Shown: positions 1 through 64,000 of the stretch, in pieces
How positions within the stretch are numbered: the stretch's first letter is position 1
Layout: each line of letters opens with the position of its first letter
Assembly: GCA_947088865.1 (NCBI GenBank)
Contig: CAMUHY010000010.1
Coordinates: forward strand, 1 to 64,000
Length of the DNA: 64,000 nt
From: an uncultured Eubacterium sp.
GTDB taxonomy: Bacteria; Bacillota; Clostridia; Lachnospirales; Lachnospiraceae
Direction: 5' to 3'
Notes under the pieces: model-generated
What the model saw: only the letters and a program-made list of their open reading frames with translations
Databases searched by the model: none
Told to the model about the DNA's origin: nothing
Position numbers and translations under genes: made by a program

Positions 1-181
1 TTTCATAAGTTCATTATATATTTAATAGTTCTAATATTTTCCATTCATTTTCTGTCATTTTTATAACCACATTGTTATTTTACAAAATTTTATTTATATT
101 TGTATTTATATTTAATATACATGTTTTTAGCATATTTGCATTTCTTTTTCATACATATCAAATAGGTATATTAGCTTTCAT

Positions 182-205
182 AATACGCTTATCAGCGTGA
201 TATTT
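182..205. promoter_or_regulatory. candidate operator palindrome upstream of XRE gene
   Basis: An interrupted palindrome (AATACGCT, TATC, AGCGTgaTATT) lies 50 to 75 bases before the XRE regulator start. XRE repressors often bind such palindromes in their own promoters, so autoregulation is a reasonable inference. The rest of 1-255 is AT-rich and shows no gene. Confidence 0.3.
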
Positions 206-255
206 TGGGATAAAAATAATATATGGTACTAAAAAAAGATAGGGAGCTTCGATAT

Positions 256-597
256 ATGGATGAATCATTTATAAGAAATCGCATTACCCAACTGCGTATG
301 CAAAATGGTGTATCTGAATACAAAATGAGTTTGGATATGGGGCATAGTAAAAGTTATATACAAAGTATTTCTTCTGGCAAAGCTTTACCTTCCTTATCAG
401 AATTCTTATACATATGTGAATATTTACATGTCACTCCTAAAGAATTTTTTGATACAGGAGATAATTTCCCTCAATTAACCCATAATCTTTATGAAATCAC
501 CAGAAAATTGCCTGCTGATGATATTAAAATGCTAACACAATTAGCAGAACGCATGTTTATGTATTCAGAAAAATTAAATGACAATACGAAAAAATAG
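256..597 (+). CDS. XRE-family helix-turn-helix regulator
   Basis: A 113-residue protein. The frame opens at 223, but ATG at 256 is preferred because AGGGAG lies 9 bases upstream and 223 has no ribosome-binding site. Residues about 8-62 form a Cro/CI-type HTH (ITQLRMQNGVSEYKMS, then SYIQSISSGKALPSLSEF, then the TPKEFFD motif typical of XRE proteins). The C-terminal ~45 residues are helical and could dimerise. Single-domain XRE proteins of this size are usually repressors. There is no adjacent co-directional target: the next genes lie beyond 600 bases of repeat-bearing intergenic DNA and run the other way. The target is unknown. Confidence 0.85.
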   Translation: MDESFIRNRITQLRMQNGVSEYKMSLDMGHSKSYIQSISSGKALPSLSEFLYICEYLHVTPKEFFDTGDNFPQLTHNLYEITRKLPADDIKMLTQLAERMFMYSEKLNDNTKK

Positions 598-643
598 CAA
601 TTCATAAAATTGAAAAAATTGTTCTAAAATAAATGTACTATTA

Positions 644-694
644 TTTAACTTTATCAGGTAAGTCTTCCCCTTTTTAAGTGGAATTAGACTTGCC
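644..694 (+). repeat. degraded copy (E) of dispersed repeat R1
   Basis: It starts after TTTAAC and matches the R1 end at about 16 of 20 positions (TTAACTTTATCAGGTAAGTC against TTAACCTCATCAAGGAAGTC). It folds into a hairpin (GGTAAGTC ... GACTTGCC, 657-694) followed by TATTTT, so it may also terminate the XRE gene. Between 695 and 1059 only AT-rich sequence is visible and no gene. Confidence 0.5.
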
Positions 695-1057
695 TATTTT
701 AACAGCAATAAAAATATAATCATTTTTTATGGATTGACTGATATAAGTCTTGATAAATTATAACTCTTTTAACGTTTATTGACCTATGATTATTTTCTTT
801 AAAATTTATGAATATTATTATAAATATATAAACTTATTTTTTCATATTAATTGTTTTAGACCTATTTTATATATTAAAACTATAAAATAATCATAATATA
901 TATTTAACTTTTAATCTACAAATAATAGAACGCTTATAACAGATAATAGAATAGTATATAACGATTCTTTTAGAATATGGATTAATAATTGTCCTGAATT
1001 AATCATTCCCATAACTAATAAAATAATTATCGTTCTTCCTTTTGTTTAACTTGTGTA

Positions 1058-1147
1058 ATTTAACCTCATCAAGGAAGTCCCCCACTTCAATGCTATAAAA
1101 GCATAAGTGGAGGACTTCCTTGTTTCAGTGGGAGTATAAGCTCCCAC
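1058..1147 (+). repeat. dispersed repeat R1, copy A (IS200/IS605-like end)
   Basis: After TTTAAC comes CTCATCAAGG and a long hairpin (GGAAGTCC..CACTT / AAGTGG.GGACTTCC, 1073-1119), then a second hairpin GTGGGAG-TATAAG-CTCCCAC (1129-1147). It shares its first ~60 bases with copies at 14852 and 25308. Hairpins at the ends and a TTTAAC-type target fit the IS200/IS605 family; no transposase or tnpB gene accompanies it. Confidence 0.65.
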
Positions 1148-1234
1148 CGAAAAGCTACGATTATTCTGTTTTACTAAAATTAAAATCTATTTATATTAAT
1201 TTTTGTTTGGTACAGATTAACCTTTACAAATCTT

Positions 1235-1504
1235 TTAATCTTCATAATGTCCTTTACATGATATTATTTTAATATTTTGTAATTTATCAATGTTATATAC
1301 AAGGCGGTTTGCTTCATCTATTCTCCTGCTATACAATCCTGATTTTCCATGCTTTAAGGGTTCAGGCTTTCCTATACCTTGCATTGCTCCATTACGTTTT
1401 ATATCTTGTAATAAATTATTTATTTTTTTTAATGTCTTTCGATCTTGAATTTGCCAATATAAATAATCGTTCCAACCTTTAGAATCAAAAGTTAAATCAT
1501 TCAT
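1235..1504 (-). CDS. yoeB: YoeB-family toxin (RelE superfamily mRNA interferase)
   Basis: An 89-residue Txe/YoeB toxin, which in the family cleaves mRNA in the ribosomal A site. The start at 1504 (MNDLTFDS) is chosen over 1552 because it matches the family N-terminus and overlaps the antitoxin stop by 8 bases (ATGAATGA), the usual coupled arrangement. Family motifs are clear: GWNDYLYWQ near the N-terminus, GKPEPLKHGKSGLYSRRI in the middle (Arg cluster) and a C-terminal HYED ending (the family's catalytic His-Tyr). It is full length. It is encoded directly downstream of yefM and is expected to be neutralised by it. Confidence 0.93.
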   Translation of the reverse strand: MNDLTFDSKGWNDYLYWQIQDRKTLKKINNLLQDIKRNGAMQGIGKPEPLKHGKSGLYSRRIDEANRLVYNIDKLQNIKIISCKGHYED

Positions 1505-1835
1505 TTGTAGCTTCCTCAATTCTTTGTATGCCATGTTTTCGCTCAAATTCAAGGACTTTCTCTGTTGGTTTCCAATTATCCGATTCCATTGCTCTTAATT
1601 CTTCCATAGTAAATGAAATAGTATCACCTTTTTTATGATTCTCTACACTTTCATTAATCTTTGTCATATATTCGGCATTTCTTTTTGCTTTCATCAATTC
1701 GTTATATTCTTTTTCTGATAAAATTACTACATTTTCATTCTTTGGTCTTGACACAATTAATGTTTCTCCATTAATTACTTGATTACACCACTCTTTAAAA
1801 TTTTCTCGCACATTCATAGATTTTACAGCCAACAT
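1497..1835 (-). CDS. yefM: YefM/Phd-family antitoxin
   Basis: A 112-residue antitoxin. The N-terminal ~60 residues carry the Phd/YefM DNA-binding fold (NVRENFKEWCNQVINGETLIVSRPKNENVVILSEKEYNEL). The tail (about 70-112) is charged and is the part expected to bind YoeB. AGGAGGG lies about 7 bases before the ATG at 1835. It is slightly longer than the typical 85-95 residues, through an extended C-terminus. It forms a bicistron with yoeB and probably represses its own promoter (1895-1923), which contains an inverted GTAC pair just downstream of the -10. Confidence 0.92.
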   Translation of the reverse strand: MLAVKSMNVRENFKEWCNQVINGETLIVSRPKNENVVILSEKEYNELMKAKRNAEYMTKINESVENHKKGDTISFTMEELRAMESDNWKPTEKVLEFERKHGIQRIEEATNE

Positions 1836-1874
1836 AATTCATCCCTCCTTGTTCTATAAAATGTATGTTTTATT

Positions 1875-1923
1875 GTACTTATTTTCGTACTTTTATTATA
1901 TTTAAAGTGTATTTTATTGTCAA
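1875..1923 (-). promoter_or_regulatory. sigma-A promoter and putative operator of yefM-yoeB
   Basis: On the minus strand TTGACA (1918-1923) and TATAAT (1895-1900) are separated by exactly 17 bases. An inverted GTAC-N8-GTAC (1875-1890) overlies the likely transcription start and is a candidate autoregulatory site, as YefM-type operators carry short palindromes. Confidence 0.75.
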
Positions 1924-1990
1924 TAAAAAGAAAGAAGATGCACACAAACAATTTTATAAAAAATATAAAATTACTTTAACCAAAAATAAT

Positions 1991-3943
1991 TTAATCTTGT
2001 ACTTTAATTTCTCTAATTTCTTTTGTCTGAATTTCCTTGCAAATATCTTGAATAAACGTATCCAATGACTTTTGTCCCTCATCGCCTTCATAGCGGCTTC
2101 TTACAGAGACAAGACCTGCCTCTTTTTCTTTTTCACCGACAACAAGCATATATGGAACACGCTTTAATCTCGCATCACAAATCTTAAATCCAATTTTTTC
2201 TGCACGATTATCAACACTGCTCCGAATGCCTTTTGCAACAATTTGTTCATTTACTTTTTGTGCATAATCTGCATATTTTTCTGAAATTGGAAGCACTCTT
2301 ATCTGCTCTGGACAAAGCCATGTTGGGAAAAGGCCTGCATATTTTTCAATCAGCCAAGCAAGTGTTCGTTCATAGCAGCCTAATGATGTTCTATGGATAA
2401 TATATGGACGCTTTTTCTCACCATTTTCATCAATATAATACATATCAAACTGTTCGGCAAGCAATGCATCCCACTGAATCGTAATCATGGTATCTTCTTT
2501 TCCATACACATTTTTTGCATTGATATCAACTTTTGGTCCATAAAATGCCGCCTCGCCAACTTCTTCTGTAAATTGAATATTCAATTCTGTTAAAATCTCA
2601 CGAATATGCTGCTGTGTTTCTTCCCAAACTTCTGGCTCACCAATATATTTTTCCTTATCCTCCGGGTCCCACTTTGACAAATGATACGTTACATCCGACT
2701 CAACTCCCAATGTTTCCAGACAATATTTTGCTAATGCAAGACATCCTTTAAATTCTTCTACCATCTGGTCTGGACGGACAATCAAATGTCCTTCTGAAAT
2801 TGTAAACTGTCTTACTCTTGTAAGACCATGCATCTCGCCAGAATCTTCATTTCTAAAAAGCGTTGATGTCTCACCATATCTGCAAGGTAAATCTCGATAA
2901 CTTTTTTGACTCGCTTTATATACATAATATTGAAATGGACAAGTCATCGGTCTTAACGCAAACACCTCATTATCCTTTTCCTCATCACCTAAAACGAACA
3001 TACCCTCTTTATAATGGTCCCAATGTCCTGATATTTTATAAAGGTCAGACTTTGCCATAAGCGGCGTCTGTGTTCTTATATAGCCGCGCTTGCTCTCCTC
3101 ATCTTCAATCCATCTTTTTAATTCATTCATTATAATAACGCCATTTGGCATAATCAAAGGAAGCCCTTGCCCAATAACATCAACTGTTGTAAAAATTTCC
3201 ATCTGTCTGCCTAATTTATTGTGGTCTCTTAGCTTAATTTCTTCAAGATGTTTTAAATGTTCGTCTAAATCTGCCTTTTTCGTATATGCTGTACCATAAA
3301 TTCTTGTAAGCATCTTATTTTTCTCAGAGCCTCTCCAATATGCCCCAGAACTTGAAATCAGCTTAAATGCTTTAATTGTCTTGGTATTCATAAGATGTGG
3401 TCCTGCACACAAATCCGTAAATTCACCCTGACTGTAAAAACTAATAATCGCATCTTCTGGCAAATCCTTAATAAGCTCTACTTTGTAAGGCTCGTTTCTA
3501 TCTTCCATAAACTGGATTGCCTCTGCTCTAGGCAACTCAAAACGTTTAATTTCAGCGCCTTCTTTAATGACTTTCTTCATCTCCGCTTCAATATTATCAA
3601 GGTCTTCTCTTGAAAAAGACTGACAATCAAAATCATAATAAAATCCTGTATCAATAGATGGACCTATGGCAAGTTTTGCCTCTGGATAAAGGCGCTTTAC
3701 TGCCTCTGCAAGCACATGTGAACAAGTATGTCGATATGCTGCCTTGCCCGCCTCATCGTTAAATGTAAGTATACTTAATTCACAATCGGAATCAATAATT
3801 GTTCTTAAATCAACAACCTTTCCATCAACTTCACCGGCACATGCCATGCGCGCTAAACCTTCGCTGATATCTGCTGCAATATCAATAACAGACATTACCT
3901 GTGAATACTCTTTTACAGAGCCATCTTTTAATGTAATCTTCAT
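1991..3943 (-). CDS. thrS: threonyl-tRNA synthetase
   Basis: A 650-residue class II synthetase that charges tRNA-Thr. The order is TGS domain (about 1-62), editing domain with HTCSH (72-76), class II catalytic core (about 250-540) and anticodon-binding domain (about 550-650). Motif 2 is FRNEDSGEMHGLTRVRQF. The three zinc ligands appear kept: Cys in MTCP, His in GEMHG and His in IIHRTSLG. Several normally invariant positions differ: MTCPFQYY replaces the usual MNCPGH and GCYERTLAW replaces GSLER, which marks a divergent lineage. GGAGG sits 7 bases before the ATG. Expression is controlled by the T-box leader immediately upstream. Confidence 0.96.
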   Translation of the reverse strand: MKITLKDGSVKEYSQVMSVIDIAADISEGLARMACAGEVDGKVVDLRTIIDSDCELSILTFNDEAGKAAYRHTCSHVLAEAVKRLYPEAKLAIGPSIDTGFYYDFDCQSFSREDLDNIEAEMKKVIKEGAEIKRFELPRAEAIQFMEDRNEPYKVELIKDLPEDAIISFYSQGEFTDLCAGPHLMNTKTIKAFKLISSSGAYWRGSEKNKMLTRIYGTAYTKKADLDEHLKHLEEIKLRDHNKLGRQMEIFTTVDVIGQGLPLIMPNGVIIMNELKRWIEDEESKRGYIRTQTPLMAKSDLYKISGHWDHYKEGMFVLGDEEKDNEVFALRPMTCPFQYYVYKASQKSYRDLPCRYGETSTLFRNEDSGEMHGLTRVRQFTISEGHLIVRPDQMVEEFKGCLALAKYCLETLGVESDVTYHLSKWDPEDKEKYIGEPEVWEETQQHIREILTELNIQFTEEVGEAAFYGPKVDINAKNVYGKEDTMITIQWDALLAEQFDMYYIDENGEKKRPYIIHRTSLGCYERTLAWLIEKYAGLFPTWLCPEQIRVLPISEKYADYAQKVNEQIVAKGIRSSVDNRAEKIGFKICDARLKRVPYMLVVGEKEKEAGLVSVRSRYEGDEGQKSLDTFIQDICKEIQTKEIREIKVQD

Positions 3944-4028
3944 AATTAATCCTCCATTCTTATCGAATATATAAGTTTAATAAACCATCTGTTTCTTATA
4001 TGCAAATGCAAAGTTAATAGGACTGTGC

Positions 4029-4375
4029 ATAAAAAAATCGTCCCTGCTGCATCTGTCATACAACAAGGGACGAATAAATATACTCGCGGTTCCACCCTAT
4101 TTGCCATTGTATTGCTAAAAAGTTTTATTTTAAAACTCATTTTTTTATAGTAAGCATATAATATACTATAATTTTACAATGACCTCTCTTTCATGATGAT
4201 AACGGAATCACCGACCTTGATTAGAGGCACTCAGAGCTGGTATTCACATATTTTTAGAAGTAAGATGCTTCCAGCAATCCTGCACAAAAAATTGTGTCAG
4301 GATGCATCTCTCTCTGGACTCTGCTAATATGCTACTTGTCTCGTCAACGTTTTTCCTATTCAATTAACTGTAAAA
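4029..4375 (-). ncRNA. T-box riboswitch leader of thrS
   Basis: The conserved T-box motif AGGGTGGAACCGCG is at 4085-4098 on the minus strand. It is followed by a terminator, CGTCCCT ... AGGGACG with a T-run (4031-4072). Upstream, stem I carries AGAGAGATGC near 4305-4315 and GCTGGAAGCATC, with a specifier-like ACC (Thr codon) at 4239-4241 in GTGAATACCAGC. Uncharged tRNA-Thr should stabilise the antiterminator and raise thrS expression. The assignment of ACC is my reading of the fold. Confidence 0.93.
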
Positions 4376-4439
4376 TAAATTTTCACATTATAAATATCAA
4401 AATTATATTTTATAATGATTTGTTTTATATTTATCTGTA

Positions 4440-4474
4440 AGTATATCATTTTATTTATTTTTGTCAATTGTCAA
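4440..4474 (-). promoter_or_regulatory. candidate thrS promoter
   Basis: TTGACA (4462-4467, with a second TTGACA at 4469-4474) and TATACT (4440-4445) are 16 bases apart. The -35 overlaps the stop region of the upstream gene, giving a start about 60 bases ahead of stem I. A closer TATAAT at 4387-4392 has no good -35. Confidence 0.45.
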
Positions 4475-6125
4475 TTTTTTTAATATTTGCTGTATTTATA
4501 CCTTCCGATTTTGTATACGTAAGCGTTACTTTATTTCCTTGTTCAATAAGAATGACCGAAGGATTTTCTTTCACACTCACATCATAAATTTCATTTTTAT
4601 TATCAAGAAGAATGTAGTAATGGGAGTTGCCATCTATAACCGTTGGCACTATTTTAGTTACAGTTCCAACAATTTGCAATTCTTCTTTTTTATCTTCAAC
4701 TGTGATGCCATTATTTTTAAGCATATTGATATAATTTTTTTCACATTCATTAACTGTATCACCAATGGCAACGGTCTGATATTTTTCAATATTTAGCATA
4801 GCATACGATTTCACCAAACCTGCACTATCCTTTAACGCCATAAAATACGTCGGTTCTCCGCCCACATTCAAAAGCAAAGGAAATGTTGCTTCATAATTCA
4901 AATGCTGTACTTTCCCCTCCGCCGAAGACATCGCTGAAAACTCTTCTGCGCCAGCAACTGTATAATAGCGCGTCTCCATTGTTCGCTGATTCATCAGTAC
5001 AAATCCAACATTGGATTCATCCTGTCCCACCGATGTAACGCCTGTATATACCCATACGTCATCATTCATAGCCATATAATTATATCCATCGGTCGTTTTT
5101 AAACAATCTTTTTGACTCAAAATACTATTAAAATAGCCATGTTTTAATGTGCCATAATAATCATATAGTTCAATCAACAATTCTGCTGAATAGACTTTAT
5201 CTACCCATGCTGGTACTTCGGTCACATCATAATCGGTCATTTCGCCTGTAATCGCATTGCACAACACTACTCTGCCAACAGTTACACCGCCAAACAATCC
5301 TATATTATATTTTTTTGTAGGACATATCCAATAGGGTATTCCCTCTTCATCAATTTCAAAACTAATCGTATCAAAAATATATGTTGGATAGGCAAATCGT
5401 AAATGCCTGTAAATATTTCTGCCAAAATGGTCGCTTGTCGAATATTTGATGCCTTCCGAAAGTCGTACAATCTCTGCCTGCTGCGTTGTCATATCAATTC
5501 TTACATATCCAGGCAAACCGCTAGATTGATTTGCAAACCATTTAATGAGACTCCCATATTTTAATGGAGACACTCTTACAGGCTTATTTTTATAGTTAAT
5601 CTGTGCGTACATATCACTAATTTCAAACTGTGAAACAATATCAACCATTGTTCCCATCACTCTGTTACCAATCGTTGCAGCCGACTCTTTATCAAGAATA
5701 GGAATCTGATTATAAGAAACTTCTTTTATATCTTCTTTAAAATTTCTTGTCTCAACGGTGAGTAGAGATTGATATTTTGATGCATTTATTACCTCTGAAG
5801 AAAGCAGCGAACCAATCAAAAAAACAGCCACAGCGCCGATTACCACACCCATCATCAATCTAAAAATCACTCGGTCTTTTGGATTTTTAAATTCAAGTGC
5901 AAATGCTTTAACACCTTTATTTCTGACAATTTCATTTTTGGGTTGTATTTTCGCATGAAACAATACAAACAACACTGTTGCTGACGCTAGAATAAACAAA
6001 ATAAACTTCCAAAAACCTGACGAGTGTATATTGATTGCTGGAAGTGCAACATAGTAATATATTGCTGCTAAAAGTACTAACAAAACACTTCCTATTATCA
6101 ATGCCTTTACTTTTAAATTTTTCAT
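4464..6125 (-). CDS. uncharacterised membrane protein with large extracytoplasmic domain
   Basis: A 553-residue protein not assigned to a named family. Three hydrophobic segments are visible at about 8-28, 38-56 and 89-110. The remaining ~440 residues are hydrophilic and probably outside the cell. They are rich in Tyr/Trp beta-type sequence (IPYWICPTKKYNIGLFGGV; YNYMAMNDDVWVYTGVTS) and end in a small OB-like segment (about 490-550, ELQIVGTVTKIVPTVIDG). It follows coaBC by 7 bases and is probably its operon partner. The start at 6125 is weakly supported by GAGG in the coaBC tail. No enzyme motif was recognised. Confidence 0.75.
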   Translation of the reverse strand: MKNLKVKALIIGSVLLVLLAAIYYYVALPAINIHSSGFWKFILFILASATVLFVLFHAKIQPKNEIVRNKGVKAFALEFKNPKDRVIFRLMMGVVIGAVAVFLIGSLLSSEVINASKYQSLLTVETRNFKEDIKEVSYNQIPILDKESAATIGNRVMGTMVDIVSQFEISDMYAQINYKNKPVRVSPLKYGSLIKWFANQSSGLPGYVRIDMTTQQAEIVRLSEGIKYSTSDHFGRNIYRHLRFAYPTYIFDTISFEIDEEGIPYWICPTKKYNIGLFGGVTVGRVVLCNAITGEMTDYDVTEVPAWVDKVYSAELLIELYDYYGTLKHGYFNSILSQKDCLKTTDGYNYMAMNDDVWVYTGVTSVGQDESNVGFVLMNQRTMETRYYTVAGAEEFSAMSSAEGKVQHLNYEATFPLLLNVGGEPTYFMALKDSAGLVKSYAMLNIEKYQTVAIGDTVNECEKNYINMLKNNGITVEDKKEELQIVGTVTKIVPTVIDGNSHYYILLDNKNEIYDVSVKENPSVILIEQGNKVTLTYTKSEGINTANIKKIDN

Positions 6126-6132
6126 TTTAACC

Positions 6133-7329
6133 TCATTTCTGCCTTATTTGAAGTATTTTATCAAATATCCGACCAGACACTTGACTTTTACTCATTATTG
6201 GCAACTCCTCACAACTATCTTTTGTGATAATCGTTACTACATTTGTATCTGTACCAAATCCCGCTCCTTGTGTTTTTACATTATTTGCTACAATCATATC
6301 CAGATTTTTGCTTTCTAATTTTTTCTTGGCATTTTCTAACATATTTTCCGTTTCCATCGAAAAGCCGCATAAAAATACATTTTTTTGTTTCTTTTGCCCA
6401 AGACTGCCAATAATATCGTCTGTCCGTTCTAATTCAATTGACATATCCGAATCCTTTTTCTTTATCTTATTTAAAGCAATCGTTTTCGGTCTATAATCTG
6501 CCACTGCTGCCGCCTTCACTATAATATCGCTGTCAACGGCTGACTTCATAACGGCATCATACATTTCTTTTGCAGACTCCACATGAACCATATGGACATA
6601 TGGCAAATCCTTTAGATTGGTTGCACCTGCTATCAATGTAACCTCAGCGCCTCTCAAACTTGCATTTTCTGCCAGTGCATATCCCATTTTTCCTGTTGAT
6701 TTATTCGAGATAAAACGTACTGGGTCAATCGCCTCTCTTGTTGCCCCTGCTGTAACAGTAACGTTAAGTCCTTTCATATCTTTTTCAAATGCAATCTCAT
6801 GCAAAATACAGGAAAGCAACTGTTCTGGCTCTGGCATCTTGCCATCTCCTGTATCGCCGCAAGCAAGATATCCGCTCACTGGATTAATAATCTCATACCC
6901 CATACTTTTTAACCGTTCTATATTCTCCTGAACAATTGGATTGTTATACATATGTGTATTCATCGCTGGAGCAATTATTTTTTTACAGTCACATGCCAAA
7001 AATGTTGTGGTAAGCATATCATCAGCCAACCCATAGGCTGCCTTTGCCAAAAAATTTGCTGTTGCAGGTGCCACAAGCACAAGGTCTGTCATTTTTGCCA
7101 AAGACACATGTTCTACATGAAACTCAAAATTTCTATCAAATGTATCTACAATACATTTATTTCCTGTCAACGTTTCAAATGTAATAGGATTAATAAAATT
7201 TGTAGCATTTTCTGTCATTATCACATGGACATTACAATGTAATTTCTTTAATGCACTGGCAAGGCTTGCTATCTTATAAGCAGCTATGCTTCCAGTCACA
7301 CCAAGCACAACATTTTTACCTTTTAACAT
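6133..7329 (-). CDS. coaBC: bifunctional phosphopantothenoylcysteine decarboxylase / synthase
   Basis: A 398-residue fusion catalysing two CoA-biosynthesis steps: joining cysteine to 4'-phosphopantothenate (CoaB) and FMN-dependent decarboxylation (CoaC). The CoaC part (about 1-185) has GVTGSIAAYK, the active-site His in FHVEHVSLA, the APAMNTHMYNNP loop and the Cys-containing GYLACGDTGDGKM. The CoaB part (about 190-398) has VTAGATREAIDPVRFISNKS and the Lys-containing KIKKK loop. ATG at 7329 has GGAGG 6 bases upstream, so the longer frame from 7386 is rejected. It lies downstream of coaX in the same direction. Confidence 0.96.
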   Translation of the reverse strand: MLKGKNVVLGVTGSIAAYKIASLASALKKLHCNVHVIMTENATNFINPITFETLTGNKCIVDTFDRNFEFHVEHVSLAKMTDLVLVAPATANFLAKAAYGLADDMLTTTFLACDCKKIIAPAMNTHMYNNPIVQENIERLKSMGYEIINPVSGYLACGDTGDGKMPEPEQLLSCILHEIAFEKDMKGLNVTVTAGATREAIDPVRFISNKSTGKMGYALAENASLRGAEVTLIAGATNLKDLPYVHMVHVESAKEMYDAVMKSAVDSDIIVKAAAVADYRPKTIALNKIKKKDSDMSIELERTDDIIGSLGQKKQKNVFLCGFSMETENMLENAKKKLESKNLDMIVANNVKTQGAGFGTDTNVVTIITKDSCEELPIMSKSQVSGRIFDKILQIRQK

Positions 7330-7410
7330 AAAATTCCTCCATATTTCTGCGCTGCTTTTTGCGCAACAATCTTTAGATTTTTTCATTCTGAAGCATTGAA
7401 ATTACACAAT

Positions 7411-8184
7411 CTAATTATTTACATTTTTTTTGTAAATAATTTGAAGTCCTTTTAAAAGTAATTCATTATCTAAAATAATTTCATGTCTGCACTCTGGTAC
7501 AACTACCTTTGACAATCCGCCCGTAGCAACTACTTTTATATCGTTCTCTCCAAGCTCCTCGCAAATTCGGTCAATCATACCGTCAATACAGCACGCATTG
7601 CCATACAATATCCCACTTTTCATACAATCCATTGTATTTTTTCCAATAACATGACCTAATGCATCAATGCTAATTCTTGAAAGCTGTGCTGCCTTTGATA
7701 CTAAAGAATCCAACGCCGCGTGAATGCCTGGCATAATAACACCGCCTACATAATTGCCTTTAGAATCGACAACTGACATGGTAGTAGCTGTTCCCATATC
7801 AATAATAATAATTGGCGCACCATATTCTTTAATGGCAGCTACCGCATCCACAATCAAATCACTTCCCACTCTTTTTGGTTCATCCATCAAAAGATTTAAT
7901 CCTGTCTTAATTCCTGGACCGACAACCAAAGGATTTACGCCTGTCAACTTACAAATTGCTGACTTAATAATATTTGTCAACTGTGGCACAACCGATGACA
8001 AAATGGCTCCATCAATATTACTTTTATCAATATGATATAAATCTAAAACTGTCTTAAATATAACAACATACTCTAATTCTGTTTTTGATATATCAGTTGA
8101 CAGCCTTTCCTCAAAATACACTCTGTTATCATCAACACAACCAATTACAATATTGGTATTTCCCATATCGATTGCTAAAATCAT
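7411..8184 (-). CDS. coaX: type III pantothenate kinase
   Basis: A 257-residue CoaX, which phosphorylates pantothenate in the first step of CoA synthesis. It shows the ASKHA-fold motifs: DMGNTNIVIG at the N-terminus (phosphate 1), RVGSDLIVDAVAA and DMGTATTMSVVD (phosphate 2), GGVIMPG, and VVATGGLS near the end. The ATG at 8184 gives the family start MILAIDMG. AGGAG lies about 13 bases upstream, so a TTG at 8208 cannot be fully excluded. It sits in an operon alkD-like, coaX, coaBC. Confidence 0.95.
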   Translation of the reverse strand: MILAIDMGNTNIVIGCVDDNRVYFEERLSTDISKTELEYVVIFKTVLDLYHIDKSNIDGAILSSVVPQLTNIIKSAICKLTGVNPLVVGPGIKTGLNLLMDEPKRVGSDLIVDAVAAIKEYGAPIIIIDMGTATTMSVVDSKGNYVGGVIMPGIHAALDSLVSKAAQLSRISIDALGHVIGKNTMDCMKSGILYGNACCIDGMIDRICEELGENDIKVVATGGLSKVVVPECRHEIILDNELLLKGLQIIYKKNVNN

Positions 8185-8204
8185 TTTTTCCCAAAATACT
8201 CCTT

Positions 8205-8987
8205 TCAATGCTTCTTTAATGCTTTTATTTTTAACTTTACCTCATTCGACGGATTTTTCGATTCACATATTTTGGACAATGCTTTATTATAGGTATATAT
8301 ATCCATTGTATCACGTCCTTTATTATTGATAAAATTCCATGTTTGTTTAGGACAAGTCATAAAACACTCTGCAAGAAGCCATGCGGCTGCCATTTGAACA
8401 TAATATCCTTCCGTGTGATTTTTGGCAAGTCTCTGAAAAATAAAGTCTATATATTTTAAAGTATGATTGTCGGACTCTTCAATATCTGTAAGCTCAACCA
8501 CTTTCTTTCGCGATATATTCTTTCCATCCAAATCCACTTTTAAATAATGACTTAACAACAATATAAAACCTATACGCACTTTATATTCTTGTTTTGACTC
8601 AAGAAATTCTATAATAACGGACAAAAATTCCTCTCTGTAATCCTCACATAACAAAAAAGATGTACAAAAGCAGTCGCATATTGACCAGTTATCCACCATT
8701 GGCGCAAATTGACGTAACTCTTTTACCCCTTTATCCACATCGTTATCTTTATAACAGCCTATTCCTATAATCATGCCTCGAAGCATTGTTTCTTCAAAAT
8801 ACATATCGGACTCTTTTAATAGTTGTCTCCAATCGCTGTTATCTTTTACTAATTTTTTTGCAAGTTTTCTTAATGCTGGAATCCTCACACCAATAAGGTT
8901 GCTGCAACCAGGTATCAAGGAAGCTGAAAATTCGCCATATTTTGATTCAGCCATATTCAACAGTTGTTCTCTTATTAATTTATCCAT
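8205..8987 (-). CDS. AlkD-like DNA alkylation repair protein
   Basis: A 260-residue all-helical HEAT-repeat protein of the AlkD/AlkC family, which removes alkylated purines from DNA. The motif MVDNWSICD places a Trp and an Asp four residues apart, as in the catalytic pair of Bacillus AlkD. GVRIPALRKLAKK near the N-terminus and HYLKVDLDGK in the middle also fit. The start at 8987 has AAGGAGG 6 bases upstream. It is the first gene of the coaX-coaBC operon, and its stop lies close to the coaX start. Confidence 0.88.
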   Translation of the reverse strand: MDKLIREQLLNMAESKYGEFSASLIPGCSNLIGVRIPALRKLAKKLVKDNSDWRQLLKESDMYFEETMLRGMIIGIGCYKDNDVDKGVKELRQFAPMVDNWSICDCFCTSFLLCEDYREEFLSVIIEFLESKQEYKVRIGFILLLSHYLKVDLDGKNISRKKVVELTDIEESDNHTLKYIDFIFQRLAKNHTEGYYVQMAAAWLLAECFMTCPKQTWNFINNKGRDTMDIYTYNKALSKICESKNPSNEVKLKIKALKKH

Positions 8988-9071
8988 TTTTAGCCTCCTT
9001 TTTCTGTCTACTGATTGTACCATATTCTTTTTATTGTTGCAAAATATTTAACAAAATCCAATATTAAGTAC

Positions 9072-9100
9072 TTTGCATTTATAAATATTTGTTGTATAAT
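9072..9100 (+). promoter_or_regulatory. sigma-A promoter of the patatin-like gene
   Basis: TTTGCA (9072-9077) and TATAAT (9095-9100) are 17 bases apart, divergent from the alkD-like gene. The leader to the start codon is about 120 nt. Confidence 0.7.
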
Positions 9101-9174
9101 GGCTAGATTAATGAGGTTAAAATACATAAGAGTTATTATTCTATAATATAAAATTATTTATATCAATTAAAAAA

Positions 9175-9229
9175 GGAGTGCTGCCTTCACTATATACAAA
9201 TAGTGTCGTTTGCAGCTAATATCATAATG
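9175..9229 (+). promoter_or_regulatory. hairpin between Shine-Dalgarno and start of patatin-like gene
   Basis: GGAG (9175-9178) is 48 bases from the ATG at 9227, too far for a normal site. Between them GCTGC (9180-9184) can pair with GCAGC (9212-9216), enclosing an inner stem CACTAT/ATAGTG (9188-9205). Folding would bring the Shine-Dalgarno to about 11 bases from the ATG. A GTG at 9203 is the alternative start, but it lies within the stem. Confidence 0.45.
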
Positions 9230-10087
9230 AAAACAGGTATTGTATTTGAAGGCGGTGCCTCACGAACAATTTTTTCTTGCGGTGTTATGGATGCATTTAT
9301 AGAACAAAATATTTTTCCAGACTATGTTATTGCTAATTCGGCTGGCGCGGCTAATGGCGTTTCCTACATATCAAAGCAAAAAGGACGCAATCTTAAAATT
9401 GCTCTTGATTATGGAAATGATAAACGATATATGAGTTTACATAATTGGTTTGATTCTAAAAACAATTCTTACTATGGATTAGAGTTTGTATATGAAACGA
9501 TACCAAATGAACTGCTGCCATTTGATTATGAGACATTTAAGGCATACAAAGGGGAATTTTATGTTGTGACAACCAATGCCTTAACTGGAAAAGCCGAGTA
9601 TTTCCCCTATACAGGGCAAGATAAAACAAACACGGTTCTTCGAGCCACTTGCGCCCTTCCTATGTTATTTCCATTTATTTATATTAATGAAACACCTTAT
9701 CTTGACGGAGGCTTAAGCGACTCAATTCCTTATGAAAAAGCATTTGCTGATGGCTGCGACAAAGTCGTTGTCGTTTTAACCAGAGAGATTGGTTATCGCA
9801 AAAAAACATCACCTTCTACAAAAATGATTGCAAGAGCTTTCTTAAAATATCCTGAAATTGCAAAAGATTTAGTGAAACGTGCCGGTCGATATAATAGATG
9901 TGTACACAAATTGGAAAAACTAGAAAAACAAGGTAAAGTCATTGTAATACGCCCTGACAATACAAAAGGGTTTTCTCGTCTTGAACGAGAGCATACAAAA
10001 ATTCAAACCTTATATGATGAAGGTTATGAAAAAGGAATTGCTATATCCGACACCGTTAAAAACTTTTTTAAAAATTCCCAACCATAA
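9227..10087 (+). CDS. patatin-like phospholipase family protein
   Basis: A 286-residue patatin/RssA/YjjU-type serine hydrolase, probably acting on membrane phospholipids. The oxyanion loop is GGASRTIFSCG at the N-terminus. The nucleophile elbow is ANSAGAANG, with Asn in place of the first Gly of GxSxG. The catalytic Asp is in LDGGLSDSIP. The C-terminal third is basic and helical. Its 3' end overlaps the convergent DUF218 gene by 20 bases. The start is uncertain because of the structured leader; a GTG at 9203 would add eight residues. Confidence 0.87.
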   Translation: MKTGIVFEGGASRTIFSCGVMDAFIEQNIFPDYVIANSAGAANGVSYISKQKGRNLKIALDYGNDKRYMSLHNWFDSKNNSYYGLEFVYETIPNELLPFDYETFKAYKGEFYVVTTNALTGKAEYFPYTGQDKTNTVLRATCALPMLFPFIYINETPYLDGGLSDSIPYEKAFADGCDKVVVVLTREIGYRKKTSPSTKMIARAFLKYPEIAKDLVKRAGRYNRCVHKLEKLEKQGKVIVIRPDNTKGFSRLEREHTKIQTLYDEGYEKGIAISDTVKNFFKNSQP

Positions 10088-10814
10088 AATCTTTGACAAC
10101 ACCTATGGCTTCACGAACCATATAATTGACTAATAAGATACTGTCACTTGGGCTTGCAGCACCACATATGTTGCAAAGCCCTTTTGCTTTTGCCAACAAT
10201 TTTGCTCGAAAAATATGAAAATTGCTTGTCACAATTGCCACTTTGTCCTCTTTATTTTCTATAAGTTCTGCGCTATAACTCATATTTTCATCGGTATTTG
10301 TTGATTGCTCTTCTTTTATAATTCTATTTCCATCAATGCCTTTTTGTGTAAGATACCGATACATTGCCTCCGCTTCACTGGTATTCTCACCTTGTCCCTT
10401 GCCACCTGAAACAATAATAATCACTTCAGGATTGTGGTTTGCATATTCATAAGCAACATCCAGCCTCATTCTAAGAGATTTTGTAATCATATCACCTCTT
10501 ATCTGACAACCAAGCACAATCATATACTTACAATCATCATCAGGTTTACTGTTCATATTTTTTACAATCATTGCTTCTATAACAACAAATATCGTAAAAC
10601 ATACAGCAATAAAAGCATATATTATATAAATTAAAAAATGCGGAAACACAATTATTTTTTTAACTTCTGCCCATCTTAGTGCAAACAGGGCGCCAAAAAA
10701 AAGGCTTCCAATCAGCCATATAAATATAAAAGAAGAGTGTATTCCTGCATACACTGCACATACAACATAATATGATAAACATAAAATAGACAACACTAGC
10801 CATATAAAATACAT
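10068..10814 (-). CDS. YdcF/SanA-like DUF218 membrane protein
   Basis: A 248-residue protein. ATG at 10814 has GAGG 6 bases upstream and is preferred over 10826. Three hydrophobic helices occupy about 1-90, followed by a DUF218 domain: YMIVLGCQIRGD, VIIVSGGKGQGENTSEAEAM, IIKEEQSTNTDENM and KVAIVTSNFHIFRA. The conserved Gly-Gly, Glu and Asn-His positions of the family are present. DUF218 proteins are linked to envelope integrity or vancomycin tolerance (SanA) in other bacteria, but the reaction is not settled. Confidence 0.87.
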   Translation of the reverse strand: MYFIWLVLSILCLSYYVVCAVYAGIHSSFIFIWLIGSLFFGALFALRWAEVKKIIVFPHFLIYIIYAFIAVCFTIFVVIEAMIVKNMNSKPDDDCKYMIVLGCQIRGDMITKSLRMRLDVAYEYANHNPEVIIIVSGGKGQGENTSEAEAMYRYLTQKGIDGNRIIKEEQSTNTDENMSYSAELIENKEDKVAIVTSNFHIFRAKLLAKAKGLCNICGAASPSDSILLVNYMVREAIGVVKDFMVGNF

Positions 10815-10850
10815 ACAAATCCTCATTTCTTCACTATTTTAGTATTTTTA

Positions 10851-10877
10851 TTGCTGCTTGCTCATAACTTTATTTAC
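10851..10877 (-). repeat. dispersed repeat R2, short copy
   Basis: TGCTGCTTGCTCATAAC, then TTTATTTAC, matches the copy at 12033-12060 (CGCTGCTTACTCATAAC, then CTCACTTAC) at about 21 of 26 positions. It overlaps the stop codon of the next minus-strand gene, so that gene's last residues derive from, or abut, the repeat. Confidence 0.5.
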
Positions 10878-11328
10878 AATCCAATTCACCGCTTATATTA
10901 CATTTTTGCTTATAAATATCCTTTAAATCATCAATAGCCATCTCGACATCCAATGTATGAAATCCAAGCCAGCACTCACTCATTGTCTTAGCATCGGCAA
11001 TCTTATAAATTTCTCTGCTATTTTCATTGGTATAATAATGCCAATAACGATAAATATAACCTATCCAATACATGACTTCTTTATTATAAATAATACCTGC
11101 TTTTTCTAATCCTTTTGCTTCATCCTCTAATTCCTCAAGAATATACTCTTCGCCAGCCCACTGCAAACGGTCATAAACATCATCAAGGGCAGCAGCCGCT
11201 TGACTATTCATAAAAGTCTTTATAAATGCTGGACAATCATATTTATTTTTTAATGCAAGCTCAAATAATCGACCTTGTATATCACAAAGCTGACGTTTTT
11301 CAAGTGTAAGATTAAGCACACTAATCAC
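10870..11328 (-). CDS. hypothetical protein, helical
   Basis: A 152-residue soluble protein, not recognised. It is Trp/Tyr-rich and mostly helical, with an acidic middle (WAGEEYILEELEDEAKGLEKAG) and a conserved-looking YWIGYIYRYWHYYTNEN segment. The start is GTG at 11328 behind AAAGGCAG. Its terminal codons abut repeat R2. Acidic helical proteins of this size are sometimes antitoxins, but no partner toxin is adjacent, so no function is proposed. Confidence 0.7.
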   Translation of the reverse strand: MISVLNLTLEKRQLCDIQGRLFELALKNKYDCPAFIKTFMNSQAAAALDDVYDRLQWAGEEYILEELEDEAKGLEKAGIIYNKEVMYWIGYIYRYWHYYTNENSREIYKIADAKTMSECWLGFHTLDVEMAIDDLKDIYKQKCNISGELDCK

Positions 11329-11533
11329 CTGCCTTTACTATCTCAGAACTTTCCGCCATAATAATTGAACGCCTCCTTGATTTACCATAAACATTTGAAT
11401 AATTTGATTATAATATATCAATACTTAAAAGACAACAATAGTAAATATAAAAAGAGACATTACCTGCTGCTTTTTCTTTGCCTTGACTATACCAAAAGAT
11501 AATAGTATACTTTTACTAGAATGGAGGATTTTT

Positions 11534-11857
11534 ATGTTTACTTTTAATAAAGATGTAATTGCTACTGATTGCGAACCAGGTGTTCAAAGAAAAATTTTGT
11601 GTTATTCTGATGAATTAATGATGTGTGAAATTTCATTTCAAAAAGGCGCTAAAGGAAATTTCCACAGCCATGAACATCTCCAAATAACCTATATTGCAAA
11701 GGGAAGCTTTGAATTTACAATTGATGGTGAGACAAAAATTGTAAAACAAGGCGACAGCGTATATATGCCGTCAAATGCCGAACATGGTGTTACATGCCTT
11801 GAAGAGGGCATTCTTGTTGACGTGTTCAATCCTATGAGAAAAGATTTTCTAAAATAA
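11534..11857 (+). CDS. small cupin-domain protein
   Basis: A 107-residue single-domain cupin. Motif 1 is GNFHSHEHLQITYIAKGSFEF (two His and a Gln where Glu is common). Motif 2 is GDSVYMPSNAEHGV with the last His ligand. The metal-binding set looks complete. The ATG at 11534 has GGAGG 7 bases upstream. Small cupins of this type act as isomerases, dioxygenases or sensors; the substrate cannot be told. It is monocistronic, with a terminator-like hairpin after the stop. Confidence 0.88.
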   Translation: MFTFNKDVIATDCEPGVQRKILCYSDELMMCEISFQKGAKGNFHSHEHLQITYIAKGSFEFTIDGETKIVKQGDSVYMPSNAEHGVTCLEEGILVDVFNPMRKDFLK

Positions 11858-11902
11858 TTTTTAAACACTATTGATATAAAATTTATAAAATTATTTTTAA
11901 TA

Positions 11903-11930
11903 GGCAGAGTCGATTTTAGACTCTGCCTTG
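11903..11930 (+). terminator. terminator-like hairpin after cupin gene
   Basis: GGCAGAGTC and GACTCTGCC form a 9-bp GC-rich stem with a 7-base loop, followed by TTGCCTGTATT. The T-tract is weak. Confidence 0.5.
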
Positions 11931-12007
11931 CCTGTATTATAGATTTATTTCTGTACATATTTTCGGATATTTGTCCTTTCTATTTATCTTTGAATCATTC
12001 TCATCTA

Positions 12008-12060
12008 TGTTAAGCAGGTATTTGCAATCCGCTGCGCTGCTTACTCATAACCTCACTTAC
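12008..12060 (-). repeat. dispersed repeat R2, long copy
   Basis: TATTTGCAATCC-N4-CGCTGCTT is shared exactly with 55588-55611, and the flank GTTAAGC(A/G)G(G/A) also matches. The other side matches 10851-10877. It lies 65-117 bases before the BceA-like start. No ORF is inside it. Confidence 0.6.
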
Positions 12061-12124
12061 AAAAGTGTAATTTTTATTTATCAATATAAGCGATATAATA
12101 GTGATAAAGAAGGGAGAATGAACG

Positions 12125-12889
12125 ATGTATGTTTTAAAAATTGAGAATCTAAAAAAGTATTATGGTGTGAATACAAATATTACAAAAGCAGTAAATGGCA
12201 TTTCGTTTAATATTAATGAAGGGGAGTTTGTTGCTATAATGGGGGCAAGCGGAAGCGGCAAAACAACACTGCTTCATTGTATTTCAACAATTGACGCACC
12301 AACAAGCGGTTGTATTACTATTGGCAACAAAGATATAACCAAAATTAAGGAAGATGAATTAGCCGACTTTAGAAAAGAAAATCTGGGCTTTATATTTCAA
12401 GATTTTAATTTATTGGATACAATGACTATTGAAGAAAATATTGCGTTGTCTTTAATAATAAATAAAGAAGATGTAAAAGAAATTGACAAGAAAGTAAAAG
12501 CCATAGCAACAAAATTAGGGATAAGTGACATATTAAAAAAATTCCCTTATGAAGTATCTGGAGGACAAAAACAACGATGTGCTTGTGCAAGAGCATTGAT
12601 AAATAATCCTAAAATAATTCTTGCAGACGAGCCAACGGGAGCATTAGACAGCAAATCTTCAAGGATGTTATTAGAAACAATGGAACAAATGAATACCGAT
12701 TTAAATGCAACTATTTTAATGGTTACACACGATTCCTTTTCAGCAAGTTTTTGTAATCGAGTTTTATTTTTAAAAGATGGTAAAATTTTTAATGAAATAA
12801 TAAAAGGCGAAAAAACAAGAAAAAAATTTTTTAATGAAATTATTGATATGCTTACATTGCTAGGAGGTGATGTAGACAATGTTATATAA
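12125..12889 (+). CDS. BceA-like peptide-sensing ABC transporter ATPase
   Basis: A 254-residue MacB/BceA-type ATPase. It has Walker A GASGSGKTT, a Q-loop in IFQDFN, signature VSGGQKQRC, Walker B IILADEPTGALD and switch His in MVTHD; all catalytic residues are intact. It should power the permease encoded next, which overlaps it by 11 bases. With the downstream two-component genes it forms a BceAB-RS-type module. Such modules bind antimicrobial peptides such as bacitracin or lantibiotics and signal through the transporter itself. A TATAAT at 12094-12099 suggests a promoter with a weak -35. Confidence 0.93.
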   Translation: MYVLKIENLKKYYGVNTNITKAVNGISFNINEGEFVAIMGASGSGKTTLLHCISTIDAPTSGCITIGNKDITKIKEDELADFRKENLGFIFQDFNLLDTMTIEENIALSLIINKEDVKEIDKKVKAIATKLGISDILKKFPYEVSGGQKQRCACARALINNPKIILADEPTGALDSKSSRMLLETMEQMNTDLNATILMVTHDSFSASFCNRVLFLKDGKIFNEIIKGEKTRKKFFNEIIDMLTLLGGDVDNVI

Positions 12890-14855
12890 ATTAGCAATAA
12901 GAAATGTTAAAAGAAGTGCAAAAGACTATATTATATATTTAATAACAATTATTATTTCTTTTGCATTAATATTTGCACTAAACTTAATTTCAACTTCAGA
13001 TGCCGTTATAAAATTATCAAAAGGACTCGATACATTTCAATATATCATGTATTTTATAAATGCAGTCGTTTTAGGAGTAATTTGTTTTTTAATAAACTAT
13101 ACAACTAAGTTTATATTTGAAAAGCGAAGCAAAGAGTTTGGCATGTATTTGCTGCTTGGAATCAAAAAAAGAAAAATCAATAGAATGTTTCTTTTAGAGA
13201 GTCTTTTATTAGGGTTTGCCGCCTTTATTATATCAATCCCCATAGGATTTATAGTAAGTCAATTTTTATCTATTTTTATAGTAAAACTACTACAATTACC
13301 ACAAGCAATATTTATAAACTTGAATTTAAAATCCATTATTTTATTAGCAATATACGTTTCTATTATTTATCTTTTAGTATTATGGTTTGCCAATAAAAAA
13401 ATGAAAAAATCTACTATCAATGACTTATTAACTTTGGAAAAACAAAACGAAAGGAACATAACAAAATCCAAAAAACATAGAAATATTTTATTTTTAATCA
13501 GTATTTTCATTGGAATTTTTGCTTTAATTTTATGGAATATAAAATTTCAAGCCAATGTTATTCAAGATTCGTCCATACTCACGATTGCACTAGGGTGCTT
13601 TATTCTCTTAATCATCAGTATATATGGCGTTATGATTAGCGTAGGTGATTTAATATTATCTATTGTCTTAAATAACAAAAAAATAAAATATAGTAAGGAC
13701 AATTTATTTATAGCAAGAACATTTCGTGCAAAAGCAAAAACAATGGGGTTTGTGTTGGGAACATTATCCATGCTTATTACTCTTGCAATATTTCTCCTAA
13801 ATATTTCAAGTTTAAATAAAGGCGCATACGATTATCAAATTGAATTGGATTCGCCTTATGATATTTCAGTAATGGATAAAAAAGAACATCTAAGCGACTA
13901 TTTAGAAATTATTAAAGAAGATTATACTATAAAAAATCATTTTATCTATGACATATACAAAGATAAAGAAGCAAGATTTTTAAAAACTCTTCCAAGTTAC
14001 GATTATACAAGCGATGAAAGAAAATATGATTCTGTTATAAAATTAAGCGACTATAATACATTATTGGAATTAAGAGGAAAAAGTAAAATCTCCTTAAATA
14101 AAAACGAATATAGCATAATAGCCCATTTGAGTTATAAAAATGATGAAAGTTTTTCTAAAATAAAAGCAATCACATTATCAAATGGTGTAAAATTACAACA
14201 AAAAGATTTTATTACAAATAATTTTTGGGTGAGATTATCAAATACTGGCTACACTATCATTGTGCCAGATGAAGCTGTATATCATTTAGAGTCCGCCGAA
14301 AGTCATCTGATAGTAAATACACTTGAAAAGACAACTTCAACACTAAGAGAAAAGATTAAAACAAAACTTAAAAACTATTTAACACATATTGATAAAGATG
14401 GTAAAGAAGTTACAACTTATTATAATGTAATGGTAAAAGGTGAACTCGAAGAAGAAACCAATACAATGACAATGATTATATCTACTATTTGCATATATAT
14501 GGCTTTTATATTTATTGCAAGTGTTGGAACAATAATAGCAATTCAATCTTTAAGCGATTCTAATAAATATAAATATCGATATAACGTTTTGAGCAATTTA
14601 GGTGTTAAAGATGAACATATTTATAAAACAATCAAAAAACAATTACTAATATTATTTGGTATTCCTGTTTTATACCCTATTATAATTAACTTTTTCTTAG
14701 TTTATTCGATAAACAATGTTTACAAAATAATACTTGCAAATAATAGCATTTATCTATTTTATTTTTTAGGTTCATTAGGGCAATTTCTAGGAATCTATGT
14801 TGTGTATTACATTGCTACATATTTTAGTTTTAAAAGAAATATAAAAGAAGTTTAA
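12879..14855 (+). CDS. BceB-like ABC transporter permease
   Basis: A 658-residue FtsX/BceB-type permease. About ten hydrophobic helices are visible, with a large hydrophilic extracellular domain of ~200 residues between the seventh and eighth (about 325-530), the ligand-sensing region in the family. Repeated FtsX folds begin with KRSAKDYIIYLITIIISF and LFIARTFRAKAKTMGFVLG. It is full length. Its stop codon TAA lies in the TTTAAC that directly precedes repeat R1 copy B, so the final residues (NIKEV) may have been set by the insertion. Confidence 0.92.
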   Translation: MLYKLAIRNVKRSAKDYIIYLITIIISFALIFALNLISTSDAVIKLSKGLDTFQYIMYFINAVVLGVICFLINYTTKFIFEKRSKEFGMYLLLGIKKRKINRMFLLESLLLGFAAFIISIPIGFIVSQFLSIFIVKLLQLPQAIFINLNLKSIILLAIYVSIIYLLVLWFANKKMKKSTINDLLTLEKQNERNITKSKKHRNILFLISIFIGIFALILWNIKFQANVIQDSSILTIALGCFILLIISIYGVMISVGDLILSIVLNNKKIKYSKDNLFIARTFRAKAKTMGFVLGTLSMLITLAIFLLNISSLNKGAYDYQIELDSPYDISVMDKKEHLSDYLEIIKEDYTIKNHFIYDIYKDKEARFLKTLPSYDYTSDERKYDSVIKLSDYNTLLELRGKSKISLNKNEYSIIAHLSYKNDESFSKIKAITLSNGVKLQQKDFITNNFWVRLSNTGYTIIVPDEAVYHLESAESHLIVNTLEKTTSTLREKIKTKLKNYLTHIDKDGKEVTTYYNVMVKGELEEETNTMTMIISTICIYMAFIFIASVGTIIAIQSLSDSNKYKYRYNVLSNLGVKDEHIYKTIKKQLLILFGIPVLYPIIINFFLVYSINNVYKIILANNSIYLFYFLGSLGQFLGIYVVYYIATYFSFKRNIKEV

Positions 14856-14905
14856 CCTCATCAAGGAAGTCCCCATTTCAATACTGCAAAGGCATAAGTA
14901 GGAGG
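14851..14905 (+). repeat. dispersed repeat R1, copy B, inside the bce-like operon
   Basis: TTTAAC followed by CTCATCAAGGAAGTCCCC, with an imperfect hairpin (CCATTTCAATACTGC..GGCATAAGTAGG), separates permease and regulator genes. The bceB-like stop codon and the GGAGG nearest the response-regulator start both fall in the repeat. Confidence 0.65.
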
Positions 14906-14920
14906 TATAATAAAGTAATA

Positions 14921-15580
14921 ATGAATATAGCAATCATTGAAGATGACTGTAAAATTAGAGAGGAATTAGAAAAATTATTAAAAAGAAATCAATATAAAGT
15001 AATACTTATTGAAAACTTTTCAGCTATTTATGAAGAATTAAATAATTGCAATCCTGATTTAATTTTGCTCGATATAAATCTCCCTTTCCAAAATGGATAT
15101 GAAATTTGTAAACAAATCAAAGCAACTAGGAATATTCCCGTAATATTTGTTACATGCAGAGATACGACGAAAGATGAACTAATGAGTATTAAAGCAGGAG
15201 GTATTGATTTTATCACCAAGCCTTATGACACCATGATTTTGTTAGAAAAAATAAAGAGGGCAATCCATTTATCAAATCCTCAAAACTATAAAGAAATCAG
15301 TAAAAATGGATACACTCTCGATTTACATTTATCCATATTAAAAAAAGATGATATGGAAATAGAATTAACTCGAAATGAATTTAAAATTTTATATTATTTC
15401 TTTATGAGCGGCGACAGAATTATTACAAAAGATGAACTGTTAGATAAATTATGGAATGACAAATATTATTTAGATGAAAATATTTTAATGGTAAATATCA
15501 CCAGATTGCGAAAGAAAGCACGACAGATAGGAATAAACGACTTGATAAAAAATATTAGAGGCGTGGGATTTAAACTATGA
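14921..15580 (+). CDS. OmpR/BceR-family response regulator
   Basis: A 219-residue two-component regulator. The receiver domain (about 1-115) has the acidic pair EDD, phospho-acceptor Asp in LILLDINLP, the Thr switch in IFVTCRD and Lys in ITKPYD. The C-terminal winged helix (about 125-219) has FKILYYFFMSGDRIITKDELLDKLW. It should activate the ABC genes upstream of it in response to peptide antibiotics. The only ribosome-binding site, GGAGG at 14901-14905, is 15 bases from the ATG, unusually far, and lies in repeat R1. Confidence 0.93.
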   Translation: MNIAIIEDDCKIREELEKLLKRNQYKVILIENFSAIYEELNNCNPDLILLDINLPFQNGYEICKQIKATRNIPVIFVTCRDTTKDELMSIKAGGIDFITKPYDTMILLEKIKRAIHLSNPQNYKEISKNGYTLDLHLSILKKDDMEIELTRNEFKILYYFFMSGDRIITKDELLDKLWNDKYYLDENILMVNITRLRKKARQIGINDLIKNIRGVGFKL

Positions 15581-16593
15581 AATTTATAACCTTTTTAGAA
15601 GAAAAAATATTTTTTATCCTATTTCAAACAAGCTTTATATTTATTGTTATAGGAATATTATATTTCGTTAATATGCCCTTATATTATATAGCAATCACTA
15701 CTTTATTACTAATATTGCTGATTGTTTTATACCTATTTATAGAGTATTTATTTACTATAAAAAAATACAAAAAAATTATATCCTTAGTAGATGATTTAGA
15801 AGAAAAATATTTAATAGCTGATATATTAAAAAAACCTTTTCAGTTAGAAAATAAAGCATACTACTATGCGCTAAAACATTCCTGCAAAGCAATGAATGAT
15901 AAGATTGGACAATTGGAAAACGATTTTTTAGACTATCGAGAATATATCGAAAATTTCGTTCACGAAATAAAGACTCCTATTGCAGCATTATCTCTAACTT
16001 TTGACAATAATAAGGATTTTGCCTTAAAAAGTGAAATTGACAAAATTAATGAATTTGTAGAACAAATGCTTTTCTATGCTAGAAGCAATTATACCGAAAA
16101 AGATTATTTTGTCACGAAATTGGAATTAGAAGAGGTTGTTCACAATGTACTATTAAAATATAGACGCTATATATTAAACGAAAAAATACAATTAAATATT
16201 CATCATTTAAATAATAAAATTTATACCGATGAGAAATGGATTGTATTTATACTATCTCAAATTATTCAAAATTGTATAAAATATTTAGATAAATCAAATA
16301 AAAAAATAGAAATATTTAGTCAAAACAATAAAAATAATATTGTTTTAACAATTAAAGATAATGGCTGCGGCATTGACGAATCAGATTTAGACAGAATTTA
16401 TGAAAAAGGATTTACAGGAATGGATAGAAAGAAAAAATATTCCACTGGAATGGGACTTTATTTATCAAATAAATTATGTGAAAAACTTGGTTTAAATTTA
16501 AAAGTCAACTCCATAAAAGGACAATATACAGAAGTGCATATCCTTTTTCCTAAAAATAGCATATACCATAATTTAGCATCATCAGACACATAA
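15577..16593 (+). CDS. BceS-like intramembrane-sensing histidine kinase
   Basis: A 338-residue kinase. Two helices at about 10-30 and 35-55 leave almost no extracellular loop, the mark of intramembrane-sensing kinases that rely on a BceAB transporter. The H-box is ENFVHEIKTPIAAL (phospho-His), the N-box IIQNCIKYL, and the G-boxes DNGCGID and STGMGLYLS. It overlaps the regulator gene by 4 bases (ATGA). It completes the operon ATPase, permease, regulator, kinase, an order in which the transporter precedes the sensors, the reverse of Bacillus. Confidence 0.93.
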   Translation: MKFITFLEEKIFFILFQTSFIFIVIGILYFVNMPLYYIAITTLLLILLIVLYLFIEYLFTIKKYKKIISLVDDLEEKYLIADILKKPFQLENKAYYYALKHSCKAMNDKIGQLENDFLDYREYIENFVHEIKTPIAALSLTFDNNKDFALKSEIDKINEFVEQMLFYARSNYTEKDYFVTKLELEEVVHNVLLKYRRYILNEKIQLNIHHLNNKIYTDEKWIVFILSQIIQNCIKYLDKSNKKIEIFSQNNKNNIVLTIKDNGCGIDESDLDRIYEKGFTGMDRKKKYSTGMGLYLSNKLCEKLGLNLKVNSIKGQYTEVHILFPKNSIYHNLASSDT

Positions 16594-16594
16594 C

Positions 16595-16618
16595 AAAAAA
16601 AGGCGAGACAACTCGCCC
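16595..16618 (-). terminator. terminator between kinase and methyltransferase genes
   Basis: AGGCGAG-ACAA-CTCGCCT-type hairpin. On the minus strand it is followed by TTTTTTT (revcomp of 16595-16601), so it terminates the methyltransferase gene. The plus-side tail (CTTACTTG) is weaker. Confidence 0.7.
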
Positions 16619-16685
16619 TTACTTGTGCCAATACGATTATAATATGTGTAATCTTTCTCCGTAAATACTACTTTTTCTTGATTTT

Positions 16686-17405
16686 TTATTTCTTTTTAAC
16701 CATAATGCCAACAAAAGTAGTAAATGGTTTAATGATACTTTCAAAATATTTTTTATCATTCAATGCAAATTTATGGTTTGTATCAAACCATTCCTGCCAA
16801 GCCAGTTCAAATAATGACATTTCCCAAGTTCTGACTTCTTCAATATCTTCATGCTTTCCAATAATTCGCCTCCAAAAATCGGCGCTTTGAAACATATATG
16901 CTTCTTCTCCTAACCATGTTGTAAGCAGTTCCTCACTTCGTCCATCATATTCATTTTTGATGCCAGGTATTGCAATAAGTACTATTCCTCCACTCTTTAT
17001 ATAAGGCAAAATATGATGAGCAAAAAACTCCTCTTTTCCAGCAAAATAATGATAGGAATCAATGCTAATCAACGCATCAAATAATTCTTTGTCAAAATGC
17101 AGATTGGTGGCATCTTCATGCACAGGAATCAATTTATCCTGCATATTCCAATCTGTAAAACGCTGGCGGTTTTCTTCTTCTGAAATCCATAAATCATTTG
17201 CATATACCGTTGCACCCGTTTCATTTGCTATAAACAAACTGGTTACACCACTTCCACAACCCAAATCCAAAACTAGATTGTCTGATGTATAGTGTAATGG
17301 ATATTCTTCAAGCAATTCATCCAAAAGTCTTAAGCAATTTGGTCCCATCATAAAAGGAACTTTAAAATATTTTTTATAATTTTCACATTTTATAATATGC
17401 TTCAT
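16686..17405 (-). CDS. class I SAM-dependent methyltransferase
   Basis: A 239-residue Rossmann-fold methyltransferase. Motif I is VLDLGCGSGVTSL, the acidic residue after beta 2 is in VYANDLW, motif II is ALISIDSYHYF and motif III is SGGIVLIAIPG. Small-molecule methyltransferases of this shape often act on amines or phenols; the substrate is not evident. GGGGAG lies 9 bases before the ATG. It follows the MutS2-like gene by 21 bases in the same direction, so the two may be co-transcribed behind the same attenuated leader. Confidence 0.88.
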   Translation of the reverse strand: MKHIIKCENYKKYFKVPFMMGPNCLRLLDELLEEYPLHYTSDNLVLDLGCGSGVTSLFIANETGATVYANDLWISEEENRQRFTDWNMQDKLIPVHEDATNLHFDKELFDALISIDSYHYFAGKEEFFAHHILPYIKSGGIVLIAIPGIKNEYDGRSEELLTTWLGEEAYMFQSADFWRRIIGKHEDIEEVRTWEMSLFELAWQEWFDTNHKFALNDKKYFESIIKPFTTFVGIMVKKK

Positions 17406-17426
17406 TTTTAACTTTCTCCCCTTATT

Positions 17427-19328
17427 TTATTCATTTAACTCTATCACAGCATCCGTATATTTTCTTTGCATATCATGCCGCTTTTTTCGATTTTCAACTG
17501 TCTCAAATAAAATTGAAAAATCATAATCCTCTGGATATAGCTGAGCTGCTGCCACATGCAGCTTTACCCGCTTATGATTAATCCAAATTTTTTTATCTGG
17601 CAGCTGCACTCGTAACACACCTTTTTCATTGATTGGCACACATACTATTCCTATCTTTTTTTCAGGATAAACCATTACACTATCACCTATTTTATACTTG
17701 CTACTAAGGTCTGCATTATTCTTTCCAATTTTAGCTTTTGAAATCTTAGTCGTATTCTTTTTAATAATATTACTTTCTGACTTTTGAAATACATAAGACT
17801 TTACAGCTTCTTCACCATACGCAACGCTAATTGCCACCTTCAACATTCTATTTGGCATTCCCAGTCTGTCTGCAATATAAAATGCACAGCTTTCGCCTGC
17901 TTCCCCAATTATCATTTGATAAGTAGGTCTTAGCGTTTCTTTGTCAAAGGTCATTCTTGCATTGATAATATTCTCTGTCTTAGCTGCATATTCTTTTACT
18001 TCAGGATAATGCGTTGTCACCAAGAAAAGAGCATTGCTTTTTCTAAGTTCTTCTAAAATTGCAATTGCAATTCCCATGCCTTCTGTGGGGTCTGTTCCAG
18101 AACCCAATTCATCCATTATAACAAAACTATACTTATTTGCTTCACTTAATACTTCCAGCACATTAGTTATATGAGCGGAAAATGTAGAAAGATTTTCTGA
18201 AAGATTCTGCCCATCTCCAATATCACATAAATATGAACTATTCATACATATATCTGCCTGCTTGCATGTCACATGCAATCCACACTGCGCCATAATGCAA
18301 TTCAGCATAACGGTTTTAATTGCTACTGTTTTCCCTCCTGTATTTGGTCCTGTTATAACAATACCATGTATTTTTTCACCTATTTCAAACTGCAATGGCA
18401 CTGCTATTGATTTATCCATCAGCGGATGCCGTGCTTCTGTTAATTTAATTTTGCGTTCTGTGTTAATTGTTGGTTCTATTGCATCCATGTCAATACTTAA
18501 TTTACCTTTAGAAAAGATAAAATCCAACTTTTCAATCATTGCCAAATTTTCTTTTAACACAGGCGAGACCTGCGAAACAAAAGCTGATAAAGTATATAAA
18601 ATACGATATACTTCATTTTCTTCATCTATTTTTAGCAATTGCAATTCCTCATAATACCTTGAAACACTTGATGGTTCTATAAAAAGAGTATTACCCGTAG
18701 AAGACTTGTCAATAATGCTGCCAGCTATCTTCAATTTATATTCTTTTTTTACTGGAAGACATATTCGCCCATTTCTAAATGTACAATAATTATCTGCCAT
18801 ACAATCCTTATAAGAACGAAGGATTTGTTCTGCTTTATGTTTCATCTGTTCTTCACATTTTATCATCTGATTTCGTATTTGACCTAATTCCTTTGAAGCA
18901 TAATTATCCACCGTACTATTCCGAATGATGTGGCAAATTTCTTCATGTAATTCTGAAATAGAATCTAAATTTTCATTATAATAAGCTAAAGAATTATTAT
19001 ATATTTCCCCTCTTTTTAAATAATCTTTCAGCCGTTTTATCGCAATCAAAACTTTTTCTACTCGTTCTAACTGATACGGTGTTAAACAATCCCCTTTTTC
19101 AGCAATCAATATAATATTTTTCATTTCGGAAACATTTTGCAATGGTGGTGTTCCTATTTTTTCAATCAAATCTTTTGCATTGGTTGTGTCACTTATCTGT
19201 TTTCTCAATTCATTCTCAGAAAAATACAATGAAACTTCTTTAATTTTTTCTTTCGCCCAATCTGTAACAGCTAAATCAGCCCATATCTCTTTGACTTTGT
19301 TAAATTCAATTTGTTTATCAATATTCAT
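17427..19328 (-). CDS. MutS2-like ATPase lacking the Smr nuclease domain
   Basis: A 633-residue protein of the MutS2 (COG1193) type. It has an N-terminal lever/clamp region (about 1-290), Walker A GPNTGGKT (327-334), Walker B VIMDELGSGTDP (about 403-414), and a KOW-like beta segment (about 543-585, YKIGDSVMVYPEKKIGIV). Typical MutS2 is ~780 residues and ends in an Smr domain; here the protein stops ~45 residues after the KOW-like part and no Smr motif is present. MutS2/RqcU in Bacillus acts on collided ribosomes, so a ribosome-linked role is possible. The gene lies behind a leader with small ORFs and two terminators. Confidence 0.88.
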   Translation of the reverse strand: MNIDKQIEFNKVKEIWADLAVTDWAKEKIKEVSLYFSENELRKQISDTTNAKDLIEKIGTPPLQNVSEMKNIILIAEKGDCLTPYQLERVEKVLIAIKRLKDYLKRGEIYNNSLAYYNENLDSISELHEEICHIIRNSTVDNYASKELGQIRNQMIKCEEQMKHKAEQILRSYKDCMADNYCTFRNGRICLPVKKEYKLKIAGSIIDKSSTGNTLFIEPSSVSRYYEELQLLKIDEENEVYRILYTLSAFVSQVSPVLKENLAMIEKLDFIFSKGKLSIDMDAIEPTINTERKIKLTEARHPLMDKSIAVPLQFEIGEKIHGIVITGPNTGGKTVAIKTVMLNCIMAQCGLHVTCKQADICMNSSYLCDIGDGQNLSENLSTFSAHITNVLEVLSEANKYSFVIMDELGSGTDPTEGMGIAIAILEELRKSNALFLVTTHYPEVKEYAAKTENIINARMTFDKETLRPTYQMIIGEAGESCAFYIADRLGMPNRMLKVAISVAYGEEAVKSYVFQKSESNIIKKNTTKISKAKIGKNNADLSSKYKIGDSVMVYPEKKIGIVCVPINEKGVLRVQLPDKKIWINHKRVKLHVAAAQLYPEDYDFSILFETVENRKKRHDMQRKYTDAVIELNE

Positions 19329-19370
19329 TTTTCTTATCCTTTCACTTTAAATTATAATATCGCCTTAAAC

Positions 19371-19419
19371 GCAAAAAAGACCATAGATACCTTAAATGCC
19401 TTAAGATACTATGGTCTTT
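19371..19419 (-). terminator. gene-proximal attenuator of the MutS2-like gene
   Basis: On the minus strand AAAGACCATAG pairs with CTATGGTCTTT (19376-19386 with 19409-19419). There is an inner CTTAA/TTAAG stem, and the hairpin is followed by TTTTTT. It lies 43 bases before the MutS2-like start and must be read through for expression. Confidence 0.85.
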
Positions 19420-19498
19420 ATATCTCTATGATTTTATATATTTCATAAACAAGCAAGAAACAATTTTTCATCGTACACTCCGTGCACTTTAGCCGCAT
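19418..19498 (-). CDS. leader small ORF 3 (26 codons)
   Basis: It reads MRLKCTECTM, then KNCFLLVYEIYKIIEI. AGAGG lies 4 bases before ATG 19498. An internal ATG preceded by CGGAG would give a 17-residue version. Its stop codon overlaps the first bases of the gene-proximal terminator stem, so a ribosome near its end would block the hairpin. Coding status is inferred only from position and ribosome-binding sites. Confidence 0.4.
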   Translation of the reverse strand: MRLKCTECTMKNCFLLVYEIYKIIEI

Positions 19499-19554
19499 AT
19501 TTCCTCTATATAAGGCTGCACAGAATGTTCTTGTTCTTTATATCTCAAAAACAT
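19489..19554 (-). CDS. leader small ORF 2 (21 codons)
   Basis: It reads MFLRYKEQEHSVQPYIEEICG and overlaps ORF 3 by 10 bases in another frame. No good ribosome-binding site precedes ATG 19554. It begins shortly after the distal terminator. Weakly supported as a translated peptide. Confidence 0.22.
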   Translation of the reverse strand: MFLRYKEQEHSVQPYIEEICG

Positions 19555-19570
19555 AGAAATTTCTATAAAA

Positions 19571-19600
19571 TAAAAAAAGCATGACCATACAGCCATGCTT
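19571..19600 (-). terminator. distal attenuator in the MutS2-like leader
   Basis: AAGCATG and CATGCTT (19577-19600) form a stem followed on the minus strand by TTTTTTTATTTT. It lies between leader ORF 1 and the later leader ORFs. It is the first of two tandem terminators on the transcript. Confidence 0.85.
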
Positions 19601-19720
19601 ATATCATCTATGAAATATATACCACAATATTAAGCAATTGTAAGGCGAAAACGTTGACAATATAATTTGCCAACAAATGGGCAGACTCCTAGCGTAAGCT
19701 AAAAATCACCCTTGCACTAT

Positions 19721-19759
19721 TTATTTTGCAATTTTCTCCATTACAATAACACTTAACAT
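19721..19759 (-). CDS. leader peptide (12 codons) with perfect ribosome-binding site
   Basis: It reads MLSVIVMEKIAK. AGGAGGA at 19766-19772 is 6 bases before the ATG, and the ORF starts only ~20 bases after the predicted transcript start. This is the best-supported leader ORF. Its early position, short length and downstream terminators match the layout of ribosome-mediated attenuation leaders of antibiotic-response genes. No homologue is claimed. Confidence 0.6.
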   Translation of the reverse strand: MLSVIVMEKIAK

Positions 19760-19786
19760 CAACAATCCTCCTAAAAATTTTTATCT

Positions 19787-19815
19787 ATTGTACATTATCT
19801 CACACTCTTGGTCAA
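19787..19815 (-). promoter_or_regulatory. sigma-A promoter of the MutS2-like leader
   Basis: TTGACC (19810-19815) and TACAAT (19787-19792) are 17 bases apart on the minus strand. The predicted start near 19779 gives a ~450-nt leader before the MutS2-like gene. Confidence 0.8.
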
Positions 19816-19853
19816 GTATTTAATCATAAATTTTTATGTTGTTTGTAATTCGA

Positions 19854-20810
19854 TTATCGATTCACTTGTTCCATCACATTTTTTCGCATAAAAAAGCTAA
19901 TTCCCAGACAGTCAATAATGATTCCTGACGTGTCCAATTCATTTACAAGCTGCATCAAATCATTAAATGTATATACCATATGTTCTTGATGTTCCTTATA
20001 ACACTTGTTCATCTCATATCCATCTGTAAATGCCGGCAATGCAATAACCGTTTCACCTTCTTGTTTTTCGGCAACTCGCTGTGTCACATCAATAAATGGA
20101 AGCTGTATTTCGACTTCCTCCTCATTTTCATTCTTGATACATGGCACCATAAATTCACATTCTAACATACTCTGGAACATGAAATCTTCCCTTTGCTTAA
20201 TCATACTGATTCGTTCTTTTACAGGCGCTTGTTTTCTCAATTCCTGAAAATAATCAATCATAGCTGCTGAACATGCAGGATTTGTCATATAGTCATCGCT
20301 ATAAAAATTATCATAAGAATATATATCTTCTCTATCAACAACAAAAGGTTCAGATTTTCCATCCATAAAACGTATTCTTTTATAACCATTGCGATACATA
20401 TGTCCGACTTCCATCTTAAACGTATCTTGGTCAAGACCGCCAAATACAACCCTATAACCAGCCATATTTAATTTCTTCTGTATACTTTGATTTTCTGAAT
20501 AGTTATATAAGATAATTAAATCTCTATCCAACATATATGGATACCCTGTTAAATCACTGTAAGCTATCCATAATCGGTCTGTATTTTTAATCTTTTGTAT
20601 CGCAATTGGATAGTATCGATTAATCATTTCGTTAAAAAAGCCTATATCATTTTCATTGTTTTTATCTTGTGCCTCTTTTAAGCATTTTGGCAAAATAACA
20701 TTAACCAAATAAATACAATCAGCAAGCGGCAGCCTTGATACCATTGTAAGTCCACAATCTTTGTCCTGTGTTATATGCCTTAATAAATCATTTGCTCTTT
20801 TAGCATCCAT
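19854..20810 (-). CDS. hypothetical protein, possibly SseB-like
   Basis: A 318-residue soluble protein. The segment DRLWIAYSDLTGYPYMLDRDLIILYNYSEN with the later YRVVFGGLDQ resembles SseB-type domains in spacing, but the match is loose and no catalytic motif is visible. The N-terminal ~75 residues are helical (VNVILPKCLKEAQDKNNEND). GAGG lies 5 bases before the ATG. It follows carB by 36 bases in the same direction and may be transcribed with carAB. No terminator separates its end from the next promoter. Confidence 0.7.
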   Translation of the reverse strand: MDAKRANDLLRHITQDKDCGLTMVSRLPLADCIYLVNVILPKCLKEAQDKNNENDIGFFNEMINRYYPIAIQKIKNTDRLWIAYSDLTGYPYMLDRDLIILYNYSENQSIQKKLNMAGYRVVFGGLDQDTFKMEVGHMYRNGYKRIRFMDGKSEPFVVDREDIYSYDNFYSDDYMTNPACSAAMIDYFQELRKQAPVKERISMIKQREDFMFQSMLECEFMVPCIKNENEEEVEIQLPFIDVTQRVAEKQEGETVIALPAFTDGYEMNKCYKEHQEHMVYTFNDLMQLVNELDTSGIIIDCLGISFFMRKNVMEQVNR

Positions 20811-20846
20811 AATTCCTCATTTCTGCACCTTTGTGCTTGACAGGTT

Positions 20847-23800
20847 TTAAATTTTTGCAATATCAATAATTGTAAGGTCTTCATTGTTAAATGCGTGTTC
20901 AAGACTTGATATAAGCGCATGTGCTGTATCAAGACTTGTAAGGCAATGAACGCCTGTCTCAATAGCATAACGCCTGATAAGAAAACCATCGCCAGCTCTC
21001 TCAATACCATTTTCCGGCGTGTCAATAATCAAATCAATTTTATGCTCTAATATTAAGTCAAGCAACGTTGGCGCTTCCTGTCCAATTTTATTGACCTTAA
21101 TTGCATGAACACCATGTTCTTTAAGAACTTTTGCTGTTCCTCTCGAAGCATATATCTTATAACCCAACTTTTCAAATCGCTGTGCAATATCAATTCCATC
21201 TTCTTTGTCTGCATCTGCCAATGTCATAATAATCTGTTTATGCTTTGGCAGACAGATACCAGCGCCCTGAAAAGCCTTGAATAACGCTTCGTCAAAATCT
21301 TGTGATATACCTAAACATTCTCCTGTTGACTTCATTTCTGGACCCATTGTAATATCGGCGCCACGAATTTTCTCAAATGAAAATACAGGCATTTTTATTG
21401 CATAATAGTCTGCATTTTTTTGTAGTCCAGGTGTGTATCCTAAATCTTTAATTTTGCTTCCTGTAATAACTTTCGTTGCAAGCTTTACGATTGGAATACC
21501 TGTTACTTTACTGATATATGGCACTGTACGGCTTGAACGCGGATTTACTTCAATCACATAAACTTGATTTTGATAAACGATAAACTGAATATTAATTAAT
21601 CCTTTTACATGAAGTGAACGCGCTAACTTTGCTGTGTAATCAACTATCATATCTGTAATTTCCGGTGTCAACGATTTGGCTGGATATACCGATATACTAT
21701 CCCCTGAGTGAATGCCTGCTCGCTCAATATGTTCCATAATTCCTGGAATCAAAATATCCTCACCATCACACACCGCATCAACTTCAATCTCTTTTCCCAT
21801 AAGATACTTATCAACAAGTATTGGATGGTCTTGTTTAATTCGATTGATAATATTCATAAATTCGACAACATCTTCATCAGATACAGCAATCTGCATTCCC
21901 TGTCCGCCAAGCACATAAGAAGGTCGTACCAAAACAGGATAACCAAGCTCATTGGCAGCTTTTAATGCCTCATCAACCGTAAATACGGTATGACCTTTTG
22001 CTCTAGGAATACCACACTGCTCTAAAATCTTGTCAAACAATTCTCTATCTTCAGCCGCATCCACATCTTCCGCACTTGTTCCAAGTATTGGAACACCCAT
22101 CTTCATCAATGCTTCCGTCAATTTTATTGCCGTCTGACCACCAAATTGGACAACTGCTCCGTCCGGTTTTTCAAAATCAACAATACTCTCGACATCTTCT
22201 GGCGTCAATGGCTCAAAATACAGCTTATCTGCTATATCAAAGTCCGTAGAAACGGTCTCTGGGTTATTATTGATAATAATCGTTTCATAACCTTGCTGCT
22301 CAAATGACCATGTACAGTGTACAGAGCAAAAATCAAACTCTATTCCCTGTCCAATACGGATAGGACCCGAACCTAAAACCAGAACTTTTTTGCGGTCTTT
22401 TGTCTCAATGGCTTCATTTTCACTGCCATATACCGAATAATAATATGGCGTTGTCGCCTCAAATTCAGCGGCACAGGTGTCAACCATCTTAAAGACAGCG
22501 TGAATATCATACACATCACGCATCTGCTTAATTTCTTTTTCTGTATGACCTGTCAATGCTCCAATCACATTGTCTGGAAACTCTATTCTTTTTGCCTCTG
22601 CAAGAAGTTCTTTTGTCAATGGACCGCGTTTTAACGCATTTTCCATATCAACAATAATCTGAAGCTTGTCAATAAACCACAAATCTATCATTGTTATATC
22701 ATGGATTTTTGCTGGGGACATATGACGCCTCAAGCTTTCGGCTATCTTCCATATTCTTCTGTCATCAACAATCGCTAATTCCTCTAATAGTTCCTCGTCT
22801 GTAAGGGCTGTAAAATCATATGACATTAAACTGTCAACATGCTGTTCAAGAGAACGGATTGCTTTCATTATACCGCCTTCAAAGTTATTTGCAATACTCA
22901 TGACTTCTCCGGTAGCCTTCATTTGTGTTGTAAGTGTTCTCTTAGCAGATATAAATTTATCAAATGGAAGTCTTGGCATCTTCACGACACAATAGTCGAG
23001 CGTTGGCTCAAAACTTGCATACGTCTTGCCTGTAATGGCATTTTTAATCTCATCTAACGTATAGCCAAGCGCTATCTTTGCCGCAACCTTTGCAATCGGA
23101 TAACCTGTTGCCTTTGAGGCAAGCGCTGACGAACGGCTCACTCTTGGATTCACTTCTATTACACAGTATTCAAAACTGTCTGGATGAAGCGCATACTGTA
23201 CATTGCACCCGCCTGTAATCCCTAATTCATCAATAATATTCAGTGCAGATGTTCGCAGCATCTGATATTCTTTATCGGAGAGTGTCTGAGATGGCGCAAC
23301 AACAATACTGTCGCCTGTATGAACACCGACAGGGTCAATATTTTCCATATTACATACCGTTATGCAGTTTCCTTTACTGTCTCGCATAACTTCATATTCA
23401 ATCTCTTTCCAGCCTGCTATACATCGCTCAACTAAAACTTCTCCCACTCTTGAAAGACGAAGTCCGTTTTCCAAAATCTCTCTTAATTCCATTGGATTAT
23501 GCGCAATGCCGCCGCCTGAACCGCCAAGCGTATATGCGGGACGCAGTACCACTGGATAACCGATTTTGTTGGCAAAAACTTCTCCATCTTCCACATTATT
23601 TACTACTAGAGAAGCGGCACATGGCTCCTTAATTTTTTCCATCGTCTCTTTAAACATCAATCGGTCTTCTGCTTTTTTAATAGTAAGCGCAGTTGTTCCA
23701 ATAAGCTTTACATGATGTTCTTTTAAAAAGCCTGTCTCTTCTATCTCCATAGCAAGATTTAATCCAGCTTGTCCTCCAAGTGTCGGCAGTATGCTGTCTG

Positions 23801-24047
23801 GCTTTTCCTTTATAATAATCTGTTCAAGCGCCTTTACTGTGAGCGGCTCAATATAAACCTCATCTGCAATATCTTTATCGGTCATAATCGTAGCGGGGTT
23901 AGAGTTGACTAACACAACTTCGATGCCCTCTTCCTTCAGCGAACGACAAGCCTGTGTACCAGCATAATCAAACTCGGCTGCCTGACCAATCACAATAGGT
24001 CCTGAACCAATCACTAATACTTTTTTAATATCTGGATTCTTTGGCAT
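20847..24047 (-). CDS. carB: carbamoyl-phosphate synthase large subunit
   Basis: A 1066-residue CarB making carbamoyl phosphate from bicarbonate, ammonia and two ATP for pyrimidine and arginine synthesis. Two homologous ATP-grasp halves are seen: GSGPIVIGQAAEFDYAGTQ at the start and GSGPIRIGQGIEFDFCSVH near residue 560. Glycine loops are PAYTLGGSGGGIA and PSYVLGGQGMQIAVS, and metal-binding ends are EVNPRVSRSSALASKATGYP and EVNPRSSRTVPYISKVTG. The last ~135 residues are the MGS-like allosteric domain. GGAGG precedes the ATG by 10 bases. It starts 4 bases after carA. Confidence 0.98.
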   Translation of the reverse strand: MPKNPDIKKVLVIGSGPIVIGQAAEFDYAGTQACRSLKEEGIEVVLVNSNPATIMTDKDIADEVYIEPLTVKALEQIIIKEKPDSILPTLGGQAGLNLAMEIEETGFLKEHHVKLIGTTALTIKKAEDRLMFKETMEKIKEPCAASLVVNNVEDGEVFANKIGYPVVLRPAYTLGGSGGGIAHNPMELREILENGLRLSRVGEVLVERCIAGWKEIEYEVMRDSKGNCITVCNMENIDPVGVHTGDSIVVAPSQTLSDKEYQMLRTSALNIIDELGITGGCNVQYALHPDSFEYCVIEVNPRVSRSSALASKATGYPIAKVAAKIALGYTLDEIKNAITGKTYASFEPTLDYCVVKMPRLPFDKFISAKRTLTTQMKATGEVMSIANNFEGGIMKAIRSLEQHVDSLMSYDFTALTDEELLEELAIVDDRRIWKIAESLRRHMSPAKIHDITMIDLWFIDKLQIIVDMENALKRGPLTKELLAEAKRIEFPDNVIGALTGHTEKEIKQMRDVYDIHAVFKMVDTCAAEFEATTPYYYSVYGSENEAIETKDRKKVLVLGSGPIRIGQGIEFDFCSVHCTWSFEQQGYETIIINNNPETVSTDFDIADKLYFEPLTPEDVESIVDFEKPDGAVVQFGGQTAIKLTEALMKMGVPILGTSAEDVDAAEDRELFDKILEQCGIPRAKGHTVFTVDEALKAANELGYPVLVRPSYVLGGQGMQIAVSDEDVVEFMNIINRIKQDHPILVDKYLMGKEIEVDAVCDGEDILIPGIMEHIERAGIHSGDSISVYPAKSLTPEITDMIVDYTAKLARSLHVKGLINIQFIVYQNQVYVIEVNPRSSRTVPYISKVTGIPIVKLATKVITGSKIKDLGYTPGLQKNADYYAIKMPVFSFEKIRGADITMGPEMKSTGECLGISQDFDEALFKAFQGAGICLPKHKQIIMTLADADKEDGIDIAQRFEKLGYKIYASRGTAKVLKEHGVHAIKVNKIGQEAPTLLDLILEHKIDLIIDTPENGIERAGDGFLIRRYAIETGVHCLTSLDTAHALISSLEHAFNNEDLTIIDIAKI

Positions 24048-24051
24048 CTTA

Positions 24052-25125
24052 TTAGTCCTCCTTCTTCATCATATCTATAAATCGGTCAAAGAGATATGCA
24101 GTATCTGTTGGTCCTGCACATGCCTCCGGGTGAAATTGAACCGTAAATATTTTCTTTCCAATATAAGACAATCCCTCGTTTGTCTTATCGTTGACATTCT
24201 CAAATGCCACTTTTGCCACAGATGGGTCAATAGTACGCTCATCAACAACATAACCATGATTTTGTGATGAAATATAAACTCGTCCTGTCTCAAGGTCTTT
24301 AACGGGATGATTCGCTCCTCGATGTCCATATTTCATCTTATGGGTATCTGCTCCCATAGCAAGCGCCATAAGCTGATGTCCAAGACATATCGCAAAAATT
24401 GGGACGTCACTTTGATACAGCTTTCTTAATTCTTCAATAATCGCACCACAATCTTTTGGGTCTCCCGGTCCATTTGAGAGCATAATGCCATCTGGATTTG
24501 CTGCAAGTATCTCTTCTGCCTTTGTAAATGCTGGATAAATAGTAACCTCACAACCTCTGGCATGAAGTGAATGTGCAATATTTTGTTTTGCCCCAAAATC
24601 AAGCAATGCGACCTTCGCACCTTTGCCCGAAAGCACAGTCTTTTCTTTACAGGTGACTTTTTTTACAACATCTAAAACCTTGTACGCTTTAATCTTAGGA
24701 AGTATCTCATCAAGATTAAAATGTTCGTTTGTTGTAATCATACCGTTCATTGTACCTTTTTGGCGAAGAATTTTTGTGAGCGCTCTTGTATCAATGCCTG
24801 CAATACCAGGTATATCATTGTCGCAAAGGAATTTTTGTATCGAATCTTCACACCGGAAATTGCTTGCCATTCTTGAAAGTTCTCTTACAATATAGCCATC
24901 AGGCCACGCTTTTAAAGATTCCATATCTTTATAACACACACCATAATTACCAATCAGGGGATATGTCATTGTAACTGCCTGTCCGGCATATGAAGGGTCT
25001 GTAAGGACCTCTAAGTATCCTGTCATTGAAGTATTAAAAACAATTTCACTGATAACTTCGCGGGAAGAACCTATGCTTGTTCCAACAAAAACTGTTCCAT
25101 CTTCAAGAATTAAAAATGCTTTCAT
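24052..25125 (-). CDS. carA: carbamoyl-phosphate synthase small subunit
   Basis: A 357-residue glutaminase subunit feeding ammonia to CarB. The N-terminal CPSase domain has FNTSMTGYLEVLTDPSYAGQ. The class I amidotransferase domain has the nucleophile in FAICLGHQLMALA and the His/Glu pair in VQFHPEACAGP. ATG 25125 follows CAGG by 8-9 bases; a GTG at 25134 lies too close to it. It forms an operon with carB. No clear promoter or PyrR-type leader was found upstream. Confidence 0.97.
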   Translation of the reverse strand: MKAFLILEDGTVFVGTSIGSSREVISEIVFNTSMTGYLEVLTDPSYAGQAVTMTYPLIGNYGVCYKDMESLKAWPDGYIVRELSRMASNFRCEDSIQKFLCDNDIPGIAGIDTRALTKILRQKGTMNGMITTNEHFNLDEILPKIKAYKVLDVVKKVTCKEKTVLSGKGAKVALLDFGAKQNIAHSLHARGCEVTIYPAFTKAEEILAANPDGIMLSNGPGDPKDCGAIIEELRKLYQSDVPIFAICLGHQLMALAMGADTHKMKYGHRGANHPVKDLETGRVYISSQNHGYVVDERTIDPSVAKVAFENVNDKTNEGLSYIGKKIFTVQFHPEACAGPTDTAYLFDRFIDMMKKED

Positions 25126-25198
25126 GAATGTCACCTGTTCCTTTCATAATTGACTACACTTTAGTATTTCTACATAACTAAACTATAACCATATTTGC

Positions 25199-25230
25199 GC
25201 AAAAAAAAAGACAAAAAATTGCCTTTTTTT
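25199..25230. terminator. A/T-rich bidirectional terminator-like hairpin upstream of carA
   Basis: A9-GAC / GCC-T7 hairpin with T-runs on both strands. It could end transcription from the minus-strand gene at 25430 before carA. The stem is mostly A-T, so strength is uncertain. The remaining 25135-25429 holds repeat R1 copy C and no gene. Confidence 0.4.
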
Positions 25231-25307
25231 CAAATTTTATAAATTTTATCATATTCGTTGTATTATTTCAAGGTAGATTTTATAAGTTCACTTTTCCTAT
25301 TTCTAAA

Positions 25308-25378
25308 CAAGCAAGTCCCCACCCCCACTTATGCCTTTGCAGCATTGAAGTGAGGGGGACTTCCTTGATGAGGTTAAA
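25308..25378 (-). repeat. dispersed repeat R1, copy C
   Basis: On the minus strand TTTAAC is followed by CTCATCAAGGAAGTCCCC and a long hairpin around GCATTGAAGTG / CACTTATGC. It is very close to copy A at its first ~45 bases. It lies 54 bases after the stop of the minus-strand gene at 25430. Confidence 0.65.
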
Positions 25379-25429
25379 AAAAGAATGGCTATTGTCATCC
25401 TTTTTAACTTTTAACAATTTACTTTATAA

Positions 25430-26848
25430 TCATTTCTTCTCATATTGTCCTATATATTTAAACGTTTTCCCTTTATCCGTAGACTGGTATTTTGCAACGG
25501 TCTTCCCGTTATTATACGCAGATTGTTCATCTTGTATAAGATACACGGTTATAATTCGGTCTGCGCTGTACGTAGGCACGGTTGCCTCTCTGTAAACATC
25601 AGACCACGTTAGATTATTATTGTTTTCAAGCACTGTACTGTCCAATTCTTGACTTTCAAGAAGAACCTCCTCAAACGTTTTTCCTCCGTCTGTTGTTCTA
25701 TAAAGATTAGAATCCATCTCTTCACTATATTCATAACATAAAAAGCCTGTATTTAAATCAATAAACTTAACACCTTTAACAATATTGCCTGTTCTTGCAT
25801 TATCAACAGGACTCCAATTTTGTCCGCCATCACTTGTAGCATATATTTTATAGCTTTCCCGCAAATGATTTCTATCATATCCCACAAAAATAATTCCTGT
25901 TTTTTCATCGAAAAATTCCACATAATAATAATCGGCATTATAGATTGTATCAATCTCACTTGTTATCCAATTTTCACCCATATCGTCTGTATAGACAAGC
26001 GTCACAGGAACTCGGTCATTCCCATTTCTTTTGCCTCCATATAGAAATGCTGTCTTTGTTGTGCTAATACAATAACTTCCATACTTTAATTTCTCATTAG
26101 AATTATTTTCATACAAAACATCATCAACATTGACTGGCACTGTGATAAATCGTTCACCTTTATTGTATGTTACCGTCAATGCAGCATTCTTAATTCGATA
26201 AAAGACCATTTCATTCTCTTGCTCGCCTGTCACATCCGCCTTTTCTGCCACTGAATTTTTCTTACTTTCATTATACAAGGTAATACCATATTCTTCTGGC
26301 GTGACAATGCTCTTTACATAAATGGTAGCTGTTCCATCATAATGATTATCAATATTAAACGATACCACCCATTCACAGATAAGCTTTCCATTATCCACTA
26401 CTCCGTCCCAAGCGATAAAGTTCTCGTAATTATCTTCATCAACAATTGCCGTAAAACTAATAAAAACGGTATTGGTCTTTTCTTCTAAAATCTTTGTTTC
26501 ATGTATATCAACCTCTTCAAGCTTCTTTGTTCTTGATAGATACTTTTGTGTATATTGAGAAGTAAAATGATGAATCCAAATGTCGCCTATTTGTCCTATT
26601 GTAAGCTGCCCAAAATCATCCGCCAACGTATGATTTACTGCATTTTCTTCAACAGGTTCCAAAATATTTCCATAGGAGTCAATTCTTACCGAAAACGTAT
26701 ATCTTGACTTTAGGACAATCTCCCTTTCACGCTCTTCCACATATCGGTAAATCATATAGTATGATGCCATCACTATTACGCTAATTAAAATAAAAACCCT
26801 AAAAGCCACCTTTTTAATAAGTCTTTTCTCAGCCGCACTAAATTTCAT
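25430..26848 (-). CDS. membrane-anchored protein with BNR/WD40-like repeats
   Basis: A 472-residue protein with one N-terminal helix (about 14-33) and an extracytoplasmic remainder. The C-terminal half holds four BNR/Asp-box-like units: YTDDMGENW, YATSDGGQNW, YRTTDGGKTF and YQSTDKGKTF, expected to build a beta-propeller. No sialidase active-site pattern is seen, so a structural or substrate-binding role is likelier (compare Ycf48-type propellers). It is the last gene of a three-gene operon with an ABC ATPase and membrane protein, which suggests a surface complex. Confidence 0.8.
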   Translation of the reverse strand: MKFSAAEKRLIKKVAFRVFILISVIVMASYYMIYRYVEEREREIVLKSRYTFSVRIDSYGNILEPVEENAVNHTLADDFGQLTIGQIGDIWIHHFTSQYTQKYLSRTKKLEEVDIHETKILEEKTNTVFISFTAIVDEDNYENFIAWDGVVDNGKLICEWVVSFNIDNHYDGTATIYVKSIVTPEEYGITLYNESKKNSVAEKADVTGEQENEMVFYRIKNAALTVTYNKGERFITVPVNVDDVLYENNSNEKLKYGSYCISTTKTAFLYGGKRNGNDRVPVTLVYTDDMGENWITSEIDTIYNADYYYVEFFDEKTGIIFVGYDRNHLRESYKIYATSDGGQNWSPVDNARTGNIVKGVKFIDLNTGFLCYEYSEEMDSNLYRTTDGGKTFEEVLLESQELDSTVLENNNNLTWSDVYREATVPTYSADRIITVYLIQDEQSAYNNGKTVAKYQSTDKGKTFKYIGQYEKK

Positions 26849-26861
26849 AAAACATCATTCC

Positions 26862-27683
26862 CTACTTTTCACGTTTAATATACATAGCCTCACTCATTAT
26901 TTTTCTGTAATCTTTATACCACCATAAATAAATGGATGCGCCAATTCCTATTACGATGCTGATTATTATAAATACTGGGTGAATGACAAACAGCCAATAT
27001 TCTGGTATTCTATGTTCTATTATCGGCATCCCATAAGCAAATATAAAACAAAGCGCCATAACAAATCCATTATAAAGTCCTCTTCTATTGTATAACTTTT
27101 TCAAGCTGTCAAATACAAAGATAGACAACATTTCTCCTATTGGTCGAAACATCATTGTAACAAAACATAACAGTAAACTTTTTTGTAAAGATACTCCAAA
27201 CATAAAAAGAATGATTGTAAAATATATAAAATCAGTAATTACTTTATATATAATATTGCCTAAAAAACAGATATATGGGCTAATCAAAAATACTTTCACC
27301 ATCATATACTCTCGGTCTCCCATCGCAAGAACGATTGTATTGGCAAGACTTCCGCATATTGTAGATAATATAAAGAAAAAGAATATCATTGTAAGCTCTT
27401 GATTGGAATCTACCAGCGGATAAAATTGTGCTATAAATTTATAGGGAATATACATAAATACAAACACATATAAAAGCTTTCCTATAAATTCATATAAAAC
27501 TCTTCCAATTTGAGCGATAACTCCAAATACAATACTTAATTTATAATTATTGTTTTCTACTACTTGTCTGTTAATTTTTTCACCAATTGTAGGCAGATGC
27601 GTCAGCATTCTTACAAATTGATTCATTGTTTCATAAAATAACAGAATCCTTCCTGTAAACATCTTTTTTATTATCGTTATCAT
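26862..27683 (-). CDS. ABC-type membrane subunit (putative)
   Basis: A 273-residue integral membrane protein with about six hydrophobic helices (for example MIFFFFILSTICGSLANTIVLA and YWLFVIHPVFIIISIVIGIG). Its start overlaps the ATPase stop by 4 bases, which makes it the likely permease partner. It lacks recognisable ABC-2 motifs by eye. The BNR-repeat gene follows after 13 bases. Confidence 0.72.
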   Translation of the reverse strand: MITIIKKMFTGRILLFYETMNQFVRMLTHLPTIGEKINRQVVENNNYKLSIVFGVIAQIGRVLYEFIGKLLYVFVFMYIPYKFIAQFYPLVDSNQELTMIFFFFILSTICGSLANTIVLAMGDREYMMVKVFLISPYICFLGNIIYKVITDFIYFTIILFMFGVSLQKSLLLCFVTMMFRPIGEMLSIFVFDSLKKLYNRRGLYNGFVMALCFIFAYGMPIIEHRIPEYWLFVIHPVFIIISIVIGIGASIYLWWYKDYRKIMSEAMYIKREK

Positions 27684-28345
27684 TCTTCTATCTCTCCTAA
27701 AATGTCTGAAAGCGCATTTGCAATCTCAGGCACATCAATCATATTTTCAGGAATCTCATAAATCTCACCACTGTTAAGAACAAGAATATCTTTTGCAATT
27801 TTTCTCGCTATAAATAACAGACTTGTTGATACAATTATAATATGACCTTCTTTTTCTTCTTCCAGAACCTTTAAAAAAGTCTCTATATATTCATTATCAC
27901 AATAATCAAATGGTTCATCAAACATTATTATATATGGTTTTTGTGAAAGAAATGCCGCTAATTGCAGTCTTTTTTTGTCTTCAAACGAATAATCACATAT
28001 AAGTTTATCCCATTTGTCTTTGGAAAGACCAACACGCAAAAGATAATCTTCCACATTGGTTTTATCATTCTTTAAATTTGCCACAACCTGAATAAACTTT
28101 TTACCTGAAATAAACATTGGAAGAATACTTTGTTTTGCTGCAAATACAATATTTTGTTTTTCCTCCGTGACAATATTGCCATCATCAATTGTCAAATCGC
28201 CGCATATACATTCAAATAAAGTAGTTCTTCCTGCTCCGGCAGCCGCCAATAAAGAATATACATTTCCTTCTTTAAACGTATAATTCACATCCGAAAGCAC
28301 TTCTTTTTTGTCATATGATTTTTTTATATGATTAAGCTGTAACAT
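27680..28345 (-). CDS. degenerate ABC transporter ATPase
   Basis: A 221-residue ABC-type domain. ATG 28345 follows AAAGGA by 6 bases. Walker A reads AAAGAGRTT, with Arg in place of the invariant Lys. The signature LSGGQ is replaced by YSFEDKKRLQL. Walker B IIMFDEPFD keeps Asp-Glu, and the switch His is absent (IIVSTSLLF). It may bind but not hydrolyse ATP, or work in a complex with another ATPase. It is the first gene of the operon with the membrane protein and BNR protein. Confidence 0.8.
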   Translation of the reverse strand: MLQLNHIKKSYDKKEVLSDVNYTFKEGNVYSLLAAAGAGRTTLFECICGDLTIDDGNIVTEEKQNIVFAAKQSILPMFISGKKFIQVVANLKNDKTNVEDYLLRVGLSKDKWDKLICDYSFEDKKRLQLAAFLSQKPYIIMFDEPFDYCDNEYIETFLKVLEEEKEGHIIIVSTSLLFIARKIAKDILVLNSGEIYEIPENMIDVPEIANALSDILGEIEE

Positions 28346-28436
28346 AGACAATCCTTTCACATTATAATTGTAAAAATGCAACAGTCCAGAAACGACTAAA
28401 CTATTACTTAAAAATTATACACCAATATTTACAATA

Positions 28437-28466
28437 TTGCAAATCACATAAAAAATATGTTATGAT
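28437..28466 (+). promoter_or_regulatory. candidate promoter of PAP2-like gene
   Basis: TTGCAA (28437-28442) and TATGAT (28461-28466), 18 bases apart, divergent from the ABC operon. Leader about 100 nt. Confidence 0.4.
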
Positions 28467-28573
28467 TCCCTTCATACAATAAACAAGTTTATAACTAATA
28501 GCATAGCTACAAATCTTATAATCTTACGCTTGTACACTTACATAAATTAAACAATGAAAGGTTTTAAAATTTT

Positions 28574-29239
28574 ATGAAAAATTATTTTAAGAAAAAACGT
28601 CTGTTATATGGATTATATATTTTTATATATCTTCCGTGGTTTTTTATTCTTGAAGCCTGTATTAATGAGACAACACCCGATATTCATATACTCAACAGGC
28701 GTGTTGATGAGTTTATTCCATTTTGTGAATATTTTATTATCCCCTATATTTTTTGGGTATTTTACATACTTGGAGCATGTATTTTTATGCTATTTAAAGC
28801 AAATGATAAAGAATTTCATCAATTTGGCATAACACTAATTACTGGAATGTCTTTATGTCTTTTTATCTGTATGGTCTATCCAAACGGCGTACAATTAAGA
28901 CCCCAACATCTGCCGGACAATATTTTCGGAACAATCGTAAACTATTTGTATATGTCTGATACTCCAACCAATGTCTTCCCAAGTATTCATGTATTTAACT
29001 CGCTGGCTGTTCATATTAGCCTGACAAAATGTGAAGCATTAAAAAATCATCATTTTATAAAATGTTGTTCTCTTATCAGTTGTATATTGATATGTATGTC
29101 AACTCTGTTTCTTAAACAACACTGTGTCATTGATGTGATAGGAGCATGTGGATTAATGGTTATACTTTACGTTCTTGTATATGTTGCAAACTATAAAAAA
29201 GCGCCTGAAAATCAAAAGGAAACGGTTTCTATCCACTAA
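28574..29239 (+). CDS. PAP2-superfamily membrane phosphatase-like protein
   Basis: A 221-residue protein with about five or six transmembrane helices. It shows the PAP2 motif pair late in the chain: NVFPSIHVFNS (PSxH) near residue 137 and a C-terminal LFLKQHCVIDVIG giving the His and Asp of the third motif. The first PAP2 motif (KxxxxxxRP) is only loosely present as QLRPQHLP. Members dephosphorylate lipid phosphates or transfer phospho-head groups. It is monocistronic, with a strong terminator. Confidence 0.78.
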   Translation: MKNYFKKKRLLYGLYIFIYLPWFFILEACINETTPDIHILNRRVDEFIPFCEYFIIPYIFWVFYILGACIFMLFKANDKEFHQFGITLITGMSLCLFICMVYPNGVQLRPQHLPDNIFGTIVNYLYMSDTPTNVFPSIHVFNSLAVHISLTKCEALKNHHFIKCCSLISCILICMSTLFLKQHCVIDVIGACGLMVILYVLVYVANYKKAPENQKETVSIH

Positions 29240-29270
29240 AAAAAATATCCCTGTGTTACACAAAAGTCAA

Positions 29271-29300
29271 ATACCCCGTAGCTTGCTACGGGGTATTTTG
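29271..29300. terminator. bidirectional terminator between PAP2-like gene and thiC
   Basis: ATACCCCGTAGC and GCTACGGGGTAT form an 11-bp GC-rich stem flanked by TTTT on the plus side. It serves both convergent genes. Confidence 0.88.
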
Positions 29301-29313
29301 CAAAAAAACCTAT

Positions 29314-30618
29314 TTATTCATCAAAAATGCTTACTATCTCACCATCCAGTATTCGATTCATATTTTTAACTGCACAGAAATTTCCGCACATAGAGCAGGT
29401 ATCTTCCTTTTCTGGTGCAGCAGACTTTCTGTAATTTCTTGCTTTTTCAGGGTCTATTGCAAGATTAAACATTTCTTCCCAATCCAGATTTTTTCTAGCA
29501 GTACTCATCTGATAATCCCAATCTTTTGCACCTGGTATACCTTTTGCAATATCAGCGGCATGTGCTGCTATTTTAGATGCTATAATTCCCTCCTTAACAT
29601 CATTTAAATCAGGAAGTCTAAGATGTTCTGCCGGCGTTACATAACATAAAAAGGAAGCTCCATATGTAGCGGCTATGGCGCCTCCAATTGCTGCCGTTAT
29701 ATGGTCATATCCTGGCGCTACATCGGTAACTAACGGTCCAAGTACATAAAACGGCGCACCTTTGCAAATAGTCTTTTGTATCTCCATATTGGCTTGAATT
29801 TGATTTAAAGGCATATGTCCTGGACCTTCAATCATCACTTGTACATCTTTTTCCCATGCTCTTTTTGTAAGCTCTCCTAATGTCACCAACTCTTCAATCT
29901 GAGAGATATCAGAAGCATCTGCAATACAACCTGGTCTGCACGCATCGCCCAAACTCATTGTAACATCATATTTTCTGCATATATCAAGAATCCAATCATA
30001 ATGTTCATAAAATGGATTTTCATTGCCCGTCATCTCCATCCATGCAAATATAATAGAGCCTCCACGCGATACAATATTCGTCAATCGTTTTGCCTCCTTA
30101 AACCGTTTTGCAGTAGAACGGTTAATTCCGCAATGAATCGTCATAAAATCCACGCCGTCTTTAGCGTGCATCTCAACAATATCAAGCCATTCTTTTGTCG
30201 TGATTTCTTTCAACGCCTTATGATAGTACACCACTGCATCGTAAATCGGCACTGTTCCCAATGTTGCAGGACACTCAGCAGTCAACTTTTGCCTAAACTT
30301 TCTCGTATCACCAAACGAGCTTAAATCCATGATGGCATGTGCGCCCATATCAACGGCATTTTGTACCTTTTTCATCTCCATATCCATATCCATGCAATCT
30401 CTTGAAGTTCCAAGATTCACATTTATCTTTGTCTGGAGCTTTTCACCGATACCGTTAGGGTCAAGGCACTTATGATTTTTATTTGCAGGTATAATTACTT
30501 GACCTGCTGCAATCAATGCTCTTAACGCTTCTTCTGACATATGTTCCTTTTGTGCAACCTTTTTCATTTCTGGCGTTATAATGCCTTGTCTGGCTGCATC
30601 CATTTGTGTTGTATACAT
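29314..30618 (-). CDS. thiC: phosphomethylpyrimidine synthase
   Basis: A 434-residue radical-SAM enzyme converting aminoimidazole ribotide to HMP-phosphate in thiamine synthesis. Hallmarks: [21 protein letters not shown]-type [44 protein letters not shown] and the C-terminal CSMCGNFC cluster (CxxCxxxxC) binding [4Fe-4S]. ATG 30618 is preferred over 30651 because the product then starts [12 protein letters not shown] like its homologues, with AAAGG about 11 bases upstream. It is controlled by a TPP riboswitch. Confidence 0.97.
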
Positions 30619-30724
30619 ACTGTTACCATACCTTTCTTTTACACAATTCACTTAGTTTCCCTACTCGCCGCGCTAGGCGTCCGTTTGCTTCTGCTGGCAT
30701 TTTCCTTTAGATGCCCATGTACAT

Positions 30725-30757
30725 AAAAAACCGCATATCACGATTTTGATATGCGGT
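30725..30757 (-). terminator. TPP riboswitch expression-platform terminator
   Basis: ACCGCATATCA and TGATATGCGGT pair, followed on the minus strand by TTTTTT. It lies just after the aptamer and before thiC, so ligand binding should favour termination. Confidence 0.9.
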
Positions 30758-30785
30758 AAAATCCATCAACTATAACAATATATAG

Positions 30786-30886
30786 CCATGTTCATTCTTC
30801 CTACGACGGCATTATCCGCATCAGGTATATGGGTCGGATTGCTCCCTCTCAGCCATTTACTATAAAATATAGCAGGCTCCCCAGAA
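30786..30886 (-). ncRNA. TPP riboswitch (THI element)
   Basis: The minus strand carries the diagnostic sequence CTGAGAGGG, then ACCTGATGCGGATAATGCC, then CGTAGGAA, with closing helix GGGGAGCCTGC. It senses thiamine pyrophosphate and represses thiC. The stretch 30652-30985 otherwise holds only the terminator and the thiC leader. Confidence 0.97.
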
Positions 30887-30985
30887 TATTTAATTTATTT
30901 TTATATTCAACTTTCTTCAAACATAATTATATAATTATTGCAATACACTTATTTTTTATACCATATTTACACGAATCCTGTAAAT

Positions 30986-33148
30986 CTATAAATGCAGCAC
31001 TCTATCTTTTATCTCTTGAGTACGCCCCTGATTCCAAAATTGTGTTCCTATATATCCGCATGTCCTTCTTGCAACGTTCATCTTATCTTGGTTGCGGTTT
31101 TTGCAGTTTGGACACTCCCAAACCAGCTTGCCGTCCTCGTTTGTTATAATCTCAATCTGTCCTGTATAGCCACATTCCTGACAATAATCACTTTTTGTAT
31201 TCAGCTCTGCATACATAATATTTTCATAAATAAACTGCATAACCGAAAGCACTGCTGGAATGTTATTCATCATATCAGGCACTTCAACATAACTGATAGC
31301 GCCGCCAGGCGAAAGTCTCTGAAACTGACTTTCAAACTTTAACTTTTCAAATGCATCAATATTTTCACTAACATGCACATGATAACTATTTGTTATATAA
31401 TTTCTATCTGTTATATCTGGAATCTTTCCAAATCGTTTTTGTAAACATTTTGCAAACTTATACGTTGTTGACTCTAACGGCGTACCATACAGACTAAAAT
31501 CAATATTGGTCTCTGCTGCCCACTTTTTGCAAGTGCTGTTTAAATACTCCATAACCTCAAGGGCAAATTCCGTTCCCCCTTTTTGCGTATGCGATACGCC
31601 CTTCATATATTTTACACACTCACATAATCCAGCATATCCAAGTGAAATTGTTGAATAACCTCCATAGAGAAGCTTGTCAATCGTCTCCCCTTTTTTCAGT
31701 CTCGCCAATGCGCCATTCTGCCAAAGAATCGGCGCCACATCAGAAGGTGTGCCTTTTAAGCGATAATGTCTGCACATCAATGCTCGTCTGCACAAATCCA
31801 GTCGCTCATCCAATATGCTCCAAAACTTATCCATATCCTTGCCTGCGCTTAAAGCCACATCAACCAAATTGATTGTGACAACGCCCTGATTAAACCTGCC
31901 ATAAAATTTAGGTTTGTCCTGCTCATCTTTATATACGGTAAGAAATGACCTGCATCCCATACAAGGATAACAATTGCCATCTTTTAATTCCTTCATCATC
32001 TTTTCTGATATATAATCCGGAACCATTCTCTTTGCTGTACATCTCGCTGCAAGTTTTGTCAACTCCCAATATTTTGAGCCTTCTCTTACATTGTCTTCCT
32101 CAAGTACATAAATCAATTTTGGAAACGCTGGTGTTATCCATACGCCCTGTTCATTTTTCACACCTTGTATACGCTGTTTTAAAACTTCTTGTATCACTAA
32201 CGCTAAATCATCTCTTGTCTGACCTTCTGGCGCCTCATTTAAATACATAAACACGGTCACAAAAGGAGCTTGACCATTTGTTGTCATCAGTGTAATAACC
32301 TGATATTGAATCATCTGAACGCCATTTTTAATCTCATCGCGCACTCGAAGCTCTGCCACTTCCCGTACTTTTTGTTCGGTGTAGTCAATACCTGTCGCCT
32401 CAAATTCTTCCCGCACCTTGCGAATAAATTTTTGCCTGCTTATATCGACAAACGGCGCTAAATGAGTAAGACTAATACTCTGTCCACCATACTGTGAACT
32501 TGCTATCTGTGCAATTGCCTGTGTCGCTATATTACAAGCTGTTGAAAAGCTATGCGGCTTTTCAAGCATTGTCTCACTGATAACCGTGCCATTTTGAAGC
32601 ATATCATCAAGATTTACAAGACAGCAATTGTGCATATGCTGAGCAAAATAATCAGCATCATGAAAATGGATTAGACCTTGTTCATGTGCATCAACAATAT
32701 CTTGTGGAAGAAGAAACCGCTTTGTGATATCTTTGCTGACTTCCCCTGCCATATAATCTCTTTGAACACTGTTTACTGTTGGGTTTTTATTAGAATTTTC
32801 CTGCTTTACTTCCTCATTATTGCACTCCAGCAAGCTTAAAATCTGTTCATCGGTCGAATTAGACTTACGTACCAATGCCCTTTTGTAGCGGTATGTTATA
32901 TACTTTCTTGCCACTGCAAACGCTCTGAAATTCATTATCTGATTTTCAACTAAATCCTGTATTTCCTCTACGCTTAAAGACCTGCCCATCTCCTTACAAA
33001 TCTGTTCAATATTTTTACTGATAACCATAATCTGCTCATCGGACAATCGCTCATTGTGCGCAACTTCATTGTTCGCTTTAGCAACAGCGGCAACAATTTT
33101 TTCTATATCAAATGTAACCTCAGAACCGCTCCTTTTAATTATCTTCAT
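30986..33148 (-). CDS. nrdD: anaerobic ribonucleoside-triphosphate reductase
   Basis: A 720-residue class III glycyl-radical reductase making dNTPs without oxygen. An N-terminal ATP-cone (about 1-95, KRSGSEVTFDIEKIVAAV) is the allosteric site. The C-terminus has a zinc site (CQECGYTG ... CPNCKNRN) and the radical glycine loop RRTCGYIGTQFWNQGR. It is full length. The activase gene nrdG is not adjacent on either side and must lie elsewhere. Expression is expected to be controlled by NrdR through tandem boxes upstream. Confidence 0.97.
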   Translation of the reverse strand: MKIIKRSGSEVTFDIEKIVAAVAKANNEVAHNERLSDEQIMVISKNIEQICKEMGRSLSVEEIQDLVENQIMNFRAFAVARKYITYRYKRALVRKSNSTDEQILSLLECNNEEVKQENSNKNPTVNSVQRDYMAGEVSKDITKRFLLPQDIVDAHEQGLIHFHDADYFAQHMHNCCLVNLDDMLQNGTVISETMLEKPHSFSTACNIATQAIAQIASSQYGGQSISLTHLAPFVDISRQKFIRKVREEFEATGIDYTEQKVREVAELRVRDEIKNGVQMIQYQVITLMTTNGQAPFVTVFMYLNEAPEGQTRDDLALVIQEVLKQRIQGVKNEQGVWITPAFPKLIYVLEEDNVREGSKYWELTKLAARCTAKRMVPDYISEKMMKELKDGNCYPCMGCRSFLTVYKDEQDKPKFYGRFNQGVVTINLVDVALSAGKDMDKFWSILDERLDLCRRALMCRHYRLKGTPSDVAPILWQNGALARLKKGETIDKLLYGGYSTISLGYAGLCECVKYMKGVSHTQKGGTEFALEVMEYLNSTCKKWAAETNIDFSLYGTPLESTTYKFAKCLQKRFGKIPDITDRNYITNSYHVHVSENIDAFEKLKFESQFQRLSPGGAISYVEVPDMMNNIPAVLSVMQFIYENIMYAELNTKSDYCQECGYTGQIEIITNEDGKLVWECPNCKNRNQDKMNVARRTCGYIGTQFWNQGRTQEIKDRVLHL

Positions 33149-33292
33149 ACTCTAATCCCCATTCCTATATTGCTTTTGCTAAAATAATCTTTTGAATATC
33201 TTGCGTCAAACTGTATACAGACACAAATATAAGCATATTTAAAAATTGCTCATCCGTATATGTTAAAGTCTTAAACAATCGTAAGTGAGACT

Positions 33293-33343
33293 ATTATACA
33301 ATATATAGAGTATTAAGTCAATTATATTATCAATATATAGTGG
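33293..33343 (-). promoter_or_regulatory. nrdD promoter with tandem NrdR boxes
   Basis: TTGACT (33316-33321) and TATAAT (33293-33298) are 17 bases apart. Two NrdR-like boxes, CTCTATATATTGTA (33297-33310) and CACTATATATTG (33331-33342), start 32 bases apart, three helical turns, as is usual for NrdR. One box overlaps the promoter core, consistent with repression. Confidence 0.85.
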
Positions 33344-33394
33344 TAACTAACATACTTACACAATTCCTCGCTCTATAAAAACATTCTGTAATCG

Positions 33395-35266
33395 TTACTG
33401 TAATTCTAACTTTGAAAAATCAATTGTTTTAAAAAGAGTTCCCTCCATACTCATTCTGCTAAGGAATGATGCTACAATCACAGCACAGTCTATCTCATAA
33501 TTCGCCCATTGTGCTTCTGAGCTGCACTTATTAAAAGTAAGCAATCCATTCATATTTTCAAATGTGCCTAGAAAGCATTGAATAGAAGCACACACATCAA
33601 AATGTTCCATATATTTTGCAATCTCTGGCGCACGTTCTTCTACCTTTCTTAAAAATCCAAATTCAACATAATTTTCTTCAGGAATAAGGAGATTTTTAAA
33701 TTCTGGATGCCTAATATATGAAACTTCCTTAAACTCTGGCAAATCCTGCCCATAGCTATATATTTTTTCCATCTTTTCTCCATAAAAGATAGATATATTC
33801 TCAATACCAAATGCGTTAAAAATATGTACAAATGCATCTTTTAACGCCAACTGTGGATTCGTGACAGCACTTGTCATAAATTTTGTCACATACTGTAATT
33901 CTCGTATTTCTCTTGTGTTTTTAAAAGCACATAATTCATTTTTATTCACTGTGGATTCATACGATGTGCGATGAAGTTCATCTCTAAAAAAGACATAACG
34001 GTCTCTTCCTTTTTCCTTCGCAATATACAAACAGCAATCAGCCTTGCGAAACAAGTCTTCATACTCTGTTCCATTGGTAGGAAATATAGAAGCGCCTATT
34101 GAACAAGTCACAGAAAGGCTCTCGAAATCTTCTGCAAATTCCCACTTAATTTGAGTTCGGATAGCACGAAGCATCCCTCTAAGAAGCTGCTCATCATTTA
34201 ATCCGGTAAAGATAATCATAAACTCATCTCCACCCATACGACCTACAACACCCTGTTCGCCCACAACCTCTTTCAATTTCCGTCCAACCCTAGCAAGAAC
34301 GGCATCGCCATACATATGTCCAAACGTATCATTGACGGATTTAAAGTGGTCTATATCAAGTATTGTAATAATGACACGATTTTCTTTTTCTTCCGCAATC
34401 CTTTTTTTGGCATATTCGGTTATGGTTTTTTTATTATAAACACCTGTCAAGGAATCTGTCTGCAATTCATCCATCAAATTCATAATCGTATTTGCATGAC
34501 TGATTTCCTCATCAATCACTATTCTACCTATTACAATTCTGCCTTCATCTATTGTATTATATATACTGCCCAAAAACTTAACAGGTTCCATCGTCTCCCC
34601 ATCTGTGCGAATGGACGTATTCAACTTGACAGAAAAACTTTGTAAATACATCTTAAAACCTAATATAAGTGAATCCAGCATAGCTTTTTCATCACTAGAA
34701 ACATAATTTTTTTCCAATAAAAATATTTTCCATTCATCAACATCCATATTAAACAATTCAATACGTTGATATTGGTCATATTTATATATTGTTATAATAT
34801 TTGTCGCCTTCTTATAAATATAGACATATTCATTTGTCAGACTTAGAGCAACTCTTAATTTATCAATACTTTCTAAAGCCTTATCATACAAAATAATAGA
34901 ATCTTCAATATCAATAAATTCAAAACTTGAATCAATAATCCAGTCGTCAAACTTCTTTTTACTAACTTTTCTAACCAGATTATTCTTATATTTTCCTTCT
35001 GCATTCATAATTTTAAACACTGCTTCCGATTCACTCTTCAACGCCTCTTTAATAAATTGTTTAAATTGCTCTGCCTCTTGTGGATGGACATATTGAAGAA
35101 ACTCTTTGTCATTCATATTTTCTTGCCCAAAATAAGCTGCAAATGTTTTATTTGAAACAAATATTTTGCATCCCTCCAAAAAAGATACCATTCTTCGCTC
35201 ACTGAGCTGCCCATTTAAAATGACTTCTATATGGTTCTCCATATTATCCATGTCATTATTTACCAT
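33395..35266 (-). CDS. diguanylate cyclase with PAS-like and C-terminal sensor-like regions
   Basis: A 623-residue protein. ATG 35266 follows GGAGGG by 4 bases; the frame extends further upstream but without a ribosome-binding site. An N-terminal PAS-like domain (about 15-110, FVSNKTFAAYFGQENM) is followed by a sensor-like middle and a GGDEF domain near residue 330-480 with intact GRMGGDEFMIIF. The inhibitory RxxD site five residues upstream is absent, so product inhibition may be lost. The C-terminal ~140 residues resemble a GAF-type sensor. The product would be c-di-GMP, which commonly controls motility. Confidence 0.9.
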   Translation of the reverse strand: MVNNDMDNMENHIEVILNGQLSERRMVSFLEGCKIFVSNKTFAAYFGQENMNDKEFLQYVHPQEAEQFKQFIKEALKSESEAVFKIMNAEGKYKNNLVRKVSKKKFDDWIIDSSFEFIDIEDSIILYDKALESIDKLRVALSLTNEYVYIYKKATNIITIYKYDQYQRIELFNMDVDEWKIFLLEKNYVSSDEKAMLDSLILGFKMYLQSFSVKLNTSIRTDGETMEPVKFLGSIYNTIDEGRIVIGRIVIDEEISHANTIMNLMDELQTDSLTGVYNKKTITEYAKKRIAEEKENRVIITILDIDHFKSVNDTFGHMYGDAVLARVGRKLKEVVGEQGVVGRMGGDEFMIIFTGLNDEQLLRGMLRAIRTQIKWEFAEDFESLSVTCSIGASIFPTNGTEYEDLFRKADCCLYIAKEKGRDRYVFFRDELHRTSYESTVNKNELCAFKNTREIRELQYVTKFMTSAVTNPQLALKDAFVHIFNAFGIENISIFYGEKMEKIYSYGQDLPEFKEVSYIRHPEFKNLLIPEENYVEFGFLRKVEERAPEIAKYMEHFDVCASIQCFLGTFENMNGLLTFNKCSSEAQWANYEIDCAVIVASFLSRMSMEGTLFKTIDFSKLELQ

Positions 35267-35549
35267 TATTCCCTCCATTATTAATATTTCATTGTAATGA
35301 CGATGCGCCTTCGTCAATCCCGCGCTTTTCACAATTACAGTATATAACCTATTTTTCTTTTTTGCAATACATTTGAAAAATTAAATGGTTCTTTAGTACT
35401 AAATACATCATATGGTATTTATTTTTTTATATGAATGTGTTAAAATACAACATGTTGTTATTTGAACATGTATGTCGACGCATAATCATTAACAAGACAG
35501 CCGCTTTTAAAGAGTGGTAATTCTTTAATTTATTAGGAGGTTTTCATAA

Positions 35550-35711
35550 ATGGAACGTGTAAAAATGAATAAGGTAATGGTATCACATGGTGATACAGTC
35601 AGAAAATTCCCCGTATATGAGATATATCTTGACGGTGTTATTGTCACAAAGGTATCCTCAGAAAAAGAAGCGGTAGAAATGATTTCGCGTTGGCAGGAAG
35701 CTTATAAATAA
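35550..35711 (+). CDS. 53-residue protein of unknown function
   Basis: A short gene with AGGAGG 9 bases before the ATG and a strong terminator after the stop. The product starts MERVKMNKVMVSHGD, then KFPVYEIYLDGVIVTKVSSEKE and a helix EAVEMISRWQEAYK. It is compact and not membrane-bound. An extended -10 (TGTTAAAAT) at 35438-35446 and a perfect palindrome CAACATGTTG (35449-35458) lie upstream. The complete transcription-unit features make a real gene likely; no family is recognised. Confidence 0.75.
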   Translation: MERVKMNKVMVSHGDTVRKFPVYEIYLDGVIVTKVSSEKEAVEMISRWQEAYK

Positions 35712-35730
35712 TTTTTATTACCATATTTTT

Positions 35731-35795
35731 TGCTGTGCTATATTGAACAACTAGAATTACATAGATTCAATGTAGCACAGCACTATTTTTATTTT
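35731..35795 (+). terminator. terminator of the 53-residue gene
   Basis: TGCTGTGCTATATTGAA (35731-35747) pairs with TTCAATGTAGCACAGCA (35766-35782), with one bulge, followed by CTATTTTTATTTT. Confidence 0.85.
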
Positions 35796-35841
35796 ATAGG
35801 AAAGTTCAATCTATTAGCACATTAATAAATAAATAAATAAA

Positions 35842-36492
35842 TTAATTAATTAATTTATTGACATCTTTCTTTTTGCCCAAAACTTTAATATGGTCTGTAT
35901 CTTTAAATACATAATCTGGACCTGGCATAACAATCAATCCATCTTTATGATTTACAATTGCTATAATGTATACATTATGCACTGCACGAACATTGATAGC
36001 TCGAATTGTCTTTCCGCACCATTCCTTTAAAACAGATATTTCATAAATAGAATATTCCTGTGAGACTGCAATATAATCAAACACATTATTTGAACTGCAT
36101 TTTGCAGCAAGATTGACAGCGATATCCCTATCTGGATAAACGACCTCATCAGCTCCATTTTTTAAAAGAAACTTTGCATGAATATCTCTGCTTGCCATAC
36201 TGATTACATAAGGAGCGCCCATCTCTTTTACAATACTTGTCACTTCAAGACTATTTTGAAAATCCTCGCCAATACACACAACAATAATATCAAAATTTTT
36301 CACGCCCAATGATTTTAACACATCTGGATTTGTACAATCGCCTACTCTTGCACTTGTGACAAGCGAAAACATATCTCTAATTTGTGATTCATTTTTATCA
36401 ATTATCATCACTTCATTATTGCCGTCCGCTATCAGCTCATTGACAAAATGATGTCCAAACTTTCCCATTCCTATGACTAATATCGATTTCAT
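35842..36492 (-). CDS. KtrA/TrkA-type RCK potassium-uptake regulator
   Basis: A 216-residue RCK protein, the cytoplasmic gating ring of Ktr potassium channels. The RCK_N Rossmann domain (about 1-125) has VIGMGKFGHHF and DKNESQIRD for NAD/ATP binding and VGDCTNPDVLKSLG. RCK_C (about 135-216) follows. AGGAG precedes the ATG. A KtrB membrane partner is not encoded nearby. The last codons lie in an AAAT/TTAA tetranucleotide tract. A sigma-A promoter and a palindromic hairpin lie in its ~100-nt leader. Confidence 0.9.
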   Translation of the reverse strand: MKSILVIGMGKFGHHFVNELIADGNNEVMIIDKNESQIRDMFSLVTSARVGDCTNPDVLKSLGVKNFDIIVVCIGEDFQNSLEVTSIVKEMGAPYVISMASRDIHAKFLLKNGADEVVYPDRDIAVNLAAKCSSNNVFDYIAVSQEYSIYEISVLKEWCGKTIRAINVRAVHNVYIIAIVNHKDGLIVMPGPDYVFKDTDHIKVLGKKKDVNKLIN

Positions 36493-36529
36493 GTTTTTCT
36501 CCTAATTTATTTATTTTAATCAATTCATC

Positions 36530-36549
36530 CCACGACTAAAGTCGTGGGT
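36530..36549. repeat. IS200/IS605-like terminal hairpin remnant in ktrA-like leader
   Basis: CCCACGAC-TAAA-GTCGTGGG is a perfect 8-bp stem with flanks AATTCAT and TGTTCTTGCC, typical of the end hairpins of IS200/IS605 elements. No transposase is adjacent. It lies between the promoter and the RCK gene, so it is also part of its 5' UTR. Confidence 0.5.
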
Positions 36550-36591
36550 GTTCTTGCCATATATCATAAAAACACATCCTTGAACAAAAGT

Positions 36592-36620
36592 ATTATACCC
36601 CTGTTTGATAAAATCAGCAA
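36592..36620 (-). promoter_or_regulatory. promoter of the RCK gene
   Basis: TTGCTG (36615-36620) and TATAAT (36592-36597) are 17 bases apart on the minus strand. Confidence 0.55.
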
Positions 36621-36683
36621 CCATAAGATAACAACAAAAGCCGAATTTTTGCCGTGAAAGACACTAAAATTTGTAAAAAATAC

Positions 36684-36712
36684 GTGACTTTTTTTCTTGC
36701 TTATTATATACT
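36684..36712 (+). promoter_or_regulatory. candidate promoter of FliD-like gene
   Basis: GTGACT (36684-36689) and TATACT (36707-36712) are 17 bases apart. A perfect hairpin TTCAGAAAA/TTTTCTGAA (about 36745-36768) lies in the leader. Confidence 0.45.
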
Positions 36713-36807
36713 AAAAATGTGAAAGTGGCTGATTAGATTTCACTATTCAGAAAAAGGATTTTCTGAATTATTTGAATTATTAACAGACAAGGAGGTGACT
36801 GTTTTTA

Positions 36808-38079
36808 ATGATTAGTGGTGCATATAATTATTATCTTTCTCAATATGGAAATAGGGTCAATGCAAAGTATGATACACATACGAAATCTCAACTTAAAAAT
36901 TCTTACAGTAAAGTTGTGAAAACTAACAGCCAGACCCCCGTATATAAAGTAGACATATCCAATGCCGCACAAAAGTATGCGATTGATTTAAAAGAACATG
37001 CTCGTGCGCTAACTTATGTCACAAGAGATTTATCGGATGAATCCAGCGGACAGATGGCATATAAAAAGTCCGCACAATCGAGCAATCCCGATGCTGTCAG
37101 CGCTGTATATACCGGCGGCAACTCAGCTTCCGACTCCAATCAACTAGAGATTGCTGTAAAACAACTTGCTTCAAGTCAAGTAAATACTGGAAATTTCTTG
37201 CAGCCTAACGAAAAATCTCTAAAAAAGGGATTTTACAAATTTGATTTAGACATTAACAACTTAACTTATGAGTTTGAATTTAGCATTTCAGACAAAGAGA
37301 CTAATGCAGATATTCAAAATAAAATTGCAAGACTGATGAATCGCTCCAATATTGGGCTTAATGCAAGTGTAGTGACCAATGAGCTTGGCAATACAGCTCT
37401 ATCGGTCAAATCTGAAGCAACGGGCGTCACTGGCATAAGACCTGTTATCTTTTCCATTGAATCAGAAAATGATGAATTAGTTGAAACATTTGGATTAAAC
37501 AATGTAAGTGAATACCCTGCAAATGCTATTTTTTCTATTAATGGCAATGAAAAATATTCACATAGTAATGATTTGAATTACAACAATCTGTACTCTATTA
37601 AACTAAATAATGTCACAGGTGACAATCCTGCAATTATCAGTTTAAATACAAACGATGAATCCATTGTTGATACAGTTGACGAATTGCTTTCTGGTTATAA
37701 TACCATGATATCTGTATTTTCAACAGATAACAGTATGAAATTTTCTGGAAATGAACGGCTAAAACGTGAATTTTCAAGAATAACCAATGCGTACAAAGCA
37801 ACATTAAATAACAACGGTATGCACGTAGAGCAAGATGGTTCAATCAGCATGAACAAAAGCGAAGTTCTAAGTGTTGCTCACAATGGCTTAATGAGCAATG
37901 TTTTTAGTGAATTGAATGAATTTAAAAAATCCATTCAAAGAAAAGCAGATTCCATTGCTATGAACCCTATGGATTATGTAAACAATAAAATTGTTGCATA
38001 CAAAAATCCGCATCGCACCATGACAGACCCATATAATCTGTCTGCTTACACTGGAATGATGTTTAATGATTATGCTTAA
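36808..38079 (+). CDS. FliD (hook-associated protein 2)-like protein
   Basis: A 423-residue protein with AGGAGGTG about 9 bases before the ATG. The segment around 110-220 (NQLEIAVKQLASSQVNTGNF, then DIQNKIARLMNRSNIGLNASVV) matches the FliD D1/D2 pattern. The C-terminal ~120 residues are helical. It is shorter than typical FliD and lacks the usual N-terminal SGLDT coil. It may be a flagellar-filament-associated paralogue, not the cap itself. No other flagellar structural gene is in the window. Its neighbours point to flagellum-linked glycan genes. Confidence 0.7.
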   Translation: MISGAYNYYLSQYGNRVNAKYDTHTKSQLKNSYSKVVKTNSQTPVYKVDISNAAQKYAIDLKEHARALTYVTRDLSDESSGQMAYKKSAQSSNPDAVSAVYTGGNSASDSNQLEIAVKQLASSQVNTGNFLQPNEKSLKKGFYKFDLDINNLTYEFEFSISDKETNADIQNKIARLMNRSNIGLNASVVTNELGNTALSVKSEATGVTGIRPVIFSIESENDELVETFGLNNVSEYPANAIFSINGNEKYSHSNDLNYNNLYSIKLNNVTGDNPAIISLNTNDESIVDTVDELLSGYNTMISVFSTDNSMKFSGNERLKREFSRITNAYKATLNNNGMHVEQDGSISMNKSEVLSVAHNGLMSNVFSELNEFKKSIQRKADSIAMNPMDYVNNKIVAYKNPHRTMTDPYNLSAYTGMMFNDYA

Positions 38080-38099
38080 AAAGCAAAATTATACCTAAA

Positions 38100-38139
38100 A
38101 AAAAGCTATCGCACAATATTTGTTATGCGATAGCTTTTT
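38100..38139. terminator. bidirectional terminator
   Basis: AAAAAGCTATCGCA pairs with TGCGATAGCTTTTT, giving T-runs on both strands. It serves the FliD-like gene and the convergent ogt. Confidence 0.9.
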
Positions 38140-38147
38140 ATTTCTTT

Positions 38148-38621
38148 CTAATTTATTTTTTCTAAATCTAAGAGATACTTTTTTATCTCAGTACCACAGC
38201 CAAACCCTGTAATATCTCCATTTTTATGAATAACTCGATGACAGGGAACAATAATTAATATAGGATTTTTATTGTTAGCCTGTCCTATTGCACGTGCTGC
38301 CTTTGGATTGTTAACAGCAATTGCAATATCTTCATAACTTCTTGTTTCGCCGTAAGGTATCTTTTGTAGCTCATTCCAAACCTTTTGTTGAAACACTGTC
38401 CCCTTACAATTTATTGGCAATTCAAATTGCTTCCTTTTTTCTAAAAAATATTCATTTAGTTGATGATATGCTTCGTAGAGCAAGTCCGAATGCCTTATAA
38501 ACTTCTGTGGTTGTACGAAGTTTGTTTCGTTTTGTTGTAAAGAAAGTCCGATAAGTTTACCATCTTCTTCTTCAATTTTTAGTAAACCTATTGGACTTTT
38601 AAAAATATAATTAGTATTCAT
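38148..38621 (-). CDS. ogt: methylated-DNA--protein-cysteine methyltransferase
   Basis: A 157-residue suicide repair protein that removes O6-alkyl groups from guanine. The acceptor Cys is in IVPCHRVIH. Other family marks: GTVFQQKVWNELQKIPYGETRSYEDIA and the AARAIGQANNKNP helix-turn-helix with its Arg finger. It is full length. The ribosome-binding site is weak. Confidence 0.96.
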   Translation of the reverse strand: MNTNYIFKSPIGLLKIEEEDGKLIGLSLQQNETNFVQPQKFIRHSDLLYEAYHQLNEYFLEKRKQFELPINCKGTVFQQKVWNELQKIPYGETRSYEDIAIAVNNPKAARAIGQANNKNPILIIVPCHRVIHKNGDITGFGCGTEIKKYLLDLEKIN

Positions 38622-38658
38622 TTTTTATAAAATAAACTATCTATACAGCAAAAACAAT

Positions 38659-39027
38659 TTAACCTGCTGCGGATAACTTAGCAGCAACTTCTCTAAATTG
38701 TTCAACAAATTGAAGGATTCCCTCAAAAGCTTGTGCGCGCTTCTGGTCATCTTTCGCATCATTTGCCTCATTGAGCATAGAAACACTCTCGTTTACCTTA
38801 TCCTTATCAATAACAACAGCATCTTTATTTACAAGGTCTTGTGTTCCGTTAAACACACTAAATATCCAATTCAAACCATTTAATATTGTCACAATATATT
38901 CGTCTGTATCTTCTTGTTTTTCACCCGTTAATTCTTTTATAATCTGCTTTAACGCAGCACTCATTCTATCACAGTATGGCACTGCTACCTCTAAAGCCTC
39001 TATCTGCTGTCCATATAATTCTTCCAT
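38659..39027 (-). CDS. small helical protein with sigma-28-like promoter
   Basis: A 122-residue, mostly helical acidic protein (MEELYGQQIEALEVAVPYCD; SAALKQIIKELTGEKQED; KRAQAFEGILQFVEQFREVAAKL). ATG 39027 follows GGAGG by 8 bases; a TTG at 39042 overlaps that site. A sigma-28-like promoter lies just upstream, which suggests flagellar co-regulation. Export chaperone- or scaffold-like in size, but no family is recognised. It is followed by ogt after ~37 bases. Confidence 0.7.
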   Translation of the reverse strand: MEELYGQQIEALEVAVPYCDRMSAALKQIIKELTGEKQEDTDEYIVTILNGLNWIFSVFNGTQDLVNKDAVVIDKDKVNESVSMLNEANDAKDDQKRAQAFEGILQFVEQFREVAAKLSAAG

Positions 39028-39080
39028 GTTAAAATCCTCCAATACTATGTATTATAAACATACCAACCGACTAATATATT

Positions 39081-39107
39081 GTATCGGCAGCAATATATAA
39101 TAATTAA
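39081..39107 (-). promoter_or_regulatory. sigma-28-like promoter
   Basis: On the minus strand TTAATTAT-N11-GCCGATAC compares with the consensus TAAAGTTT-N11-GCCGATAA. The -10 matches 7 of 8, the -35 matches 5 of 8 and spacing is exact. It lies between the ANL ligase gene and the small helical gene. Confidence 0.6.
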
Positions 39108-39110
39108 CCT

Positions 39111-40475
39111 TTATGCAAAAACTTTTTCATCAATCTGTCCATTGTCAAGCCTGTCAATTGGGTAATTAATCGTAACAACTTTTTGTATTTCCCATCTGTA
39201 ACCATTTTCTTCATTGTACTTATCAATATGTTTTTGGATACGCTCTGGTGTTATATTATCATTTAATTTAACCATCACTGCTGTAAGTTTATTATCGTGC
39301 ATACATACACAGCCATCTTTTACATCATTCATAGCAGCCAGCTTATTATCAACAACTTTTTTACAGATACTCTCCCCTGTTGGAAGTGTAATAATGCCTG
39401 CATCTCGTTTTTCAATAATCAACTGTCCTTTATCATTGAATCGTCCAAAATCGCCTGTGTGAAGCACACCGTTTTCAATAAAAGCAGACGTTTCTTTATC
39501 ATCATTATTAAATCCTGCCATCACACAGCCATCTTTTAACATAATTTCGCCGTTATCTGCTATATATACACTATCTTTTCCCATAACCTCATAAGAACCA
39601 TCTTCACAGTTACTGATAGCAATACAGCCTGTACTTTGCGCTTCTCCATATATGGTATAAATTTGTATACCATTTTCCCTTATCTCCTCACATACTTTTA
39701 AAGGACATGGCGCGCCGCCAATAATAATACATTTTAATTCCTCATTAAACGCCTTAATTTTCTTAAGATACTCTATCATAGACGGATTGGCAGGCAACAT
39801 CGTAGGATTGTAATAATATGTATCAGAATCAATATGCCTTAAACCTCTGCCTACACATACACATGCACCAACGCTAATAGGCCATATAAAACTATACAAA
39901 AGTCCAAATATTTGACTCAATGCAACTTGTGACAACACCTTATCATTCTCATTGCACAGACAGGTCTTTGATAACTTATCAAGCGCTGACATTATATTAG
40001 AAGATGTAAGAATAACGCCTTTGTCGCACTCTTTTGCCGTAGACGTAAAAATAATAATATTGCCTTCCTCTGTATTTTCATCATAAACCAAACCTGTGAC
40101 ATCATCTTTTTCCGCCCCATCAATCGTAATTGCCTTAACGTTTGACAAAATATATTGATTGGTTGAACATAACACATAATCTACATTTGTATTAGAAAGC
40201 ATCTTGTCTCTTGTGCTTCTTGGAATAAAAAAGTCAATTAAAACAACATCTTTTCCAGCAAGAATAATACCAAAAAAATTGACTATCCATCGATATGAAG
40301 CGGGACCATATATCGCAATTCTTTTTCCCTTATATCTTTGCAAATGCAACGCCTTCTTCACTGCATCGGCAAATAATTTTTCATAACTCACTTCAAATGT
40401 ATCATATAATATTGCTGTTTTATCGCCATATTTTAAGGCATTATTTTTCAGCAATTCATAAAATGTTTGAAACAT
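39111..40475 (-). CDS. ANL-superfamily (AMP-ligase) homologue lacking the catalytic lysine
   Basis: A 454-residue acyl-adenylate-forming fold. P-loop FTSTAKECDKGVILT is degenerate against YTSGTTGxPKG. YGEAQSTG stands for the A5 motif, LHTGDFGRF for A7 and IEKRDAG for A8. The invariant A10 Lys (GKI/GKR) is Gln here: RLDNGQIDEKVF. Adenylation may be lost or altered. GGAGG lies 7 bases before the ATG. It is divergent from the CgeB-like gene pair beyond, in a flagellum/glycan neighbourhood. Role unknown. Confidence 0.8.
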   Translation of the reverse strand: MFQTFYELLKNNALKYGDKTAILYDTFEVSYEKLFADAVKKALHLQRYKGKRIAIYGPASYRWIVNFFGIILAGKDVVLIDFFIPRSTRDKMLSNTNVDYVLCSTNQYILSNVKAITIDGAEKDDVTGLVYDENTEEGNIIIFTSTAKECDKGVILTSSNIMSALDKLSKTCLCNENDKVLSQVALSQIFGLLYSFIWPISVGACVCVGRGLRHIDSDTYYYNPTMLPANPSMIEYLKKIKAFNEELKCIIIGGAPCPLKVCEEIRENGIQIYTIYGEAQSTGCIAISNCEDGSYEVMGKDSVYIADNGEIMLKDGCVMAGFNNDDKETSAFIENGVLHTGDFGRFNDKGQLIIEKRDAGIITLPTGESICKKVVDNKLAAMNDVKDGCVCMHDNKLTAVMVKLNDNITPERIQKHIDKYNEENGYRWEIQKVVTINYPIDRLDNGQIDEKVFA

Positions 40476-40558
40476 ACAAATCCTCCTTTTCTATGCTGCT
40501 TTCACGCCAAAAAAGCTTTAAAAACTTTGCGCATTATTTATCAAAACAAAAATCCTTG

Positions 40559-41752
40559 TCAATGCAGCATCACCCATAATTTATCTTTAAAATTAAATAA
40601 TTTTTTTACCTTTTCATATCCATTCTTAGCAATGGCATTTCGTTCTTTATCATGCTTCAAATAATATTCCACTTTTGTAACCAAATCGACCATATCATTA
40701 TATATTACTAAATCCATTCCAGGCTCAAAATATTCCAACAATTCTTGCTGATAATTTGTTAATAAAAAACCTCCACACCCTAAAACATCAAGAACGCGAA
40801 GCGGGATACCCGTCTCAATCAATTTCAGCGATATATTTAAATTAATCTTACTTGCTCTAAATATTTTCGGCATCTGTGTATAATAATCAATATGACCTCG
40901 AAACTTTACTTTATCGAGTCGCTCATCTGTGTCATCCGAATACACATCAACATTGCATCGATTTTGAAGCAGAGCCAGCGCCATATACCGCTCACGCCCT
41001 GTCACTTCTGTTCCCAGCACAAAATTCATCTCATCTTTTGTCACACGAAATGAGCCATTGGACGCTTTCATATACTGATTATTAAGCTTTGCAAGTAAAT
41101 CACTGGTAACCATATCCCTTATAAAACAACCGCCATAAACTTTTTTTTGTGCTTCAATAATTCCTTCCAAATATCCTCGCAAATATTGGTCTAGCGGTGT
41201 GCATATATAATTGTAATCCGACTTGTACAATTTTCCTACTAAAGAGACATCACAAGCATAATTAATATGTTCTTTGGGAATAACACCTTGTTCTTTTCCA
41301 TTTTTTCTTTTCTTAATAATTTGCTCTATCCCCTCTTCACTAAAGACAAAACTATCTGCTGCCAGCGGCATATGATGAGCATTGACGCCTCTTTTAGCAT
41401 ATCGCTCGCACTGCATTCTATCAAAAAAATAAATATCATTGCATGAATTTTTTAGACTTGTTTTATTTCTAATATGTAATGGTTCATCATATACCCAAGA
41501 TACATAGTGAATCCCAAATTCCATACATACAGAGGAGATAAGCGGCGAATAATTAACCGAAAAAACCGTATCATATTTTTTACAATGATTCTCCATAACA
41601 TAGGATTGGAAAATCTTTACAAATTCATCATCTTTTTCCCAGTCATTAAAAATATAATAAAATGTATCATAATCCATATTTAATTCTTGTAATCCCCGTT
41701 CAATGCCTTCCTGCATAAAAGCATTCCATTTAAAAAATAAGATTTTCCCCAT
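40559..41752 (-). CDS. CgeB-like glycosyltransferase (DUF3880)
   Basis: A 397-residue GT-B-like protein. The N-terminal DUF3880 region starts MGKILFFKWNAFMQ. The C-terminal half has ASKINLNISLKLIETGIPLRVLDVLGCGGFLLTNYQ, the nucleotide-sugar binding part seen in CgeB and spore-coat glycosyltransferases. An AAGGA precedes the ATG. It diverges from two related genes at 41924 and 43107. CgeB-type enzymes modify spore or flagellar surface glycans; the acceptor here is inferred to be surface protein. Confidence 0.88.
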   Translation of the reverse strand: MGKILFFKWNAFMQEGIERGLQELNMDYDTFYYIFNDWEKDDEFVKIFQSYVMENHCKKYDTVFSVNYSPLISSVCMEFGIHYVSWVYDEPLHIRNKTSLKNSCNDIYFFDRMQCERYAKRGVNAHHMPLAADSFVFSEEGIEQIIKKRKNGKEQGVIPKEHINYACDVSLVGKLYKSDYNYICTPLDQYLRGYLEGIIEAQKKVYGGCFIRDMVTSDLLAKLNNQYMKASNGSFRVTKDEMNFVLGTEVTGRERYMALALLQNRCNVDVYSDDTDERLDKVKFRGHIDYYTQMPKIFRASKINLNISLKLIETGIPLRVLDVLGCGGFLLTNYQQELLEYFEPGMDLVIYNDMVDLVTKVEYYLKHDKERNAIAKNGYEKVKKLFNFKDKLWVMLH

Positions 41753-41923
41753 ATAAATCCTTCATTTTCACTTCCATTTCACACTGTTACTGTATACGTT
41801 TATTTTACGTTTTTCGACTAAACTTGTCTATCTAAATATTATCACATTTTTCATTGCTAATCTAGCATAATTACATTACAATCAAATATAAGTATTGTCA
41901 AACAACCCTAACATGGAGGATTT

Positions 41924-43105
41924 ATGAAAATATATTTTTATCGTTATAATAGTATCTGCGAGCCTGATGTAATTGAAAGCTTTAAACGGCTTGGATTTGA
42001 ACTCTATGAAGAGACCATTGAAATGACCAAAAAAAATCTGCTTCCATCAGACTGTGTAAAAAAAATATCACCTGTACTAATGTCTGAGACCTTTACATTT
42101 GCATTTACCATCAATTTTTTTCCATATCTCTCAGATATATGTGAAATTATGCATCTTCCTTACATAAGCCTTATTGTAGACAGTCCAGTAATGGAACTTT
42201 ACTCAAAATCTCTGCGCAATTCCTGCAATCGAATATTTTTGTTTGATGCCTGTTTATATCAGGAATTTGCACCATTAAACCCTGATTGCATCTTTCATAT
42301 GCCACTTGCTGCCAATGTGGCAAGAACCGATACTTTCTTATCTCATGCTTCCCAATCTGATAAGAAAAAATATGCCAGTGACATCTCCTTTATCGGTTCA
42401 ACTTATGCTGAAAAATGTCCTTTTAACAGGGCAAAATTGCCGGACTATGAAAAGGGCTATGCAGATGGATTAATTGAGGCACAATTAAAAATATACGGTT
42501 ATAATTTTTTACAGGAAGTAATAACCGATAAATTTGTGACAACCTTCTTAGAGTCAACGCCTCATTCATACCGTTTCCCAGACGAAAATTATGCAGACTA
42601 CAAGGCTTGTGTAGCACAGCTTTATCTCAGTGTAAAAGTTGCTGAACAAGAACGCCTCCGTCTATTAAAAATGTTGTCAGATTCTTTTCATGTTGATATC
42701 TATACAGGCAGTGACACTTCTTCCATGCCTCATATTAACAATCGCGGTTTTGCGCGTTCACTTGACGAAATGCCGCTTATATTTAATCAAAGTAAAATTA
42801 ATATTAACATCACTGCTAAATCCATACGTTCAGGGCTTCCTCTGCGAATATTTGACGTACTTGGCTGCGGTGGTTTTTTGATAACAAACTATCAATCCGA
42901 AATACCACAATTTTTCACGATAGGAAAAGACCTTGTAACTTATGACAGCGCCGATAATTTAAAAGACCTGTGCAGATATTATTTAGAACATGAGCAGGAA
43001 CGCAAAGACATTGCCTTGCATGGCTATAATACCGTTAAAAAATATCATACATATGATATAAGACTATTGCAAATATTAGATAAAGCATTTCCAAAGGAGA
43101 ATTAA
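41924..43105 (+). CDS. CgeB-like glycosyltransferase (DUF3880)
   Basis: A 393-residue paralogue of the neighbours at 40559 and 43107. It shares the signature QSKININITAKSIRSGLPLR followed by IFDVLGCGGFLITNYQSE. The middle (about 200-260) is the least conserved part, where acceptor specificity would sit. TGGAGG lies 6 bases before the ATG. The next gene begins 1 base after its stop, so the two form one transcript. Confidence 0.88.
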   Translation: MKIYFYRYNSICEPDVIESFKRLGFELYEETIEMTKKNLLPSDCVKKISPVLMSETFTFAFTINFFPYLSDICEIMHLPYISLIVDSPVMELYSKSLRNSCNRIFLFDACLYQEFAPLNPDCIFHMPLAANVARTDTFLSHASQSDKKKYASDISFIGSTYAEKCPFNRAKLPDYEKGYADGLIEAQLKIYGYNFLQEVITDKFVTTFLESTPHSYRFPDENYADYKACVAQLYLSVKVAEQERLRLLKMLSDSFHVDIYTGSDTSSMPHINNRGFARSLDEMPLIFNQSKININITAKSIRSGLPLRIFDVLGCGGFLITNYQSEIPQFFTIGKDLVTYDSADNLKDLCRYYLEHEQERKDIALHGYNTVKKYHTYDIRLLQILDKAFPKEN

Positions 43106-43106
43106 A

Positions 43107-44291
43107 ATGAACATACTGCTATTTGAACACAATAATTTCGGAATGGAAGACATCTGTGAAACACTGGAGCAGATGGGACATCAATATAAACGTATCTCTA
43201 CTATTTTAATCTATGAAAGGGTAAGCGCTGAATTTGACCAATTGTTTGAAGAGGCAATGAATACACATTTTGACTGTGTATTTACCTTTAATTACAGTCC
43301 TGTTCTTTCCAACAACTGCAAAAAATACAATATTCCATATATTGCCTTTGTCTATGACAGCCCATTAGTGGCGCTGTACTCTTACACGATTATTAATCCA
43401 TGCAATTATATATTTATATTTGATAAAGCATTGTACGAAGATTTTAAAAAGGAAGGCATCAATACCGTATATTATGCTCCTTTAGCAGTCAACTGCGACC
43501 GACTGGCAAGACAACTGTCTCAAACACCAAGCCCAATTTTAAATAAAGATTTTCACTGTGATATATCCTTTGTAGGTTCGATGTATAATGAAAAGCACAA
43601 TCTCTTTGAACGCTTTAAAAATCTTCCTCCTTATGTGTCTGGTTATCTGGATGCCATTATGGATGCACAGCTTAAAGTATATGGATACTTTTTTATTGAA
43701 GAATTACTTACAAGCAATATCATAGAAGAATTGCAAAAAAGTGTTCCTGTCAACCCAAACAAAGATGGTGTGGAGACGGTTTCCTACCTTTATGCAAACT
43801 ATTTTATTGCACGAAAACTTGCCAATTTAGAGCGTTATTCTCTGCTTTCTGAGCTTTCTGCCAAGTTTGGCAAAACCTATAATATTCATCTATATACGCC
43901 AAATGCTACGCCTGATTTGCCGTTTATTTCCAATAAAGGTGAAATTGATTATTATAATGAATGTCCTTTTGCTTTTGCACAAAGCCGTATCAACCTTAAT
44001 ATTTCTTTGCGTTCCATTCGCACAGGAATCCCTCTTCGTGCAATGGATATTTGTGGTGCAGGCGGATTTCTGATGACCAATTATCAGGCGGATTTATATG
44101 ATGTATTTGTGTCCGATGAAGATATTGCCATATATGAATCAAAGGAAGATTTAGTAAATAAATGCAACTACTACCTTTCACACGAATCACAAAGAGTACA
44201 GATGGCAGCAAATGCGTTTGGAAAAGTAAAAGAAAAGCACACCTTTTTGGTGCGCTTAAATGAAATATTTAGTATTGTATTTAATCCGTAA
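43107..44291 (+). CDS. CgeB-like glycosyltransferase (DUF3880)
   Basis: A 394-residue third paralogue with FAQSRINLNISLRSIRTGIP and LRAMDICGAGGFLMTNYQAD. AAAGGAG precedes the ATG by 8 bases. Three non-identical copies in one locus suggest stepwise extension of a glycan. It converges on the glycosyltransferase gene at 44351. Confidence 0.88.
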   Translation: MNILLFEHNNFGMEDICETLEQMGHQYKRISTILIYERVSAEFDQLFEEAMNTHFDCVFTFNYSPVLSNNCKKYNIPYIAFVYDSPLVALYSYTIINPCNYIFIFDKALYEDFKKEGINTVYYAPLAVNCDRLARQLSQTPSPILNKDFHCDISFVGSMYNEKHNLFERFKNLPPYVSGYLDAIMDAQLKVYGYFFIEELLTSNIIEELQKSVPVNPNKDGVETVSYLYANYFIARKLANLERYSLLSELSAKFGKTYNIHLYTPNATPDLPFISNKGEIDYYNECPFAFAQSRINLNISLRSIRTGIPLRAMDICGAGGFLMTNYQADLYDVFVSDEDIAIYESKEDLVNKCNYYLSHESQRVQMAANAFGKVKEKHTFLVRLNEIFSIVFNP

Positions 44292-44350
44292 AAATTTTCA
44301 TTATACTTTTCAATATTTATGTTATTGATTGTTTAAAATCGGATATAAAA

Positions 44351-46600
44351 TTATTGATTGATTTCTTTTAAAATCTCAAGAAAATCACTTGCACGATTGA
44401 GCCATGTATGGTGCTTTAACGCATTTTCTTTGCCATTTTCTGCAATTTTGCTGGCGGTATTCATATCTGCCAGCAAATTTTTAATCGTTTGAGGCAGACT
44501 GTATATATCTTCTAATGAAAAAAAGACAATATCTTTTCCATCTGTAAAATGATTTTTTAGATAACTTGTTGTATCCGTCACGCATATAGAACCTGCAAGC
44601 ATAGCATTGGCAATGCGCTCAGTCATTCCGCCCTTATGCCAGCTCATTATATTTAAAGAAATTTTGCTGTCTGCCATAATTTCCACGCCATCCTCAAAGG
44701 ATACATCACTGTGGATAATTAAATGTTCATTATCTGCATATGGACAATCTTTCCATGTATTAGAAAATACATGAATATCAATACCCGCATCCACTAAAAT
44801 TTTTACAATTTTTTCGCGGTAATAAAATGGAATGGCACGCACAGCGTCGGTCATGCGATGCAGTTTAACAACAAATTCTTTTTTATCTAATTTTATTCCC
44901 TCCGCATCAAGAACCTGTCTTAAACCTTCACTAGCGCTCGTGTTTGGATTGTTTTTAAGAAGAATCATCAGCTTTAAAGCAAGTCTTCTATCCTCTTTTT
45001 CCATCATTCGGACAGCGGCAATGCCCTCTCTGTAATTGCAGTACACAGCTACAAACGTCACATCCCACTTCCGTTTATTTAAATTGCTGCTCTTATTTTT
45101 AGGCAAGATTCCGCCAGGCGGCAAATGCCATGCATCTTTTATGCTTGGATAATACTCTTTAATATACTCTACATATCCTTCATCTTGTGAACAGATATAA
45201 TGATTTTTAATCGGCATCATAAGATAGTAGCTAATAAATAATGGGTGGTCAAACGTAATATTAAATTTAGGACAAGGCACCTTATTTCCCCATAAGTCGC
45301 CGTCTTCCATCTGTCTTGCAAACGTGCCTGTCTGAAATCCCACAACTGCCTTACAGCCGCATTCTGAAATATTGTTCAGTAGATGATTAATCTTTTGTTC
45401 AATAACATTTTTTTCATTGTTGTGTTTTTTAATGATATCAATATCAACAACAATCGTTGCCTGCTTTAATTCCACCAGCGCGTCGGCAAAACCTCTGGCA
45501 AACGATTGCATTGCGCCGTTGCACATAGAAGAATTCATAATAATAACAACAGGACTTGTATTGTTATTCACTGCAAAAAATGTACTGCTTCGCCCTATCA
45601 TTTGCTCAGCAGTATGGACAAAATAGTCCTCAATGCCAAAATAAACGGCTTCTTTATAACGATTTTGAAATGCTTTATCAAATAAATTCCACTTTTTTAA
45701 TTTATCCGTGTATTTCCCTAAAATATAAGAATAGGTATAATACATATCCTGATAAACAGGTTTGCCTGTCTCTTGATAACACACTGGAAGAACAGCAGGA
45801 ATCATGAATAAAACAGACATTTCTAAATTGTTACAATTGTTAGAAATAGAAGACTCTTTATAAACTGTTGGATTATTTAGTAATTCCCTGCCGCCCATAT
45901 CACATATTCTAAGCAGCAGTTCATAATCTTCACCGCAAACAATACTAGGATTCCACCCAGATAAAGCTATAACCATTTCGATATTTAAAAATAAAAACGC
46001 AATATTCGTATCGCCTTCTATAATATATTTTTGAAAGGTATCTTGATATGATGCCAAGATACTATTTTGATATTGACAATCCTTTAAATGACCATTTCCA
46101 TTTTGACACGATGTCAAAATCTGTTTTTCATCTTGGCAATTTTTTAATAATTCATCTTGATTTTTGCACAATGGATTTTCAATTTGTATGGTTTTATCTA
46201 CATTTATCTTATCTATATTTTTATTATTAAAAATATATTCATTATACAAATCTATATACTTCACAATGCCTGAAATATCAACATCTTTTTCTATCTTACC
46301 TTGAATTTCAGCCATATGAATCATTATCATATATTTGCCGGAAACATACTGCATCACATCATTTTTAAGTTCAGCAATGCTTTGATACAGCTTATCGCTA
46401 AGATTAATTATTTTCACAAACTTACTATCCGTTGTTGACTGTAATAAATCGGCGGTATCAATATTTATATTGGCGGCATCAACAATGATATATTCTGTTT
46501 CAACTGATTGAAGCTGTGCCAATAGCCAATCCAATGTTTGTTTTAATTGCTCACATTCGGATGTCAATAATATAACAATTGAAAGTGGTTTTTTTTCCAT
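44351..46600 (-). CDS. two-part glycosyltransferase with internal 10-residue repeats
   Basis: A 749-residue protein. The N-terminal ~280 residues resemble a GT-A/GT2 domain (VILLTSECEQ, EYIIVDAAN, GWNPSIVCGEDYELLLRI), but the DxD motif is unclear. The C-terminal ~400 residues are CgeB/GT-B-like (SKISLNIMSWHKGGMTERIANAMLAGS, then VTDTTSYLK). A low-complexity insert with four 10-residue repeats sits in the GT-A part at about 150-189. ATG 46600 is used; a GTG lies 3 bases earlier, and the ribosome-binding site is poor for both. Two fused sugar-transfer sites are likely. Confidence 0.82.
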   Translation of the reverse strand: MEKKPLSIVILLTSECEQLKQTLDWLLAQLQSVETEYIIVDAANINIDTADLLQSTTDSKFVKIINLSDKLYQSIAELKNDVMQYVSGKYMIMIHMAEIQGKIEKDVDISGIVKYIDLYNEYIFNNKNIDKINVDKTIQIENPLCKNQDELLKNCQDEKQILTSCQNGNGHLKDCQYQNSILASYQDTFQKYIIEGDTNIAFLFLNIEMVIALSGWNPSIVCGEDYELLLRICDMGGRELLNNPTVYKESSISNNCNNLEMSVLFMIPAVLPVCYQETGKPVYQDMYYTYSYILGKYTDKLKKWNLFDKAFQNRYKEAVYFGIEDYFVHTAEQMIGRSSTFFAVNNNTSPVVIIMNSSMCNGAMQSFARGFADALVELKQATIVVDIDIIKKHNNEKNVIEQKINHLLNNISECGCKAVVGFQTGTFARQMEDGDLWGNKVPCPKFNITFDHPLFISYYLMMPIKNHYICSQDEGYVEYIKEYYPSIKDAWHLPPGGILPKNKSSNLNKRKWDVTFVAVYCNYREGIAAVRMMEKEDRRLALKLMILLKNNPNTSASEGLRQVLDAEGIKLDKKEFVVKLHRMTDAVRAIPFYYREKIVKILVDAGIDIHVFSNTWKDCPYADNEHLIIHSDVSFEDGVEIMADSKISLNIMSWHKGGMTERIANAMLAGSICVTDTTSYLKNHFTDGKDIVFFSLEDIYSLPQTIKNLLADMNTASKIAENGKENALKHHTWLNRASDFLEILKEINQ
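46034..46153 (-). repeat. 30-bp coding repeats (four units) inside glycosyltransferase
   Basis: Four decapeptides follow the pattern xxLxxCQxxx: ELLKNCQDEK, QILTSCQNGN, GHLKDCQYQN and SILASYQDTF. At DNA level units 1-2 and 3-4 align as a 60-base duplication. The tract encodes a Cys/Gln-rich linker or variable insert. Confidence 0.7.
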
Positions 46601-46665
46601 CACAATTTATAATATGCTGCTCTCTATACTTGATAAAAACAACATATTACAACCTCTCTTTCAGT

Positions 46666-47607
46666 TTATTTATTTTCAATCTTTTCTGCAAAATATCTTC
46701 CAATCTTTGCAATAAATGCTAACGCGTCCTCTCTCATTTCCAGTGGAAATGAATCCAGCACAGGCGCAGTTTCAAAACTAAGTACTTTGTCAAACTTGAT
46801 ACTTTTTAGAGCATTGACAAATCCATCCCAATCCGTAGACGGCTTATTTTCTCTTGTTTTGGTAAATGTAAACGGCACTTGATGTAAATCTGCAATACCA
46901 TCATTGTCATGTATATGTAATACTTTCAGTCGGTCTCCCAATGTCATAATAAAACGCTCAAAATCAATGCCCACAAGATTTGCATGTCCTGTATCAAAAC
47001 AAAATCCAAGAACCTCTGCCCCATACTTATCATTCATACGGTCAATACGTTCTGCTGCCTTAACTGCATCACAGCATGGACCTTCCAAGATATGTTTTCC
47101 CATCATGGTATATATATTTTCAACACACATGGTAATACCCAGCTCTTTTGCCATAGGGGCTAGAAAATCTAAAAACATCTCAGTCATTTCCCATTCAGCT
47201 TCTTCTGAACCTAAATATTTTGCCAATTTTAAACCGTGTATAACAATATATTTACAGTCTAAATAATGACAAAGCTGCATACTTTTTACAGCGACAACAT
47301 TGCTAAGATAAGCATTTAACTGCGTTGAAGCCTCTGGAACATAGTTCGGATAGGGCATATGCATCTGATGAACGGCAATGCCTGTCTTTTTTGAGTATTC
47401 CTTAAACAATCTAAAATATTCCTGCAATTCTTCTTCTGTCTTATCAAAGAACGTATTTAATTTTTTAGCATATAATGTTTTATTGAGCAAATATTCATTT
47501 AAACTAAAATCAACACAAGAAAAGCCTGCTTTTTTAATTTTTTCAAATCCTTCGGCGGGATTTTCATGGTTAATGGCTGTTTTTGTCTGTACTCCAATCT
47601 TTAACAT
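46666..47607 (-). CDS. xylose isomerase-like sugar phosphate isomerase/epimerase
   Basis: A 313-residue TIM-barrel protein. Metal-ligand motifs are intact: CVENIY (Glu), FCFDTGHANL (Asp, His), LHIHDNDG (His, Asp) and LSFETAPV (Glu). It could isomerise or epimerise a sugar feeding the neighbouring glycosyltransferases. ATG 47607 follows AGAGG by about 10 bases; the longer frame from 47640 lacks a site. Its upstream neighbour is a degenerate relative fused to a Rossmann module. Confidence 0.87.
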   Translation of the reverse strand: MLKIGVQTKTAINHENPAEGFEKIKKAGFSCVDFSLNEYLLNKTLYAKKLNTFFDKTEEELQEYFRLFKEYSKKTGIAVHQMHMPYPNYVPEASTQLNAYLSNVVAVKSMQLCHYLDCKYIVIHGLKLAKYLGSEEAEWEMTEMFLDFLAPMAKELGITMCVENIYTMMGKHILEGPCCDAVKAAERIDRMNDKYGAEVLGFCFDTGHANLVGIDFERFIMTLGDRLKVLHIHDNDGIADLHQVPFTFTKTRENKPSTDWDGFVNALKSIKFDKVLSFETAPVLDSFPLEMREDALAFIAKIGRYFAEKIENK

Positions 47608-47663
47608 ATAAATTAACCTCTGCCTTTCTATAACTTGCAATATGTACTATAAACACCAATCTA

Positions 47664-48893
47664 TTATTCTCTTCTTTTCAATCGGTCTTCATAATAGGAC
47701 GACAAATATTCATCATTAAAAAATTCAATATTTTCTACCCCTAAATCCTTTAATTGTTGTTCAATTTCCCGATAATACATATTGCAGATATAGACGCCGC
47801 AATCCTTTGGCAAATTTTTTAACTCTTCTGGATTTTTTACCTCCAGACCACAAAACTGTGTTCCCCATATTGATGAATTATTATCACATGTAAATAATGG
47901 TTTATACTCTTCGCCATAACATTTCATAAAATTACGGCACATATTGCCTGCACCAAAAAGCACAATGGACTGATACTTTTTCAAGGAAGTTTCAAGCTCA
48001 ATCTGCCATTTAAAATAATCCATTATTGATTTTGACAATGCAATAAGCTGCGGACGTAAAATCGGTGAAAAATTTTTAGACGTATCTGCACAATCGATTA
48101 CAAGCTGACCGTCAAATTTCACTTGACGCAAACCTCTTATTAAACTGAGCCAATCTGTTATACTAGAATCACTTGACCTGCTTGTAAAAGGCAGCAATGT
48201 ATTTTCAACAATTCCATTGTTGTCACTTACCAAAATGGTTTTAACACGTTCTCCTAATGTCACCATCATATCCTGCATATTTTGTCCGCATATATTACAA
48301 ACGCCTACATCAAGACAAAATCCAAAACGTTCGCCGCCTACCTCTTTATTTAATTCATCAATCCACTTTACTGCTATTTTTTCATCGGAACACACACCTC
48401 TGACAAGATGTCCATTCACGTCCTTGCATTGATTTTGCAGAAGTATCATTGTATCTTTATTTTTACATTCCTTAGCAAGCTCCAAATAATATGCTTTGTT
48501 AATCTCCCATTCTTTATCAAAAGGAACACCTATGTACAATGGTCGTGCAATAATATGTTTACAGCCCATATTTTCAAGCATATTTATGCTGTCTTTGCCG
48601 ATACGAAGCAGCAATTCATTTAAGTCGGTTCGCTTTGTATCTCTTAACAAATAAGGTAAAAGCGCCGTTGTCACTTGAAGATTTTTTGCCTGTACTCCTT
48701 TAATAAATTTATCTAAATCTTGTTTTATCTGTTCAGGTTTCAATTTTGTTTCAAAACTTCTCAATTTATGTCCTGGACAATATATGCTTAAATCCAACAG
48801 TACATTTTTAAATCCAGCCGTCTTAATATCTTGAAGTCCTTGATTGGGAAACTCTAAATATACTATGCCTGCAATTGAACTAACTATTTCCAC
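47664..48893 (-). CDS. degenerate isomerase barrel fused to Rossmann module
   Basis: A 409-residue protein. The N-terminal ~300 residues align with the isomerase next to it, but the metal ligands are changed: ILLQNQ for the Glu, FCLDVGVCN for DTGH, ILVSDNNG for HIHDN and LVIDCAD for the last Glu. The C-terminal ~100 residues (IVLFGAGNMCRNF ... LFTCDNNSSIWG) form the Rossmann module shared by other proteins of the cluster. A GTG start at 48893 follows AGGAG. Likely non-catalytic, perhaps sugar-binding. Confidence 0.82.
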   Translation of the reverse strand: MEIVSSIAGIVYLEFPNQGLQDIKTAGFKNVLLDLSIYCPGHKLRSFETKLKPEQIKQDLDKFIKGVQAKNLQVTTALLPYLLRDTKRTDLNELLLRIGKDSINMLENMGCKHIIARPLYIGVPFDKEWEINKAYYLELAKECKNKDTMILLQNQCKDVNGHLVRGVCSDEKIAVKWIDELNKEVGGERFGFCLDVGVCNICGQNMQDMMVTLGERVKTILVSDNNGIVENTLLPFTSRSSDSSITDWLSLIRGLRQVKFDGQLVIDCADTSKNFSPILRPQLIALSKSIMDYFKWQIELETSLKKYQSIVLFGAGNMCRNFMKCYGEEYKPLFTCDNNSSIWGTQFCGLEVKNPEELKNLPKDCGVYICNMYYREIEQQLKDLGVENIEFFNDEYLSSYYEDRLKRRE

Positions 48894-48992
48894 ATTAAAA
48901 TTCTCCTTTATTATCTACACATATTATTTATATATATTTAATTTTTTATAAAAATAAGTTTGATATCCTAGCTATATATATTGCTTTTATTT

Positions 48993-51326
48993 TCATATTA
49001 GCTTTTTATTAATTATCTGTTTAAGCTTTGACGAACTAATGCTTTCTGTATATGGAAAAAATACTAACTCGGCTCCATGTTCGCGCAAAAATACCTGTTT
49101 TCTTTTCCAGTCATAATCATCAACATAATCACTTCCTGAAAACTGTGCATCAAATTGAAATTTTAAATAGGCATCCTTTGTATCGCAAAATTCATATGGG
49201 ATGCCAACTGCCTCATCAACATAGCGGCAGGCTTGTACAATTTCCAATCGTTCCTCAAATGGTATAAATGCTTCCGTGTGCTTATTTTTATGGACGCCCT
49301 CATCCGTCACCACACCAACAATAAGATAATCACATTGTTCTTTTGCCCTTCTTAAAAGATTTAGATGTCCTATATGAAATAAATCAAATACGCCTGCAAC
49401 ATATCCTACATGGTACTTTTTAGGATTGCTTTCTTTTTCTTTCTCTACTGGAACAACCATTTTAGGTTTTCTTGGATATTCCATATTGGTATCATATATA
49501 CTGATATTCGTTGCACCTAAAGCCTTTGCCTGCTTTAAGACACCCGTATAATTCTTAATACAGATAATTACTTTATATGTACTTGGACTTTCTTTTTCCA
49601 ATATAGCAGGAGACATAATTTCAATGCCTTCCATCTTTTTTCCTTGCTTTTCTGGATTATTATCAAGAATAGCTGTTATATGATAATCTTCTTGATATAA
49701 TGCCAAAAACTTTTTTGTAAAATTTCCAGAACCAAATAAATATATTTTTTTATTTTCAATATTTGAAAATACATTGACAAATAAATTTTGATATTCCTGT
49801 GCAGAATAATTCATCTTTTGACGATTTGAATGGACAACCTCGTTATTGCGCCTGCGCTTCCGATGCAGCTCCTCTAAAGCCCTGTCATTATGTAAATTGG
49901 ATAGAAAATACCAAATAAAAGAATAAAACAACTGTTGATATTTATCAATTTTATATCGTTTTAATAACTCTGCTCTTGGAAATTTACTTTCAATGTTTGT
50001 ATTGCCATAATAAATAAAATCAATCGTCCGAAGCAAAATACATTTTGCAGGGAAGTTTTCAACATACATTTCTTGGTCATAAAACATAAAATTATCTTCT
50101 ACAAAAAAGGCATTAATTGGCACTAAATCAATATAACCTCTTTTAAGAATAACGCCTAACGCTTCCTGTTCTTCTTTGCTTCCATAGGCAACTTTTCTCC
50201 ATTTATCCCAATCCAAATCACTTTTCTTTTTCTTTTCCCAATATGGCTCAAAATGTTCCCAATTAATTTCATCATAATCCATATGTTCTGAAGATTGCAA
50301 AATCAATTCCCAGTATCGGTCTAACTGTTTAAGAAATTGGGATATATCCGTTGAAATCAACGCTCTAAAATAATCAGTCAAAGGAATTGCTGTCACATAA
50401 GGCATAACAAAGGAATCTTTTTCTTGAACGGCATCGACCATACAAATGCCATGATTTTTTAAATACATATTATTATCCAGCAGCATCTGTACTTTCTTAT
50501 TTCCCTCTTTATATACAGGTCGTTTTTCCACCTTGTCATCACGGCGAAGTATTGTACATAGCGCATTTTCCTTGCCTCGTTCCATTGATATCGTAACCTG
50601 ATTTACATTAGAAAATGCGCCGTCCATAGAACACTCAATAAAAAATCCATTTGCCATTGTATGAAACATATTGTTTTCAATAAGGGCATTATATAAATTT
50701 TCTTCTTCCAAAAATATGGTATCTGGACAGTTATATTGTAAAAAAATTCTTGAATCCAATTGTTCCTGAGGTCTAAAATCTTCAGCAAACAAAATCTGTG
50801 GACTTGAAATTTCTGGAAATACAGAATAAAAACGATATTGATTAAAACCTGAATGATTTAATAAATTTATAATCTCTGCCTTTGAATAATTGTGACCTAA
50901 AAGACGGTCTTGGTCTAAAGCGCTGACACGCACATAATTTTCCAATCCATCAAAATTGCGCTCTGTAAAAGGGTCTTTATCTCCACAAAAATAACGGCTT
51001 GCTAATCTATTGTCTGTGCCTAAAAGCAATCTTCCATGTGCCGATAATTTCCCGCGCAGCAATGACAATAATTCTTGTGGTTTTTTTGAATATTCCAATA
51101 TGCCTGCTGCAATCACATAACCAAAAATACCATTTACACACATGCCATTTTCAAGTTCTTTTAATGAGATACACTCTGTAAAAAGCCCCATTTCTTTCAC
51201 GGCTTCGGCGATACAATCCGTCAGCTCATTATCATTAACAACACACAGAACACGCTCATTAACATCGAAATCATACCATTTAATAAGCCCTTTTGGCAAT
51301 TCTCTCATTAATTGTTGTGTTTCCAC
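48993..51326 (-). CDS. fusion: methyltransferase-like domain, Rossmann module, cytidylyltransferase
   Basis: A 777-residue multidomain protein. The N-terminal ~190 residues look like a methyltransferase fold with a degraded SAM loop (VLCVVNDNEL). A long middle of unknown type follows. Then comes the Rossmann module (about 545-640, IYLFGSGNFTKKF, ILDNNPEKQG), and a C-terminal TagD-like nucleotidyltransferase (about 650-777) with GVFDLFHIGHLNLL and ISSSKLKQI. It may activate glycerol-3-phosphate or a similar group as a CDP-derivative for glycan decoration. GTG 51326 follows GGGGA by 9 bases; its start lies 1 base after the preceding gene's stop. Confidence 0.85.
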   Translation of the reverse strand: METQQLMRELPKGLIKWYDFDVNERVLCVVNDNELTDCIAEAVKEMGLFTECISLKELENGMCVNGIFGYVIAAGILEYSKKPQELLSLLRGKLSAHGRLLLGTDNRLASRYFCGDKDPFTERNFDGLENYVRVSALDQDRLLGHNYSKAEIINLLNHSGFNQYRFYSVFPEISSPQILFAEDFRPQEQLDSRIFLQYNCPDTIFLEEENLYNALIENNMFHTMANGFFIECSMDGAFSNVNQVTISMERGKENALCTILRRDDKVEKRPVYKEGNKKVQMLLDNNMYLKNHGICMVDAVQEKDSFVMPYVTAIPLTDYFRALISTDISQFLKQLDRYWELILQSSEHMDYDEINWEHFEPYWEKKKKSDLDWDKWRKVAYGSKEEQEALGVILKRGYIDLVPINAFFVEDNFMFYDQEMYVENFPAKCILLRTIDFIYYGNTNIESKFPRAELLKRYKIDKYQQLFYSFIWYFLSNLHNDRALEELHRKRRRNNEVVHSNRQKMNYSAQEYQNLFVNVFSNIENKKIYLFGSGNFTKKFLALYQEDYHITAILDNNPEKQGKKMEGIEIMSPAILEKESPSTYKVIICIKNYTGVLKQAKALGATNISIYDTNMEYPRKPKMVVPVEKEKESNPKKYHVGYVAGVFDLFHIGHLNLLRRAKEQCDYLIVGVVTDEGVHKNKHTEAFIPFEERLEIVQACRYVDEAVGIPYEFCDTKDAYLKFQFDAQFSGSDYVDDYDWKRKQVFLREHGAELVFFPYTESISSSKLKQIINKKLI

Positions 51327-51327
51327 T

Positions 51328-52728
51328 TTATAAATCCCCTTTCTTTGAATTAACAATTTTATTTGTTGATTCCATAGGGTCTAAAATTAATTTATATATA
51401 GAAATATTACTTTCTGGTATATTATTTTCTTTCAGTTGCTTTAAAATATCCACGCCATATTTAGCGCTTGCAATCAAAAAATGTGCATTTGGATATTTCA
51501 AAACAGCTTCCTGTGGTGATAAAACATCATATCCTCCGAAAGCACTTCCCCACTTTTCTTGATTATTGTCACAGAATGCTTTAATAGAGTTAATGCCATT
51601 CATCTTCATAACGCATAATGCACAACTCGCAGCCTTTCCCGTGCAAAAAACGACAATTTCCTGACAAGTTGACATTTTATTGATAAAATTTTGAAAATAC
51701 AATTTTTCCATTTCAGCCTTTACAGAAATATACTCTTCAAAAACTTCAGGCTTTTCTGTAAATAATCTCATTTCCAGCCACAATGTAGGCAGCATATCCT
51801 CCTGGCGAAGCAACCCGTTTTCTCTATCTTTGCGTATCATATCACGAAATTTATCTTGCGCTGCTTTAATTTCCTCATTGCTTTCATGCCATTTGCGAAG
51901 TGTAGAATAAGGACCTACCGCCACTCCCACCGTTTCTCTGGCAATAAATGCCTGCCTTCTTGCATCATTAATTCCTGTTTCTTCCATAACTTTTCGAATA
52001 TACATAAATTCTCCTAAATTCCATCCAACACACTTTGTGCTGTAAACAGACGAACCTACATTATCTCTTCTGTACCGATAAAACGATTTGTCTAAAAAGA
52101 TGCCTTTATTTACATTCATTGCAACTAAATATCGAAATCCACAGTCCTGATATGCCGCACCTGGCGTTTCATTCAAACGAATATGATGCTCTTTAAGAAA
52201 TGAAAGGTTATATATACCATTCCATATATATATATCAACAAGTCCTATTCTGCTTGTATAGGTATTATACGATACTTCATCATCATACATATCCAGCATA
52301 TGTTGTTTTAATGAATAGCGCAACAAAAACTTTTGATTATTGTTTGATGTTATAAATACATCAAAATCCGATTTAACAAAATCGGCTTGATTGGCAATTG
52401 CTGCTTGATATAATTCTTCATACATGTTATGTTCAATATAATCATCCGTTTCAACAATTCCTACATACTCTCCTCTTGCCATATCAAGCCCCATATTAAC
52501 CTGATGTCCATAACTTTTCATCGGAGAAACGACTACTTTAATGCGATTGTCCTTTGCTTCATAATCACGCAGTATCTCTAATGTTCCATCTGTTGAACCA
52601 GCATCGATACACAAAATTTCTATATCACTCAATGTTTGATTAATAACACTTTCTATACATTCTGAAATAAAATTTACCACATTTAAAGATGGCATTATTA
52701 TGGTTACTTTTGGTGTATTTGATTCCAT
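51328..52728 (-). CDS. GT2 glycosyltransferase with C-terminal Rossmann module
   Basis: A 466-residue protein. The N-terminal GT-A domain has TIIMPSLNVVNFI, CIDAGSTDGT, EYVGIVETDDYI (DxD-type TDD) and the AYQDCGFR acceptor-site segment. The C-terminal ~110 residues are the Rossmann module (IVVFCTGKAASC, AFCDNNQEKWG). It is paralogous to the next gene upstream. It should transfer a sugar to a growing surface glycan. AGGA lies rather far from the ATG (~13 bases). Confidence 0.9.
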   Translation of the reverse strand: MESNTPKVTIIMPSLNVVNFISECIESVINQTLSDIEILCIDAGSTDGTLEILRDYEAKDNRIKVVVSPMKSYGHQVNMGLDMARGEYVGIVETDDYIEHNMYEELYQAAIANQADFVKSDFDVFITSNNNQKFLLRYSLKQHMLDMYDDEVSYNTYTSRIGLVDIYIWNGIYNLSFLKEHHIRLNETPGAAYQDCGFRYLVAMNVNKGIFLDKSFYRYRRDNVGSSVYSTKCVGWNLGEFMYIRKVMEETGINDARRQAFIARETVGVAVGPYSTLRKWHESNEEIKAAQDKFRDMIRKDRENGLLRQEDMLPTLWLEMRLFTEKPEVFEEYISVKAEMEKLYFQNFINKMSTCQEIVVFCTGKAASCALCVMKMNGINSIKAFCDNNQEKWGSAFGGYDVLSPQEAVLKYPNAHFLIASAKYGVDILKQLKENNIPESNISIYKLILDPMESTNKIVNSKKGDL

Positions 52729-52747
52729 ATAGTTAATTTATCCTTTC

Positions 52748-54091
52748 TTATATCCATATATTTGGTATCTCTTCTATTGTATCTGCACTAATTTCCAATT
52801 TTTTTATTTGCTCATAAATGTTTTCTTTTCCATTTAAAACGGATATGACAATAACTAAATTTTCCTTCTTTGTCATTTTTGCCAACTGGTCTGGAGAAAC
52901 AACATCATAGCTATAATGTTTTAAAGCGTTCAAATTATTATCACAAAATGCTCGAATCGGAATATTATACTGATTGCAAAACATCATAAATCGGTTGCCT
53001 CGCACTCCACATCCAAAAATAACAACGGGTCTTTTTGCTATTTTTTCAATAATTTTTTTATGTAAATTCTTCTCTCGTGTATCTTTTGCCTTTACCAACT
53101 CACAATGTTCCTGTGGTGATAACATCAATAACATCAATTCATCCCACTGTTCATGGGTGTACATATCTTTCGTAATAATCCCTGTATCTAAAACATGTTT
53201 TAATTCTTTTTTAAACCATATATATGGCGTCTGTAACTGTTCTATCCGCCAATTCCAATTCATCTTTTTTAATATTTCATCATATTTGCTCATTAAAGAA
53301 ATACTCATTGTAAAATAATAATATTTTATATGGGTATCTGGCAAAATATCAACCAGTCTAAGTTTCTCATGAATCCACTCAAATTCATCTTTATAGAACA
53401 TCAAACCGTTTATATTATTAGAGGAAGCAACGTCTCTGTCCTGCCTGTAACGGTAAAAACTCTTATCAATATACATTGCTTTACTGATATACGTTTTAAC
53501 CTGCTGTAAAAATCCCATATCCTGAAAAGCCGCCTTTGGCGATTCATGTAATCGAATACGATATTTATCTAAAAAACTGCGGTTATAGATTCCTTTCCAA
53601 AGAACATAATCTGAAGCTCGCAATGTATTAAGCTGTTCATTATTAAGCACCTTACCATACCAATCTTTATTATTATAAAATAAATATGTTCTTAAATTAA
53701 AATCACAGCCATTATTGAGCTTATAAATTTCATCAAAATCTGCCGCTGCATAATCAAGGTCATTGTCTTTGGCATAGCTGTACAAAGTTTTATACATATC
53801 AAATTCTATCCAGTCATCCGTCTCAACAATTGCCACATATTCACCGCTCGCATAATCAAGCCCCATATTGACCTGCCTGCCGTAACTTTTGATTTCACTT
53901 TGAAGCAAAACAATACGAGAATCCTTTTGTGCATACTCTTTTAAAATCTCAACAGTGCCGTCCGTAGAACCTGCATCTACACATATGATTTCCAACTCTT
54001 TTAACGTTTGATTTAAAACACTATCTATGCACTTTTCAATGTAAGACACCACATTGAGAGAAGGCATTATCACAGATACTTTAATATTCAT
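52748..54091 (-). CDS. GT2 glycosyltransferase with C-terminal Rossmann module
   Basis: A 447-residue paralogue of the downstream gene. It has VIMPSLNVVSYIEKC, CVDAGSTDGTVEIL, YVAIVETDDWIEFD and AFQDMGF. The C-terminal Rossmann module reads VVIFGCGVRGNRF and AFCDNNLNALK. ATG 54091 follows AGG by 7 bases; a GTG lies one codon earlier. The tandem pair probably arose by duplication and diverged in specificity. Confidence 0.9.
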   Translation of the reverse strand: MNIKVSVIMPSLNVVSYIEKCIDSVLNQTLKELEIICVDAGSTDGTVEILKEYAQKDSRIVLLQSEIKSYGRQVNMGLDYASGEYVAIVETDDWIEFDMYKTLYSYAKDNDLDYAAADFDEIYKLNNGCDFNLRTYLFYNNKDWYGKVLNNEQLNTLRASDYVLWKGIYNRSFLDKYRIRLHESPKAAFQDMGFLQQVKTYISKAMYIDKSFYRYRQDRDVASSNNINGLMFYKDEFEWIHEKLRLVDILPDTHIKYYYFTMSISLMSKYDEILKKMNWNWRIEQLQTPYIWFKKELKHVLDTGIITKDMYTHEQWDELMLLMLSPQEHCELVKAKDTREKNLHKKIIEKIAKRPVVIFGCGVRGNRFMMFCNQYNIPIRAFCDNNLNALKHYSYDVVSPDQLAKMTKKENLVIVISVLNGKENIYEQIKKLEISADTIEEIPNIWI

Positions 54092-54132
54092 CACATTACC
54101 TGCACTTTCAAAAATTTTATTTTTTGATATTT

Positions 54133-55551
54133 CTATCCTTTAAACAACCTATCCCAAAAATCTTTTTGATTGATATTTTTTTGTTTTTCATAAATTGTGT
54201 GGTGAGCCATATGCCCCATCGTTTCTAACTTGTCACGACTATGATATAAATATTCAATTTTATCTGTTAATAGAGCAATATCACCTACTGGAACAATAAA
54301 ACCATTTTTGCCGTCAGTCACATCATCTTTTGCACCAGATACATCTGTAATCACGGGAACTGCCCCTGCTGCCATCGCTTCAGCCTGCGTTATACTGTGT
54401 CCCTCCCACTCGGAACAGCTTATCATCACATCTTGGTGCCTCCAAAAATCTGGAATACATGCTCTGTCTATAACTCCTAACAGCGAAAAAGAATCCTCAA
54501 GCTTTTCAGATATCACTTGACTTTTTAACGTTTCAAAATAATCTCCTGTTCCTGCAATATTCAATTTAAACTTGACGCCTTTTTTTAATAATTCTTTTGC
54601 AATTACAATAAATAAATCGGCTCTTTTTTGTGATATAGTAATCCTTCCTGCATAACCAATCTGCAAAATTTCATTATTTTTTAAATGCCGCTCAAGAACT
54701 TCATCACAAGGTATTTCCCAATCTAAATGGTAAATAATCTCTTTTCTCATTCCATAAGACAATAAATTTTCTTTTATTCGACTGCTAATATCAAGGCAAC
54801 TATCTATAAAATCCTGCCATCTTGTAAATATATCATAATATAGCTTTTCATCATTATGTTGCACAGCAATAACTTTTATTTTATCAGGATAATATTTTTT
54901 CACAATACATGCTGCAACAAATATATAAGACGGAAAATTGCATACGGTTATACAAGGCAAATTTTCTACAATTGCTTGTACACAAATATCAACCATATCT
55001 TTTGTATCGACTTGATTAGCTAAATTAAGCATTTTATTTTTAAACGTATCATTAATGACTATTGATTTGAAAAAATCACCAACCAAATATAATCCGTCAA
55101 ATTCATTTTCCTTCCAAATTTTTGCCTGTTGGTAAGCCCATGCTTCTACACCGCCTAATACCATACCATTTGTAAAATCAATCAAAATTTTTTGTTTTTT
55201 ATCAACATTTATTTTATTGCATATAACCTTATAATTACCCGCACTTACCATGTCATATAATAACATATTATATATATTATGTATATTGGTTATAATTCGC
55301 TTTTTATCTATTCCCATCTCAATCAATTGCTTTTGAATTGGTTGAAAATCTTTGCAGGTTATACATACAACGGATAATGGATTTTCTTTTAATATCTGTG
55401 CTGAATAAACAGGGATTTCTTCATAATAGCCTCCCCATAAATTTTTATTATTATCTATAAATCCAACAATGGCAATTTCACATCGTTCTGCAAATTGTTT
55501 ACAGGTCTTTCCAATTTTACCAGCACCAAAAAAATATATATCTTTTTTCAA
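54133..55551 (-). CDS. GT4-type glycosyltransferase with N-terminal Rossmann module
   Basis: A 472-residue protein. A TTG start at 55551 is chosen because GGAGG lies 7 bases upstream and the product then starts MKKDIYFFGAGKIGKT. The N-terminal ~110 residues are the Rossmann module (FIDNNKNLWGG). The rest is a GT-B retaining transferase with IGYAGRITISQKRADLFI, LNIAGTGDY, SFSLLGVIDR and SCSEWEGHSITQAEAMAAG. Repeat R1 copy D separates it from the upstream HAD gene. Confidence 0.88.
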   Translation of the reverse strand: MKKDIYFFGAGKIGKTCKQFAERCEIAIVGFIDNNKNLWGGYYEEIPVYSAQILKENPLSVVCITCKDFQPIQKQLIEMGIDKKRIITNIHNIYNMLLYDMVSAGNYKVICNKINVDKKQKILIDFTNGMVLGGVEAWAYQQAKIWKENEFDGLYLVGDFFKSIVINDTFKNKMLNLANQVDTKDMVDICVQAIVENLPCITVCNFPSYIFVAACIVKKYYPDKIKVIAVQHNDEKLYYDIFTRWQDFIDSCLDISSRIKENLLSYGMRKEIIYHLDWEIPCDEVLERHLKNNEILQIGYAGRITISQKRADLFIVIAKELLKKGVKFKLNIAGTGDYFETLKSQVISEKLEDSFSLLGVIDRACIPDFWRHQDVMISCSEWEGHSITQAEAMAAGAVPVITDVSGAKDDVTDGKNGFIVPVGDIALLTDKIEYLYHSRDKLETMGHMAHHTIYEKQKNINQKDFWDRLFKG

Positions 55552-55573
55552 TATTTTTCCTCCAAAATCGTTT

Positions 55574-55672
55574 TTAGTTAAGCGGATATTTGCAATCCCC
55601 AACGCTGCTTGCTTAAATCACCTAGCTACTATCGCAGCTTTTCAGTGGAAGACTTCCTTGATGCGGTTAAAC
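55574..55672 (-). repeat. dispersed repeat R1 copy D joined to an R2 copy
   Basis: On the minus strand TTTAAC is followed by CGCATCAAGGAAGTC (R1 end), then ~45 bases, then the R2 sequence ending GGATTGCAAATATCCGCTTAAC. The stop codon of the HAD gene (TAA, 55667-55669) lies in the TTTAAC. The ~97-base unit may be a complete small non-autonomous element. Confidence 0.65.
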
Positions 55673-57706
55673 CCTCCGCATAATACTTATCTTTTCCATT
55701 GTCATTGTTTCAATAGATTGTCTTTTTCTAAATAATTCTGCCTCTCCATATAATTTTATTCCATCAACTAGTCCCATTAAATTATTTAATAAATCCAAAT
55801 CTATTTTCCCTATATTTTTCAATGTATCTTCATATTCTTCAATATATCTGTGCATATCTAACATCATATTAATTTCATCTTTTGTTCGTTCCTCTGGTTC
55901 ATAAAAAATATCTCCATTACTGTCAATTCCACTTGCTGAAGGATTGGGAGAACTTAAAACAGCCTCCAATACATCAATTCTGGAAGTTATATTATTTTTT
56001 TCTTCAGGACAATATATATATGTTATCAAATCACCTAATTCAGACCTTGACCACCCTCCCAAATAAAATCCATCAAGATTTTGATTAAATAAATTATTAA
56101 GCGCTATATGTGATGTACCTGAAGAAATTAGTTCACAAAATAGATATTTCTTTTCTGTATTTATACCAATATTCTTAATATAGTCTTTATACATTTCTCT
56201 TTTTTTCTTAGATTCTTTTAAAATTTCTTTATCATCATCAGAATTAAAACGCATTACCTGTTTCCAAAACTTTATATCTCTATTTGATTCTACATATTTT
56301 TCTAATGTCATTTCTATATCGTTAGAATTAAATTGTGATATTGCCACAGCAACTTTTCTTGATATCGTAACATAATAACTTTGTGGAAGACTAGCGTCGT
56401 GTTTCCTATATTTATCATACAAATGAGAAAAGATATATCCATCTCTAGCAGGAAATATAATGCCATCATACGAATTGCTATGTAAACATTCCAATAATTT
56501 TTTCATATAAACATGAACAATCGGCGTAATAAAAATCTCCGTAAATGTTTTTATATCCGAAATAGGAACAAATCCATTTGTATTATATAAAATAAATGGA
56601 TTATTAAATAATTTAGATACAATTAAACCTATCATTACTTTATTTTCAAAACAATATGAATTTAATAAAAGTTTTCGTATTTTCGACATCTTTAATAATT
56701 CTAAACTGCTATTAATATAAAATGCTGTTATTCCATTTTTCTCTGCTGCTAATATATCCTCAAAATAATCATCTCCAATATGTAAACATTTTAAATTCCC
56801 TATTTTTTCTCTATATACTTCAAATAATCCCTGTGATTTTGCTTTGCCATACTCACAAGAAATAAGCAAATGATTATATCCTTTTATACCTGCATTATCC
56901 AATATATCCTTCATTATATCATATGGAAGATACATATTAGATACAATCGATACCATTTTTCCTTTTTTTATTGCATAATTAAACGCTTCAACTATACAAT
57001 CTCTAATTATAATATTAGCCTTCTCACATGTCAATTCTTCTTTCATAACTAAAGATAACTGTTCATCTGTTAAATTTAAACTATTTTTCAAATTTTTATA
57101 TATAGCAAATATATCTGCTCCCTTTGCATTCAATTCTGCTGTACGTCTCTTCTTTTTAAAATTATAAATATCAATTCCATATTTTCTAACATTTCTTTCA
57201 ACAATATCAAATATATCTGTTGGTTCAAGAACCTTTCTCATAACCAATGTATCAAAAAGGTCAAAGCTTATAGCATCATACGCATCAATAGCATCAAATA
57301 AGTCTTGTTTTGAATATCTCAAACATTGCATTTCTTCATATGTATAATCTGCATAATAATAAGGGTGCGATAAATTCTGTCCTGAAAAATTATAGATATC
57401 CATATTAAATATTTCACCATAATGCCTGATACGTAAAAAAATTTCTCTAAAATTTTTCCGATTGCAAGCTATAATAATTACATCTGCTGTATTCTTATGT
57501 ACTTCATCCCATGTAATTATCGGAATATTCTGGATAGAACCCTCATAGCGTGTTCTGTCTACAATAGCTACAATATTAAAATCTGGCAATGCTTCAATAA
57601 ATAATTTTGCATTGACTCCGCTTCCATATATTAAAATTTTTTTATTTTTTAAATGGACAAATTCAGATTTTATCCTTAATAATTTCACACTATTTTTATT
57701 TTTCAT
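55667..57706 (-). CDS. Rossmann module plus HAD-type hydrolase (COG5610-like)
   Basis: A 679-residue protein. The Rossmann module is at about 18-115 (KILIYGSGVNAKLF, IVDRTRYEG). The HAD domain (about 135-350) has ISFDLFDTLV (nucleophile Asp), VSIVSNMYLP and HIGDDYFEDI. The C-terminal ~300 residues are of unknown type but fit the COG5610 family found with glycosyltransferases. AGGTGG lies before the ATG. The end of the gene is set by the repeat insertion. Confidence 0.82.
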   Translation of the reverse strand: MKNKNSVKLLRIKSEFVHLKNKKILIYGSGVNAKLFIEALPDFNIVAIVDRTRYEGSIQNIPIITWDEVHKNTADVIIIACNRKNFREIFLRIRHYGEIFNMDIYNFSGQNLSHPYYYADYTYEEMQCLRYSKQDLFDAIDAYDAISFDLFDTLVMRKVLEPTDIFDIVERNVRKYGIDIYNFKKKRRTAELNAKGADIFAIYKNLKNSLNLTDEQLSLVMKEELTCEKANIIIRDCIVEAFNYAIKKGKMVSIVSNMYLPYDIMKDILDNAGIKGYNHLLISCEYGKAKSQGLFEVYREKIGNLKCLHIGDDYFEDILAAEKNGITAFYINSSLELLKMSKIRKLLLNSYCFENKVMIGLIVSKLFNNPFILYNTNGFVPISDIKTFTEIFITPIVHVYMKKLLECLHSNSYDGIIFPARDGYIFSHLYDKYRKHDASLPQSYYVTISRKVAVAISQFNSNDIEMTLEKYVESNRDIKFWKQVMRFNSDDDKEILKESKKKREMYKDYIKNIGINTEKKYLFCELISSGTSHIALNNLFNQNLDGFYLGGWSRSELGDLITYIYCPEEKNNITSRIDVLEAVLSSPNPSASGIDSNGDIFYEPEERTKDEINMMLDMHRYIEEYEDTLKNIGKIDLDLLNNLMGLVDGIKLYGEAELFRKRQSIETMTMEKISIMRRV

Positions 57707-57730
57707 TTCTATAATCCACCTTTTAATAAT

Positions 57731-58597
57731 TCATCTTTCCAAGTCTTTCCTCATATAAATAAAAAATGACAGCGCTATAAAAAGAAGCCCTACAAGCATA
57801 TAAGCACATAAAATGCCAACAGAAACGCCTTTGCTTTCTATCATAAACATATTGAGCTGTTCCAGCGGATGCAACCATGTAAATTTATTTAAAATCGTTC
57901 CAATACTTTCTACAACAGAAATATCCATTTGAAACATTCTCATATAATAGGCAACAAGCTTTGGTACTTTATAGGCATTTCCTAAAAAAAAGCAGATTAT
58001 AATAGCGCTTATCACAATATTGCCATACGAAAATAAATTATTTTTTATTGTAAAATACAATATTCCTGCTCCAATCATAAAGATTATTAAGAGAATACCT
58101 GTCATTCCAACGTTAACAAAATATTCCCCAAAATCATAACTGGTATATGTATTTTTTGCAACTACTGCCAATGCTATCTCACACTCAATAATATATCCTA
58201 TCCACAATAACAATCCAGATACAATAGATGAAAGCACACGCACTATATAATAATATATCCTGCCATGCGGCTGATAGAGAATAAAAGCATATTGTCTGAA
58301 ATCAATACTATTTCCAAAAACTTTAGCACTTTGTATGGAAATCATCCCTATAACAAATAAATTTACTATTCCCATTATTATCAGTAAGACTTCTTTACAT
58401 ACTTCCATCTGTTTTACAGCATTCATACCTATAAGAGGAAAAAAATCTTCAGGCAATGATTCAATTAAATTTTCTCCAACAATCAGCTTATCACGAAACA
58501 CGATTATTAAAATTGTAGATATAGACAAAATAACAGCATACATCAACAATTTTTTAGCAGTGCTTATCAACGCATATTTTACACATTTTAATTCCAT
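57731..58597 (-). CDS. ABC transporter membrane subunit
   Basis: A 288-residue protein with about six transmembrane helices (for example VILSISTILIIVFRD and AYMLVGLLFIALSFFIYM). ATG 58597 follows AGGTGGG by 7 bases. It lies directly after the ATPase gene. It is probably an ABC-2-like exporter subunit; the substrate is not evident but could be a surface component of the cluster. Confidence 0.78.
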   Translation of the reverse strand: MELKCVKYALISTAKKLLMYAVILSISTILIIVFRDKLIVGENLIESLPEDFFPLIGMNAVKQMEVCKEVLLIIMGIVNLFVIGMISIQSAKVFGNSIDFRQYAFILYQPHGRIYYYIVRVLSSIVSGLLLWIGYIIECEIALAVVAKNTYTSYDFGEYFVNVGMTGILLIIFMIGAGILYFTIKNNLFSYGNIVISAIIICFFLGNAYKVPKLVAYYMRMFQMDISVVESIGTILNKFTWLHPLEQLNMFMIESKGVSVGILCAYMLVGLLFIALSFFIYMRKDLER

Positions 58598-58599
58598 TT

Positions 58600-59472
58600 T
58601 TATTCCCACCTTGAATAATCTTTATCCCAAAATTCTTCCATATTCATTCTCTCAATCAGCAGTTCTTTATACTCGACATCACATTTTGAAAGAATCTCTA
58701 AGAGATTTCCCATACTTTCACAATATAAATACGTTTTTCCCCTATCACTGACAGCAATAGGTTCACCTAAAATTTCCTGCAATTTTTCATGATTTGCATT
58801 CAATATATTGACTGCCTTGTATAATTCAAATTGTTCATCCGTTCTATTTGCAGCTTCAATATGCCCTTCTTTAAGGTATACATAGGAATTGCAATGCTGT
58901 GCTGCCTCCTCAAAATGTTCTGCAAGTATTACAATGGTAACGCCTGATTTTTGAATATCCTTCAAAAACGCATACAATTTCTTAATCCCTTGCTTTGTTA
59001 AAAAATTAGAAGGCTCATCTAAAATCAACAAATTGGGATTGGTTATAACAGCTCCTATAATTGCTGTAAGCTTATTGCCCTCGTATGTCATATAATTGAG
59101 CTTTTCTGTTAAATCAATCCCAAAAAATTCAGCATAATCTTTTATTTTATCATTATCTGTAATCTTATATGCCTTCATAATCTGTTCTAAATATTTTTGT
59201 GCTGTCGTCTTATTGCCTCTTAAAATAATATCATCTGGAACAAAACGTATATTTTGACGTTCCTTTGAAGGTATACGCAAAAGTTCTTGTTCTTTATACA
59301 AAATCTTTCCATTTGCAGGTCTGCGGATTCCTATAAGCATTTCCATTAATTCTGTTTTTCCTGCATCATCAGGACCAAATATGACAAAAAAATCCCCTTG
59401 TTGAACATGAAAAGAAATATCCTTTAATGTTACATTATTATAATATCCACAAATATCAACATATTCTAACAT
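58600..59472 (-). CDS. ABC transporter ATPase
   Basis: A 290-residue ABC domain with Walker A GPDDAGKTE, Walker B LLILDEPSNF and switch His in ILAEHFEE. The signature is weak (YMTYEGNKLTAI in place of LSGGQ). A ~70-residue C-terminal tail follows. AGGA precedes the ATG. It pairs with the membrane protein downstream, and is similar in layout to the 27680-28345 module but with an intact Walker Lys. Confidence 0.87.
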   Translation of the reverse strand: MLEYVDICGYYNNVTLKDISFHVQQGDFFVIFGPDDAGKTELMEMLIGIRRPANGKILYKEQELLRIPSKERQNIRFVPDDIILRGNKTTAQKYLEQIMKAYKITDNDKIKDYAEFFGIDLTEKLNYMTYEGNKLTAIIGAVITNPNLLILDEPSNFLTKQGIKKLYAFLKDIQKSGVTIVILAEHFEEAAQHCNSYVYLKEGHIEAANRTDEQFELYKAVNILNANHEKLQEILGEPIAVSDRGKTYLYCESMGNLLEILSKCDVEYKELLIERMNMEEFWDKDYSRWE

Positions 59473-59541
59473 TCATCTTTATCCTATCATTCTATTTTTA
59501 TCCATATTATCATTGAATCCATTATTTTTTATTGATACCCT

Positions 59542-60867
59542 TTAAGGTGTCGTTTTATCAACCACTTCATAAATTACCTCTATACTTGGCTTTGCAGGAT
59601 TCTTTGAAATTCTAAGTTTATGAGCATACATATCCCATGCTTCCTGAGCTTCTTCTGCACCGTCTGTGGCGCCTGTAAGAAAAAAGCCTGCTTTATTGTA
59701 CTGTATATCTTTTTTTAAATAGCTTAAAAAACGATGTTCATTAGAAGAGTCTTCCTTATCCATCATATATGTAATGGCACTGGAAGCAAAATCTGGCTTT
59801 TCAATATCAAACTCTAATGTTGCCGTAAATGTTTCTATACCTGTATTTTTATCCGTTTGTTTTAAAACGGGCTTTTCATTTGCAGCAGGCGTATCATCCG
59901 CAATCGCTAAATATACACTTGGCTTTGAATGGTCTGAAAAATTACTGCTGTCTGCAAAATGAAGTCCATCTCCATTTATTATATTAACTTTAACACGCAC
60001 TGTCTTATCAACAGATGATTTATTAATAATCGTTGCTTTATTGGACTTATTTGTAAAATGATTTGTTGGCGGTATTAATGTTATATCGTCCTCTTTTACC
60101 TCACTGTAAGGATTATCATTGCCGACAACATCTTTTTTCTTTTTATAAATATTTTTAAACTCTACAATCGCTGAATCATCTTCATTTAAAATAATATGGT
60201 CTGCAATATGGTCTGTATCAATTTTTAAATAGTCCTCTTTATATATATGACCATCTGTTACTGTCGCCAATGTTTTGCTGCTGACTGCACTTATTGAATC
60301 AATTGCCGCACCATCACTTGTATAAACAATATCATAATAATTGTTAATATTATCTTTTGTAATAGACTGAAATCTTCCTGCACCCTCTGCAATCTTTTCT
60401 TCACTCGAAGCATCTGGCACCCATAAATAAAATCCTTCTTCTACATCTACAATTGCACAATCAACCACTTTAACAGCATTTTTAAGCCCTTTTCCTGCTT
60501 CCAGCGAGTTTAAATGCGCATCGTCATTTACCTTCGTTTTATAATAAAAATCTGCTTCATAAGCCGACGAATCCACTATTTCAATAGAAGCAGGACTATT
60601 CTTTGTCTTAAAATACATCGTTTGAGGTGTATCGTATTCTTCTGGATTATATGTATTTAACAATCCTTGTGGGTCTAATGTAAAATTATATGTGCCTTCA
60701 TCTACTGTTGGTACAACCAATTTATCAAACTTTAAATTATCATTTCCTTGATTTTCAATTGAAATATCGCCTTCGGCCTCAAATGGAGCTGCATATACAG
60801 AAAATGACATAAAAATAAATACATTGGCACATATAAGTGCAGATAATTTTTTAAATATTCTATACAT
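59542..60867 (-). CDS. secreted surface protein, paralogue of 61030 gene
   Basis: A 441-residue protein with a signal peptide (FKKLSALICANVFIFMSFSVYA, cleavage after YAA-like site). The mature start reads ISIENQGNDNLKFDKLVVPT, then VDEGTYNFTLDPQGLL, and matches the next gene at VENMGQQGIEFDRIVLPT. It carries KATIINKSSVDKTVRVKVNI as a second shared motif. It ends about where the paralogue begins its extra C-terminal domain. Probably a major secreted or surface-layer-like protein. GAGGAGG lies 7 bases before the ATG. Confidence 0.82.
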   Translation of the reverse strand: MYRIFKKLSALICANVFIFMSFSVYAAPFEAEGDISIENQGNDNLKFDKLVVPTVDEGTYNFTLDPQGLLNTYNPEEYDTPQTMYFKTKNSPASIEIVDSSAYEADFYYKTKVNDDAHLNSLEAGKGLKNAVKVVDCAIVDVEEGFYLWVPDASSEEKIAEGAGRFQSITKDNINNYYDIVYTSDGAAIDSISAVSSKTLATVTDGHIYKEDYLKIDTDHIADHIILNEDDSAIVEFKNIYKKKKDVVGNDNPYSEVKEDDITLIPPTNHFTNKSNKATIINKSSVDKTVRVKVNIINGDGLHFADSSNFSDHSKPSVYLAIADDTPAANEKPVLKQTDKNTGIETFTATLEFDIEKPDFASSAITYMMDKEDSSNEHRFLSYLKKDIQYNKAGFFLTGATDGAEEAQEAWDMYAHKLRISKNPAKPSIEVIYEVVDKTTP

Positions 60868-60905
60868 ATGCTTTACCTCCTCAACTTTTAATTTACATTA
60901 TTAGC

Positions 60906-60955
60906 AAAAAACACCCAAACTATGTAACTTTAACTTACATCAGTTTGGATGTTTT
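60906..60955 (-). terminator. strong terminator after the 61030 gene
   Basis: ACATCCAAACT..ATGTAA pairs with TTACAT.AGTTTGGGTGT, followed on the minus strand by TTTTTT. It lies 39 bases before the next gene (59542), so that gene probably depends on read-through. Confidence 0.88.
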
Positions 60956-61029
60956 CATAGATTCAGGGAAGCTCCCTATTGATTTTTAAATATTACATGT
61001 TTATGATACAATCTACTATTTTGTAAATA

Positions 61030-62613
61030 TTACCATAATACCTTTTCGTAAACCTTAGCACCAACTTGGATTAAAGCAGTTAACTTCTGAGGACCGCCAG
61101 CCTTAGCAGGATTTACACCAATAAATGAAGCTGATTGAGAATAATCACTAGCCTTTAAAGCATAAACTGTCTCATCACCATCTGCTGCAACAGCTACTAA
61201 CTGAACTGCCGTAGGTGCGTCAGTTACACCTAAGTCAAACCAAGCGCAACCATCTGCTGGCCATGAAATTTCACCAGCTAATGTATCTGTTTTTGGTAAC
61301 TTTGTAACATCATCCTGAATATCATAAACAACTGTGATACCTGGTCTCATATTTGTTGCAGGAGTTCTAAGAGATTGTGCATAAGCATCCCAAGCATCTG
61401 CACCTGTGGCATCACTATTAGCTACACCTACAAGACTAAACTCAGCTTTTTGATAAGTCATTGTTGGCTTTAAATAAGCCTTAAACTGATGTCCACCAGT
61501 TGCATCCTCTGTATCACCCATATATTTTATAATATCTGTACTAGAAGCACCAACATCTACTCCAGCAACACTAATTTCTGCAACTGCACTATATGTTACT
61601 GCCTTTGTTGTTGCATCCTCTTTCTTTGTTACATAATTTTTATTTGTACCATCATTTATAGCAAGTGATACACCAGCCTTAGTCTTGTCAGTAAATGTAT
61701 CAGCAGCAACAAAATCAAGTCCGTCACCATTAGTAATATTTACTTTTACTTTTACTTTTTTATCTGAAGATGACTTATTAACAATTGTAGCCTTATCTGA
61801 TGTGTCTGTATATGTGCGTGTGGCAGGAGTATACTTTACACTAGCAATAGCTGTAACTTCTGTAAAAGCTCCGCCTGCAGTTGCTTTTGTATACATCTTA
61901 TTAGATGTCAAAGCTGTAACTGCACCATCTGTAATAGTAACATAATCTGCAATTTTATCTTCACCAGCAGCAGTAAAATCAAGTGCTATTTTACCATCAA
62001 TATACATCTTACCATCATTTACAGTTGATTCTGTTTTTCCAGTTTTCAATGCTACAGCAGTAACTGCACCAGAAGCATCTATAGTAACATCACAGTAATT
62101 TAAAATATTATCCTTTGTAATTTCTTTATATGTTCCTTCACTTTGTGTACTTGTAGCATCTGGAACCCATACATAAAACTTCTTTGTATTGCCAGCACCA
62201 GCAAGACCTGTTATTGTCTTTTTATCTGTGGCATCAACCTGAATAGCTGCTTTAAGAGACGCACATGCAGTATCCTCTGCTATTCCATCACGATAAAACT
62301 TACCATCTGTACCTGTAACAGATGCATCTACTTCTAACTTAGCTGCTGTAGCCTCTGCATTAAAATATACAGTCTTGCCAGCTGTATAATCACTTCCGCC
62401 ATATGTAGCTAACAAACCAGCTGGGTCTAATACAAAATCATATGTGCCTTCTGGCATTGTTGGAAGGACTATACGGTCAAATTCTATTCCCTGTTGTCCC
62501 ATATTTTCTACTGCGCCATCACCAGTAGATGTCACTGCTGCATATGCAGGAACAGTTGACATAACTAATGCGCCAGCACATACAAGTGCTGATAATCTTT
62601 TCATCTTGTTCAT
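61030..62613 (-). CDS. secreted surface protein (paralogue)
   Basis: A 527-residue protein. Signal peptide MKRLSALVCAGALVMSTVPAYAA with an AxA site. Mature repeats of beta type: VLPTMPEGTYDFVLDPAGLL, WVPDATSTQSEGTYKEITKD, KATIVNKSSSDKKVKVKVNI and PGITVVYDIQDDV. The final ~95 residues (after LPKTDTLAGE) are an extra domain absent from the 441-residue paralogue. Codon use is richer in GC and Ala/Thr than its neighbours, as in highly expressed surface proteins. AAGGAGG precedes the ATG. Confidence 0.83.
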   Translation of the reverse strand: MNKMKRLSALVCAGALVMSTVPAYAAVTSTGDGAVENMGQQGIEFDRIVLPTMPEGTYDFVLDPAGLLATYGGSDYTAGKTVYFNAEATAAKLEVDASVTGTDGKFYRDGIAEDTACASLKAAIQVDATDKKTITGLAGAGNTKKFYVWVPDATSTQSEGTYKEITKDNILNYCDVTIDASGAVTAVALKTGKTESTVNDGKMYIDGKIALDFTAAGEDKIADYVTITDGAVTALTSNKMYTKATAGGAFTEVTAIASVKYTPATRTYTDTSDKATIVNKSSSDKKVKVKVNITNGDGLDFVAADTFTDKTKAGVSLAINDGTNKNYVTKKEDATTKAVTYSAVAEISVAGVDVGASSTDIIKYMGDTEDATGGHQFKAYLKPTMTYQKAEFSLVGVANSDATGADAWDAYAQSLRTPATNMRPGITVVYDIQDDVTKLPKTDTLAGEISWPADGCAWFDLGVTDAPTAVQLVAVAADGDETVYALKASDYSQSASFIGVNPAKAGGPQKLTALIQVGAKVYEKVLW

Positions 62614-62639
62614 ACTTCAATTCCTCCTTGAATTTTAAA

Positions 62640-63188
62640 TTAATTTTTGATGGTGATTGTTATTGCCACAGAAACGCTTGATATATCCTTGTAAGCTTCG
62701 TCAACCAAATGATACTTTACTACCGCGTTATGTACGCCGGCTTCCAGATTACTATCCAATGTTATATTTTCCATATGACTCCCTACTGGAATAAATGGAG
62801 ATTTATATATAACATCTTCGGAATTTTCAAGAGTAACCGTAAAGTACACTGTATTGCTATTATTCACACTATTACCTACATATGCGTTAGAAGATGTTGC
62901 CTTTGCGTTATCAAAAGACCATTCATAATTCATATTCAGTTCATAAGAACCTACTGGAACACGCTCCTCCTCTTTACTCTTCGCTTCAGCTATAATATCT
63001 TCAACATTATCTGGAGTCACTACAACATTGGGTTCAATCTTCTTGCCGGCAAATATTGCTATACCAATACCAACAACTGCTAATGCTGCAACAACTACGA
63101 TAATTATCATTAGAGGAGATTTTCGGTTCTTCCTTGACTCTGTATCTGCTCCTCCGTTGATACGCTGTGAAGCCTTATCTCTTGACAT
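62640..63188 (-). CDS. membrane-anchored extracellular protein
   Basis: A 182-residue protein with a basic N-terminus, one transmembrane helix (about 27-47, IIIVVVAALAVVGIGIAIFA) and an extracellular beta-rich domain (YTVTVE-like: YFTVTLENSEDVIYKSPFIP, then SHMENITLDSNL and AGVHNAVVKYHLVDE). It is the first gene of the surface operon, 26 bases before the 527-residue gene. AGGTGGTGAG precedes the ATG. A sigma-28 promoter lies 34 bases upstream. Confidence 0.8.
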   Translation of the reverse strand: MSRDKASQRINGGADTESRKNRKSPLMIIIVVVAALAVVGIGIAIFAGKKIEPNVVVTPDNVEDIIAEAKSKEEERVPVGSYELNMNYEWSFDNAKATSSNAYVGNSVNNSNTVYFTVTLENSEDVIYKSPFIPVGSHMENITLDSNLEAGVHNAVVKYHLVDEAYKDISSVSVAITITIKN

Positions 63189-63221
63189 AAACTCACCACC
63201 TGTTATTTAAGTACACAAGAT

Positions 63222-63248
63222 ATATCGGCTGATATGGTTAAAACTTAA
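63222..63248 (-). promoter_or_regulatory. near-consensus sigma-28 promoter of the surface operon
   Basis: On the minus strand TTAAGTTT (63241-63248), 11 bases, GCCGATAT (63222-63229). This matches the flagellar consensus TAAAGTTT-N11-GCCGATAA at 7 of 8 and 7 of 8 with exact spacing. The window thus links this operon to flagellin-class expression. Confidence 0.85.
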
Positions 63249-63257
63249 CCCCCCCCC
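63249..63257 (-). repeat. nine-G homopolymer abutting the sigma-28 promoter
   Basis: GGGGGGGGG directly before the -35 on the minus strand, next to an A8 run (63259-63266). Rare in this AT-rich DNA. Length change would shift upstream contacts, so it is a candidate for phase variation. Confidence 0.6.
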
Positions 63258-63359
63258 GAAAAAAAATATGACTTTCAGCAATTCAAGAGAATTTCGATAA
63301 TATATCTGCCAACAAACTATCTTGTTTAAAGTTTATTTTAGTCCTTTAGTAACAAAATG

Positions 63360-64000
63360 TCAACCATTAATTGTAAAAAATTCTTCCACCGATAATATTT
63401 TTTCAAACGGAACACCTGTTTCTACTAGAAGCTTTTTAGTAGTACTAAACACCAACTCATCTTTAATAGCTATCACAATATAGTCATATTTCTTTTCCTT
63501 TGCCGTCTTTAACGAAACAACCGACATTCCTTTTTCTTGAAGTTTCTTATAATCAATATCCGTCCATGCAACAACTTTATTGTTTGTGTTATATTTTATA
63601 GAACTATAATTTTTTATGCCATATTGACCAGCGCCATATATAATAACATTGTAACCTTTTTTGCAAGGTCTCTTTTCTATTATTTGCTTTAAGCCATGAA
63701 TCATTTTTCCATATACCTTATTATAATGCTTTTCAAGAAATTCTTTATATTTTAAATTTTTAGGGCTTGTTCTTAACAATGAATACCGAATATTCATACC
63801 TGTATAGACTTCGCTCCACAATTCATGGGTACGCCACATATAGATTCTAAAAATATCTTTTCTTGACAACTTAGGCGCATATAAACTGCCATTATCTTTT
63901 TGCTTTTCATGGTGGGGAATATTACCAATAAATTCAACAATACCTATCTCTGGATTTTGTAAATATTTTAAAATATCTTCACTGATATGTTTTGCTCCTG
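63360..64000 (-). CDS. 3' part of protein with C-terminal Rossmann module (runs off window)
   Basis: The reading frame is open without a stop to the window end, so the start lies beyond 64000 (an internal TTG at 63869 is not the real start). About 213 residues are visible. They show KHISEDILKYLQNPEIGIVE, then PKLSRKDIFRIYMWRTHELW, and a terminal Rossmann module (VIIYGAGQYGIKNY, VAWTDIDYKKLQ). It ends TING. It is the seventh carrier of the module in the cluster. The N-terminal function cannot be seen. Confidence 0.7.
   Translation of the reverse strand, partial: GAKHISEDILKYLQNPEIGIVEFIGNIPHHEKQKDNGSLYAPKLSRKDIFRIYMWRTHELWSEVYTGMNIRYSLLRTSPKNLKYKEFLEKHYNKVYGKMIHGLKQIIEKRPCKKGYNVIIYGAGQYGIKNYSSIKYNTNNKVVAWTDIDYKKLQEKGMSVVSLKTAKEKKYDYIVIAIKDELVFSTTKKLLVETGVPFEKILSVEEFFTING

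Follow-up and report, generated by a model that had tools for sequence, protein, structure and literature searches.

Why should a MutS2-like ATPase without an SMR domain lie behind a long leader that carries a short open reading frame (ORF) and two intrinsic terminators? The question arises from the minus strand of a 64,000-nucleotide stretch of DNA, referred to here as the window, from an uncultured Eubacterium sp. of the Lachnospiraceae. A sequence-only reading of this DNA had likened the layout to that of ribosome-sensing attenuation leaders, and comparison with relatives backs a conserved, translated-looking leader ORF, while the alternative-structure logic was examined in silico. The leader is conserved, its ORF is retained and complementary to a downstream segment (D), the leader occurs together with the SMR-less gene across genomes, and the protein has the domain content described below. 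In our view, the region likely works by ribosome-mediated transcription attenuation, a mode of regulation that is itself already known.

A MutS2 paralogue without the SMR domain

The gene at 17427..19328 (minus strand) encodes a 633-residue protein with a lever/clamp region, an ATPase domain, a KOW-like domain and a diagnostic C-terminal tail. It matches TIGR01069 (MutS2) with 533.7 bits against a cut-off of 400, though over model positions 5 to 516 of 790 only. Both Pfam and an alignment that set the window protein beside 7 full-length MutS2 proteins and 30 other relatives without SMR indicated that the SMR domain is absent, and we therefore file the protein as a paralogue rather than as MutS2 proper; together with the span of the family model, these results bear out the SMR-less MutS2-like gene proposed earlier. 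The window row of the alignment retains the ATPase motifs GPNTGGKT and MDELGSGTDP, which we take to be Walker A and B. Relative to full-length MutS2, ~90 residues between the ATPase and KOW regions are gone, and a conserved tail, ELYPxDYDFSIIFDTVENRKxRHxMxRKY, replaces SMR. Since a Pfam KOW match is lacking, the KOW-like domain was assigned by the alignment and the predicted model only; the model (mean pLDDT, 86) has five strands at residues 550 to 592, in a block with pLDDT values of 84 to 88 from residue 551.

In structure, the model came closest to MutS2 of B. subtilis (entries 9a5o and 7qv3, the latter a collided-disome complex) and of Thermotoga maritima, and an unrooted tree separated the SMR-less type from full-length MutS2 with a support of 100/100. 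KamC, the lysine 5,6-aminomutase reactivase ATPase, was rejected as an identity at 214.5 bits, below its cut-off of 300. The same genome carries an ordinary full-length MutS2 (an open frame of 801 amino acids on contig G000:C2) that is 35% identical to the window protein. This second MutS2 copy beside a housekeeping splitter, behind a putative attenuator, is the arrangement that marks an HflXr-type paralogue.

The name of the family model, endonuclease MutS2, and the MutS fold would also suit a protein that acts on DNA in recombination or repair, with the leader merely tying its synthesis to translation stress. We regard this explanation as improbable, given that the only Pfam match is MutS_V, the ATPase domain, with no mismatch-recognition domain found, that SMR, to which the excerpted text of PMC3200294 assigns the endonuclease role in MutS2, is missing here, and that the closest solved chains by sequence are likewise MutS2 entries, including 7qv3.

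Architecture of the leader

All leader elements lie on the minus strand. The putative promoter (19787..19815) reads TTGACC-17 bp-TACAAT and matches at 10 of 12 positions; promoter-like matches in our scan were at chance level (6 found versus 8.2 expected), but CTTGAC and TATAAT turn up again at these positions in the profile built from relatives' leaders. A gene for a protein with an SseB N-terminal domain (19854-20810, minus strand) lies just upstream. The predicted 12-codon ORF with a perfect ribosome-binding site was confirmed as a Shine-Dalgarno (SD) sequence, AGGAGG, at 19767..19772, followed by MLSVIVMEKIAK and a stop codon at 19721..19759.

Downstream of the ORF, folding places hairpin P1 (GGG...CCC; 19679..19711), in which AGTCTGCCC is largely conserved, and RNAalifold places hairpin P2 (19653..19674), which shows compensatory changes among relatives, e.g., UA, CG and UG at the same pairs. 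Segment D (UUUUCGCCUUACAAUUGCUUAAUAUUGUGG; 19621..19652) is complementary to the leader ORF. The 3' side of a proposed antiterminator (19597..19607) pairs in silico with 19635-19624 and overlaps the foot of the first terminator, T1 (19577..19600), a scan-detected hairpin that also shows compensatory changes. The second terminator, T2 (19379..19416), is a long GACCATAG... hairpin with a U tract; it is absent from the scan's list, yet it is predicted by folding, and hairpins like it are present in many leaders. Two terminators had been expected before the MutS2-like gene, and two are found, T1 by the scan and T2 by the fold. The whole leader folds far better than shuffled sequences (-136.8 versus a shuffle mean of -94 kcal/mol; z = -7.7; 100 shuffles).

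Several side observations concern the terminators. In the leader alignment, the T1 sequence, including its loop (CATGGCTGTATGGTCATG; 19600-19577), is unusually conserved, which exceeds what a plain terminator needs. An AAGGCGA motif after T2 (19360..19366) is complementary to UCGCCUU in D (19648-19642). AAGGCGA or GUAAGGC, complementary to D, lies directly past T2 in several leaders, and a motif of the AAGGCGA type, in any of the six spellings searched, occurs in 28 of 76 upstream regions of relatives. Pairing of these motifs with D may perhaps provide a further control step, by analogy with vmlR read-through transcripts.

The leader and its ORF are conserved among relatives

Bacterial genome contigs yielded 80 relatives of the MutS2-like protein, 64 to 86% identical in the best segment. 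A covariance model built from 47 leaders was used to search 78 of these loci (L035 and L056 were left out), 45 of which were training loci. The leader was found at an E value of ≤1e-3 in 72 of the 78 loci, or 27 of 33 when training loci were excluded; L074, L106 and L114 gave weaker matches, and L053, L066 and L082 gave none. When 17 SMR-less loci were also searched, matches were obtained in L005 (a training row) and L006, and the model missed all 15 of the more distant loci (L007-L024), the best E value being 0.05 for L016. Within 450 nt upstream of MutS2-like genes, a terminator-like hairpin was present on the sense strand in 57 of 73 regions versus 6 of 73 on the antisense strand; such a hairpin preceded full-length mutS2 in 1 of 10 regions.

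The short ORF is conserved, too. The start codon and an in-frame stop occupy the same alignment columns in 51 of 52 leaders, the exception, L104, being offset by 8 nt in the alignment. The start varies between ATG and TTG and the stop among TAA, TGA and TAG, and codon-length deletions occur within the ORF in L045 and L005. Hydrophobic residues prevail at codons 2 and 4 to 6, and some leaders encode six residues only (MLSVVK or MLSVVM). Among single-base codon variants, 7 of 19 possible silent changes and 32 of 80 possible replacing changes were seen; since silent changes are not in excess, there is no sign of selection on the exact peptide. The sequence-only reading had also pointed to a further ORF at 19498-19418. 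This ORF exists and ends beside T2, but an ORF of at least 14 codons ending at T2 was present in just 12 of 54 leaders with a T2-like start, which rules it out as a conserved element.

The strong constraint at the nucleotide level and the lack of excess silent change could instead reflect a structured RNA or riboswitch that works independently of translation, with a fortuitous ORF conserved through its pairing with D. Such an RNA is very improbable, since the SD, start, reading frame and stop (whichever of the three stop codons is used) keep their alignment column in 51 of 52 leaders, since deletions within the ORF are of codon length, and since divergent leaders retain a short ORF that starts, by eye, like ML[S/I][V/A]. 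Rfam also gives no gathering-score match in the leader, and Rfam-family and riboswitch readings of it were set aside. The sole Rfam match in the window is a TPP riboswitch (RF00059; 63.5 bits) at 30781-30893 (minus strand).

Upstream regions of MutS2-like genes that the model missed were inspected by eye; in 16 of 18, an SD-like stretch is followed by a short ORF, most often one that begins ML[S/I/R][V/A] or similar; no such ORF was seen in L203, which has an ABC gene upstream, or in L209. Reading of individual records, without statistics, revealed similar short ORFs and terminators ahead of SMR-less genes in Cytobacillus (MLGVVLN) and in phage-labelled records from Listeria (MSVAGI) and Enterococcus faecalis (MSVVGI). 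In the Paenibacillus relatives L245 and L246, terminators were identified, with no clear leader ORF.

Folding of a transcription intermediate suggests a switch

Complementarity between the ORF and D is on average stronger within leaders than between them. The duplex between the ORF and D (UUUUCGCCUUACAAUUGCUUAAUAU) had a native mean of -20.8 kcal/mol across 77 leaders, compared with -18.7 kcal/mol for swapped D segments (P = 3e-7, the native duplex being the more stable in 58 of 77) and -15.7 kcal/mol for shuffled ones. Exchanging partners did not weaken the antiterminator duplex by itself (P = 0.27), and shuffling weakened it slightly (P = 0.036). At equilibrium with a complete T1, masking the ORF barely mattered (0.91 to 0.89, with 0.90 under the control mask; n = 85), and a set of 111 leaders behaved much the same, with few exceptions, e.g., L195 and L198. 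A switch operating on T1 at equilibrium was not seen, T1 being kept whether the ORF was masked or not.

The result differed for a transcription intermediate that contains the 5' arm of T1 without its 3' arm, a test that was run only after the equilibrium and swapped-duplex tests had given null results. In this intermediate, D paired with the first six T1 bases at 0.14 when the ORF was left open and at 0.55 when it was masked, and the rise exceeded 0.2 in 54 of 78 leaders, compared with 1 of 78 under the control mask. Shuffled 3' segments reached 0.29, and the native value was higher in 61 of 78 leaders (P = 2e-10); since the leaders are related, these P values overstate their independence. These predicted folds are consistent with a switch among an anti-antiterminator, an antiterminator and T1.

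In L197, L198 and L200, the T2 hairpin contains UUAAGCGU, identical to letters at the ORF start, so that the hairpin and the ORF are both potential partners for D. Masking the ORF lowered T2 from 0.90 to 0.05 in L198; L197 and L200 hardly changed.

The leader travels with the SMR-less gene and a set of partner genes

Among 397 genomes of the family, the covariance model matched 33, at 34 places. The SMR-less gene is present in ~79 of them, namely, 78 at an E value of ≤1e-160 plus a contig-end fragment in G027, with two weaker candidates (G135 and G142) left out of the count. All 33 leader-positive genomes carry the SMR-less gene (hypergeometric P = 1.1e-26), a count that is partly circular because the leaders of 7 of the 33 had trained the model; without the training genomes, the association holds in 26 of 26 (P = 1.1e-21, a value inflated by shared ancestry). 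The next gene at the 34 places is MutS2-like in 28, a methyltransferase followed by a MutS2-like gene in 1 (G352), an ABC exporter in 2 (G406:C104 and G379), a GNAT acetyltransferase in 2 (G189 and, with a partial match, G224) and a contig end in 1 (G240); the calls for G406:C10 and G143 rest on coordinates only. The match on G224:C27 is a 77-nt partial one before the GNAT gene and may be either chance or a decayed leader.

In an order-level sample, the leader was found in 14 of 392 genomes, 8 of them already among the 33. This sample adds leaders before ABC exporters in G560 and G062 (two other families), G595 and G711, and a methyltransferase-MutS2 operon behind the leader in G681. A GNAT gene lies under the leader in G218, a genome outside the ~79 carriers of the SMR-less gene. 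As far as the stretches were read, the exporters of G560, G062, G595 and G406:C104 are not followed by a MutS2-like gene.

A search for an SD followed by ATGTTAAGYGT matched 33 of the 397 genomes at 35 places, and about half of these matches may be chance, since the backward control pattern matched 18 genomes. Known leaders account for 10 of the 35 places. A further 20 were inspected, of which 2 are leaders (L217, before a GNAT gene, and L238, before the ABC ATPase gene) and the majority of the remainder mark where ordinary genes begin. One place, L214 (G311:C173), is a tandem repeat with ~43-bp units containing GAGGTTTTTATGTTAAGCGTGAAGG, an unrelated chance match.

An origin on mobile elements was rejected, given that the leader had no BLAST match at an E value of ≤0.01 in plasmid or phage collections and that a scan of viral contigs found no close relatives. 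Distant SMR-less relatives sit in large replicons and in phage-labelled records, the latter of which look like host DNA.

In the window, a class I SAM methyltransferase gene (16686..17405, minus strand) starts 21 nt after the MutS2-like gene and is likely cotranscribed with it. Its product is nearest, weakly, to solved small-molecule methyltransferases. The suggestion that it shares the leader is strengthened by the operons elsewhere in which leader, methyltransferase and MutS2-like gene follow one another. A response regulator and histidine kinase pair at 14921-16593 (plus strand) converges on the methyltransferase gene; the kinase is nearest to SapS, under the cut-off.

At 8 of the 80 loci of the relatives (L063, L066, L068, L069, L078, L090, L095 and L099), the MutS2-like gene is immediately preceded by genes for an ABC ATPase and two permeases, and the leader precedes the exporter in all of these except L066; L082, which is cut short, shows the last permease only. 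The exporter ATPase is DrrA-like, under the cut-off, and one permease matches ABC2_membrane_6. The MutS2-like gene of L014 overlaps at its end with an ABC ATPase gene that looks similar on visual inspection. GNAT genes, whose products match acetyltransferase domains, follow the MutS2-like gene in 7 of 80 loci and precede it, behind the leader, in L096. Relatives of the window methyltransferase gene follow the MutS2-like gene in 4 of 80, twice after a GNAT gene. These partner modules are a minority, most of the 80 loci having none of them. Judging from sequence, an antibiotic response would be expected to look like this, with one leader shared by a ribosome-acting ATPase, an exporter and two enzymes, an acetyltransferase and a methyltransferase.

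The leader might instead sense slow translation in general, whether from amino acid or tRNA shortage, cold or a block in initiation, with the MutS2-like protein as a general rescue factor. Excerpted reports make this conceivable: rare codons in bmrB alter basal read-through in B. subtilis (PMC4191407), and full-length MutS2 serves general rescue (PMC10897456 and PMC11633108). General sensing is nonetheless unlikely, since the leader ORF has no run of a single regulatory amino acid and since an exporter, a GNAT protein and a methyltransferase under the same leader would be an odd set for starvation.

A model for the leader and its relation to known systems

Under the attenuator reading, a ribosome would translate the 12-codon ORF and depart, leaving the ORF RNA to pair with D as an anti-antiterminator. 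With D sequestered, the foot of T1 would be out of its reach, and T1, with T2 as a backup, would stop transcription. A translation inhibitor would probably stall the ribosome at the early hydrophobic codons and release D, and free D would then bind the 5' foot of T1 as an antiterminator and allow RNA polymerase to read through. The SMR-less paralogue would thus be produced on demand only. Lacking the SMR collision sensor, it would probably rely on its ATPase and KOW-like domain to split inhibited ribosomes or to clear them. The drug itself is probably the target of the methyltransferase presumably cotranscribed here and, at other loci, of the acetyltransferase or ABC exporter.

Taken together, the findings suggest a translation-inhibitor response that employs a paralogue of a ribosome splitter, in parallel with HflXr. 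We propose, tentatively and as a reading that could about as easily be wrong, that the locus represents an inducible ribosome-protection class, 'MutS2r', in which an ATPase paralogue without collision sensing clears drug-stalled ribosomes, is induced by leader-peptide stalling and, across Firmicutes, belongs to modular cassettes under one leader family whose other members are an ABC exporter, a methyltransferase and an acetyltransferase. The excerpted text of PMC10897456 reports that stalled ribosomes are split by B. subtilis MutS2, that losing the protein or mutating its Walker B motif causes erythromycin sensitivity, and that SMR and KOW mutants show modest sensitivity only. The same excerpts report that ΔSMR MutS2 binds ribosomes much less well, which weighs against the proposed explanation.

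If the proposal is true, a MutS2-based route of ribosome clearing, seen in gut Lachnospiraceae, would stand beside HflXr and target protection by ABC-F factors, and SMR-less relatives also occur in DNA labelled as phages of Listeria and E. faecalis. The system makes it possible to test whether the SMR collision sensor is dispensable for action of the MutS2 ATPase/KOW module on ribosomes, and the leader is a ready probe for more undescribed genes that respond to translation inhibitors. We did not find this leader family, its link to SMR-less MutS2 or this set of modules in open-licence PMC papers; the portions consulted of a mutS2 survey (PMC11633108) do not separate SMR-less copies, and those of an E. 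faecalis transcript map (PMC7724050) do not mention mutS.

Several described systems resemble parts of the locus, as far as excerpts of the reports go. Like MutS2/RqcU of B. subtilis (PMC10897456), the window protein has a lever, a clamp, an ABC ATPase with Walker motifs and a KOW-like domain, but it lacks SMR and the segment between ATPase and KOW and has its own tail instead. The B. subtilis vmlR leader (PMC9226507) has an upstream ORF within an anti-antiterminator, followed by an antiterminator and an intrinsic terminator, the order that we propose for the present leader; vmlR encodes an ABC-F factor, whereas the leader described here has two terminators and governs other genes. The msrDL leader peptide MYLIFM (PMC10314930) is also a very short hydrophobic peptide before an intrinsic terminator, a resemblance in layout and peptide type rather than in sequence, with stalling being proposed for the leader studied here. 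In the excerpts of PMC6310831, HflXr of Listeria monocytogenes (lmo0762) is a splitter homologue under a short-ORF transcription attenuator that responds to ribosome-targeting drugs, a response that we infer for the present leader, and its switching logic is akin to that of vmlR. HflXr is an HflX GTPase, in contrast to the MutS2 ATPase encoded here, and its leader peptide has an RLR motif that MLSVIVMEKIAK does not; among attenuator-controlled homologues of ribosome splitters, it is nevertheless the closest precedent.
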